A stretch of DNA of 64,000 nucleotides from positions 1,100,501-1,164,500 of the forward strand of contig WAEK01000013.1 of NCBI GenBank assembly GCA_011634665.1, given 5' to 3'. Positions 1 to 64,000 of the stretch are shown piece after piece (the stretch's first letter is position 1; the number at the start of each line of letters is the position of its first letter). A model generated the notes under the pieces. That model ran no database searches and was not told the DNA's origin. It saw nothing but the letters and a program-made list of their open reading frames with translations. A program made the translations under genes and the position numbers. Origin of the DNA: Mortierella sp. BCC40632. Taxonomy: Eukaryota > Mortierellomycota > Mortierellomycetes > Mortierellales > Mortierellaceae.

Positions 1-1314
1 TGATGGACGTCGAGCTCCAATGCTCGGCGCTCAAAGCCAAATGGCTCGCACGATGGCGCACGGCCTCCCCCCAGTGGGGTGACCTCTTCACTGCAGTTGC
101 ACAAGAGACGTACGCCCTCCTCCGCCCCACCGACGCGATTGCCCTCCTCACCCACCCCTCCGAAGCACAAACTCGCTCACCCCACTCCCGCAGACACTAT
201 CGCCTCACAGTGGTTCCAGACGCGATGTGGGCCTTCGCCAGACTCCACCCCCACCCCAACACAGACCCCGACGTTAGAGGGGAGACCGTCTTCGCAGGAG
301 AGGTCGACATTGAAGGGTTTTCAGTCCGCGCTGCCCGTCAATACCTGGAGAGCAGAAAGCAGAACACTCGTCAGGAAAATTTCGACCAAGGCAAAGACCC
401 ATACGCCCCAGTCTATGGTAGGCTGCGGCTCAAGTCTCCTACACAAAACAACGAGCCCTACCCTGACAAGTGGTGGGACACGGTCTTCAAGCGCACACAC
501 ACCCCCCTCAGGACACCAAAAAAGAGAGGTCTTTTCTTTTCAACCTCGCTCACCATGCAATCACCACCGACAAGGCCAGAGCCAAGTGGAAGGAAGACGT
601 CAATGGCAAGTGCAAGCGCTGCCTCATTGACTACCCAGATCAGGAGCCTCAAATAGAGGACCTTCGACACGCCTTCGCCAACTGTGGAGCAGTCTGGGCC
701 CTCTGGAAGGCCGCCCGTTCCTGGATCACCACCCTCGTCCCTGGCATGGTCGTCAGCAGTCTGCCTGACAACTGCATGCTGGGATGGCCAGAAATTGAGA
801 AACTGCCCCCTATCGCAGTACACATCCACTCGTTGGTCCTGTACAGCATTTGGAGGACTTTTGTTGCCATCCACAAGCTACTCCCGGGACAACCCCGAGA
901 GATGGCACAGCGGACGACCTCCTCTGGCTCACCGTCAACAGCCTCAAGCTCCGTGCACACACAGCACTCCAACAAGCTCTCCTCAAGGACAACAAACAGC
1001 AAGCAACGAACCCAAACCCAGCAGCAACTTCAGATGCCAATTACAAGCGAATGCACAAGACTTGGAATCACCCTCCGTATATTGTGGTGTCCAAGGAGGA
1101 GGTGACATTTGGTTGGATGTGGCCCACCCCTGGCTATGGTCCCTTTTTAGACATGCCAGGGGAGTACACTCCTCCAGCTTCGCGCGCAAGACCGAAGCCG
1201 CCTGACATCAGGCGAGCAAACGTCGCTGACGTTGACCTGCTTGATTGGGAGCCGCTCTCGCAGCTCCTGGACCCCTCGGACCCTTTGCCCCTAGTTGTAG
1301 ATCCTGCCTTTTGA
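1..1314 (+). pseudogene. 3' remnant of a non-LTR (LINE-type) retrotransposon reverse transcriptase ORF
   Basis: Three overlapping open frames carry one protein through two frameshifts. Frame 3 runs from the window edge to about 530, frame 2 from about 530 to 900, and frame 1 from about 900 to the stop at 1312-1314. The middle part has a Cys2-His-Cys pattern (CKRC, then RHAF followed by a Cys four residues on, then an aromatic W..W stretch). It resembles the reverse-transcriptase zinc-binding region (zf-RVT) at the C-terminus of LINE-type polymerases. The polymerase core itself would lie left of the window. The upstream tract around WWDTVF fits the segment just before the zinc knuckle. With two frame breaks the copy is dead. 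Family assignment rests on the zinc-knuckle layout only, so the exact clade is not claimed. Confidence 0.6.
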
Positions 1315-1619
1315 CTTGCCCCCTCTGCGGGTGCTCTTTTGTACCTGGTCTTTTTTCCCTTTCTCTGCATTTGTATTTCTAGTAGCTATATCGTTTCTGG
1401 GTCACCCTCCACCTTTTCCTTCTTCTCTCTACTCTTCTGTTGTAGGATAGTAGTTTTTGTGAACTAGCTGGCCACGTCCGCAGACCGTGGTATGAGTGCG
1501 CGCCGACGAATAAAACCCCTAACGGGGCCCATAAAAAGTTTTTTTCCAAGCACAAAGCTTAGCTTGGTTTTTCCTCCTCAGTCCTCGAAGGATCCAAAAA
1601 GAAGCATTGAGCAAAATAG
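1315..1619 (+). other. Probable 3' untranslated remnant of the retrotransposon
   Basis: This stretch lies between the retrotransposon stop and the tRNA gene. It is pyrimidine-rich at first, then contains AATAAA at 1509-1514, a possible polyadenylation signal, and a short inverted motif AAGCTTAGCTT near 1556. No open frame or target-site duplication was recognised, so the right edge of the element is uncertain. Confidence 0.35.
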
Positions 1620-1702
1620 TGAAGAGAGTGGGATTCGAACCCACGCCTACGAATAGACCACGGCCTTAACGTGGCGCCTTAGACCAACTCGGCCATCTCT
1701 CC
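1620..1702 (-). tRNA. tRNA-Leu (anticodon AAG)
   Basis: The reverse complement folds as an 83-nt type II tRNA without intron. The 7-bp acceptor stem is GGAGAGA/TCTCTTC with A as discriminator. The D arm is GCC/GGC around AGTTGGTCTAA. The anticodon stem is CCACG/CGTGG with loop TTAAGGC, giving AAG, which reads leucine CUU. A long variable arm (CTA-TTCG-TAG) and a T arm GTGGG-TTCGAAT-CCCAC follow. The sequences TGGCCGAGTTGG (box A) and GGTTCGAAT (box B) are the internal RNA polymerase III promoter. A run of four A on the plus strand at 1613-1616 gives the TTTT terminator just downstream of the gene. Confidence 0.96.
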
Positions 1703-1888
1703 AATTCCTTGGAGGCCGAGGCTTCAAGTCCTACTCCAACATGATTGTCGTTAATTCCCGCACAACATTAATTCCTATCATCATTTGAGGTTGCCTGGTG
1801 CCAGATATTTTACGTTACTCTAACTGGGGCCAAGATACTCTTCGTTGCCCCATGCATTAGGCTATTGTTAAAAAAAAGGGACCCCTGA

Positions 1889-1940
1889 CCATGTGCTGGA
1901 CCAATTGTTATAAAAAAAAAAAAACCATGTGCTGGACCAA
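1889..1940. repeat. Short direct repeat with A-rich spacers
   Basis: The 16-mer CCATGTGCTGGACCAA occurs at 1889-1904 and again at 1925-1940. Each copy is followed a few bases later by a GTTA.. motif and an A run. A third related A run precedes them at 1870-1877. It looks like a local tandem duplication of a 36-bp unit. Confidence 0.8.
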
Positions 1941-3591
1941 CCTGGGGACAGTTGTTAGAAAAAAAAAAGCTCTCTCTGCCGTGGCCTAACACCAGCAAAC
2001 CTGCCGAAGATCTGGGCCGCTATGTTCTCAGTTACCAAAAAAAGTGGCAACTGCCACTGTTCAAAATTTTGTCCGCTTGACCGAGGGGAAGGCAACCGAG
2101 GTCATATGGAAGGATAGATGTGAAGCAACTCTGGCATGAGAAGCACGATGAGGAATCACTTTCGAGAAAAAGAAAGGCTCCTTTCAAGGAGCACGAGGAC
2201 GGTGGACCAATGGCGACGGTCTCTCATGCCCGCCCAGCTGAAGCCTCTCAGTGCGGAGTGCACCTCATTGACCACCAAGAGCAACGTTGCCTAGGAGTCC
2301 AAAACGACGTGACGCCGCCAGACACTTCCCTGCTCGATAGTCTAACAGGCCAGCGACATTTGGAGGTGATGGAAAGGGTGGAGAGAATACCTTTCCGGTA
2401 ACAATCTTTTCTCAACATTTTAAACGTCTCGAGAGAGCTGAAATCGTTGCGCGGAGTCCAAGGGCTACGTGAGTTGTCAAGTTTTAATGGAGGATTGCCA
2501 CCGCTGTGCGGTGGTCGGGGCTGGCCCTTTTTTTTTTTTTTTTTTTTTTTTTTGTTATGTTGTTGTTGCAATGTGACCCACTGTGATTGCAAGAAGGACA
2601 GCATCACTCCGCCTGTTCATAGCGCACCCAACTCTTAAACTTAAAAATGTGAATTCGATCTCTGCTACTAAAGCCGCGAGTAGTATTTCTGGTACCACTT
2701 TTGATGATTCTACCAGCATTACCACCACACCTGAGGATTTTGTTGGCACGAACACTACCTCAAGAAATTCTGTCAACACTAAAGCCACTTCAGAAGATAC
2801 AGCCAACTCAGATACCATCTTGATAAGCAAAGCAGGACCTTTTCCACTGAAACGGAGTCAATCAGAAACACCACCAAGACGACGAAAGAAGTAAAAGTTT
2901 CTTATACTTTTCAAGGATTCAGATGAAATGGTTCGTGACAGAAAGAAAGTGCACTACTATCCCTTCGTCTGTTTTGGAAGCAAATTTGCGTCCAATTCTG
3001 CGGGGAAACGTGACCTGCGACACACGAAGGGATACTCCGACACCTACTAGATATCGATAGGACACTCACCGACGACCATATAAGTCGTCCGTAGATTGAT
3101 AAAGATATTCACTTCCGTCTCGTAATTGTTCTCACGATCCCTTTTCTACCATGGAGAGAATAAAAATGGAGGCAAAGTTTGGCCTGCCAGAGTCCTAACT
3201 GGGACTAAAACTTAAATACAGGAGGGCTGTGCTGTGATCCACAATATAACGCCAGAAAGAGGTAAAGACTACTAGGAAGGGCTTATTGCTTTCTTTCTTT
3301 TTTTTCTTTTTTTCTTTTTTCTTTTATTCTTTCAACGTTCTTCAAGTCGAGTTGATCCACAAAGGGGAGAGGGAAGAGGGAAAGGGGATAATGGGTTGCT
3401 TACTGGCCACAACTGTCCCAAAGAGAAAGGATGATGCTAGGTATCACCATTTGACATCTTCTTTGCTCCAAGGAAGCAGTTCTGGACAGTTAGCTCCGCA
3501 CTGTTTCGTTGTTCGCTGGACATACTTCTTCTTTCATCTCCACCAGAAATCGGGCTTTGTTGGTTCCTCTTGTGTGTTTTCTTTCTTTCTT

Positions 3592-3631
3592 TTCTTTTTT
3601 CCTTTTTTTTTTCCTTTCCCCCCTTTTTTTT

Positions 3632-3678
<47 letters not shown>
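3592..3678. repeat. Pyrimidine/poly(T) tract
   Basis: This is almost pure T with a few C, ending in 45 consecutive T at 3634-3678. The open frames that cross it encode only poly-Phe or poly-Lys and are not genes. Confidence 0.95.
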
Positions 3679-3681
<3 letters not shown>

Positions 3682-4386
3682 TGTCCCCACTCTTTTTTTA
3701 CCAGTACAATGGCTGAAAATGGCCAGTAGACTGATTAGCCAAGGTCTTCAACATCCACACTATTACTCTTCATCTACTCATCATCTACTAGCGAAAGAGC
3801 TCTCCTCTCTTCACTGGAAGCTCAGGCTATTCAAAACCTCTAAAAGGAGCGGAGGCGGGATGCGGAGTTTGTCGAGGTAGAATGACATATTTAAATGTCT
3901 CCATGGGTGTGTGGGGAGGTCAAGATGGAAAATTCAGTGAAGATGCCGTTGACCGGGATCCTGATACCGAAGGTAAAATCAAGGTATAGGCCGCTATTTG
4001 TGTCGCAGAAAAAAGATTCGAGAATGAAAAAAGGAAGGAAAGAAAAGAAAAGAAAGAGAAAAGAGCTACGCAATACGGCTCTGTTAACACAACGACAAGA
4101 ATTAGCAAGAGTTAGCAAGCCGCAAAGATCAAGTGACAAGCCATCGGTAGCCTCGAGAAGGAAAAGATCCACCAGGGTGAAATTGTAAAGAAATGACTCT
4201 TACAATCTTTCGTGTGGACTCAATCCAGAAGGCAGGTACATGATTCGAGCAATTCCACGTTTGAGTATGATGCAAAAAATAAAATGAAAAAGGGCGATAG
4301 CAGAATGAAAGAATGAAATGACAGCCGAGGACATTCTAAATGAGCACCAGCAAGAAAACCAATCTTTGAAGACATCAAACCATCGG

Positions 4387-7300
4387 TTATTCTTGACTGC
4401 TGAGATCAATATCCATTTTTGAAGCTTTCTTTTCCATTTCAACGTCCATTGGCTCAGCAGAGTTGTTTTCGCTGCTAGTTTCCTGTCCATGCTGTTCGAT
4501 TCTTAATGTCGAGGTCTTGTAGTTACGCATGAGGTGAGGCTAATAGCGTTTGAAGTTCATTCCATGCAAAAAGTCAACGAAAAGGGGAGCTCATCATGCA
4601 GAGTTTCATTTGGATAAGTAGAATAAAAAGGTATCCAGTTTGATTCGTTACCATATGGATAAATTTTGCTGCAGTTGCTGGCGAGAAAATACTTGCATGC
4701 GAGAGCAGGTTCATGGTGTTTTTTGACTTGGGATCCATAAATAGATGGAACATCCTAAAAAAGTGCGGAGCAGGCAGAGGCAGAACGCAAAAGAAGAAAA
4801 AAAATAGCAAAAAAAAAAAAGTTGGAGAATTGGAAACGTGTACTACGAGAAAAAGAACCTGTCGTTGGGACCACAAAGGAAAGCTTTGGTCGCGAATGTC
4901 AGCCTTCCAGAGGTGAGAGGAAAACAAAAAAAAAAAAAGTGCAGCAAAAGGGAATTGCAACAAACCGTTTCCAAATATGTTCAGAAAATGGGAATCGCTG
5001 GAAGCACACAATAAGAATCTTTCTGCTCTGCTCCATGTTGCCTGCAGACTCTTCAGCCTCTCCCATTCTGTTTGTCACAAGTAAATCAAAGGTATTTAGT
5101 ATATACCATACAATATTTGTAATGTCAATTACCGACCTTGGCTCACTCAATAGTGTATCATACCGTAGATAGACTTCTGGGTTCTCGGGCATATACTTTA
5201 GGAAGGCATCGGTAACGGCAATCTTCAGCTCAGGTGCACTATCAGTCAGTCGGTTCCAGATTCCTTCAACCACACGGTTGAGGGTCGTATAGTCGGATAA
5301 TGGCACAACACTAAGCCCTCCCGCCGAATAATGATCATATGGATTGGGCATGGACATTGGTATGTCCCGAAGTGTCGATCTCAAGATCTCTGAAAACTTT
5401 GCCTTTCCACCCTTTCCTGGAAGCACATTCAAATTTTTTGCAATCGTTTGAACAGCCAGGCTAACACGAAATTGAAAAAAGAGGTCTCAGGAATTTTTGT
5501 TTACCTTTCGATTAAGTAATGTATCGGTCAACATATTGCACAATCACTTACTCGATCTGGAGTATTTCACGCTCATTCGTGGAAACGGTTTCAAGGGCGA
5601 TGAGAGATACGTCTGCGATCTTGACCTTTTTCAGCTTGGTAGTCTGACTTTTCACAGCCAACATTGAAATGAAATTCAACCATAGGAAGGGATCTATCTT
5701 GGTTTTCTCGACAGGCAGTTTAGGCGGCATCTTGGTGGAGCCAAATTTCTCAATACCAAGTGCCGTCTGAAAGAGGTGGAATCCAAACCAGGGGTCGCGG
5801 CTATCCAGATTCTCTGCCCCCTTAAAGTATGGAAGAATACTTCGCTCGAGTGCTGCAAGCTTCTCAGAGGTTGGTAGTCCGTGGATGTACCGATTCCAGA
5901 GATACGCTTGTGATGGTGATTCCTTGAGGATCTCAGTGAGACCCCTCTCTCTTGCCTTCTCGTCTCCAAAGTTCTAAGTGGTGAGCAAAAGAGATAGTAG
6001 TATCAATAAATGAAGCCTGTAAAATCAAGGAAAGAGTCGATAACTAATGACGAGTTCAAAGCTCACGAACCGTCAGGACTTGAGCATGGAGGTCGCGAAT
6101 CTCGGGGTATGACTCTGGGAAGCGTGATGGCTCGACTAGCTCTAGAATGTCTTCTCGTTGCTGCCCTCTTGCAATCAGGAACCCAACAAAGTTCTTGAGT
6201 GTCGCGACAAGGGACGCTCGGGCGTCAATATCCACGAAATAGACTGTCAGACCCAGAAAAATATCGTAAACAATATGGTGAAGCTCATCGTCCTGATCCG
6301 ACTCTTCAATGATGGGCCACTCCACTAAAAAGAGATCATCTATCGATAGGTAGTTGTCGGGATGCTCTAAGAAGAGCTGAGCAGGGAGCTCATGGAACCA
6401 AATCAGGTAGACGTAGGTCAGCCAGAGGATAGCAAGGTCCTTTGGAGTCATTAGACGAGACGCTAAGGTAGTTGAAAGATCCACCATATCCATGTCGTTC
6501 CAGATTTCGTCCGACAGCGTGTACGAGGTGGATGAAGGAATAATCGAATCCCATGACTTGCAGGTCAAAAAGTTTTGCATCCAATTCTTGGCCGACTCAA
6601 CAAGATCTACAGAGATTAACTGCTGAAGAATTTGAAGTACAATGTCCACCACATAGCGAGATCTCGTAGTTTGGTCATCCTTCTCATTTGGGGAGCAGCA
6701 TGCTCTCTCAAGCATTCGGTCAAGAACGTAGACACGCTTGTTACGGTTCCTTTCCCACAAGAAGAACCTAGTCGTGTTTTGTTTGTTTGTACGAGTGACC
6801 GGTTAGTATCACAGACTCAAGCGCCACGCCAACAAAATAAATCAAGGAAAGAAAGGGGTAAGCAGCTGAAATGAATTTTACCTCCACCAGATGAGTTGGG
6901 CGTCTGGAACAAACTGCAGGGCTCCTTCAAACATTTTGCGCGTCTCGACCTCAGTTCCATGGCGACAATAAAGGTCCAGGAGCAGTCCCCAGAGAGGCTC
7001 CGAGTTTGGAAGAATCCCGAGGGCGCGAGAAAGTACGGAGAGAGCGCCTTGAGCAGGTGATTTCCCAGGATCATTTTCATCCACTCTCGAAAATGTCAAA
7101 ACGCAAATGGCATATTCGATCCAAAGGGCCTCATTTGAACTATCATCCTTGAGCTTGGCGTCGTAATCGTCTGGGAGGAGGGCATCGTAGTAGCGCATTC
7201 CTTTTGGTGAACATGCCTCATCTGCATTCGCAAGCGAAGACATCACGACTGGCAAGTAGTCAAGTGGATCCGAGTCTTCATTGGGCTGTGCTCCAATGAG

Positions 7301-10300
7301 TCGATCCACAGTTCGTTTCTCTGTAGTGGACCACTTCAAACCAGAAGGTGGCGTGGGTACCTCACTAGTGGCAACTCGTTCGCCGAATTTAATAGACGCT
7401 GTTGAGTCCTGGACGAAATCCCGATGGTGGTCAATAATCCAATCAACTAATACGTCAGTGTTGTGGATACCGGCGGCTCGGAGACGTGCAAGCTTAGTGG
7501 ATTGAGAATCTGCAAATGCCTTTTGCGATTGTGGCGTATTCCCCTCAGAGTATCGTGCCATGTCAACAATCAGTTCTCCGTCCGACAAAGCGCAGTCCCG
7601 CATGTGCTGAGAGTTGCAAGAGTCGTCATTACACGACCCTCCACTCAGCTCATAAAGACACATCCGCTTCATCGGGTCGATCCGGTGGCTGTATGTTAGA
7701 GACTGATACCCGCCTTTCACATTCTGCTTAAAGTCCGGATTGAAGCGATAGGACTTAAACATGGATAGTGGAGACACATAGTCAGTTGCTTTGTTGGTGG
7801 CCACTTTCTGGTCTTTTAGAACTGGATCACTCTCCTTGAGCTTCTCGACAATAGGTGATAAATCAATTTTGACAAGATTCGATGGTAGACATAACTGGTC
7901 TAATTCCACCAGATATGGGCCACATGAAATTAGCCGTTTGATTGAAGTAGGAACTTTCCAGCTCCTCGGCGTCATCTCGCCACCAGTTGCTGCGGCTGTA
8001 GGTGTAGCGCTGAGAACAACCTTCTCCTGTGACAAAAATATGTCCAGCTCCGATAGAGGCTTGACAGTCGTGGGAGGTGTAGGTACTGCTGGTGTTACTG
8101 TTGTCAGAGTATTGAGTGGAAGGCTTTGGGTTGCGGGTGTCGGATCAGTCACCTGCCTCTTTTGCAACTCAAGTTCTCGCTGGAGTTCTTGTTGCTTTTT
8201 ATGTAGTATTTTTTGTTCCTGTAAGCGTTGTTGCAGCAGAAGCTGTTTATCCGACTGATTTTGTTGCGGTTGTGCAGGTGAGGCTTTAGAAGGCATGGCT
8301 AAGCCGACTTGAGTCTGTGGAGTCGCTTGGGGTTCTGGGAGAGCAGGGGCTGCCGAGGATATTTTGGTGGGGGTGGCAGCAGGTGAAGACACTCGCGATC
8401 TTCCAAGTGTCAAGCGTTCCTTTTCTTTTGCAAGCTCCTGAAGTCGTTTTGCTAGAGCAGAGATCTCGTTGCGCACTTGAGTACGGGGCTTCTTTGGAGT
8501 CACAGAGTCGATATCCGTGCTCTCAGTTCTACGCTTGGAGCCTGAAGTTGTTTGAATGGAGGGTATAAAAAAAATGAGTCAGTACTAAGCCAAGATGTTG
8601 TTAGGTCAGTGAGGTGGCCCCTGTAAGCTCTACCTGTGATATCGTTTGAGCCCGAGGCTGATTGCGTAGTTTGAGACGCTTGGGCATCTTTTTCGACGGC
8701 TGAAGTATTATCTGGCGAAGAGACCGAGCCACTCGCTTCAAGTGACATCAATTGGGTCCGCTTCAACAAAATATCCTTCTGCGAAGCCGTGATCGCGCTC
8801 TTTGTTTCACGAAGCTTCTCAGTGGCAGTGTTGATGCATCGTTGCCTCTCCTCGATTGATTTCTCCAGAGCTGTTAAACGGGCTTGAGTTGGTTCGAACA
8901 GTGAAGTTGCCTGATGAAGTCGTCGCTGAGCCTCCTCAAGCTCCCTCTGACAGTTCAGAACTTCTTCCTGCGCAGTTCTCCTTGCCTTTGAAAGGTTGTC
9001 GACATCCTTGATCAAATCTTCGAGGGTATTGCGTTCGGTCTCCAATAATCTCGTATTCATTGCTATTTCCTCGTCGGATTTCTGGAGGGATGAACGTTGG
9101 TCCTCTAGATCTTTGGTGTGTTTTTGGAGTGAAGATCGGATCTGCTCGGCCTCAGATAAAGTAGTTTGTTCCAGTACAAATCGTATATCGTCAGTGTCTT
9201 CAACAGGATTAATGAGGGACGCGGTCTGAGCCGTTTGTGGTAGTAACAAAGATGCTTTCAAGCCACTATCAGATGCGTGCGGCGAATTGGTTGCTGAAGC
9301 CGATGCGGAAGCCGATGCGGAAGCCGATGCGGAAGCCGATGCGGAAGTCGAGGTTAATTTTGCACGCTCTTTGGCTTGGATAAGGTCGTTCAAGGCTTTT
9401 ACTTGTTGCTGAATGCTTTCCAAATAAGTTACATCCTTTTGGCTGCTGGAAAGTGTAGGCCGAGATTTGACGGTGGTAACAATAGGTTTGTCTGTAAGTT
9501 CATCAACATATCCATCGCCGTTCTCATCATCCAGGTCAATGAGGTAAGGCAAACGGCGTTCATTCACAAATGGCTCTGGTTGGGGTGATTGTGGGATGAA
9601 ATCCATAGCCACCGCGCGCTTTCGGCCAAATCGATGCGACGCTTGAGCGGGGCTCGCGAAGCGGTGGCTGCTACCTTCCGGCGGTAAGGTTGGTGTTGAT
9701 GTGCGTGAGGATGGCGCAAGAGTGGTCGCTGGAATGGGAGGGATGAATGGAAATTTTCTGGGGGTTGGTGACGAAACTGTTTCCTGAGCCCTGGGAACTT
9801 TGTCTTGTGTAGTCTTCCATGAGCCATCCAGAATGGTTGATTCTGCTCCATCATCCAGATCCATGTCGATGTCTTCTTGTGAAGTTATAGAGTCTCGTCG
9901 GGAGGCAGCGCCTTGGCTAGCGATATCCTCAGAGTCATTGTCAAGGACAATGACCGTAGTAGTCTGTTCCAAGGGATTCCTAGCATCGGGGCTGCTAACA
10001 TAGTCTGGCGGAGATGAGACAGAGGAGTGTGAAGAGCCTTCCACTAAAATGCCCTGCATCTCCTGCTTCGATTCTGATATTAAATACAGTTCTTCAGCAG
10101 GAGGGGCTGCAGGGGGAGGGGAAGGAGAGGAGGGTGGTGGTGGTGGTGGGGGAGGTATTGGTGGAGCAAAGTCAAAAGGTGGAGGCGGAGGATGTGAAGG
10201 AATCCCTGTTGTTTTTGAAGAAGCCTTGGCGTCTTGAAGTGTGACTGGAAGCTGCTGTGTCGGTGGCTCGGTTGGTGATAGAGTAAGATCGCTAAATTTT

Positions 10301-12233
10301 TTTCTTGTACGCTCTTCATCATTGCGGCTGCTATGCGAAGATGCTATTGAAGATGGTTTCGGTCTGAGGGATCCTTCTTTACTTGTTTCGGGTATCAAAG
10401 CTGGAACCGAAAGCGGCGATGTGACTGGGATGCTTTGTTCAGAAGGGATTGGTAGTGACTTCACTGGACTAGCCAAAGCAGTGTTTGAGGGGTCCAACAA
10501 GCTATTCCAGCCCTGTGGCAGGATCTGCGACGCGTAAGACAGAATCATTTCTAGTTGCTCCTTCGCCGGCGACTTTACCGACGGGTCCCCTGGTGCTGCC
10601 TGCGATACAAGCATCTGGTGTTGAGCTTGATTAAACTGCGAGTTCAGCATAGCGCCAATAGGGTCGAAAGCAGGTACTCCTGTCTGATGAGTGGATCTTG
10701 GGGTTGGTAAAGCATAAGGAAATTGCTGAAAAAACTGAGCCATATTTGGTTGCGTTGCTGAGGCGCTGTTGAGATCAAATGGTGCTGGGTTGCTTGACAA
10801 TACTGGCAACTGGTGTTGCCTCATTAGACACACATGAGCAACAGCGGTCGGGTCGATGCCCATTTGCAGCAAATATTGAGGAGGCACACCGTGACTTAGC
10901 AATTCGTCCACTAACACCTGAATCCTAAATATATTCCATTCTAAGTTCGGGAGGGAAACATGAAGAGGGTAAGGTTAAGTATGTTTGTCTCCTTATTTAC
11001 GTCACATTGACGACTAGGGGTAACTAAACTTACGACCATGTTCTGGAGCAAAATGCAGACTTGGATCAAATGGCATTGGGCTGGCAGCAGATTGTGGATC
11101 CAAGCTGTACGGCGTTGGTGTAGGATGAGGATGTTGCGCTGGCTGGTGATGTGACATGAATGGGTTTAAGGCAAACGCGGTCGACGCAGACTCATGCTGA
11201 GGTCCTGCTTGGCGGAAATTCGGGTGGCTATCGCGTTGACGCAGAGTATCACCTCGTGGAAACGTTTCTTCTCGCGAGTCTGTAGCACTTTATAGAGTTA
11301 AAGAATCCCCGGATCAGTATTCGACTATCAATCCTAGTATTTAGTGACTCATACATGCTTGGAATGCAGATGCTCAATTACTAGTACTTACGTAGATTCG
11401 CGACTTCGTGGTCTCCAGTTACCTGGTCCACGGTTGTAGTCTTGTTGACGTTGGTTGGTGTTATTTTTCCAACGTCTAGGCCCATTACTGCTATCGTTCT
11501 GACCAGCACCAGAGGAGCTAGGTGTACTAGACATGGCCTTCGAAATGCCTTTTGTTTGTCCCAAGCCTGGGATTTCATCACCCTGTGTCGTCGCATGCAC
11601 CGAAACCGCCTTTGCGTTCTGCGCAGCAGTCTTCGCTCTTTGGCGTTGGTATTCTTCCATAAGTGCGCCAAAATCAGTTTCATGATTATCGACCTGAACA
11701 TCATCGCCATCGAGGGCTGCCCCTCCTTTTTTGAACTTCTTTGAAAATGAGCCTTTCTGTTCGGGTCTGGAAGAGCTGCTACTCATGCTCCTGCTTAAAT
11801 TATTGCGTGGATCGTTTCGTTCAAAGTTGTGGAGAGGCGAAGGACGGGGTCCTGAAGAAGGTGGAGGTGAAGGCTTCGATGTAGTCAAGTCAACAGCTAC
11901 GGGGTTGGATAATTGTTGGAGAGGAGCCTCGTCGTCACTGCTAAGCTCTCCTTCCTCCCTATCCTGTGGTAATGTGCTGCGGTCGCTTAATTCAGCTGCT
12001 TGATCAGAGGTATCATCAGTGAGATCCACAACAATAGAGGTCATTGCCAGATTAGCTGTGTTAGATCCTTGTGGACGACACGTCAAGTCTTGCATAGTGA
12101 TTGAATCTGGTGGCAAGGAAATGGCATTATGCATAGAGGCAAGGCTCGATTCAGCCGTAGTTGGCTGTCGCATAGATTGGAGTGCTGCGGTTCGAAGAGA
12201 CTCGAGGTCGAATGGTTTCGAGGACATTGCCAT
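4387..12233 (-). CDS. ZFC3H1/Red1-like zinc-finger protein, nuclear exosome adaptor
   Basis: Eleven exons join in phase to about 2,285 residues: 12233-11392, 11287-11034, 10910-8634, 8520-6882, 6767-6071, 5973-5552, 5460-5137, 5067-4966, 4903-4859, 4754-4652 and 4539-4387. ATG at 12233 is chosen because the frame upstream begins only at TTG; a second ATG lies at 12227. The N-terminus has the acidic REEGELSSDDE motif found in Red1/ZFC3H1 proteins. It is followed by poly-proline stretches, an (SA)n repeat, a long coiled coil (about 9200-8760) and a Gln-rich coiled coil in exon 4. The diagnostic zinc finger MCLYELSGGSCNDDSCNSQH (Cys3His, zf-C3H1 family) lies near residue 1410. The C-terminal third has HAT/TPR-like helical repeats (for example ALGILPNSEPLWGLLLDLY). 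Family members link the Mtr4 helicase and nuclear exosome to polyadenylated RNA (PAXT in animals, MTREC in fission yeast). Nuclear RNA decay is therefore inferred. Confidence 0.88.
9295..9349. repeat. 12-bp coding minisatellite
   Basis: About four and a half copies of GAAGCCGATGCG lie in tandem inside exon 3 of the Red1-like gene and encode alternating Ser-Ala. The 12-bp unit keeps the reading frame, so copy number can vary without breaking the protein. Confidence 0.9.
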
Positions 12234-12599
12234 TGATATCGTGGACAAACGAAGGGAAGCTTACAAGGATAGATGTTCCGCATTTTTTTGTCATTTTTGA
12301 AGTTTATGTGCCTTTTATTTCCTGGCATCATACAAGGAAATAAAGCCACAGCCAGAATAATGTATGTCAACAATATATCTGAGGTCTTCTGGAGGTTTAC
12401 ATATGCTCAAAGGGACGCCTCTCTCATAGAAAGAGCGTATTTTCATTTCATTTCTTTCTTTCTTTCTTTTTCTTTTCTTTTCTTTTCTTTTTTTTTCTTT
12501 GGGGCAATAGTAGAAATAGCAATAGCAGTAGTAACAGAGTGTGAAACAATCACACGGGTATAAAGAGGGTTTTGTCGAATATACAGATTAAGCTAGAAA

Positions 12600-12637
<38 letters not shown>

Positions 12638-12660
12638 CAAAGTATCAACAAATGCCAGGA
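12234..12660. other. Intergenic spacer, probable promoter of the Red1-like gene
   Basis: This 427-bp spacer lies between the end of the RapGAP-type gene and the start of the Red1-like gene, both on the minus strand. It holds a TTTC/TTTTC-rich tract at about 12445-12499 and A32 at 12603-12634. On the coding strand the latter is a poly(T) run just downstream of the RapGAP stop. No gene is seen. Confidence 0.6.
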
Positions 12661-15600
12661 TTAAAAGTTCTCCTTTACGTCTAAACTTTCTACTTCCAGA
12701 GTCTTGTCCATATTCCTAGTCTGGCATCCAAGAAAATAGCTTTTGACATCTGGCGATGAGGCACGTCTTCCCATGTATGGTCGAGTTTTGTTTGTTCTTG
12801 ACTCGATTCGGATATCCGACTCTGAACCAGAAGAAGTATCTTGGACCAAAAGCTCGCTCATCTCAATTGTAGGTTCATACATGGGCACGATCTCTTTCTT
12901 TAGACTCACAGCCGTACTATTGCTCACTGGCGGCGATCTTGCTACTTCTTGAGCCATAGTAGGCTCCAGTTCAAGAGGTCCAAGAGGTTGTCGCGGCAAG
13001 AATGACCTGTGTGTAAGATAATCATGATTGTGTATCGCAGTGGGCGCGATTCCATCAATGGTACCTCTATTTACAGCGTAGAGCTCAGAAGGAGATAACA
13101 ACACGGAGTTCGGACCCATAGACTGGAATGAACTTCTGGAATCCAGACTACCATTTGTCAGTGGCGGTGAAATCGGCTCGTTGGTAGTTGTGGCACTCGA
13201 GGGCGAAGGAGTAAATGGTACAGGGGATTCCGAGAGTCTCCAGCCACCAGGACCTCCCAAAATAAGGCCATTACTGCCATAACCACAGCCGTAGCCATTG
13301 TGATCTGTGTTATGAGCAGCTGCGGTTGAGAGCAAGTCATTGGAATGGCTTCTGGTGCCAGGAGGTGTAGTTATCGCTGAAGAATGTACTGTTGTCGTCA
13401 ACTCCTTTGTTACGTTCGGCATACTCCGTCTTGCCAGTGGAAGCGTATTTCCTACTGGTGTAACAGGAGAAATAGTCGCAGACAAGGAAGGAGCAGAGGT
13501 AGGCATGGACAGCATCACGTTTGTACTACTGCTGCTACGGCTCAAGCAGTTCTGTAGGCTCAGACCACTACTCGATCGCAAACCAGAGGGCCCAAGTCCT
13601 GAGGGAGAGAACGGCAGTGGCCCAGCGTAAGATGACCGTCTCGGCGATGCCACGCCCAGGGGAGCTGGATAGTGAGACGGATTCGAGTAATGGTGACTGT
13701 GAGACAGTGCAGTAGTAGTATTGATGAACATTGGGCTTTTAGCCTTATTGTATCCCTCTTTGAATTTGAATGGGAATGTTTTCACAGATGAGGGAGCTGG
13801 TGCTGGGAGAGCATCCTGAGCATTCGGCTTAGGGAGGACTTGTGTTGAGTGGGATGACTGTGGTGGTATATGCTGGTGACGAGGATTGCAACAATGCTGA
13901 CCTGATAGCGATGCGGGATGAGGTACGTTATCGAACTGCGTGCGCTCTAGTCCCAAGGCGTTCCACGACTCCAGTGGAGACGACCCAGATAACCTGGAGC
14001 TATCTTGGAAATGATGCATCATGCTTAATGTAGACATATCATTTGAGCTTGCTCTCCTTCGCACCAAGGTTGTGAAAAAGTGTTGGGCGCGACCTTTCAT
14101 AGTCGGGTGGCTCAGTGTCGCTGGGGGAGTGGAGGATGAAGATGCGGATGTTCCAAGTTTCACCCCTGCTGGAAAGGTCATCGGGACTTGCATACCACCA
14201 TGACCCTGGAGGATTGGCTCAGGAGTGGCCGTAGCCGACGGCGCCACCTTGGCTGTAGCTGCTTCCTGGTTTGGTCCTTGGCCATCTCTGGCACCTTCGA
14301 CTCTTTGTGTTGGCAAGGAGCTTGCAGAAGAGGAGCTGGATTCTGGGAGAGCCGATGAAGACTCGTTCATTGAAGATTGAGTTTCTCGAATAGCCACTGA
14401 TTGAAGATCAATATCCGATCTTGTTTGACTTTGGAATTGCGCTACAAGATAATATTCGATTGCCACAACGAGGTCAGTTCATAATTGTAGGGTTAAACGG
14501 GTGAGTAGTTTGATTGCAGGCATGTCATCAATTTTACTTACAAAGCTCCATTTTAGGTGAATCCACATTTTCGCCAGCATGTCCAAAAAACTCTGGTACT
14601 CCGTTGCACATGGATACTGGAATAGGCATTGGACTGTGATAGTGATTCGTGCTCGATGACTCGGACAGGTCGAACGGGAAACGTTTTTCAATTGGCGAAG
14701 ATGCCACAGACTGGGACCGGTGAGGATGATAGCCTTCTCCTGGGTAGTTGCTGTAGCTAGGCTCTGGCCAAGTTGATCCTGCTGTCTTGGGCCTTTCTGG
14801 TCGGATAATCGGCAGAGATGTTGTAGACATTGAGGGGAAGCGGTAGTCAGTGCCTTGCAGATGCGGGAACGTAGAGCCCGATGAGAAGGGTGCTCCTCCG
14901 CAGCTACCGGTACTACAACAACAGTTGCCACAGCAATTTTTGGAACAACAGCGGTCTTGACGAACAAAAGAACTTCCTTCCATTCTAAAGAAGGGGTCGC
15001 AGCCTGTGGCATAACCGCTATTACCAGCTGCTACCTCGAATGGCGAGGTGATCCTCTGAATGCCTGTTTGCATGCTGTGATCCATGCGTCCTGCTTCCAG
15101 TTGTTCTCTCGTTTGCTGTTGGTGCCGAAGGATGCGCTCTTCTGGTTTCTCACCGCAGATGCTCTGGTTTAAACGTCCTCTCTCCTTTTCCCTGTTTGCT
15201 AACATCCCTGCTTGAAAGCAGGCATCTAGTTTTGCCACATCTACATTTGAGTTCCTCCTCTTTGTCTTGAAGAGTGATGCCGCTGTTTCGGAGCCGAGGG
15301 TCACTAGAGAAGTTCGAGCGCCAGATCTAGTACCTGCGACAGTGCTCGCTTTTCGATTCCCAAGGAAAGAGTGAGGGGTTGATGCTTGATAAAGATTCGA
15401 CTGACTTTTCTCAGAATGTTCTGGTAGAGATCCAAAGGCATGGGTCTCTTTCCCACTGATTGACGAAAAATGACTCGACGCTTGCAAGCTGGTCTTCTGT
15501 TGTTGGCTGCCAGAGTTGTTGCCGAGGAATAGAGACGACGAAAGCCCAGGCCCTGGAGCAGACGCTCCAGCCGCACTCGCCGAGTTCAGGGCTGCGATGG

Positions 15601-18600
15601 CGGCTGCTTTCTGTTTAACCAACTTGCTATTCATCTTCTCTGTATCCTTGTCTTTCGTTAATCCTTCAGCCTTTGTTACCAGATTCTCCAACATGCCAGA
15701 GCGAGCCCTCTGATGAGGTTTGACGAGCCTTGGTGCCTTGTATGCTGCATTTTCTCCGTTTATCATTTTACACAAAAGAAATGCCCTCAGCTCAACTGAA
15801 TTCCTGAAGATGGGCGGATCAGGTAGTGGCGGGCCAAATTCAGGGACTTGTTCATCACATGCAACCGCTGCACTATATGCTCTTGTACCGTCTGGCAAAG
15901 AAATAGGATGGATAACGACAAAAATATGCAGGAACTGGGACTTGATAGTATTTGGGATAAAAGGCTGATCACCATCAACAAATACCACGCATACAATGTC
16001 ATTACCAATGTGCCTCTTGCGTTGGATCTGTTGTCGGTCGATGGGGTTATGTGGGAGCATTGTCGAGACATGGTACATGATCTGGAATCCTTCACCCCAT
16101 GTATCATAGTATGAATGCTCGCCAGTTTCTCCAACTATTTGTGGCCAATGAAAAGGCGTTAGGACTGACATATTGAAAAGTTCAGTTCAATCTAGATTTA
16201 GTTCAAATGAAGTCATCAAGTAATCCTTACATCTGGTATCCAGTCCAGCCGAAAAACGATCGAAACCTTTGAGTGCCACTTTTTGTCCAAGAGTACCGCT
16301 CTCCAAGAATTCTTGGAATCGGGGACTTGAGCTCGTCTGGTTACCAAACCACTCTTCTTCCTTCGTTTGTCCCGGGTGCACCAGCAGCACACCAAACTTG
16401 TAGTTGAATCTCAGCATAGTCTCATCAAACTTGGCAAGTTCCTTCTCAAATAGCGGGTTGGTCTGGACCTTTTTCAGCTTTGTGGCCACTTGCTGAGTTA
16501 TCGCTGGATGGATCGATTGGAGGATCGTCTTCCATTGGGGCTTGCCCGCGCGTCTGGTTAGGTTGTTAAGCGGCGTTGGCTCTGGTTCAGGGAACGTGAT
16601 CCTGATACTGTCAATGTCCTTTTGGCGGAGAATGCAGCGATACTGCCACCGCGGAGTTACATTTGTAAAGGATGCTGAGCCGTTGTAGCTATTAGATCTG
16701 TAGCTATTCGGGCCATTCGAGTCGAGCATGGGTGGGACCAAGGCATCATGGTGCAATGGCGTTATTGCTGTTGAAACCTTAGCACTACCTAAGGAGGCTG
16801 ATCTCGAGTTAGGGGCGCTATATTGTTCGGAGATGAAAGAGCTAAAAAAAGTTAGAATCTATCTCAAGGTCTCTCGCATTTTTGTTTACCGCTGTCATCA
16901 TTTTTTTTTTTTTTAGAGATACCCACCTTCCACCTCCATGGCCTGACGAAGACAAAATTACGCGCATGGCCTCAGAGCTCGAACGAGGTGCTGCAACCGA
17001 GGTGCTGCTGTCTCCTCCAAAATGCGTAAATCTCCTAGTGTGCGCCAAGTGGCCTTGTACGTGCTCGAAATTTGTTGTACTTCCAGATGGGGTTGTTCCA
17101 TGGGAGGTGGACGAAGCGCCCATGATTGATGCAGATGTAATGGAGTAAGAATTCATCCGTGGAGCCGTAGTAGTTCTGGAATCAAGCGGGACGACCATAT
17201 CTTTTATGATTGAGATAATGACATTACCCAAGCCATCGACTGGTCCCACAAAAGTGCGATGTTCTAATATGTTTTTGACAGACTAGTTAGTCATTGCCTA
17301 CCCAATACTCAACTACAAATTTTGCGATCGACACTAAGTAAATACCTTTTCCAAGGAACCAGTTGCGATAGTAATACGCCTCATGACCCATGTGTTCTTT
17401 GGAGTAGTCATTGGGCGTCAGCAGTTCGCTGCAGTTGCCTGAGCGAGCACCCGTAGCAACAATTTCCTCGATTCCACCAATCATACCGGTGGGTGGCGCA
17501 AAGGCCATTGTGATTGCACCACCTACGCCGACGCTATTGCCCATTTCCTTCTTCTTTTGAAGAACTGCCCACTCGTTTCTGCTCTGAGGCATGCTCTTCA
17601 CTCTAGACATAGGGTGACCGCCGACGCTGAAAGAGGATGTCGAGAACAAATTGAGCTTTTCAACAGAGTCATTGGGATTTGTTGCGGAACCCTCATCTGT
17701 TAGGTACTCCTTGCTATCCTTCGCATGGACTACTGCAGCCCTAGCAACTAAAGCCGACGAATTATGGCTAGTTGCTAATGGGTGCACCGAATAGTCAAAC
17801 TTTGATACAGTCGATTCGACTCTTTCGAGGTTGTTATAGCCTTCAATTCTGTAACCTGTTGTCGGCACCACAAATAGCTAAAAGTGACACAGATTCCATA
17901 AGTATTTAGATAAAGAGAAAGTAGCCCAGTTAAGAGGAGCTATATGAGTCCTTACCTTATTATAAACGTTGATAAACTGGAGGATACAAGCTTCGGCAGT
18001 CTCTGGAACTTTTCGGATCTAGCAAGATTGAACGGTTCTATCAGAATCCTCTCTATTAAGTTTGTAGAACATCATTTTGGCGCGTGGTCGCGATGGGGTA
18101 CTTACATAGTCGACAACAGTATCTTTCTGTTCCTCGAATGTCATGTCCAGTGAATTCGCTGATGAATCGACCTTGCTACATATATCCTGTTCGTCACTGG
18201 ACTGATACTCGTGCCTATAGTAGCCCCGGCTTCTTCTTCGTCGGATCCTTTCCCGAGACTCTTTCTTTACCAAGATCCCAGCAGCAGCCTTGGTATTGTG
18301 CAACAAGTCCGTTCCGAGAGCCGTAATCGGTACGCTTTTTTCTTTCCTGTGTGCTCCTTTGTTAGGAACCTCCTTGGAGGGTGCTGTCGAGAGCGGAGTA
18401 GCCGTGGTTTCATATCTGTGTTCTTGCCGCATCCGGGCCGACTCACTAAAGACACGGCCTTCATCAGTCGAAACTGCACGCTGATTCATCTGAAGCGGAT
18501 CGGGGGCTGGTTTGATTTTTGCAAATGGTAGCTCTCCTGTTCTCTTACGGCGGCGCTCTATCTCCACCTGAAATACTTCTTGTGTCAAAAAGCACATCTC

Positions 18601-21600
18601 ATCAGATTCTTTGAGGGTCCTTGAAAGCTGATCTGCTGAGATGTACTTCTGTACAATATCCAGCATCCTAGACAAAATATGATCCAGCTCATCAAAAATG
18701 GTCGCAACCATTTCCTCCAACTCGGGCGCGCCTTTATCCCCTACAGTCACCATTTCGCTGTCAATTGCAGGTTGTTGACCACAGCTTTGGCTCTTGCTCT
18801 GAGGCAGTTCTTGTGCCTAATATAAACCAAATAAACAGAATTAGCTGAAAGGTCCCCATTAAGTTTCCTATATCCTTTGGGATCGCGCTCTTCTATGATG
18901 CAAATAATTGAATAATACCATCTGTGAAGCCTTCGCCACGACTGGATTTTCCAGAGTTGACACTGTGCGGACAAGCGACTGGAGAGGCATCTCAGAGACG
19001 GCTGAGAGATGCTGAAGAAGAGTCCCACATCTGGAACGCAGCGTCTCCAATAGAGAACGTAGAGTAGTTGGTGGATCAGGTAGATTGGCAGTTTTCGAAT
19101 GGGACTGATTTCCTCGCCCATTGTTTTCTGAGTGCTATGTGTTAATACCATCACAAATTATTGTCAGTCAGAATACATGAGTGGGATCATACAGAGATAG
19201 AAATGTGTAACACCAGAGCACGGTAGACTACCCACAGTCTCTTCAGAGCTGAAGCGCCTTTTCGGGGTATCGTCTGGCAACAGGGCTATAAACTGGTCGG
19301 CGGTCAAAAGGTCGGCATCTTGAAGTGACATACTTCGCTGCCGCCTAAAGTTGATCGTGCTGGTGTTGTCGACCACAGCACTTCGTGGCTCTAAATGAAG
19401 AATATTAGTACTTCGGCGGATAGTGTCTGAAGTTGTAGATTTTGAGTTAGCACCGGTTCCTCCGTCCAAGGCTTTGGTATTATGGTGGTGGCTGGACTGC
19501 CTTCCTGAACCACTCTGACCGAAAACACTTGAGACAGAGGGGAGTCCCAATGAGCTTCCATGAGAAAGCGAAGAGAGAGACAGCTTAGACTTAGCCGTTG
19601 CAATTACTGAGGAAGAGGAAGTATGCTGAAACGATGTAGGCATGATGGAATGCGCCGATGAGGACGAGGTTGGGGTGGCTGGTACAGAGGAGTTTGCGGT
19701 ATTGTTCGATTGCTTCCGGTCTCGGTGATCTTTAGGTACAGTTGCGGGAGACCTTGGACGGAGAGAGGCAAGAGAAACCGAAGAACCCACGATGGAAGTA
19801 GCAGATGCCAGCATAGTGGTTGAATCTGTAGGTGCTGATGTTTTCTCCGAAGCTCCGATACTGAGCGATGAGTGCGAGTACATATTATTGACATATGAGA
19901 ACACATCATGCGATGGTTTTGATGAGTGCGGTTGACTATTACCAGTGCTTTTTGTCGAATTGAAAAAAGACGGATTTGACCTTTTCTTTTTAAGAGGGTG
20001 AAGGATGGCTGACGGTACTGCTTTCTTTAGATACGATCTCTCCGTTGGCACTGGGGAGGGTAAGGGAGTTTCTTGACCGGTTGACCGCTGGGTCGAATGC
20101 GAAAAGTTTGGTCTAGATGGCAGAACCGCGGCTGTTTCGGATTCAACAGACTCGACCTCTACAGGTATACTCGTCTCAGGTGATTGATGGCTGTGGGGCA
20201 AAGCTTCTTCGTCGCCCAACATCAGTGCTGACCCTGTCTCATTCAGGCCAAACAGGTTGTTCAGGTCGTTTCCAAATAGATAATTTCCAACAGTTCCATC
20301 AACCCCACGCGGTCGCCCTCCCGAGTTAGTATGGCGGCTGACTGATACATCTGGACAATTCTTTCTTTTTGAGTCGAGCTTGAGTGACTGTGCGTTTGTT
20401 GAGGAAGGGGACAATGTAGTAGCCTCGGAACTTGTTCCGAGGAAAACTTTCTCGATTTCAAGGATGTTTTTAGGGAGTGCTGGATGGGGTGGAGTCTCTA
20501 CGTCTAGAACAAACACTCCATCGGTTGAAATATGGCTTGCACTGACTGTCCGTCTCGAGCTCTTTTTGAACAAAAAGGGTCGGATTCCTGATTGTCCTGA
20601 TCTATCGCTCTCCGGTCCACTATTCTTTGACATGGGCGATCGATGCTGAAATTGAGCGGTTATCAGTTCCTCGCTGGCCCGCCTCAACTCATTTTCGGGT
20701 CTGTAAGCGGGAGGTGTGGAGGGGGCTGTGGATAGTCCCCGGCGATGAGTCCTAGACATAGGCTCATTCTGGAATATTGGGTGTGATTGCCTCATTCTTG
20801 AATCTTCACTGTTCTCGGATCTCGCAAACTCACGTTCAAGATGCCTTCGGGTAGCTTCATTCATGCTCCGACTCCTTTCCTCGATCTCAAGCGAGATGCC
20901 TGACCCAAACCTGGAGATTGCTTTCAGATCCTGTGCCATCCCTGCGTCTTTGTCTTGAGCGGCACCTGCAATGGACGGTAACTGCGGTACTGGGGTGGTA
21001 GCTGAGGACAAGCCGTCTTTTGTTTGATCCAGGTGAATATGTGAAGACGATTTGGACCTATCCTGCTGTGACATTGTGCGATTTCCCCAAGATTTTGACC
21101 GATGGATATTGGTCATCGAAATGGATGGGAGTTTGAAACGGCTCAAGCGACTGAGTCTAGAAGACGACCTTGCGGATCTTGGGCCACGCGTTTGCTCCTG
21201 ATCATCTAGGGTAGCTGCAGACCCTGACATATTGAGGAGATTTAAAGATCCATCCATGTGTGTGCTCCGTTTCGCCTTTAGGCTAAATATATTCCGCTTA
21301 GACCCATCAATGAACTCATTGTCGGGCGTCTGGATATGTGATTGAGTCATCAAATCTGCATCGTCAGGAATGTCGTATGGATGTAGTCCTTTGGTCAGCT
21401 CCATGATATCAAGAGTGCTAGCGCTTAAAATTTCCGAGTGCCGGTGTCGAAAGTGACGTGCTCTCTCCTGCTGCTGTGCTACTGAGTGAGCATCCAGCAC
21501 GCTGCTGCTACTGTTTCCTCGTCCATGTCCCCGTTTGCCAACTGCTATGTAGCTTCCCATAGGCCCGTTTTCTTCTTCTTCCTCCGTCTTTTGCCCGCTT

Positions 21601-22895
21601 TCCCCGCTCATATCGCTATCGACGGCAGACACATTGGCAGATGCAGAAGGGGCAGAGATGGAGGTCACTCGTCCGTGTGGCTCGAACTGTAATTCCGCGC
21701 CACAGACAGTATCCAGAGAAGGAATAAAAGCTGGATATCTCGGCATCTGCGCATCGCTGGTGCTCAGAACTCTGGACCTGATTTTAAAGTGATGCATTAT
21801 TCCAGCACCGCGTTTGCCTCGATCTTTGTCTTTGTCATGGCTCTTATCCATATCATGGTTGCTGGTATTTGCTGCTTCTGTGCTGAGCGCTTCATCGGCA
21901 CCTTGATGCTGACCGTTGTCAATAGTCGATAGACTACAATTATCTCCAGAAGTCTGTCTAACTCGTTGATGTTGGTCTTTGCGCTTTGATGATGAAGTTA
22001 CAGAAGATAATCCAATGGCCTTTGAAAACCGATGTCCAAGATTAGGGTGGTGACGGTCCTTTTGCTTTGGTCGCCTTGTTCGATCATTCTCCTTCAACAA
22101 TTGTTGAACAAATAGCGATTCCTGTTGCTCCGTCGGCGTTTTCCGTAATGAACTAGAACTTGACGAAAGACTGGAAAGACCAACGTTCGGTGAGTGATCT
22201 TGCTCCGCCATATATGTGCTTGCAGAGTTGAGTGGTGAGGTCGAAGTAGAGACAGGTGTTGATGGTGTCGGGGAGGGTGAAATGCTAATCCGCTGGATAG
22301 AGTCAGCTTTGCTCTGTTTGCTGAGCTTGAGTCTGTTGCTCTTGGGACTAAGGGACCCCAGGAATCCAAATGTTCTAGAACTGCTGGTATTACTGTTTCT
22401 AGTAGTAGTGGGTTCAGTGGCAGAGTAATATACAGCGATTCCACTTTGGGGAGCGTTCTCGCAGGGTGTGTGTCCTGGTTCTATCATGGCACATGGGCTT
22501 CTTCGGCCACAGCGAGAAGAGCTGTCATTAAAGGTGCTGTTGGGAGAAGGCGAAGCAGAGGCAGTACGAGGAGACATGATGGCTGGTGTGTGTATTGAAG
22601 GCAAATGGATTGATGGTGATTGCTCCAGACTGAGTGTAGGCCGCGGTCGCCGCGTGGGTGGTATTGGATTACAGTCATCGGCTTCTGGTAGAGCTGGGAG
22701 TGGCGGCTCCTCATTGAACACGGTTTCTACTGGTGCGACCTCAGGGGTATGTGTATTCCAGAAGTGTGTGGTCGTCGCCTTTGCCTGGGCAGATATTGAT
22801 GCGGAGTTTGGCGATAGTGTGTTTGAATTGGAGTGAGTCTCCTGTGTAGGTTGAAGCGACAACAGGGGTGTCGTTTTGGTCGGAGGGGCGGACAT
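12661..22895 (-). CDS. Very large Rap GTPase-activating (RapGAP-domain) protein
   Basis: Nine exons join in phase to about 3,173 residues: 22895-19236, 19134-18919, 18816-18106, 18036-17956, 17877-17346, 17263-16927, 16841-16231, 16134-14542 and 14441-12661. ATG at 22895 (MSAPPTKTT) is used because the longer frame starts at TTG. The GAP domain spans about residues 1980-2165. It has FNYKFGVLLVHPGQTKEEEW, the LKGFDRFSAGLDTR segment and HIGNDIVCVVF, where Asn is the catalytic 'Asn thumb' of Rap/Rheb-type GAPs, followed by FLHIFVVIHP. The upstream region with HEAYYYRNWFLGK resembles the dimerisation part that precedes the catalytic domain in RapGAP1/SIPA1. The other roughly 2,900 residues are Ser/Thr/Pro-rich and look disordered. 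The family turns off Rap-type small GTPases in polarity and adhesion signalling. The target here is unknown. Confidence 0.9.
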
Positions 22896-23028
22896 GCTAG
22901 CGTAGACAATGCGTTGCCGCCCTATTTCTTGCAACCGGTTAATGGGTAGATGGGAAAGCTATACGCAAGCACTGGGTCAAGACCGATAAGCCGTCGGAGG
23001 CAGTCAGGAGAGGTCGGTACAAGGACAG

Positions 23029-23030
<2 letters not shown>

Positions 23031-23102
<72 letters not shown>

Positions 23103-23103
23103 A

Positions 23104-23150
<47 letters not shown>
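23031..23150. repeat. (GA)n microsatellite
   Basis: About 120 bp of nearly perfect GA dinucleotides is interrupted once by AAAGAAGGAAA near 23098. It lies 135 bp upstream of the RapGAP-type start codon and so reads as a CT-rich 5' leader or promoter tract on that gene's strand. Confidence 0.97.
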
Positions 23151-23153
<3 letters not shown>

Positions 23154-23800
23154 GCCGTCGTCGGCCACGAGAAGCTTTACAGGAGACAATAGAGGAGATA
23201 GCAGAGGAGGCGCCTCGGAAGTGGCTTCATTAACTGGCGGGAAAGAGAACGAGAACGAGAGAGAAAGAGCGAGAGAGAGAGCACAAGAGGCCTTTGGCTG
23301 GACTGGAAGTGACGGAAACAGGCTGCCTATGTGGAGACGGAGTCAAAAGAGGCGAGAGAGCACTTGTGTAAGGGAAAACTGTGTGCATGTGTGCATGGTG
23401 CGTGCTCAAGCAGGAGCGACACACGGACCAGTTTTTTGGGCGTACTCGAGTTAGGAACGCTGTTCTTGACTCATCCACGGAGATAGATGCATATACACAT
23501 TCAACGGGTCAAGAATAGCATTGACCGTGGCGTTGCTCGGATGTCGATTGCCCTTCGGGCGCACAGAAGAATGGATTGCGGTGGATCCAAATGGGGGAGA
23601 CAATAATGAAAATGATCATTGCCAGAAGAAAGAAAGAAAGCGGAGCATGTAGATGGGTCACATCTTCCCATTTCTACGATTGACCCATTCTGTCCAAACT
23701 CATCGTGTTTGCTCCTACTTTTCTGCACACCTGAAATGCAGCAATGCATCCCCGCTCATTCTCACTCTGTCCCCCCTCTTTTGGGCCTCCTCTCTCTACC

Positions 23801-23837
23801 TCTTTCTACCTCTCTCTCTCACTTTCTCTCTTTCTCA

Positions 23838-23870
<33 letters not shown>
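23801..23870. repeat. (TC)n microsatellite
   Basis: TC-rich tract with a perfect (TC) run of about 28 bases at 23841-23869. It is the same motif as the 23.03-kb GA repeat but on the opposite strand, so the two form a loose inverted pair about 700 bp apart. Confidence 0.92.
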
Positions 23871-23873
<3 letters not shown>

Positions 23874-26501
23874 CTTTGCAGTCGCTTTGACCCCCTTTGA
23901 CTGAATGCTTTGCCCCTTGGCTGCTGCGAGACCACTTCATTTGCCTGGGAGATGGAAGGGGTTCAGCAGAAAATAAATGGAAAGAGAGAGACACCTCTTG
24001 CCCAAGACCGACTCTATCAGTTGATCTCTTGGTTGCTCAACTGTCTGCTGGCGCTGAGAGATGGTTCGGTACTGATAAATGGACAGGCAGAGACACACAA
24101 GAGAGATAGAGAGATAGAGAAGCCTCCTTTTGCCCCGCTCCCATCCATCCAAGATCGTTGTTGATGAACAGGATCCCAGAGAGGGGATGCATGACAAAAG
24201 TCTCTTGGCTACAGATGCACGGTAAGCACAAGCGCAAGGGAAAAGGCCGAAAAATGAAGAACTTCGAGTAGCTGGGTGGGCAAGCAGCTTGTTTTTCTCT
24301 CTTCTCTGCTCAGGGGGAGTAATAGGAGAGTATGGTAGGAAGGGGGCAGGCAGGCAAAGAGAGAGGGGTAGCGCTTGACATTTGCTGGCTCATGCAGCGG
24401 GCGTTGGAAGCCGGAGAGTATGGGGGATAAAAGAATGAGGGGGAGAGAAAAAAAGAAAAGGCAATGGAGGGGTGCGAAACAAACAAGTGTGAAAAAAGAC
24501 AACGCTTTCAAAGCGTACCTTCCAAGAACAACAGTAAACGGGTGGGATCTTTGTCGTTGACTACACAAATGGATGGTTCTGGTGGGGAGAGACAACAAGG
24601 CATAGAGAGGCATTGGTCAGGCAGAGAAAAGGTCGACTCTTTGCTTCGTCAAAATCGTGTGTTGAGCAGGGTAAAGAGCGCTCCTGTCGTTTTCCCAGCT
24701 CGTGGGCCTGGGCTACCCAGATCTGGAAAGTATGAGATGCGAGAAGGATATGGGAGATGGACTGGAGATGCTGAGCAGCGAAGAGTGGGTATACGATCGG
24801 AGATGGCTTAAGATTCCCGGAAAGTGCTGGGCAACAGAAGGGGGATAGGGAATAATAGCATAAGATCAACCAGACTGGGTCACCGGGCAACTACGGCAGT
24901 GATCCGTAAGGGAAGCAAAAACAACGGACTGAGCCAAAGCAGCTTTGGAGCCAAAACGTAGGAACAGGAAAGGACCAGAGGAGCATGTATGGTTGAAAAT
25001 GTGGAGAAGAGAATGCATTGACGTGTAAAAAGAAACGACCTCGAAGACTTTGGAAATCAAGGCGTGTCACTCGATAGCATCAGTGACAATTCCAATCAGG
25101 AGCTCTTCAGGATGATGGTCTGCCGTGTCTGCAAGTGGGCTCAAGTTCAAAGGGGATTGCTGCCTAGTTACGAAGGGTGCAGCTATTCAGGCAATCCAGG
25201 CTAAAAATGAGAAAAAAGGAGGAGCCGCGTCTTCTGTGGTGGAGAGCCAAGGTGCAGAGATGGTTGGATCTAGTTTTGACAGGTTTAAGGCGTGGATGAT
25301 GTGTCCCTAACGCTGAGAACCGAGATCGAGATGGAGCAACATCGAGTCTCCTTCAGGATCTGGTCTTGCAAAGGGCTGATGGAAATAGCTCGATAGGGGA
25401 TGTTGGAGCAAGTACTGAGGACAGAAAGGTCCGAGTAAAGGTATGAAGGAAATATACAATATTCTCATCCAAGCTGCGACACTTAAAGGGAGAGAGGGTG
25501 GATGTGAGTGGATGAAAATTCGAAAAGATCACTTACATAGTCTTGCAACGGACAACTAAATTAGATCAGCGATTATGATGTCGAACAGGGCCGTATTATT
25601 CGAGGTTGAAGGTGGAAGGGTGATAGGTTAGAGATAATGGATGGAGCGAAAACTCTACCCACTCCTGGACACACGCTCAAAAAATTACAATATCGAAAGG
25701 AGGAAATCAATAAACGAGAGGTGGGCGAAAGAAAAGGATATGGGTTATTAGATCTCAGAGGGGCATTCGTCGCGCTTGGAAGGTAAGGCCACTGAGAATC
25801 GAAGAGGTGATTACTCAGGATCAGCTACCGAGACTGATAGCCAATGTGGTGGAAATGGAAGAAAGACATGGGTAAAGGAGATCCACCTGCGTGGTTAATG
25901 CTACAAACAAAAGAAGAGAGAAAGGAGAGAAAGGAGAAAAGGAGGGAGAAGCAACAGCAGGGACGGGATAGGCATGACGAATGCGAGGTGGAAGAGGAAG
26001 TCGTTATGCTGGCAGTTCAACGCTGGGAGCAGAAAACAGGCTGCAGTTGGTAAGACAGTAGCATGTGTCTATTGCATTTGTTTGTGCCTGAGAAAAAGTT
26101 CGTAGACTCAAGTTCCTCAATCATAAAGACAAATGGCAGTGCTTGGTACTTGAGTTAGATTTATCGATGTTGACTGGTAAGAATAAAGTGATAGTAGTGG
26201 GTTAAAGCCTTTACCACAAGTAAGGATTATTTTCCACCATTATGCATTTAGGACACTGCATTCGCTGATGTATGCAGACAAGCTATGCAGACGAGCTATG
26301 CAGGAGTGGAACTTAACGGGAATAAAAAAGATAAACAGTGACGGAAAAAGGGTGCCAAAAAATGCTGTATCTCGTTTATTCGACGCAGGTGCCTTGAATC
26401 TAAGAAGCCAAGGCTCTGCGCTACTACTCCAGGAATAGTTACCACGGGTCACCAAAGCACAACAATGTCCTTCTGTTGAATAGTGAACAATCCCGGTGGT
26501 A

Positions 26502-27978
26502 TCATGCCATATCCTGTCCAAAAGTCTCTTTGACATGTCTCAGGAACGCCTCGTCCAAAATACAATCGAGTCCAGTCATGGCTAATGCTTTTGAAGCCCT
26601 AAGAGTCGCGACATGAGCAATGGGTTGAGCTGCTGCTGCCTCGAACTGGACTGTGTGAAGCCCAGCCGAATGGTCGTCCCGTCCCTCCAGGTTCATGATA
26701 TTGAACATCGGATGGATCCCCGGAATTGCATATGTAATATTTCCCATATCTGTCGATCCGGTTAGTTTTGACTGTTGTTCCTCTTTTGGGGCATACTTAA
26801 CTCCGAGGCTATTCATATACTTCTCAAACTTCATTACTAGGGGTTCGTTGGTCAGAATATCTAGAGGGAAAAAAAAACTAGGTTAGCGTGCTTCTCGCGG
26901 ACCAGTCTTGCAGAGTTGCCATAAACTGACCATAAACCTTGTAGCGCCATTGGTACTTGAGGGTGCATCCTGTAGCCTCAGCAGCTCCTTGAAAGATGTG
27001 ATCAAGTCTTTCTTCTAGTTCTTGCAGCTGTCGGTACTTTGGTGCTCGGATCACATAGCGGCTCGTCGTGTAAAGCGGGATGGTGTTTGCGGAATCGCCA
27101 CCATGTTGGATAATACCATGAACTCGCCGATTGGGTTCCAATTGTTGACGCATTAATCCAACGGAGAGATAAGTCTGGGTAGCTGCATCCAGTGCATTAA
27201 TGCCTTCCCACGGATCCGATGAAGTTTGGCTTGCCTGCCCAAAATACTCGACGTTAACTCCTTGGAGAGCTAGAAACGGCGTATAGAGTACGTCTGCGTT
27301 TGCACCATGGACCATCATGCAGACGTCAATGTCGTTGAAATCCCCAGCGTTATACATCGTGATCTTGCCACCGTCTCTTTCCTCGCCTGGAGTCCCAAGA
27401 AGTCTAACTTGAGCGTCAAGTCCAAACTGTTCAATGGCAGCCTTCAACCCAAGGGCCGCCGCCACACCCGAGATCGCAATCAGATTGTGGCCACAGGCAT
27501 GCCCGATTCCTGGGAGGGCGTCATACTAACGGGTTAGAGAACCGCTTTATCAGAACATGGCTTCAGTGGAGTATGCTAGACATCGTGAGTCGTAAAAGTA
27601 GGCTGATAGTGTTTGGTGTGGTCTTACCTCGGAGCAAATGCCAATGGTGACACTAGGAGAAAGCTTACCAGCCTTCGCAACGAACGCAGTCGCAAGTCCA
27701 GATGCCCCCTGCTCGACCACAAACCCTTTTGTTTTCAGATAGGCGGTCAACCAGGAGTGTGCATTGAATTCTTTCAGAGTAGTCTCCGGACAACCGTGGA
27801 TCTAATGACAGGTTGCTGAGTTAAATATCCAAAAGTGTTTCTGCCGAGAGGCATCTTAGTTTATTACCTGCAAACTGAGCGTACGGAGTTCGGCAGAGAC
27901 CGCGTCAATCGCGCCGTAGACACATTTTAGATAATCGTCATTGTCAGACAGATGAGATGCATCAAGCCTCGAAAGCAT
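26502..27978 (-). CDS. M20 family metallopeptidase/amidohydrolase (PM20D2-like)
   Basis: Four exons (27978-27868, 27801-27628, 27525-26931, 26860-26502) join in phase to 412 residues, close to the 410-440 usual for the family. The metal-binding motif GHACGH is at about residues 102-106 in YDALPGIGHACGHN, and the catalytic/metal Glu pair is in GTPGEE. Further His-containing motifs are MMVHGAN, IIQHGGDSANTIP and HPMFNIMN. This places it in the M20D/ACY1L2 group, whose animal member PM20D2 cleaves beta-alanyl dipeptides. The fungal substrate is unknown. No signal peptide is seen, so it is probably cytosolic. It lies in tandem with glutathione reductase, whose stop codon is only 105 bp upstream of this ATG, so the promoter must be very short or overlap the neighbour's 3' end. 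Confidence 0.93.
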
Positions 27979-28083
27979 GGTAGTCTTGCGGATTCAGGAT
28001 TAACGGAATGAATGAACAAAAGAAAATGAAAGAGAAAAGCGCACAGATGGGAAAAATTAAAGGAAAACAACTAATTCACACGT

Positions 28084-29879
<1,796 letters not shown>

Positions 29880-30534
29880 CTTGCCAAAGGAATGTGCGAG
29901 TTGGAGGAGGCGGCGAGTTGGGGACGTCAGGTTGGCAAAGGGTAATGTACGATCCGGTATCAACTAGGCGAAATGAATTTCGAGCTAGGCGACGGGAATC
30001 AGAGTAACGAGGGAGTTGAGAAGGATCGAGCGATCGGAGAATGAGTTTGATGACAATGACTAAGGAATCAAAAAAAGAAAGATGCAAGCGACTCACTTAA
30101 ATACTCTTTGTCTTGCTCGATCTCTGCGCAAGTCGGGGAAGGCGGGAGGCTCGCAAGATCCGAGTGATTTGTCAGTCACCTTTGCTCTGTGAACTCAAAA
30201 TGCCCCTCTCTCTACTGCGTGAACGGGCTTTACCTTTTCTCGCCTCGCTTTGTACTTCTTGAATAGCCATTTCTCAGCGTCCATCGCGCAGTCGGAGGTC
30301 CATATTTTTCTTTCCAATGAAAGCGGCGTCAATGTCCCATAAGATAAATCGTGTCAAGTAAACCCCAACTTGCTGGACGCTTACTTGAGGCGTCTTGTCA
30401 TGTGCTTGTGACTGGCTCTCCCCCGGGAAAGAGGTGGTCTTTGCGTTCGTTCTTAACTCTCTTTGTTCTCTTTACTTCTCATTCTTCACATCACCCGCGC
30501 TCATTCTAACCTCACTCCTACCACTCCATTCACC
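29880..30534. promoter_or_regulatory. Shared upstream region of glutathione reductase and transketolase
   Basis: This 655-bp region separates the two divergent start codons. It contains TGACTAA at 30057-30063, a match to the AP-1/Yap1-type element known from fungal oxidative-stress genes. On the minus strand the same bases overlap a 3' splice-like TTCCTTAG, so their role is open. The transketolase side is pyrimidine-rich just before its ATG and has the context CACCATG. A shared promoter is inferred from the layout only. Confidence 0.55.
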
Positions 30535-33478
30535 ATGACCAAGTTCACCGACGAGGATACCCTCGCTATCAACACCATCCGTGTCCTCGCTGCCGATACG
30601 GTTTTCAAGAGCAACTCGGGCCATCCTGGTACGGACAACTCTGTTCAGACGCGCATATTGATCCCAATATTGCTCAAATGAATTTTTTTCTCACACTCCT
30701 TCCATCTATCCTGCTCTTCGCTGGATCGGGGTATCTCTTGCCAAAAGGTGCCCCAATGGGGTGTGCTCCCATGGCCCACCTGCTCTTCTCGCGATTCATG
30801 AACTACAATCCCAAGAACCCTTGCTGGGTAATAGAGCATTGACTTTCTACTTCCTGTCAAGTCGTCACAAAACATTGAGGCTGAGACCATTGGCCCCAGC
30901 TTGCTGCATAATGGAACTCTGGTTCCAGATAACAGCCGGTAGCAAATGCTCAACTCTTTTTTACCTGTGGATCAACCACGATAACTATAGGCCAATCGGG
31001 ATCGATTTGTCTTGTCAAACGGACATGCCTGTGCCCTTCAGTATATACTACTCCACCTTACTGGTTCTCCTCTCACGATGGATGACCTGAAGAATTTCCG
31101 ACAGCTTAACAGCAAGTATGTCCTTTCTTCTTTGCATTGCATTGTCTACACCATAAAGTCAATTCTTGGTGATGTGATGTTCCTCACTGCTTCGATAATT
31201 CGAGTGCCGTTACTACGTGCATCGAATTTATGTCGTAGATCGGTTGATTGGGGCAATCAGAATGGCAATGAGCTATGAGCTGATATTCTAATCTTGACTC
31301 TAACTATAATTTCTTTAGGACCCCTGGCCACCCCGAGTCCCACCTCACGGTTGGAGTTGAGGTTACTACGGTAATGGTCACCAGTTTATTCATGCGGTTT
31401 GAAAAGTCCGAATCTACTTTTTTCTTAGAATGATTGTCCTAGTTCTTCTCTAACTCTGTTGATGAACGAATGTCCTTTTAACTTGAATCACAGGGACCTC
31501 TTGGTCAAGGTTTCTCCAATGCTGTTGGCCTAGCCATTGGTGAGGCACATATGGCTGCTACTTTCAATAAACCTGGCTTTGAGCTGTTCAACAACCACAC
31601 CTTCACGATCCTTGGTGATGGTTGCTTGCAGGAAGGCGTTGCCAGTGAGGCTGCCTCGCTCGCAGGGTAAGTCCAAGTTCCCACTATCTGAGCCGCACTC
31701 TACTTCGAGTGTGAACGTTCCGTAGGCTGACATCCGTTGGTAATTTTCTTCATAAAACAGACACTTACAGTTAGGCAAACTGATTGCGCTGTACGATGAC
31801 AATCACATCTCCATTGATGGTGACACGGATGTCTCCTTCACAGAGGATGTTCTCAAGCGCTTTGAAGCCTACGGGTGGCATGTGCTTGTTGTCAAGGATG
31901 GAAACAATGACCTTGAAAGCATCGCAAATGCGATTGAGGAGGCTAAGAAAGTTTCTGACAAGCCTACATTGATCAAGGTCTTCACTACAATTGGTTATGG
32001 ATCCTTGAACCAGGGGACAGAGAAAGTTCATGGTTCCCCTCTCAAGGCTGACGATATTGTTCAGCTCAAAAAAGCGTTTGGCTTCAATCCAGAGGAGAAG
32101 TTTGTTGTCTCGCAGAAGGTCTATGATCTCTACAATGCCAAGGCCAACAAAGGAGCTCAACTCAACCAAGAGTGGAATGCCCTTTTCGAGAAATACAAGG
32201 CGCAATACCCCGATCTTGGGGCCGAACTTCATCGCCGTTTGAATTGCGAGTTGCCTGAGGGTTGGGCCAAGGCTCTTCCTCAGTATACACCTGCAGACAA
32301 GCCAATTGCTACGAGAAAAAACTCTGAAGTTGTCCTGAACAAGCTTGCCGACGTCCTACCTGAGCTGATCATTGGCTCTGCCGACTTGACGGGCTCTAAC
32401 CTGACTCGTTGGAAGAGCGCTGTAGACTTTCAGCCAGAGGGATCCAACATTGGAAATCCTGCCGGGCGGTATATTCGATATGGTGTTCGTGAACACGGAA
32501 TGAGCGCCGTAATGAACGGAATTGATGCATACGGTGGCATGATTCCTGCTGGAGCCACTTTCCTTAACTTTATCACCTATGCATGGGGTAAAGCACTAGT
32601 TTTACTATTATCATATGGTGTTTGAAAATACCCCTAACCTAAACATGTCTCTAACAGATTGATCGTAACTTCCTGATTCATAGGAGCTGTGCGTCTGTCC
32701 GCACTCTCGGGCCACCACGTTATCTACATTATGACGCACGACTCGATTGGACTTGGAGAGGATGGTCCTACTCATCAGCCCATCGAGACTATGGCCCTCG
32801 TCAGAGCAACACCGGGCCTAGTGGACCTACGCCCTGCTGATGGAAATGAAACCTCAGGCGCTTACCTGTATGCCATCTCGGCCAAGAAGAGACCTAGTGT
32901 TCTCTCGTTGACACGTCAAGATCTTCCTCAGCTTGAGGGCTCTACTGTAGAGAAAACTTTGAAGGGAGGTTATGTCTTACAGGAGGTTGAGGGCGCAGAT
33001 GTGACCCTGCTTGGAACAGGCTCGGAAGTTTCGCTCTGTGTTGATGCAGCTAAAATTCTCAAGGACCAGGGAATCAAGGTAAGAAATTGAGGCGAATACA
33101 GTCATGGATGAATGATTGGAGGGTGCAATGAACGCAGAGTCAGCCCGACCAACACATCTGTTTTATTATATCTAGGCGCGCATTCTCTCTTTCCCTTCGG
33201 TTACTCTGTTTGACGAGCAGACTCATGAGTACAAGGCATCTGTCCTTCTCGATGGCATTCCTGTTGTAAGCGTTGAGGCTCTGAGTACTAGTGGCTGGAG
33301 CCGTTATGCGCATGAATCCCTTGGAATCGATACCTTTGGAGCTTCTGGTCCTTACAAAGAGGTTTACAAGTACTTTGAACTCGTCCCTGACGTCGTTGCG
33401 ACCAAGGTGCAAAAGATTGTAGCCTTTTACAAGAAGGAGGGCCATGTCCCATCGCTTGTCCGAAAATATTTCCACTAA
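30535..33478 (+). CDS. TKL1: Transketolase
   Basis: Eight exons (30535-30628, 30748-30827, 30991-31115, 31319-31370, 31494-31666, 31761-32587, 32684-33078, 33176-33478) join in phase to 682 residues, the normal length. Markers in order: [45 protein letters not shown], the thiamine-diphosphate motif LGDGCLQEG at about residue 156, [10 protein letters not shown], and [13 protein letters not shown]. In the last the Glu at about residue 418 is the cofactor-activating residue known from yeast transketolase. [16 protein letters not shown] and [10 protein letters not shown] follow. The enzyme moves two-carbon units between sugar phosphates in the non-oxidative pentose phosphate pathway. The start is in good context (CACCATG). 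The first introns break the conserved N-terminal block into small exons. Confidence 0.97.
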
Positions 33479-33788
33479 GGAGTCATGCCCGAAGAGACGC
33501 CCAATGCAGGATGGCAAAGATAACAAAATACTCTGGAGAACTATTGTAGCTTGGACATGGCTACCAAAAAGAGGCCTAAAAGAGCTGTACATTGTATCTC
33601 AAAATGCGACCATGACCACGAGCAACTCTGGGGGGGGGGTTGCTTACTGTTTGACCCTCTTTTCGTCAGCCTCGAATCAATTAAACCCGAATTGTCTTTT
33701 CGCATCATACTGGTGTTTTTACTCGAGCCTGTGCTGCTATTTCACCTTTTGAATCGCCTGTGATGCGGTGAACTCCGTTCGATTTTGA
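33479..33788. other. 3' flank of transketolase
   Basis: This is noncoding sequence between the transketolase stop and the left end of the transposon. It carries a G9 run near 33631 and AATTAAACC near 33680. No gene is seen. Confidence 0.55.
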
Positions 33789-33814
33789 ATTATCCCTTTG
33801 CTACGCTGAGTTTG
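33789..33814 (+). repeat. Candidate left terminal inverted repeat
   Basis: The first 12 bases match the right end perfectly and about 20 of 26 match overall when read inward. The match begins ATTATCCCTTTG, with TA at 33791-33792 as possible target-site dinucleotide. Confidence 0.5.
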
Positions 33815-34159
33815 CTCGTCTCCATTTTGAAACTGCGGCGGAAAAAAATAATCTGTCCTACATCTGTTCTCGAATTTCTAAAACCCACAGTTCATACTAT
33901 CATATTCGAACTTTTCCTGAGCGCGTAGTGGTGGTAAGGGAGTATTTTCTACGTCTACGAAGGTACAAAAGCGACTCCTCTTCTTCCTCTTCTCCCTCCT
34001 CTCCCTCTTCATCCACGCTTCCTTCCACTTCATCTCCTTCAGCTTGTTCAACGGCTTCATCTCCGTTATCGCTGTACCCCTCCTTACCCACCTCTATTCC
34101 ATCTCCGAGTTCGTACTATGTCCAAATGCTCATCGTATCCAATAGGAGGAGCTTGGCGA

Positions 34160-35023
34160 GTGTCATACAAAGCGCCTAGGCGGTGGCCTAGGCTCGAAGC
34201 TTCTGCCAACCTCGCGCACCCACCCGGTTGCTATAGCAGCAGTGATCCTCACAAGAACATTTGCGACATGACCGAAAAGAGTCTCTGTCCTATTACTTCT
34301 TTGCGTACATGAATCTTTACGCTGCTGATGACAGACTCGGCTGCGTTGAGATGTGGGCTGTAAGGGGGAGCGAGCTTGTGGATGTGGTTGGCGTTTGTCA
34401 CTGCATCTCTGGCCCTCCGGGTTTTGTGAAGTTTGGCGTTATCCATGAGAAGATAGCGGGGCGGACCTCCTTGCAAGGCGGGGAAGATTTTGTCTTGCAG
34501 AAATCTGTAAAGGATTCTTGGTTGTATGCACCGCGCTTGAAATGGTAAGCAAGGATGCCGTGTGATCAACAGCGACAAGGAGAGACATTTTAGGTCCACG
34601 ATTGAAGGGAACCCTTTGGATGGCATGCCTTCCCTGGCGGCATGACCGTACTTGCGATGTATGTGCAGATTGAAACCAGAAAATAAAGCTATTCATATTG
34701 CCAGCAGTGGCCATAACCTGTCCCCCACGTTGGTCAATGAGCGCCTGGTCGCTGTAGCGTTCAGACTCGGTCCTCGTCAGTTTGAGCCTGTAGATGGTTA
34801 CCTTGTGGATGGCCTTGCTGACAATGCTTCTGCCAAGGGGACGTTGGACCTGAAAGTGATCGTTCAGTTTGTTCGTGAGTAACTCTGTTGTGAGGGCTGA
34901 GAACTCATCCATTTTCTCTCCAAGAAAATCGATAAGCTGTTTCTCAACTCTGCTGCGATTGTTGCCTCTCTGGGGAGCTTGTAGAGTTTGATGCAAGTTA
35001 AAACGCGGCTTGGGTGATATCAA
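34160..35023 (-). pseudogene. Tc1/mariner-IS630-like (DDE_3) transposase remnant
   Basis: Reading right to left, the pieces are: a helix-turn-helix-like segment (LTTELLTNKLNDHF, then SIVSKAIHKV); SGFNLHIHRKYGHAARE in another frame; FNRGPKMSLLVAVDHT; GILAYHFKRGAYNQESF in a third frame; then RYLLMDNAKLHK and LAPPYSPHLNAAE. In these last two the Asp and Glu are separated by 34 residues, the DD34E spacing of Tc1 and IS630 transposases. A further shift leads to the last recognisable segment, VREVGRSF. At least four frame breaks are needed, and the first catalytic Asp expected just before SGFN is not visible. The gene is dead. An acidic frame at 33900-34091 could be the decayed C-terminal tail. It is transcribed away from the adjacent Fanzor. 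Confidence 0.85.
34174..34193. repeat. GC-rich palindrome pair
   Basis: GCCTAGGC at 34174-34181 and again at 34186-34193, separated by GGTG. Each copy is itself a palindrome and together they can form a hairpin. They lie in the last codons of the transposase remnant. Confidence 0.7.
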
Positions 35024-35108
35024 AAAATAAGCTCCTTCAAAAGCTTTATTCCTCTTTGCAGAATCCTACACAAAAAAAGACTCTCCTCCAGACCACGACT
35101 GACCCCCT

Positions 35109-38100
35109 ATGTCCTTCCAAACACGCATTTTCCCTGCTCCTGTTGGTGGTGTGGAACCACTTCCATTCCAGCAGCTCGTTGAACAACAATCGCGCCACTG
35201 GGCTAACAGCCAGAATCAGGCTCATTTCCAGGCGCGCTCGGAAGAAGCTGCGAAGGACCCAACCCTTCAAAACAACAAAGAAAATGCAGTATTAGCAATA
35301 AACCGGCTTCTCGACCTTGGTCTCGTTGTCAATACGGACCCGACAGATTGCGGACTAGCACAGTTCATCCAGCGACATTTCTTGCAACGTCCAGAACAAT
35401 ACAAATTGCATTTATTGCTTACCCTCACAGCAAAGGAGACAATAGACATCGATTGCCCAAACAGTTCGCGACTTCTTTTCCAGCACCTTGCGCAAGAGCT
35501 TGACATTGCGATTTACCTTTTTTCGAACCGAGCAGCCCCACGGATATTCTCGTCAAAAGAGCCCAAGATGGCCTGTGCATTTTTGCATATCGTGGACTCG
35601 TATCTCTGCACGAGCGAATATCTTGCACTTTGCTTTGCGAATCGAAGAACAGAGCGCATGGTGCGACGGCAGACCATTGCAAGAACAAGCCGCCTCATTC
35701 AGTCGCAACCGGCCACCGTCCCTGGGTTTCCCGCAGTATACCGCAAGGGACCTCGCAAGCGCACTCGTCTGCCACAAGGCAGTTTTTCTCATACCACGCA
35801 ATCATCCTTGCTTCAGTCGCTGGAGGAGGCCTGGTAAGCGTTTTAAAGTCTTGCTGTGCAAAAAAAAAAAAAAAAAAAAAAAAAAGTGAATGACTACTCA
35901 CTAAATCTCTCTTGGAAAACGCAATAGTCGCCGTCATATTCGGAAAAGGGCTACAGATCGCATCGATGCACTGTTTGGGAAAAAGAGAAAGAGAAAGAAG
36001 AACGAGGATGCACCCACAGATGATGGTAACCAGGCAAAGGCAGCATTATCCGACGAACTGTGGCGAGTTATAAGTGCTCCTCGTGGACTTTACACAGACG
36101 TGATGGAGATCCACCGCGCTTTAACTCACGATGATTTGACGTATTCTCGGTTTCGAGAAAAGACCCTGGATGCCATAGCAGCGGTTAATGGAGAAACTCG
36201 TGCCAGCCACGTCAAGCTAGAGGACAGAGATTCCCTCAATGACGAGAACCTCAACTTATTGTTTTGGTTTACTATCCTTGACGACAGTTTTGATGAAATC
36301 TGGACCGGTGTCTACGAAGACAAGCTTCAGTCTTCTGTTGCTCAACCAGAGCCGAGTCCCCTGGTCACTACTACTCCACAAACAACTCAAGGCGAAGACG
36401 ACAGTGCTGTTGATGATGACGATGGTCAAGACCAGGAAGAGTTTCGAACATGTACAGTTACACTAAAGCAGGTCTTGCGCACTGAGTTGCTCGAGGGTCC
36501 CGACCAGTATGCTCGCATAGTCGAGCTCCTTGAGCGCCGACAAGAAGCTGCCACAGATTTGGAGGATCAGATTTACACTCTCACCCACAAGGGTGTCTTG
36601 TTGGTATATATCCTATTTCCATCAGCAATTTTTTTCTGCAACATAGAAAAAATTGTAGAATTCTCATATCTTCTCATGCTTTAGCTTGCAAATGGCGCCA
36701 TGTGGACCGGTGAAGTGCAATCATATGATTTAAGCAGGTTATTCCCACCGGGATTCGAACTTCCAGAGGAATTACGAGCCATCAATGTTTCACCGCTGCC
36801 TGATGGACTTCAAGAGGAGATCGAAGGGGCCAAGAGTAATGGTCGCACAGAGCTTTTGAATGTCTTCAGTCAAAATCACCTCAGTTCAATGGTCACCCAT
36901 TTTACAGCCAAGCAATCCAAGATTGGTGATGAAGCAGAGGAGAGGATACTCAGGATTGCTGAGATGGAAAACAACCCTGTTTCATTCTGGACACAGATGT
37001 CACACAAGATCTTTTCTATGTCCCGATGTCAATCCGTGATTCCACGCGACGGCATGTCCAACACAACGAGTGCCCACCTTCGCCAATGCTCCACAATGAT
37101 CAGCAATCTATGGCAAGGACCGATTTATGCCAAAAGCCTCGAATACATCACCCGGTTCTTGTTACGAACATGGTTGGCAAGTCGGCGTGAAGAGGCAAAT
37201 AGGGATCGCAGGGCACAGTTCCAACAAGCGAAGAAAGATATTGAGGAAAAGCGTGCCGAGCGTCGAGGTGACCAGCTTTCTCCGTCCCATTGGAGAAACT
37301 GTATGCGACATCTCCTGGACAAGCTAGCTGACTGCGACTGGTTGACGACTCAGCCAGATGAAGGCACAGTTACTGAATGGCAGCAGGAATGTACAAGTCA
37401 ACGACGTCTCCAATTGCTACATGATATAGTTGCGCTGGCCAAAAAGAACCCTGGTCCAAGGGAGTGGAACCAAAGGCCCATCATGCCTTTGTCTGAGCCT
37501 GAGGCTATCGAACCCATTGAACCCGAGGAAGGAGAAGATGGACATGATGAGCAAGACGAGTTTTTAGATGAGATTACGATTGAGCTAGCGCAAGACGGGT
37601 TTGATGAAAAACTTCTATCCGATACTGCTGCCGAAGAGTCACACAACCAACATCATGTAGTCTCGCTGACATCATCGACAGCAACATCGACAGCAGTCAA
37701 AGAGCCCAGCAGTAGGCGACTAAATTCTCTTCAGTCTCTCCTAAAAGTTCTCTTGGAATCGCCATCGCCTTGCAAACACTATTCATTCGAGGACGTCCAA
37801 AAAGCCGCATTTGAAGACTTCAGTCGTGATGAGTTGGAGGTTGTCAGGGATCTCGCCAACGAGCTGCGACCCTTTGTGCCACGTCGACGGATCAATAAAG
37901 AGGGCAACGGATACCGCCAGCACAGTCCCCATGTTGTCCTTCGCGCCCCCATAGTATTACTTGCGAATTCAGTAATGCAGGCCACAGAGAATAGCTGATT
38001 TGCCCGCCGGTTGTGCCCAAATGTAGCCACAGGGAGTTTACATGCATTGCATCTCGGTCCTATGCAACTATTCGAGGCTTTGTGTGCCTCCTCGGAAGGC

Positions 38101-40274
38101 CACTTTGATATCAATGGAGCAAATGGCAAACCCATCAGCAATGTCACTGAAGTTTGCGCTCCAAAGGAAAACAAAAGCAGCGTTTTTGCTGCCTTTTTTG
38201 ATATGACGCGGATCGAAAAGATTTGCAGGCAACATGGAATCCTTTTTGGAAATCGGTAATGTCTGCCTTCAGATGCGATCTGTCAACTGTATCGAAGACT
38301 TCTAGCTTATTTTCTAACTCCTCCTTTTCCTTTTATTCTTGGCATAGCATGATGTTTGTAGACGAGCACACAATCCATATGGTTGGTCGTCAACTCACTG
38401 CAAAGGACGATCCAGCTCGACACCCAACGCCAAGCCCTGCCAAAGAAAGAGAGGGAGGATTCATGGATGGTAAATGGGTCCGAATCTGGCAGAGCAGACA
38501 TCAAGCCAAAAGTGTGGATGAAATTGAAGAAGAGATCGCGATGGCCAAACAGCAAGTCGAGAGACTCAAGACCATGGAGTCTACAAGAAAGAGGACGACT
38601 ACCCAACTGCGGAAGGATGCCTCGGACGCCACCTATTTGTTCAAACGCAACAAAGGTAGCCCTGAGCGAGATGCCCTCTTTGCAAGAATGAAAAATAGGC
38701 AGGCCATTGCACGCAATGCAGAGGACAAGCTCGCGCAAATACAAGAACAACTGGCCACGGCCAAGAAAGCTTTGTATTACTGGAGAAAGATTTGTCTTGC
38801 GGCCAAGTCTTCAGCCCGGTTGAGCAAGAAGGTCGGCAAGGGTGACATGACCGGTGCCATGATGTCATCGCCGTCATGGGAACTCCCAGCCATTGAAGGC
38901 ACCCCATCACATGTCGATATCTCTGCACTGTTGAATCAGCACGGTCAAGTTGTGAACAGCCGAAAGAGGCTGGTAGCGTTTTGGACCGAGGACCCGGGAG
39001 TCCGTGTAATGTCCCAGAATGTCCCTCGGACTTTGTCCGAGATTAAGGAATCCATGAACCGTTTCCAAGTGCTAGAAGGTGAGGATAGGCAAAGAAAAAT
39101 GCAATGTGAGAACGTGTGACCATTCTGACGAATCAAACCGCCAACACTATTCTTTAATCGTAGATTTAGAGGATTCTGCCATGAGCACGGACGTAGACAC
39201 TGAAGGCAATCAAGATAATCTGCTCGAGTCTATGGGTCTCCGGATGCAAAGCGATCTCAAATGGATTTCCAGGCTGCCCGTGCCGAAGCCCGGGCACTCA
39301 AACTTCCGGCAGCTACCAAAGTTACCGCCAAACAGATCAACGAAGTGTCATTTTGCAACAAACTCGCCCGCGCACGCGAGCGAGCTCTAAGAGAAGAAAA
39401 AAACAAGGATGTCAAGAGTGCACTTGAGAATCTCTCCAAGAACGAGGCCTCCTTGTCATCAGTCAGAACAATGGATCAGGTCGACAAGGCGACTGAGGCA
39501 CGGGCAGAATCCAAAAGCGTTCTGCGTCAATTCAACAGAACAAGATCACTCCAAAAACTAAAACGAACCAAACGACACCGCACTTGCAGGGCATGGACCA
39601 AGTTTGCCAGCCACATCCGAGACAAGGCCATAATACACACAGTTGAAGGAGCAAGAGCTCAAGACACTAGATCGCCATCTGTCCACGATCATGATGGGTT
39701 TTGCAACGAGTGCCAGGAGTATGAGGTCCAGAAACTGGGTTTGGATGGCTTCCGCCACCCTTCAGAGTGCATCAAGAAACGGCCAGAAGTACGACTGGTG
39801 GGATTCATCGGGGATGCAGGAACTGGAGTGGGGTCAAGAATAACAGGATATGCACGACGCGGTGGGAAATAACTCTGGCAAGAGCACCGACAGCAAGCAA
39901 CCGTTTTAGTAACGGACGAGTATTTGGCAAGCAAACTTTGCCCGATGTGCTTCCGACCGACTGCACCGGCACGGTCGCGTCGGAAGATCGGCGAAAAGAT
40001 TCGAGTTGTCAGTGTTCGTGGGGCAATGGAATGTAGAAACAAGAACTGTAAATCATTCCAGTGTGGGTACACCACCAAGCCCCGGGACAGCCAAGGAGCT
40101 GTGAACATCGGTGTGAGTGGTTTCTATCGAGTAACGAGCAGGGACAAGTCGGCGATGCCCTGCTTTTCGCGGTCCACAAGACATGAACGCCAGTTACCCT
40201 TAACTGGAGCAACCACGCGTGTCCAACTTCCGGCAGTTGAAGCCATGGGCACTCCCAGCTTGGGATATCTTTAG
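35109..40274 (+). pseudogene. Fanzor (eukaryotic TnpB-like RNA-guided nuclease), long form, inactivated
   Basis: Five exons (35109-35833, 35928-36603, 36685-38255, 38348-39078 or 39105, 39164-40274) would encode about 1,600 residues. The C-terminal third is the nuclease. RuvC-I Asp is in AFWTEDPGVRVMSQNV (GAC 38991-38993). A mid-domain block VGFIGDAGTGVGSRITGYAR follows. Then comes VTDEYLASKLCPMCFRPT, with a conserved Glu (39918-39920) beside the first half of a Cys4 zinc finger. The finger closes with MECRNKNC, followed by the RuvC-III motif KPRDSQGAVNIG (Asp 40086-40088). This order is that of TnpB/Fanzor proteins. Lesions are TGA at 37996-37998, TAA at 39870-39872 and a one-base frame change near 39235. 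The rest of the frame is intact, so decay is recent. The roughly 1,100 N-terminal residues have no recognised domain beyond a weak OTU-like stretch (LFQHLAQELDIAIYLF). Known members cut DNA under guide-RNA direction. Confidence 0.87.
35860..35885. repeat. Poly(A) run inside Fanzor intron 1
   Basis: Twenty-six consecutive A lie within the first intron of the Fanzor gene (35834-35927), shortly after the GTAAGC donor. Confidence 0.95.
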
Positions 40275-40416
40275 GTATGTGTGCGTTGAAGTCGTTGTAT
40301 TGGATAGAAAAAAATTGAATTAATTTTTAACACAATCTATTTTTTTTTATCGGGAACTGGCTTCTCTCGTGAAACTGATCGTTCACTTCACGAAATTAAC
40401 TTATCAAAGGGATAAT
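40275..40416 (+). other. Fanzor 3' flank and right element end; candidate guide-RNA region
   Basis: These roughly 140 bp lie between the Fanzor stop and the candidate right terminus. In TnpB and Fanzor loci the guide-scaffold RNA is transcribed from the end of the ORF into the right end of the element, and the guide lies just outside. The segment has a short hairpin, TCGTGAA at 40367-40373 with TTCACGA at 40387-40393, partly inside the candidate inverted repeat. T9 lies at about 40341-40348. No RNA is proven by sequence alone. Confidence 0.35.
40391..40416 (-). repeat. Candidate right terminal inverted repeat
   Basis: It is the inverted partner of 33789-33814. CAAAGGGATAAT at 40405-40416 is the exact reverse complement of the left 12 bases, with TA at 40413-40414. 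Confidence 0.5.
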
Positions 40417-41390
40417 GACCAGTCAGCTATTCCCCAGCTTAAACATGTGTGTATTGTGTTTACCTTAGTTCACTACTCATGTGATTCCCCTCGCCTTTGT
40501 GGCTAGCGACTCGAGGCATTTGCAGATTAAGATAAAAAAAAGTCGATGCGGAAATAGTCGATGTGAAAGTAGTTGTTGTGGTCCTATTCAAGAACGTCAG
40601 TCGTAGAAGTAATACCATCGAGCCTCCTATCAGAGCCCTTTACTACCACAGCTGTTCCAGTAGATGAAGAAGCTGAGAGGATTCAACTTGTCAACCGAAA
40701 ATGCATCCTGTACACCATGATGCTGGAATGGATAGCTGGAATGGCCAGCTCTGACAGCGTTTTTGTAGACAGTCAACTAGTGGGTATCATTGTTGCTGAC
40801 AGAGGCGATGTTTTTCGCGATCTTTTCGATGTGTATGGCCAAGGCCTGCTCATGGTCATCTGGGAATACTGCTGTGGAGGCGACAGCAAGCTAGAATAGC
40901 ATCCATAAAACCCTGGGATCAAAGTGATCCAACAAGAATACTTACTCCCGTCGGAGAAGTGCTAACTTGAGGGGGTGGATGTAGAGTCGTCCAATCATTT
41001 GATTCTGCTGGCCTTTTCCAGTCGCAATAAAAGAGTTTGCACCCAGTAGAAGACTGGACCCAATATCCTACACCCACCCAAGTGAAGTGTGCCAGTTTTC
41101 ACAACGAAATGTCTCATTTCACCAAGGTGGATGTACTCTGCCCACACTAGAGACTCTTGTCCCCTTCCACGTAGAAGCGCCACTAAACTCCCTAACCATA
41201 GGGGTACATTCCAAAAAGTCTGCACAGTTTAAGAGGATGAGAGGGTGGAGGTTGATCTATCCTCTACCCTCCTTTCATATATCCTATCCGTTATTCTTGT
41301 AATAAAGTATTATTGTAGCTCTTTGAGGGCTGATGCTGATTGTTGCTAATGCTGTGATGTACATAAACTACCTTTTCATTGCAACTACGA
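40417..41390. other. Spacer between the transposon and RPC25
   Basis: No convincing gene is present. A 108-codon open frame at 40573-40899 starts at TTG and has no recognised motif. AATAAAGT near 41301 on the plus strand and the T-rich minus strand are the 3' flank of RPC25. Confidence 0.5.
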
Positions 41391-42523
41391 CTATGCTCCC
41401 CACCAAGATAATAGACCCAGTCCGTCTCCGTTAATCGAACACTAATATGAAGGAGGAAAGAGTGACAGTAGTTCAGGTTAAAAGGCTGATTCAGGATCTT
41501 GATAGTTTCACAAAAAAAAAAAAAAAAAAAAAAAGATGCACAGGTATTGTGAATTATTACTGTGAGTGAATATGGTGCTTGCTTTGCCGAGTTTGCGCTC
41601 AAGTCTGGAGTGTCGACACCTTCTTTCTTGGGCCTGACAGAGGGGGAGGTGTCAAAGAATTGCTCGGATTCGACCCGGAAGCGAATATCTTCGTCCAGAT
41701 CCATAAACATCTCGTTTTCGTCGTACATCCAAACCCAGACTTGTTCCTCTGCATTGAACTCTGAATTTTCCTGAAGGTATCCATAAGGAATAAAGATGTC
41801 ATCAAAGAATCCTAGGGTAACTATGGTAGGTTATGCAGTATTTAAATGAAACGAGTCGGAAAAAAAAGGTAGGTGGGGTTAGCCTTTGCATCTGAGGTTC
41901 CAAGTGCCAATTGGGTGACAAATAAGGTCCTTGGGGTCATCTTCCATCGGCCGTGTCAGTTCCAAGGATTTGCTCCGCAGTGCCCTGAACTGATACTCGA
42001 TCTTAGTGTCGTCTTTCAAAGATAGCTCAGAGAACACTCTTCAGATCGATTATATTACCTCGAACACCTTCCTGGCTGCAAGATCGAATTTTTCCTGTGA
42101 GGACCTCTCCAATGAATGGGCGGAAAATGACTAATCGAAAGACAACGGTAACGTAGCTACACCCATCGCCATGGTGGATAAATCCTTCGCTTGCGTAGAG
42201 GATGTCGTGCATTGCAATGCAAAGTCCGATATCTTGCAGGACCTATATTCGAAAGAACAGATAGGAGGACAAACGGACGGCATGAGCATTGGTGGCAGTA
42301 CGACAGTTTAATCATAAAACAGTCGCCAGTGTAGTCCATTCCTACTCCAGTTGTTCATTGCTCCTACGCAGTTTGTTCTAGTGTAGAGCTATCGATGAAT
42401 CCTTGCTGTTACCTTGTTGGCATACTTGCGATTGATTTCGTCTGTAATAGCCTGCGCCTTCGGTTTGCGGAACCCCAAGGGTTCGATTTTGATGGTGTCC
42501 TTGATCTCTGCAAGATTGAACAT
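41391..42523 (-). CDS. RPC25: DNA-directed RNA polymerase III subunit RPC8 (Rpc25)
   Basis: Four exons (42523-42413, 42242-42059, 41811-41561, 41441-41391) join in phase to 198 residues, against about 200 in other eukaryotes. The start MFNLAEIKDTIKIEP matches the conserved family N-terminus. GLCIAMHDILYASEGFIHHG and RPFIGEVLTGKI belong to the Rpb7-like N-terminal domain. FFDDIFIP, EEQVWVWMY and EDIRFRVESEQFFDTSP belong to the OB-fold part, and the end is GDGLGLLSWWGA. The protein pairs with Rpc17 to form the initiation stalk of Pol III, which transcribes tRNA and 5S RNA. At the exon 2-3 join, three residues normally found between GVR and GFFDD are missing, which may mean a microexon or another splice site in the 247-bp second intron. 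Intron 3 contains a poly(A) run (41512-41534, plus strand). Confidence 0.92.
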
Positions 42524-42611
42524 TGCCTTTTGTGTGGAATACTTGTTGGATATCTGTGGGATTCGCTCGACTCTTGGGGTGAGGTTCTCAAGCGTTATAT
42601 TGGAAACAAAA

Positions 42612-42612
<1 letters not shown>

Positions 42613-42655
<43 letters not shown>
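42613..42655. repeat. Poly(A)43 tract upstream of RPC25
   Basis: Forty-three consecutive A on the plus strand lie 90 bp upstream of the RPC25 start codon, which is poly(T) on that gene's strand. Such dA:dT tracts exclude nucleosomes and are common in fungal promoters. A promoter role here is inference. Confidence 0.9.
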
Positions 42656-42659
<4 letters not shown>

Positions 42660-45600
42660 GTTTTTGGAAAGGACTGGCGCTGAGTAGTCAAATATGTTTT
42701 GTCCTTGTACGAAAAGATTAGGTAGTCGTATGTCTCTCCAAGATTTTAATGTTTCCGAGCTGAATGCATTGGCACTGAGTCTCCTTGAGTTGTCCTGATG
42801 TCGAGTCTGTTGATGTGGAGACCTGATCGCTCTTCACAATGTCGCTTGGAGAAAAAGCTATCGTATAAGCCACAGACAGACTTTCTTTCACAGTGTACCT
42901 GTCGGCCTCACCGTAGTGGAGCGCCCGATTCTCAACCATCGAATGCCACTGAAAGCTCATTTAGGATTTGCAATGGACGGAGAATAGCATCTTAGCTGCG
43001 CCATATGCTTTGGAGCCGCAGCAGACCAGGCTTATGAGAATCATGGTATATCGTAGAATCGTTGACTCTATTCTGCAACTGTGACGAAGAACTACAGATA
43101 CAACCAATCCCCTCACATCTTCGCTAGTGTGAGTTAAGGTACTTGAGAGCATTATGGCCAAAAAAGTTAAAGTGAATTTGGAAACCACTTTACTGGAACG
43201 AAGTCGACTCTTTCGACTGAGCCTCTTTGGGAAGTGATGGTCCTACTATGCATAGTACAGCTATAATGATTTGATAGATTGCAGGAGTATGCATCAATGC
43301 GACAGCTCTAGGATACCGATTATTCCACCTCTGACTTCTGCTTATATATTCACCAAAACTAAAGGCGCGAGTACAGTTCGCAAACTTGTAGCAGACAGCG
43401 AATATTTCCTCTATGAATACCCGCTCATCGAGGGCACAATATCCCGTATTATGTAGGGCTTTCGCATTTGGTACCATAAGACATACAGCGGAGTATCAAG
43501 CAATAGGTAAAAACAGTGCATTGGGATATTAGGAGGGATCAAGTTTCTGCTTCGAAGAACGAGGGGTCCTAGGTTGTCAACTCAGATGACCACTCTCGAG
43601 TCATGCAAATCGCTAGATGGAACATATCAAAGTTGTTGGTGATGATGGAGGGAGATTTTTTTCTTTATGTTGAACTCTCTTAAGGGATGCATGGCAATGC
43701 AGGGGATTAGAGTGGTGGTGTGTTAATGTCAAATACACTCTTCGTTCGATAGAAGTCAGTAGTAGTGTTGAACGAGTCGAGCACGAATAAGACCGTAGAT
43801 TTTTTTTTTTGAATCTGATCGAGGAAGCGGTTACAAAAGTACTGGAAATGTCGACAGAGGTAAGATCGGAACTGAGCAAGCGCTTCTAGACCATCATAGA
43901 CACAGCCTTTTGTTTATTTCTCCACGATAGGGACAAGCAGGCAGTCGAGATCCATTGGTAACAACCAAATCTCAGTTGCAGACCGTGTCCCCCTGACCTC
44001 CTGAAGCACAGTAACTCGATCCAGAGGGACATACATGCAACATGCAACACAGCTGTTTGTTCAGTGTTCTTTTCTGTCCGAATGAATTGGACCAGTCTAT
44101 CCAGGATCTCTTTTTTGGGAGAGCTAGGACTAAGCCAATCCAATCAACCTATCCAAAGGTCCACGTTTTGTGGTCGTCTTGGATTCCTAATTCTTGTGAG
44201 CGTGTGTGCTTGTGGACAGGTTTGCAAAATAGCCTCTTCTCCATCAGGAAAGTAGGCGTAAGCTGTCCATTGGACAAAGTAGGCCATTTTGGCATTAAAG
44301 AGTGAGCCCTGTTCTACGCAACCATGTGGTATCTGCCAGGGACATGGCATCATTTTTAGAGTTTCTGTCTACATGTAACAGACCTTTTTTTTTTTTTTTC
44401 CTATGGAGTACAGGCTCGAAACATAATTTGTTCTTGATTCATGCTCAGATCGCGACCCTCTTTCGGGTAGGTCAATAAAAAAAGGACAGTTGGACCAAAG
44501 CGTGAGGATGATAAGGCACTGGAAGAAAAGAAGCAGCCTGTGAGGTGTAGACTGGTCGTCGCGGGGAATTGAGGACGTTCGTATCCAGAACTGTGATCTT
44601 CAACGTTACGATCAGGTATCGGAGTCCCCAAGAATTTTAACCCCGGCACCATAGAGCCTTGGGGATATGAAACCAGGTAGATTGTGATAGTAGGATAAGG
44701 ATAGAGGATAGACCAACCCCTGATTCCCTTTGCCGCCCCTTTTTACTTTCAGACGTTCATCAAAGAATTCAAGGGCAAGAAAATTGTCCAGGCAAACGGC
44801 CCAGAGGCAAGTAATAATGAGCGCTCAAAATCAGCATTGTTAGGACAACTGGGCGATGATAGAGTGAGAAGGCCAGTTAATGCTATGGATGATGCGATCC
44901 ATGGCGAGAGGGCTATGAAGGGTGAGAACAAAAGTTTAGAGATGGACGTGAAGGGAGAGATATGGCATCATATCGCTCTTTGAAGGCTAAAAAACTAGCA
45001 TGGCCATTGCTCATGTCTGTTTGACGAGCCTGTACGACGCACGAGGGGGCGTCCATGCTCAGTGTTGAGGAGAGCATTGACATGCAGTTGTACGGTGGAC
45101 TGGATATTCACCCACACCGAGGAAAACCACGGGATCTGGAAAGAAGCGCACCTACCCCTATTCTTCCATTGCCCGCTCCACTCAAGCCTTCTTACTCGTT
45201 TACTTTCGGTGTACACTCAGAACAAACATAGCAGGAAAGTTCACTTTGACAAGCCTTATTCTCTCATTCTTACTCGATTCAAGTGCCAACACTTTATTCT
45301 TCGAAATCACCTCTCTTTGGTCCAACACCCCCTCTCTTACTTTTAATGCCCATGGGCTTCCTATTCATCTGTCCGAAATCGCGCCATCCAGAAGAAAAAG
45401 CTTCACTAATGATTCGGTGCTCCTTTCTTTTTCCAGTGAACCTATCCAAGGAGCACAAAGGCAACAAGTTCAGCCCAAGTTCTGGAACATCACCATCTCG
45501 CGTCATCAAAGACTTTCATTGTGTTAAATGAATCTAGCTTTGGACATGGAGAGTCTAGTCGGCTGACTTCCTGGATCAAGCTAGGGAAGTAATACCAAAA

Positions 45601-47113
45601 CTATCTGTTCTCACCCATTCTCACTCGGATCCATTAATCCTGCAGAAGCGATTATCGAGAAAGACCGTTATCCCAACACTTTCTCGAGCGCCATTTTCTC
45701 ATTCGAGCCTTTATTGTCGCCTTTAGGTAGTAAAATTGCTCTTGGTGGGTTGAAATAGAGAGGTTGAGAGTTAAAAGGCTTCTTCTACTAAGGCTGTTGA
45801 GAATTGGCGGGATATGAGAAGTTTTCCGTTGCATCGAGATCGAAAGAGATGAATTGCCCCGCATTCAAGGCAAATGTGGAGAGAAAACGAGAAGTAAGAG
45901 ATGAAAAAAAAAAAAAAAAAAAAAAAAAAGGCGTCGATACGAGAAAGAATATGTCGCCTTCAGGTTCCTATTGTATTAAACAATACTTTTGGTGTTGAAA
46001 GAGGGTCTAGTTCTTGTCGATGGCAGTCAGGGAGGTAAGGGGGCGGGGAGTATGTCAGCCAGTGCAGGGTTGATGGATTTACTGAGAAGAACCGTCTTCA
46101 AGTTCGGAGGGAGTGCAGCGGCCCAAGGAACATCCTCACTGATAGCCAAGATAATAGAATAGATAGTAGTCTAGGAAAGTTAAAGGTATCGAACACCAGT
46201 GTGTGTGCGAAGGGGCAACGACGCAATCGCGAGAGTAGTGGTCGAAATGTCGCAATTCTCAAAGATCCGTTCGTCACCCTTGCAGGTTACACAGTTGAAT
46301 TGAAGGACCTAATCAGTTATTCCCACGTGTATTCAAAGGTACTCAATCCTTCTGGTTATTCTAGTCTCTCAAAGATTTCCCTTACATACAGAGAGGCGCA
46401 GGGGGGAAAAGAGGCCATGCTGCCCTTGGAAAGATGGAAATGTATAGATATTGACAGCAAACAGCAACAACAGGCTTGTATCAGTTACAGTAGAAAGCTG
46501 TTGCTTGACTTCAGTCGGTCCATCCTCTGGGAAGCAGCCTTAGTGAACTTCGGACAGCGAACAGAACGGACGAACAGAGTTTACCTTTGCGTGATTCGCT
46601 CTGATAGTTCCGCCTGTGTTTCCTGATTGGCTGCTAGTGGCTCGACAAGGCTGTTATCCTCGGTAAAAAGCACGATGGCAACACAAAGCTTCCATGGCCA
46701 TGCATACTCTGGTTATCCTGCACCTTCATTCACTCTTCTTTTTTTTTCCTCCGTGGCAGTCATTAGTCATGATCTTCTCATAGACTTCGCAAAGGCCTGG
46801 ATGGCGGGGCCGATGGAGGGCGAGGGGCCAAGGTGCTGGCTTCTACCCCTGCTTTCTCCGCGTGGCTCAAATAAGTCTATTACTATTTAGGTCTGCTTGC
46901 AAGATCTCAAGAATGGTGCGATCGCTTCAGGTCGTGCTCACTCAGCTCCAGCCTTCCGTAATACATCAAACAGAGGGCAACTGAGACTGGCCTATAAGGT
47001 TCTGTCGTCGTTGAGGGTTATCGTCGTCGCGCATCCCCTGTTGTCCGATTCACCACTGAATAGAGTTGTGGTCCAGCTCCATCCATCACTTGGCCTTGCT
47101 CACCTTTATCACA

Positions 47114-47123
47114 TATATAAAAG
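47114..47123 (+). promoter_or_regulatory. TATA box of the sulfate permease gene
   Basis: TATATAAAAG lies 213 bp upstream of the permease ATG and is followed by a pyrimidine-rich leader, the usual fungal promoter layout. Confidence 0.6.
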
Positions 47124-47335
47124 GAGCTAGCTTTGCCTCTCTTTTCGTGTCTTTCTTCGTCTTTGTGTCTCGACCGCCATCTCCATCCAGCCTCACTAGT
47201 CTTGGTCACAGCCGTTGACCCATAATTGACCTTCTTCAACTACTGCACAGTAGAGATCTCATTCCCCTCCTCCCCTCACACACTTCCTTTCCTTCCTTCG
47301 GCGACACATCTTTCCAGCTTTCCTACATTCACACA

Positions 47336-49993
47336 ATGGCTGATCGAGAGTTGAAGGCGTACGGACGAGGCATCGTCTCTTGGCTTAAGGCCTTCCCCTC
47401 CAACGCTCCTCGTTACTTCACTGAGCGCTTCCCTATCATCCATTGGTAAACAACACTTTATCAGCCTCATCCTTCCCACCCTCCTGTCGGCTGCCAAAGC
47501 CGGTCAAGAGATTCGTTACATATGTCCACCCCCTGCATTCACCACTATACTCTGAGTGATCCTAATATGTCATGGATATCTTTTTCTATTCATCTTATTC
47601 CAGGTTGCCAAAGTATAACCGCACTTGGGCCCTCAGAGACATCATTGCTGGTATTACTGTCGGTCTGATTGTCGTTCCTCAGGGAATGTCGTATGCCAAA
47701 ATTGCTGGTCTTCCTGTCCAGCACGGCTTGTATTCGGCCTACATTGGCGCTATCTTCTACTGCTTTATGGGAACTTCCAAGGACTTGACTATCGGACCAA
47801 CTGCTGTTATTTCTCTGATCACTGGTGAACTTGTTGCTCAACTCGATGGTCGCATGACCCCCCAAGAAGTCGCTGCTATCTCCTGCTTGTGTGTCGGTGC
47901 TTTGACCTTAATCCTCGGTGTCCTTCGTCTCGGTATCATCCTCGACTTTTTCCCTACAACTGTCTTGGTCGGGTACACATCCGGTGCAGCAGCAACGATC
48001 GTTATCCAGCAGATTCCAAAGTGGTTGGGTGTGCCCGGCATTAACAACCGTGCCCCTGTCTACGACATCATCATCAACATGTTCAAAGCAATCAAGACCT
48101 TGTCCTGGTTGGATCTTGTTTTCGGTCTTGTTGGCTTCTCCTTGCTGATCATTATCGGTTTGGCTGTTGACCGCTGGGGCCGTGGCAAGTTCTCTGTCCA
48201 GTTGGTCAAGATCTCTCGCTTCTTTATTGTCACTGTATTGGCAACTGTGGCCTCATTCTTGGTCAACAGAGGCTTGAAGACTCCTAGAATCTCTATCGTG
48301 AAGACTGTCCCTTCGGGTTTGCCTCCACCAGAGGTTCCTCATATCAGCGCTGAGATCTTTTCTGAAATTGTGCCCAAGCTCTTTGCTATTGCTCTCGCTA
48401 CCATTCTGGAACACATCGCCATCGCCAAGGCCTTCGCCCGCAAGAACCGCTATGCCATTGATACCAACCAGGAATTGCTTGCTCTTGGCGCTGCCAATGT
48501 CACTGCCTCGTTCTTTGGTGCCTACACTGTCACAGGTTCCTTCTCGCGCTCCGCTGTCAAGTTCCAGTGTGGTGTCAGGTCTCCCTTTGCTGGATTTGTC
48601 ACTGGTGCATTGGTTCTTTTGGCTCTGTACTTCTTGACCCCTGCGTAAGTTTTCTTTCTTTCTTTCTGCGTTTGCTTGTGATTCCAGCTGTGCGGGGGGA
48701 AGTAGTTGATTGGAGCAAGACGTGCAATGTCGTGATCCTGGTGTTCGGCCACGACGGAAAATATGGGTCTGAGAGTTTGGTTCAGACGTTTTGGATTGGT
48801 TCCAGTGTTCAACAACGGGCCATTTCACCCCCGCGTCGTTGTTTGAAAATCGCGCACACCTATACTCACTGACAACTTTCTATTTCTTGTGGTACACGTG
48901 CCGCTCGCTTCTTCCGGATAATAGCTTCTACTACATCCCCGATGCCGCCCTCTCAGCTGTTATCATGGTTGCCGTCTCTGTCTTGATCAGTCCCCCAAGT
49001 GTCTTCATTCAGTTCTATAAGATCAATCTGTGGGACTTCCTCTCGTCACAGGTCGCTCTCTGGGTCACTATCTTTGTCTCGGTCGAGACTGGTATTGCTG
49101 CCGGTGTTGGTTTCTCACTCCTTGTCCTCCTCTTCAGAATTGCACGCCCCAACTTCCGTGTGCTTCACCAACTCAAGGATCGTCCCGATGTGTTTGTCGA
49201 TTCTTCCACTGGAAGCAGTCTGGATGTCGTCCCTGCACCCCATGGTGTCCTTGTTTTCCGTATTGAGGAGTCGACCACATTCCCTAATGCCGATGCTTTC
49301 AAGACTTGGGTTCTTGACGAGGTCTACAAGTACACCCGCTTTGGAGGACGTATTAAGGAGACTTCCGAGAAGCTCTGGTCTGATGACTTGGAGGTCCACA
49401 TCCGCAATCTGCGCAAGGCAACCCATGGAGCTGACACGAAGATTACTGACGATGACCTGCCCAAGCTGCGGGCCATCGTCTTCGACTTCTCAGCTGTCAA
49501 CAATGTCGATTCGACCGGTCTTCAGGGTCTTTTCGATCTTCGTGAGCTTCTCAGGGACTATGCTGGTGTGACTGACTACCCCTCGACCTTCTTTGAAGTG
49601 CACTTTGTTGGTATTCAGGCAAACGTGCTCAGCGTTCTGGAGTTGTCTGGCATTACCCGCCCTGTCGCCCCGATCGCCCTTAACAAGGTCGAGGTCATTA
49701 ACGAGACTCTTCCTGCTTCCAGAAACGATGCTGATCATGAGCGCGACTCGCTCGATATTAAGCCTGCCGCTCGACCTGCACCAGGTGCTGACGGCGTTGG
49801 CGCACTCTCTGTCCAGGGCTTGAGCCCATTCTTGAAGGAAGAGGGTCTGGTTCATTTGACTATCCGTGATGCTGTTGATGCTGTCTTGATCCGCCACCAA
49901 GTGTGGGAAAGAGACGTTCCTGCCGATCTCCACAATGAATCAGATTCGGACTCGAGTGTCGACCGCAAGGATAAGTTTGAGATCCGCCACTAA
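47336..49993 (+). CDS. SulP/SLC26 family sulfate permease with STAS domain
   Basis: Three exons (47336-47445, 47604-48644, 48925-49993) join in phase to 739 residues. The transporter part carries the family signature VPQGMSYAKIAGLPVQHGLY and GTSKDLTIGPTAVISL, many hydrophobic membrane spans up to LLALYFLTPAFYYIPDAALS, then SVLISPPSVFIQFYK. The cytosolic STAS domain follows (about residues 550-720), with LRAIVFDFSAVNNVDSTGLQG. The closest functional class is the high-affinity fungal sulfate permease of the plasma membrane. Sulfate as substrate is inferred from the family. The short first exon encodes a cytosolic N-terminus (MADRELKAYGRG). A CACGTG motif at 46324-46329, about 1 kb upstream, resembles Cbf1/Met4-type sites but is isolated. 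Confidence 0.95.
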
Positions 49994-50308
49994 GGATGGT
50001 CTTTTTTTTCTTTAATTCGACGAGATAAGGGCCGCTCTCTCACTTGGTTAGATATCCGCGCTTGTATTATAACACAACTGTACTGGTCTTCCACTATACC
50101 CTTTCCTCAAAACACGCGACCCTTCTCTACCCGTCTATCCTGTCAACAACACAATCTCCACGAGGAAGACATTTTCCAAAAAGTAATAGTAGATCTCAAC
50201 TCTCGAAGCATCTAATAAACCCTATCTTTGCAATATCTCTTGCCTATACTATGACCTGGGGAAAATTCAAACCTCCCGAGTGAGTGTGTGAGTGAGTGGA
50301 GAAAGAGA

Positions 50309-50350
<42 letters not shown>

Positions 50351-50614
50351 TGGCAAAGCAACAAGACTTGGGCGCGGAAAAGCCACCTCTTAGCCATTAG
50401 CCCTGATCAACGGTCAGGCACGGTAAATTCTGATCTTCCATTCCATTGCCTTTCGAGTGAAGCGGGGATCTTGTTTAACGGCAATTCAGGCCGCATAGAG
50501 CATCTCAGAGGACCAAAGAATCAGAAAGAAGGCCATTCTCATTGTCAACTCTTTCAGTAACGAGAGAACGAGAGAGGGAGAAAAAAAAAAAAAAAAAAAA
50601 AAAGAGAAAAGGTC
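49994..50614. other. Spacer between sulfate permease and BCS1
   Basis: It contains the permease 3' end, a (GA)n tract at about 50301-50345 and poly(A)23 at 50581-50603 directly upstream of the BCS1 start. No gene is seen. Confidence 0.6.
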
Positions 50615-52462
50615 ATGGCATCAATCAACATTCAGGATTTGAGCGAGGGCTCGGGTCAGATCTCTGTCCCTTTACCTACCCACGAGTCATCACCACACCC
50701 ACAGCCTCAAATCATCTATATCAATACTCTCCCGCCTTCTGAGCGTTATGACCCATCATCATCACCCTCGTCAAAGCACCCACAGCCAGGCCCTTCTGCT
50801 TTCCCCTCAAGTCCCAAAGCATCTCCTTCCTCAACAGAATCCATCCCATCAACGTCTAAAACTTCTGGAACAGAGGACACAAAGGCTCCAGGACTTATTC
50901 AGTCTATAATGGATTCAAACCCTTACTTTTCGGCAGGCTTTGGTCTAATGGCCCTTGGCGCAGGATTGACCCTCCTCCGCAAAGGCGCCGTCTCTGGTGC
51001 CAGTCTTATGCGTCGACAGTTGCTCGTCACGCTCGAGATCCCTAGCAAGGACAAATCTTATTTATGGTTCCTTCACTGGATGTCCGCTCAGTCAAGGGCT
51101 GCCGCTTCATTGACATCTTCGGCCTCTGCAACCGCAAAACCCCTCGCTACTTCTTCACCCAACAACTCCTCGCCCAACAAAAGTGGGATTATCAAGCGTT
51201 GGACAGATCAGTTGACGAATAAGTTTGGTCGTAGGTCCCAGTTCCTCGCCGTCCAGACAGAGTTCAAACAGCATGACAACGGATCCGTATCAACCCGCTT
51301 CAACCTCGTCCCTGGTAATGGAAAACATTTGATCCGATACCACGGAGCATGGATCCAGGTTGAACGAACACGCGATGCAAAGATGATGGATCTCTCAACA
51401 GGATCGCCGTGGGAGACAGTTACTCTGACGACACTCTCCCGCGACCGTCATGTCTTTACGGAGCTACTTCAGGAGGCACAAAGGATGGCTTTGGCGAGCC
51501 AAGAAGGGAAAACTGTAATCTATACAAGCTGGGGGCCAGAATGGAGGCCATTTGGTCCGCCAAGGAAGAGAAGATTACTTTCATCTGTGATCTTAGATAA
51601 TGGAATCGGGGAGAGAATCGTCGGTGACGTTCAAGAGTTTATCAAGAACGAGAAGTGGTATGCCGACAGAGGTATGAGACTCTTTCTGTTGCAGAGGAGA
51701 AAATAATAATGATAATTGGAGCGTAAAAAAAAACTTGAGAGTATCTAATCAAAGACTTTTTTTTTTTTTTTCAAATAGGAATTCCTTATCGTCGCGGATA
51801 CTTGCTCTATGGCCCACCTGGAAGCGGAAAGACCAGTTTTATTCAGGCACTAGCGGGTGAACTGGAGTATAACATTTGTATCCTGAACCTCAGTGAGAGA
51901 GGATTGACCAATGATAGGTTGAACCATCTCTTAACAAACCTTCCCGACCGGAGTATCATGTTGCTCGAGGATATTGATGCCGCGTTTGCTAAGCGTGAGA
52001 AGACGCAGGAAGGGTGAGTGAGCTCAGGAAGCTTTTTTTTTTGCTATCCCCTGGAAAGTTCCACCTCTAACTCTCTCTCTATTCTGGTATTGCTTGAAAC
52101 GAAAACATAGCTTCCAATCGATGGTGACATTTAGTGGACTGCTTAATGCTTTGGACGGTGTGGCCTCGTCCGAAGGCCGGATTATTTTCATGACAACCAA
52201 CCATGTCGAGGTCTTGGACCCAGCATTGATTCGACCGGGTCGAGTCGATCTCCGAGAGTATGTCGGAGATGCATCACCCTTGCAAATCCGAAAGATGTTT
52301 TTGCGATTTTATGAGGGTCAGGACCAGTTGGCGGATCAATTTGTAAAGGCCCTGGAGAACCAGAAAGTGAGCACAGCAGCTCTGCAAGGACATTTTGTTC
52401 ACTTCAAGGACCGATCTCAGGACGCGTTAGATAACGTATCTTATCTTCAATCGAAGAACTAG
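50615..52462 (+). CDS. BCS1: BCS1-type mitochondrial AAA ATPase
   Basis: Three exons (50615-51671, 51779-52013, 52111-52462) join in phase to 547 residues. A Ser/Pro-rich N-terminal stretch precedes one membrane segment ([13 protein letters not shown]). The BCS1-specific domain follows ([20 protein letters not shown] and [16 protein letters not shown]), then the AAA module. Walker A is [12 protein letters not shown] (about residue 365), Walker B is [12 protein letters not shown], then [14 protein letters not shown] and [19 protein letters not shown] with the arginine finger. BCS1 sits in the inner mitochondrial membrane and inserts the Rieske iron-sulfur protein into complex III. The N-terminus before the membrane segment is about 110 residues, longer than the roughly 45 of yeast Bcs1, so the protein may be a BCS1 paralogue rather than the direct orthologue. 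Confidence 0.9.
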
Positions 52463-52726
52463 CTCTGCTGAGAGAGATAGACAGATAGAGAAAGAAAGAG
52501 AGAAAGAAAGAAAGAGAGTGAGTGAGTGAGCGAGAGAGAGAAACCCATCCATCCCAAGACTAGGGGCTGTTGCACTGAGGATTAAAAGTCGCGCTGCGAA
52601 AAAAAAAAAAAAGATCAGTTGGGGGCTGAGAGAACAGGGGTTTCTGTGCTACGACATGTGTCGCCCACTTTCATTCCCAGATTTTACATCCCTACTTCTT
52701 TCCAATCACTCCATCTCAAGTTGACA

Positions 52727-53470
52727 ATGGCAACCACCGCACCAGCCGACAAACCCTCCACTCTTCCAGTGTCTGACATTGAGGAGCGCGATGGTTTTGT
52801 AGAGTACTGCAAGTTCCGTTCCTGTGAGCGATTGGATGTAGAGCGCATCGATGGTAATTTTGTTACCTGGAGACTTCAAAGGCATTGTCTGGTCTGCATG
52901 GCGCCGGCTAATTCAATGGATGCTATCATGGTTAAGATCAAACAAAAAAAAAAGTATCTTCTCCTTAGTGTGTTTGTATTTACGAGAGGACTGAAATTCT
53001 AATCCAACATAGAGCTTGAAGAAGGAGACTTGAATACCATGCGAGTCATCGCTATCGAGTCCAAGTTGGAGTGGCGCGAGTTCACTGACGAGATGAAAAT
53101 GGTAGAGTTGTATTGAAGCTTTTGCGTTTTGTGTATGTATTTCTCTTTTTTCTTTACAATGAAGGAAATAGCAAAGGGGCTCACTTATCCTCTTTCCTAT
53201 TGCTGTCTATTCCGTATGGGACGCGTCAAATAGTTTTGGGTAGACCGTTCATCGATCAAGAAGACTCTCAACAGTGAGTTAATGGCTATAGCCTTCTTTC
53301 TTTCTTTCTTCCTTTCTTTCTGTTCTGAGGTCCTTTTAGGGTAGATACTAAATCCATGCGTGATTTCTTTCTCCCTGATTTGTTTAGCTTGGAACACCTT
53401 TTTGAAGGACAAGAACCTTAGCATTCCGTCGGTGCATCCTCCCGAGTCATCTGCTACCACATCAAAATAG
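52727..53470 (+). CDS. Small hypothetical protein (112 residues, four exons)
   Basis: I do not recognise this protein. The support is structural. Four exons (52727-52853, 53013-53101, 53234-53273, 53388-53470) have good GT..AG sites and join in phase into one frame from MATTAPADKP to SVHPPESSATTSK. The product is hydrophilic and acidic in the middle (ELEEGDLNTMRVIAIESKLE), with aromatic segments EWREFTDEMKMFWVD and TWNTFLKDK. There is no signal peptide or membrane span. Alternative readings that retain intron 1 stop early. It lies tail to tail with MSH1, 164 bp away. Confidence 0.6.
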
Positions 53471-53634
53471 CCATACAATACTGTTACCAACGCCCTGGCT
53501 GCTAATTAGTGCTTGCCTGAAATAAACGTCTGGAAAAGCACCAAATAGGACCCTCCCTCCCCTTTTAGATCATTAGACTTTTTTTTTGACACTGTGGTCA
53601 GTTTTAGATGTGAAAAGATATGCATTTACTGAAC

Positions 53635-56600
53635 TCAGGCATCTTTTCCTTGGAGTGCTTCGAGAACTTTGGTTGATACGTCAATCGCACTCTGAGGCAT
53701 TCCTGCCAATCTGGCGACGTGGATACCGTGGGACTGTCTACACACTCCAGGAATAACATGGTGCATGTATGTAAACACCCCGTCCTAACAAGTAACAACA
53801 AAGATTGAATAATTGAGTTAATGTCCATCGCTGGGTTTTCAGGCAATGCATCCTACGACAAAACTACATACGCTCTGTTGTTCGATCGTGGTCTGGTAAC
53901 ATTTAACATTCTTCAAAGGCTCCTTTCCTTTCCATGCCTTCAGGACACCTGTTCGAACAAAAGTATCCTCTGTTTGAACCGAGTTGCTCATCCCATGAGC
54001 TCTCAACGCTGGGGAACGAGCTGTAACAGAAAGACTCTGGGAGAATTCACCTGGGATAGCTCCAACCATATCTGCCAGTTCGTGGTAATGGGTTGCGAAT
54101 AGTGTACGGCATTTGTTGATATGGTAGAGGTGGTGGAGAGTTGCATAGGCGATCGCACATCCATCTAAGGTTGCTGTTCCACGGCCAACCTCATCCATAA
54201 TCACAAGCGAGCGCTCGGTCGCATGCTGAAGGATAGATGCTGTCTCAATCATCTCGACCATGAATGTCGACTGAGAATTAGCCAGGTTATCGGTCGATCC
54301 AAGCTATAGCAAAGGAAATAAGCTATCAATTGGGTGTCCCATACTTTTAAAACGAGGAAAGCTTCAATGGGTAGTTAACGTACTCGGCTGAATAATTTGT
54401 CGACGAGACCAAGATTTGCAGCGAAGGCTGGGACAAAGCAGCCCACTTGCGCCATGATGGTGATGATGGCGTTCTGTCGTAAGAAAGTACTCTTCCCGCC
54501 CATATTTGGTCTAGTGTAAGTGAATAAAATATCCAGACTCGTCAGCCTAAAAAAACCAAATAGTGCCGAAAGATGGAGCAATTATCCACTCAACTCCTTA
54601 ACCAGAATACTTGTGTTACCCAGTCAAGAGCCAGATTTGCTCATCTTGTCCAACTGTGCAACTATTTTCCATGAACTGCCGACCCTCTGACTGAAGTGCC
54701 AGTTCGACAACTGGGTGTCGACCATTGATTACGTCCGACTTAAGGCTATGAATTGGGTACAAGAAAACAGGTCAAAAGCGAGCTACACCATCAAGACAGG
54801 ATTCCACACCAACAAAGATTTTTAATTTTCTTATATTCATACCTTTGGTTTAGTGTCGGGCGGACATATCGGTGCTCGATCGTGAGATTTGCAAAAGCGA
54901 GAAGAACATCTAGCTCTGCAATATAGCGACAATTTTGAATAATGGCCGCACTTTCTTCCAGAATCTGAATAGCAGAAAGGCAAAGGCAATACGTACTTTT
55001 TTTTTTTTTATGGAGATATGCATGCATTTAGAAATCGTTGAGTTGACATACGTCCGACCGAGTAGCTTGGAGAATACTCTTTTCCTCGAGTATAATGTCG
55101 GACTCCATTCTCTCGATCGATTCCATTAACCGTGTGAGAGACTAAGAGATGAGGAGCCGAAAAGTTGTCAGATACCAAAAAGTGATATCTTAACAGAGTT
55201 AATACTCTTGAATACATGAAAGGTCTCAAAGGGATTCAGTGACTTACAGGAACTTGATAGCGTATCTTAGTACGCCTCTGATCAGAATGGGATATATCTA
55301 CGACTTGATCTTCCAAAAGTGTACGCAGTCGTTCAGCGGCCACCGTACTGCGAAGCTCTACTACATGACGGTATCCAAACGAAGATTTGATCTCAAAAGG
55401 TTTGGTGCCTCCAAGATAGGTTGTCCATTGATCCAACAATTCTTTCTTCTGATGCTTGAGTTCACGTAGTTTGATATGAAGGTCGTTCAAGTGGGGGCTC
55501 ACTCTAAAACAGTGTATGGTCAGAATTGGGCGAATTTATGGCAGTATCTCCTGAACAAGTGCTCTATTAATCATTGGTCAACATACCCCTGGTTAATGAA
55601 TCCATATTCCTGACTACTTTCCGTGTTGTCGTCCACAACATTGCGGATCAATTCACAGATATGTTCCAACCCCTCAAGGTTGGTCGCGACATTCTTGGCT
55701 ATCTCTGGGACTTTGCTATCCTGGGTTTCAAGCGAACCTATCAGTCCAATCTTGGTAAGCATGCATCCTTTGATGAATTGTTGTGCCTCAAGCGTGAGTT
55801 TGATCGAGATAAGATCTTGAGGGTCAATCAATCCAAGCGAAAGTTTCTGGACAGCTCTCTGAGCATCTCTGCATGCTTTCAGATAGCCCTCAAGGTCATT
55901 AATGAGGTGACTATCCTCTGTCAAGAATTTCACCATGTCTAGGCGATTGTTGATTTTTTCACTGTTCGTCAACGGTGATGCTAGTGAATCAAAATGGTGA
56001 ACCAAGGATTAGTTTTAACTATCTCAAAGTTGTTGTTCAGCCCCAAAGAAAGTTCACATACTAAGCCAGTCAGCAAGCAGTCTCGACCCTGCTCTCGTCT
56101 TTGTCTTGTCAAGGTGAAATAGTAGACTTCCTGTTTTCGAGGAATCACGTAGAGTCCTCACAAGCTCTAGTGCCTCAATCGTATTCTTGTCAATCTTCAC
56201 GGTCGAGCTATCTTGCCATTCAATCGGTTGTTGAACGACTGGTCGTCTCCCCATCTGTGTATGGTTGACATATCGCAGGACCGCCAGGCATGCTGACTGC
56301 TCACGGTTTGTGAAAAGTTCAAGATGTTGCGGATCAAAACTAAAGAAGGTCTCCGAGTCCTTTAAGATCGGGTTCTCTTTAAGCATAGCCATCTGGGCTG
56401 CTGATCTCATATCCTCGTAGCTAACCAAAAAGGTTCCAGCCGATTGAATGACCTGTAAGACAGGATGATCAGGCTCTGTTTTAAGATTAGAATTCAAGAT
56501 GATCTCTCTTGGTCGAATTCTTGCCAGATCGTTGGGAAAGCTGTCATATGTTGTCTCCTGAGTGAAGAAGTCTCCAGTCGAGAGATCGAGCCAAGACAGA

Positions 56601-57611
56601 CCAAGGAAGTGACTCGATTTATCACTAGCCACAGCCAAGAGCCAGTTGTTTTCTGTCTGATCCAAAAACTGCTCGTCAATAAGGGTTCCTGGGGTAATGA
56701 TTCGATGAACTGATCTTTGAAATGTTCGACTGTTTCCTCGGGCCCTGTCTTGAAACTGTTCGCAAAGAGCGACTTTCAAGCTGTGCCTCCCAACGAGTGT
56801 CTCCAGGTGACGATCCAACTGACGGATAGGGAATCCAGTGAACGGAATGCTTTCGCCACCAAATGATTTTGTCGCGATCTTGAGACCCAAAAGGTGGCCA
56901 TACTCAACTGCATTATAGTCATATAGCTAAGTCGGTAGAGAGAAAGCGTTGCTATTTCTGTTAATTCAAATTCATATTGAGATACTGCTAGGTACGGTTA
57001 TGCTATGATAGTACCTCATAGAACTCTCCAACTCGGATAAGAAGGACACAGTCAGGATGTGCTGCTTCTAACTCGAGGATTTGTTTCCTCAACGGCGTCG
57101 TCTTTTTCTTAGCTGCTGAGCCTGGTTTAGACAAGTCTGGTGTCGACGCATTAGGCAGTTCCTGTTCTTTTGATATTTCCTCTTGTGGTTCTGGAGGACT
57201 GTTCGAAAGTACTGCCGGATTGGGGTTGATGCTTTGTAGATCATCCAAAGTCAGTACCGAGTGTTTTGGCTTTTGCTTCGATACTCGCGCCTTTTTCAAT
57301 AGAGGTTCCTCAAATACTTGAGGTATCGTTTGAGAAGAAAGAGACTTGCTCTTGCGAACAGGGGCTGGAGAGTGAAGGGTTGCTTCGCACTGGAAAGTAC
57401 GTATCGACCCTATTTTAGTGGCAAATGGGGTCAACAGTCGGCTTTTAGCTGGCCAAGAGTCTCCAAGGGGCACGAGGTGACGCCAAGCTTGAAATTGAAG
57501 ACACTGGTGTTTGGGATTCAAAGATGGATGCGCACATGCAATGATCCTAAGAGCACTCCTGGTGCTATTATGCGAAGAACGTTGCATGGTGAATGGCATA
57601 ACGGTACTCAT
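53635..57611 (-). CDS. MSH1: Mitochondrial MutS homologue MSH1
   Basis: Ten exons (57611-57015, 56926-56062, 55980-55587, 55503-55248, 55141-55052, 54964-54843, 54745-54620, 54510-54384, 54303-53872, 53784-53635) join in phase to about 1,052 residues. The N-terminus is basic and Ser-rich without early acidic residues ([15 protein letters not shown]), as in a mitochondrial presequence. ATG at 57611 is chosen; others lie at 57599 and 57587. MutS domain I has [12 protein letters not shown], where the Phe and Glu of FYE contact mismatches in MutS, and [12 protein letters not shown]. Connector, lever and clamp regions follow. The ATPase has [12 protein letters not shown] (Walker A), [23 protein letters not shown] (Walker B/D loop) and LFATHYHEL, and ends in a region with [15 protein letters not shown]1 guards mitochondrial DNA. 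Exon 9 encodes an extra Ser/Thr-rich stretch after the ATPase His. Confidence 0.93.
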
Positions 57612-57745
57612 GGGTGCAGTGAACAATCGCGTTTCTTCAACTTCAACTTCAGGGATTCTCAGGGCAGTCACTCATACTCAAGTATTTTATTTTTCAAAAG
57701 CCTTGTGATTCCTTCTCTCGCTTCTCATCTCCCTTGACCTTCACC
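57612..57745. promoter_or_regulatory. 134-bp divergent promoter region of MSH1 and guanylate kinase
   Basis: Only 134 bp separate the two start codons, so both genes must share a compact bidirectional promoter or have overlapping 5' leaders. The guanylate kinase ATG has a strong CACCATG context. No TATA box is visible. Confidence 0.6.
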
Positions 57746-58851
57746 ATGTCTTCAGGTGCGAAATTAGCGCTCAGGATCAATATGTGGCCATCAGTGTATG
57801 GCGCTCAACGGGGGTTGATGACAGTCAGGAACGGTCCGCGAACCAACTGTTGCGCTTTTTTTTTAGAAAAAAAAAAAAAAAAAAACAAAGCAAGCAAAAT
57901 ATTCTAGTACATCACTTGCTAACTTTGCGTGCTGTTTATGTCGGCTAAACCCTCTTAGCTTCTACAAGACCTATTGTCATCTCTGGACCTTCGGGGGCTG
58001 GCAAATCGACCTTCTTGAAGCGTCTTTTTGCCGAGTATCCTGACAAATTTGGATTCAGTGTCTCTCGTAAGTGACAAATGCTGGCCATGAGCTGGCCACA
58101 ATCAGGATCCGCGCTTCCTCATTGCAGACAATCCTTGGTATACTGAATAGCTTTTAATACTATTTAGATACCACTCGCACCCCCTCGTGCTGGTGAGGCT
58201 CATGGTATCGATTACAACTTTGTGACCCGTGAGGAGTTCTTGGAAGGCGTTTCTCGTAAGGAGTTTGTTGAGCATGCCGAGTTCTCGAAGAACCTATATG
58301 GAACCACAATCCAGGCTGTCAAGAGTGTCAGTGACCAGGGAAAGATCTGCATCTTGGACATTGATATGCAGGTATTGTTTTTGTTCATCTAGTTGCTCTA
58401 TTTTTGGTCGTCGCCTAGCTCATCTGGACTCTAGATACTGACATACGATACTCACCAATGCTTCGTCAAATACCATTCTCAATCCTAAACAGGGAGTGAA
58501 GCAGGTCAAAGAGACCAGCCTCAACCCTCACTACTTGTCTGTCCAGCCTCCATCAGTTGAGGAGCTCGAGAAGCGACTTCGTGCTCGTGGCACAGAGAAG
58601 GAAGAGCAGATCCAGAATCGTCTTGCAGCAGCTGCTGGTGAACTCGAGTACGCCAACCAAGAGGGAGCCTTTGATGAGATCATTGTTAACGATGACCTTG
58701 AAGTAGCCTATGCCAAGTTCAAGGCATTCATTGACAGAGGTTAGTGTTCACTTTACCTTGTCTTGTCCACCCTAAGTCTTACTATCGCAGGCTAATTTTT
58801 TTTTCTTTAAATCGTTTTATCATTTTATTTTTTAACCTAGTTTCCGCTTGA
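57746..58851 (+). CDS. GUK1: Guanylate kinase (apparent +1 frameshift in exon 3)
   Basis: Five exons (57746-57755, 57959-58066, 58168-58371, 58493-58739, 58841-58851) would give 192 residues. The P-loop is [18 protein letters not shown]. The GMP-binding part has HTTRTP, then [12 protein letters not shown] and [16 protein letters not shown], then [10 protein letters not shown]. The lid and C-terminus have [16 protein letters not shown]. The enzyme makes GDP from GMP and ATP and is essential. Exon 3 is one base too long. After HTTRTP the frame changes, and the conserved continuation PRAGE is read only if one C of the C5 run at 58180-58184 is ignored. The rest is well conserved, so a sequencing or assembly error in a homopolymer is the likeliest cause. 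The last exon carries only VSA and the stop. Confidence 0.9.
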
Positions 58852-61800
58852 AGATCATGACATCCCTTGCTCCTCCCCAAAGTCATTTGGTTCTCAAAGT
58901 ACTCATTAAAGAAATCTAGCATCTTCCACTTTTATATATATATATATATTTGACCTTTATTGCAACCCCTCTCCCTGCTTTCTGATGCATACCTGCCTCT
59001 CATTGTCGCCTCTTGCCCTCTTGTATGATGGAACAAAAGCGGACAAAACCTTGGGTCAAGATTTTATTAGGGATATTCTCACAGGTCAGTCGTTTGATAG
59101 TAAAGTTCGGCGCGTTAAGTTTGCAGGACACCGCGTCCATGTTGAGCTACTGGTTTTTAACTACTCGAGTTGGCAATGGTTGATGACAGTGGTTTGTAAG
59201 TGTAGGAAAACTCCGTATTCAACCTAGTGATGGGCTCCTTGGATCCCAAGATATATGGTACCAGTATGGGGATGTATTGTGGCTCTCAGATAGGTGGCTG
59301 TCGAGACATCCCCACTTGGGCGGCGAGGTTTAAGCAAGTCTCGGCTGTAAAATGAATAGGAATTGTATGCTCAATGCCTCAAAGTGGCCACAACCCCTCG
59401 GCCCACCCAATGAATAAAATTAGGAAGGTGGATGGTTCACATTCCTCTTCCCTAGTCCTATGAGAGGCTATTTTCTTTCCAACAGGATTTTGCCTGGCAC
59501 AGACCTTGGGGCTATGGTCCGGAGACATGGCCAATGGACTAGTTTGGTATCGCTCTGGACTGCCTTGTACGCCGGAAGGGTGGAGAAGCATCTGCCTATG
59601 GCAGGCTACACAGGGTGAGAGAATGAGGTCAAGTTAGATGGGCGCTTGCGAGAAGAATGGCGCTCCGATGCCATTGTTTTGTCTTCTCAGACAGCCAATG
59701 GAGAGAGAATGGCCCCTACTTGGGGGAGGGAGAAAAAGAGAGAGCTGTGGGATGGATGGAAAAAAAAAAAAAAACAGGGTGAGCTTGATGATGCTCTCTT
59801 GTTTGTCTGTGTTTGTCCGTCCCTTCACATACTCTTTTTTTCCCTTTCTCTCTCACACACCCTCTCACTCTCTTTTCCTTCCTCCCTTCCCTTCCTCACT
59901 CCCTTCATCCTCGGGAGGACTTCCTTCCAAGCAATCACCCATTTATGCTTACCACTGCTCCATCAGCCATTGTCTTTGCATCCCTCTCTTCTTCTTCTTC
60001 TTGAAGCAATCTTAGACTTTCTCTTTGTCACCTCGCTTTGTTTAGTCACTCCATTCACCTGCGTTCCGTAGTGTTTGCCCTTTCATCTTGCTCCATCCAA
60101 CATCCACACTCTTTCATAGGTGAGTGTCCAGTCATTGCGACCATCATTCGGCTCTTCACTACCACTGCCACCGCCTCCACTATCACTTCACTTTTGTCTC
60201 CACCTTTCCTTCTGTCACCTTTCTCCCATCCGACCTACACCGGCCTACTCATTCCCGCGCTGCCTCCGATCATCCTTGACTTTTCATCCCTCGTCCACGA
60301 GGTAGCTTGATGTACATTCTACCGAATGGTCACCATCTTCATCACCTCCCTCGTCCCTAAATCCCTCTAAAATACATACATTCCAGATTTATACCCTTTT
60401 TGGCTTTGTTTTCGCTCGTGCTGTTCAGAAAAGACGCCAACCAACCGACCCTGCACCCACCAGCAGCGTTATCACTGAACGGATCTGTATGCAGCGCATG
60501 CTGTCTTTTAGCTCTTGCTCTCACTGCCTACTTTCTTGCTCTTTTTGTTTCTGCTCTCTCCCTCTCTTTCTCTTTCTCTCTTTCTCTCTCCCTCTCCCTC
60601 TCTCTCTCTCTCTCTCAACGGTCCATCTTTTGCAACGGTTAATCCGTTTGATCTCACTTTTTTTTTTTTTATTCAGGAACGATATTCTTTTTGTCGCGGC
60701 AGATCCCGCCCACTCCCAGTGTCCCTACGTCTCGACCGACTCTTCCCTGAGTGGGACACAGATCACACACCTCTTTATTCTGGCAGTGGTGTTGCATCTT
60801 GTCCTGCTCGTGTGTTGTTCGCGTTTTGTCCCGTGTGTTATTTATGGTTGTGGTTGTGGTGGTGGCGGCGGTGGTGGTTGTGGTTGTGGCTACAACTGGG
60901 CAGGTCAGAGCGAGGAACGTCGTCTTTCTTGTCTGCAGGGGAAAACCTTCCAGCGGATAACGGCTTGCGACGAGACGGGTGAGAGGGGATAGAGGGAGCC
61001 AGATATGCCTAGGACGATCGGAGCAGAGCTTTTTGTCCGTTTCGGCACCATGCATGTGTTGATATGGCATAAATCTCCCTTCTTCAGCTAACATTCAGTT
61101 GCGTGCGCACGTTGTTCCCCTATTTGTTACAGCGTCCTGCTGCTCTATGGGTCTTTTGTCCTTTTTTTTTTATATTTTTTTTTCTTCTTTTTTCTTTCTC
61201 ATCGACCCAAATCAACTCTGCTGTTCAACATCCCCCTCATCTCGGAGACCCTCAAAGTACTCTTTCCACTAGCTCAGATAACAACCCTGCTGTCTGATCA
61301 TTCTACTTCATCTCTTTCCATCTCAACTCTGTAAGCATTTCATTTCGCCCTTTTTTTACTCTTGCTCCTTTCAATTCCGCCCTCTAGTGAATGAGCTGCA
61401 CTATTCATATCCCACCACCTGTGCTTGATACATCCCCACCTTCGCAGCACCTTTGCGGCTCCGTTCACTCTGGCTGCTCGATGCGGCGAGCCCGTGTTGC
61501 TCTATCCTATCCTATCATTCCTGAAAGAGCTCTGGTCTGAGAATGTATCCGGCGAGTACCTCATAAGAAAACATCCGCTGCGGTCCAGTTCTCAGGCCAC
61601 CACCAATTACTCTGGAGGGCAACGGGATCATGGGTCGAGCAAACGAAGTGGAGCACAAGCAATTGAGATACCACCCCCCTTCCTAAGAGTACATCTCCCG
61701 ATCTTTACTTCTCTGACCGCTTCTCTGTGAGATCGCACCTTACCCTTTTGACTTGACCTTTCCTTTCCCGGTCTTTACCCGATTTCCTTCTCGAGTGTTT

Positions 61801-62555
61801 CGAACTTCTTCTCGAGACATAACCACTGTTGCTTCACTAATCGTCGCCCAGGCAGGCTGTTGTTGCTACGACCGGCAAGGAAGTGCCCATTCAATGGCCT
61901 TGCCGGACAGATGACTACTGACCGCTCTGTTCGACCTGTTCGCCGACCTCTTTTATCAAAAGGTGGAGCGTCCGGAATCTCTTCTATGTGGTCTCACGCA
62001 TACAAACAGACACTGCATCGCTTTTTTTTCCACTCCTCTCGTCCTCATCTGCAGGATAGAGAAATTAAACCAGCGTGCAGTGACAAAGTTGAGGACTGAC
62101 TACTTTCCTCTCCAGTCCTCCCTTCTCCGCACATCATAAGCTTCGTTTCTATGCAGCGCTTAATAGACACCGCTGCAATAAGCACAGATGTATTTAACCT
62201 CAGCCCAAATGCTTGTTGACACACCTTTTTTTTTTTTTTTGTTCTCTTTTTCTTGTAAACTCAAATAGTCCTTGCTCCTTGCCCAACTCGCCCACCCACC
62301 CACTTGCCGTCAACAGTAACAGCAGTCTTTGGGAGTACTACACCATAGCCCCGTCAATTTGAGTCCCTAAAACTTTTTGCCTAAAGCAACTACGACTGAA
62401 TCACTCCTGTCCAGTGAATCAAGGGATCAACGCAGTGCGAGGGGGAATCTTATCCCCACCAACGTATACCCCTATTATCACCATAATATTGCTTGGAGTT
62501 TTACCTATCCGCCGCCTTTCCCTTCCGGTCTCTTGTCTTTACACTACTAATAACA
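58852..62555. other. Long noncoding region, probably 5' leader/promoter of the kinase gene
   Basis: No gene is supported in 3.7 kb. The plus strand is strongly pyrimidine-rich from about 59830 to 62520, with a (TC)n tract at about 60556-60616 and (TA)n at 58936-58950. The open frames are low-complexity Ser/Leu/Phe products or, on the other strand, poly-Thr from a GGT/GTTGTG run near 60844-60890. The size and pyrimidine content suit a long, possibly intron-containing 5' untranslated region. This is inference. Confidence 0.5.
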
Positions 62556-64000
62556 ATGGGCGTCGCCTGTTGTAAAGAAGAGGCGATCGATTTCAATGCA
62601 GAAAGTAAGGCCTCTCGACCTGACCAACGCTACCTCTTACCGAATTGAAGCCCTACCCATTCGTCATATGTTCATTTCTTAACCATTGCTTATACATTCT
62701 TCCTCTCTGGCACACTCTCTCCCTTTCTCTCTCTCTCACTCACTCACTCTCTCTCTCTGGGTGTGCCTAGTTGAGTTGTCTCATTTTCACTTGTTGCGGT
62801 CTGTAGGCAAAGGTGCCTTCGGAAAAGTACGAGTTGTTCAACACAAAAAGACTCGCGAGATCTATGCACTGAAATACATCAACAAAGCGAAATGTATTCG
62901 GATGAAAGCAGTTGAGAATATCATCCAGGAGCGACGGTTACTTGAAGAAGTAGAGTTTTCCCTCATTTGCAATCTTCGATATGCTTTTCAGGACGACGAA
63001 AACCTGTTTATGGTTCTTGACTTGATGCTTGGCGGCGACCTCCGATTTCACCTTGAGCGTGCAGGACCCATGCGGGAAGACGTTGTGCGTTTCTATGTCG
63101 CAGAGATTGCTCTAGCTCTGGATGCTTTACATTCGCGCCACATCATCCACAGAGATCTAAAGCCCGACAACGTGCTGCTGGACGAGCACGGGCACGCGCA
63201 CTTGACCGACTTTAATATTGCAGTGTACTACCACCCGTCGAAACCACTGCTCTCAGTAGCAGGAAGTATGGCGTACATGGCGCCTGAAGTCCTGCTCAGG
63301 AAAGGTTACTTTGAGTCGGTCGATTGGTGGAGTCTTGGTGTCGTCATGTTTGAGTTGCTCTTCGGGAAGGTACTGTGGTTCTAGAAATACGTTTGTTAGT
63401 TTATCCAGGAGCTCATATTACCACCATGGTCTGACCACAGCTTGACTTTACCTTTATTGTCGTACAGCGCCCGTTTAGAGGAAAAAGTAATGATCTGCTG
63501 ACCAACTCCATCTTGAGAGACCCTTTGCCATTTCCTGATAATGTACATGAAATGGTGAGCGCGCAATGCCTAGATGTGCTTGAAAAGGTAAGAAAAATGT
63601 CGTGTTGATCTTTGATCCATTTGTGATGAAATATATCTTGATCTAATATTTATTCTGGCTTCATTTCTTTTTTTTTTTTTTCTTTTTCTTCTTCTTCTTC
63701 TTTTCTATTTGGGGTAGCTCTGTGAGCGAGATATCAGTAAGCGCCTTGGATGTACACAGGAAGGTCTAGATGCGTTCAAAAAGCACCCATGGTTCGAGGA
63801 CATTGAGTGGGACAAGTTGGTTTCCAAGGAGGCAATACCTCCTTTTGAGCCAGACGTAAGTGTTCCCGTCCGTCTCGTATTCTGGAAACCACTAGGATCC
63901 AGTCATATGATTTTGAAAACCTTACTCATGAGTTTTTTGTATTACCCAAATTTAGTCGAAGCGTGCCAACTTTGACGCGACACATGAACTCGAGGAACTG
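62556..64000 (+). CDS. YANK/STK32-type serine/threonine kinase (5' part)
   Basis: Five exons are visible (62556-62604, 62771-63369, 63468-63587, 63718-63855, 63956 to the window end) and the gene continues outside. The N-terminus MGVACCKEE has Gly2 for myristoylation and a Cys pair for palmitoylation, so membrane attachment is likely. The kinase domain has a glycine loop VGKGAFGKV, ALKYINK with the ATP-binding Lys, HRDLKPDNVLL and LTDFNIAV. It thus has DFN instead of DFG, as in animal STK32 (YANK) kinases. YMAPEVLL and WWSLGVVMFELL follow, then KRLGC and FEDIEWDKL. The AGC-type tail begins with FDATHELEEL, matching the STK32 tail. Substrates are unknown. The small first exon, which encodes the lipid-anchor motif, is separated from the kinase domain by a 166-bp intron. 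Confidence 0.92.

Follow-up and report, generated by a model that had tools for sequence, protein, structure and literature searches.

Do the transposase and the Fanzor-like gene lying side by side on contig C13 of Mortierella sp. BCC40632 form one mobile unit, as an earlier note on this DNA had proposed, or do they come from separate elements? Several unrelated superfamilies of transposons carry Fanzor1 genes, and to our knowledge it is not settled how these genes pass from one carrier to another. We analysed a stretch of 64,000 nucleotides (hereafter the window) and sought further copies of its parts in its own genome (49.9 Mb in 62 contigs). The reading that we prefer, with a probability of roughly 0.75, is that the stretch between the two outer ends is chimeric, made up of parts of two families of TA-targeting DNA transposons, here called T and F, rather than being one original unit, F being a Fanzor-only element with one gene for a Fanzor1-like protein of about 1,600 amino acids (aa); the figure covers both statements jointly. 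A complete F element would be about 6 kb long. The features of the stretch are the following.

33791..40414, no strand: whole chimeric stretch including the edge TAs; left edge common to T copies, right edge common to F copies
33791..33841, plus strand: T-type left end (TATCCCTTTGCTACGCTGAGTTTGCTC...), also present with TA in copies C6a, C6b, C7b and C8, eroded in C10
33903..34975, minus strand: transposase remnant, located by tblastn with the 430-aa C6a protein; DDE_3
34986..35026, no strand: junction of 41 bases with no match to the T copy C6a or to the F copies
35109..40274, plus strand: Fanzor1-like gene of five exons (35109-35833, 35928-36603, 36685-38255, 38348-39078 and 39164-40274) with GT/AG introns; full-length relative P0001
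40275..40412, plus strand: right-end stretch, a candidate guide-RNA region only, placed as in the Fanzor systems described in the excerpts of PMC10432273
40361..40414, minus strand: F-type right end (reverse complement TATCCCTTTGATAAGTTAATTTCGTGAAG...)

The 12-bp inverted match and its two edge TAs, on which the claim of a single unit had been built, are present: ATTATCCCTTTG at 33789-33800 and its reverse complement at 40405-40416 have 12 consecutive identical bases, with TA at 33791-33792 and 40413-40414. Taken alone this match is weak, with a local alignment score of 12 that was reached by 67 of 2000 shuffles. Both outer ends are nonetheless real transposon ends, because other copies in the genome stop at the same points, five other loci for each end. 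In the right-end stretch, nine copies could be aligned over about the last 75 bases with a mean column identity of 71%. The best-kept T and F ends both begin with TATCCCTTTG or near it, which accounts for the matching outer bases of the window. By comparison with these copies, the outer ends of the stretch belong to two different families.

All 12 pairings of ends (100 bases each) were compared by local alignment against 2000 shuffles. Besides the pair of the window itself, the T-left and F-right ends of C8 scored 11 (179/2000), the F-left end of C1 scored 26, 28 and 28 with the F-right ends of the window, C8 and C3, respectively (0/2000 each), and the F-left end of C12 scored 21 with the F-right end of C8 (0/2000). 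The two T ends scored 18 in C7b (1/2000) and 12 in C6a (129/2000), and the T-left end of the window scored 16 with the T-right end of C7b (6/2000), 9 with that of C6a (855/2000) and 10 with the F-left end of C1 (503/2000). The own ends of C1 scored 11 (220/2000), and some true end pairs are too eroded to score. These scores indicate that each end of the window has a better partner elsewhere, among T or F ends, so that the two ends were rejected as the inverted repeat of one family, and the two genes of the window do not lie inside one matching pair of ends.

T is, as defined by its copies, a Tc1/mariner-type element of about 1.65 kb with its own right end. Its only near-complete copy is C6a (about 1,648 bp), which has an open frame for a 430-aa transposase, and C7b is a 645-bp derivative with T-left, T-right and TA at each edge. 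The inverted ends and TA expected of Tc1/mariner elements are found at both ends of C7b; since the ends of C6a pair weakly and its right TA is lost, the T-right end rests mainly on C7b. The right end of both copies differs from that of the window, and no Fanzor gene is found in the stretch examined. A search with the T-left pattern gave three matches (control 0), and one with the T-right pattern gave five (control 1), of which one is the right end of C7b and three are T-left ends. When the genome was searched at the DNA level, at least six matches were obtained for the left 412 bases and at least two for the transposase body, and for F at least 13 for the right 637 bases and at least 12 and at least 14 for two stretches of the Fanzor gene; these counts are lower bounds, include the window each time and contain several matches that are pieces of one copy. 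A TA-anchored search for ends around related transposases gave nothing above the level of shuffled sequences. A locus on C4 (L031/L058, C4:2864188-2866382), where a fragment of the Fanzor family and a decayed transposase of a distant relationship are arranged head to head with about 1.5 kb between them, was considered as a second composite and not counted, since its transposase is 33% identical to that of C6a and a look for shared ends found none. At another locus (L002, C10:1049214-1052458), a T-left fragment adjoins an ORF that, by eye, resembles a LINE endonuclease.

The minus-strand remnant of a DD34E-type transposase, the second element of the earlier claim, was borne out. It matches DDE_3 (PF13358) with E=1.1e-11 (45.2 bits against a cut-off of 28.6), a domain also above cut-off in C6a, and the IS630 model NF033545 with E=7.1e-10 (38.8 bits, under the cut-off of 100). 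In C6a, 34 residues separate the second Asp from the last catalytic position, where Gly stands instead of Glu; the window keeps Asp and Glu at this same spacing, as read from the alignment. Its first catalytic Asp is missing, about 10 bases being gone there near 34685, residues 1-62 with the HTH are also missing, and what remains is spread over three reading frames as four overlapping pieces, two of which contain stops. Judged from its sequence, the window transposase is dead and cannot work as it stands. On the minus strand at 34728-34825 there is also a weak match to the twister-sister ribozyme (E=0.21; 23.1 bits, where the gathering score is 34), which is probably due to chance.

For F, six loci (the window, C8, C3, C7, C11 and C1b) have a well-kept right end with TA; in C1, C12, C8b, C8c, C3b, C24, C6c and C27 this end is eroded or lost. 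The Fanzor copies C1 and C12 run upstream past the point matching 35027 of the window and into a different left end, which in C1 is TATACCTTTGGTCAATTGATTTCGTGGAG and also occurs in a fragment on C27. The earlier note had named copies ending elsewhere as what would speak against a single unit, and such copies were found on both sides: C1, C12 and the C27 fragment have another left end, and C7b and C6a another right end. The F-end pattern (at most three mismatches) gave seven matches (control 0). C1 measures 1,024 bp and is derived from F, having the F-left end and a right end that is eroded, and C12, C11 and C7 have a common F 5' region that is missing from the window. Against the two-family reading, the F-left end of C12 is without a clean TA and that of C27 reads CA. 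Among the copies found none has both F ends intact, the right end being eroded in C1 and lost in C12, and C7, C11, C3 and C6c have no recognisable left end even when about 2 kb more upstream is included for each.

The Fanzor-like frame is in a different state from the transposase next to it. Translated with X in place of two stops and one frameshift, it comprises 1,605 residues; the stops are TGA at 37996 and TAA at 39870, and the reading frame shifts near 39233. When stops were counted in the window's frame across the Fanzor-like copies, the window had 2 in 1,600 codons, compared with 10/668 in C8, 4/405 in C3, 5/189 in C1, 26/1,536 in C12, 25/1,479 in C7, 21/830 in C6c, 14/377 in C11 and 12/461 in C8c. 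Moreover, the third-position ratios are 1.38-2.29 in six pairs that include the window and 1.08-1.21 in four pairs without it. The window's frame is thus the best kept among the copies examined and shows the mark of past selection; its few stops together with the third-position excess suggest a selected Fanzor-like gene through most of the history of the window lineage. The far worse damage in the adjoining transposase suggests that the element, if it moved, depended on a transposase supplied in trans.

The point where the two families meet can be placed closely. T similarity ends at 34985 (transposase residue about 62) and F similarity begins at 35027, and neither a T remainder right of 40416 nor an F 5' region left of 33789 was found in the window; an F element nested in a T element whose remainder persists was therefore rejected. 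As far as similarity to the copies can tell, the element in the window consists of the left part of T followed by F, whose own left end is missing. One further such locus is C8, which has a T-type left end, the F body and the F right end, and no transposase gene. Its T piece is much shorter (about 110 bases) and its F piece slightly longer than those of the window, so that the breakpoints differ, and the 200-base flanks of the two loci are no more alike than shuffles, except for a few bases beside the left edge that extend the alignment. The same end types in unrelated flanks suggest that a chimera with mixed ends may have moved as a unit. In a tree of 386 columns, C8 groups with C3 and the F-left copy C1 (support 93/92), and a longer, gappier tree gives the same group at 57/91. 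On the latter, the AU test did not reject a grouping of the window with C8 (p=0.341) or with C8 and C3 (p=0.418). Of the claim that transposase and Fanzor gene form one unit, there remains that both outer ends are real and that C8 has the same end types; against it, T and F occur separately elsewhere.

If the locus were a genuine composite, its ancestor would have contained T-left, transposase, Fanzor gene and F-right; the window and C8 would be deletion derivatives, and the F-left copies a side branch in which the right end was copied to the left side. Such an origin is compatible with the same arrangement at two unrelated sites with TA edges, with the outcome of the AU test for the window and C8, with the identity of the T-left and F-right outer bases over 12 bases in the window, and with similar Mariner-Fanzor1 elements elsewhere (excerpts of PMC3627910). 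It has to accommodate, however, T copies with their own right end and no Fanzor gene (C7b and C6a), F copies with a 5' region that the window lacks (C12, C11 and C7), and the 386-column tree that joins C8 to C3 and C1, and we regard it, side branch included, as unlikely. A fusion in place would mean that T and F inserted adjacent to or nested in each other, that deletions then brought them together in two separate events, one at the window and one at C8, and that the chimera never moved. It is a variant of the chimera reading, and its odds overlap with those given above for that reading; we hold it to be a serious candidate that falls a little short of even odds. The unlike T and F breakpoints of the two loci, their separation in the 386-column tree and a transposase so damaged that it could not itself have moved the unit all argue for it; yet it needs two independent fusions with the same order and orientation and with T-left and F-right outermost, and there are few T and F loci in the whole genome.

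For the large plus-strand gene, a first protein search gave a single match, P0001, a hypothetical protein of 1,584 aa from Actinomortierella ambigua (Mortierellaceae), with 43% identity over 99% coverage. Profile searches, each limited to scoring the roughly 8,000 candidates with the most shared words, added relatives from A. ambigua, Entomortierella parvispora, Podila humilis, Mortierella alpina and Hesseltinella vesiculosa and one further protein; P0006 comes from Entomortierella, and P0007 and P0008 come from M. alpina. Full-length relatives occur in three other species of Mortierellaceae. That the gene encodes another transposon protein with a similar zinc-binding end, and not a Fanzor, would agree with several results. 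PF07282 was absent from the scanned ORFs of the window at E<=1 and was found under cut-off in three of eight relatives scanned (P0001 0.018, P0005 0.016 and P0007 0.028); the PDB sequence searches matched no Fanzor, one of them listing two Cas12f chains at E=0.93; and two AlphaFold models, made with five and nine sequences, are too poor to use (mean pLDDT 43.1 and 45.8). The Fanzor1 motif published in the excerpts of PMC3627910 is D-X(125,275)-[TS][TS]XX-C4-X(5,50)-RD. In the seven sequences with the motif region, the spacing from Asp to the motif lies within 125-275 in P0005 (178), P0007 and P0008 (both 267) and above it in P0003 (278), the window (284), P0001 (285) and P0006 (291); in addition, the window has Ala at the first [TS], P0008 is one Cys short, and P0002 and P0004 are without the zinc motif. 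On the other side, the relatives keep Asp, [TS][TS]XXCXXC, CX4C and RD in the published order, and a comparison of profiles with Fanzor pieces from this genome gave a probability of 78.6 and E=1.7e-5 over 31 columns, the profile of these pieces consisting of six rows found with PF07282, among which L087, on the wrong strand, was left in. A protein other than Fanzor seems improbable to us, slightly more so than the ancestral composite. Since PF07282 stays below cut-off, and motifs and relatives carry the identity, we label the gene Fanzor1-like rather than a proven Fanzor; with this qualification, the identification given in the earlier note holds. A comparison with PHROGs gave nothing useful.

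The N-terminal part of about 950 residues (35109-37998 in the window) is conserved in the full-length relatives from Mortierellaceae and matched no Pfam domain in the window protein or the relatives scanned. The same genome also contains canonical-looking Fanzor genes: 48 matches to PF07282 are listed (for example at C6:2623485 and C12:1330336), of which 42 exceed the curated cut-off, and several have an identical score (five at 42.6 bits) and may be recent copies. One such canonical match (C6:2623485-2623673) is separated by about 3.8 kb from a match to a Tc1-type transposase on the same strand (C6:2627474-2627995).

Returning to the chimera of T and F, we consider it most likely that F is a non-autonomous TA-targeting element for which a T-type transposase, recognising the common TCCCTTTG, would act in trans, and that a T-left and an F-right end could occasionally be used as one pair, giving rise to chimeras such as the window and C8. 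A point against the chimera reading is that the motif common to T and F is short. By analogy with the Fanzor systems described in the excerpts of PMC10432273, where guide RNAs come from the right end of the element, the F protein might take its guide RNA from the right end and then cut the emptied site, so that the element would be copied back. That the T-left/F-right chimera was itself mobilised as a unit, at the window and at C8, so that a Fanzor element changed its transposon via the common terminal motif, in a lineage whose Fanzor-like proteins are, at about 1,600 aa, unusually large, is a tentative proposal that we consider rather doubtful.

Parts of this picture have precedents. Elements combining a Mariner-type transposase and Fanzor1 were published in 2013 (Bao and Jurka, PMC3627910, excerpts), as were Fanzor-only elements with TA edges. 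Like the window, PGv-1 and PUl-1 of that source have a Mariner-type transposase and a Fanzor1-type gene within one pair of ends with TA edges; unlike them, the window has outer ends from two families, and its genome has copies with one gene only. F is similar to PUl-4, a Fanzor-only element whose ends are of Mariner type, and to SPu-1 of Spizellomyces, both of which have a Fanzor-type gene between inverted ends with TA edges (excerpts of PMC3627910 and PMC10432273), and differs from both in a divergent motif and in being represented in this genome by decayed copies only; in addition, its product has about 1,600 aa, compared with 633 aa for SPu-1. T agrees with the DD34E group of Tc1/mariner (IS630-Tc1-mariner) in size, TA edges, DDE_3 and the distance from the second Asp to the last catalytic position, but it is known from one near-complete copy, in which Gly occupies the last catalytic position. 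A full-text search for Fanzor together with Mortierell- returned no papers from the open literature, where most subscription journals are missing, and we have not seen a large Fanzor-like family of Mortierellaceae or chimeras with mixed ends described there.

The points of interest are the size of the protein, about 1,600 aa, and the apparent swap of ends. The large protein with its long N-terminal part and no recognised Pfam domain there merits a specialist's look. Two families with a common outer TATCCCTTTG, and chimeras of them at two loci, offer a concrete and testable route by which Fanzor1 genes could change carriers; if the chimera was indeed mobilised as a unit, it would show how Fanzor1-type genes pass between transposon families.
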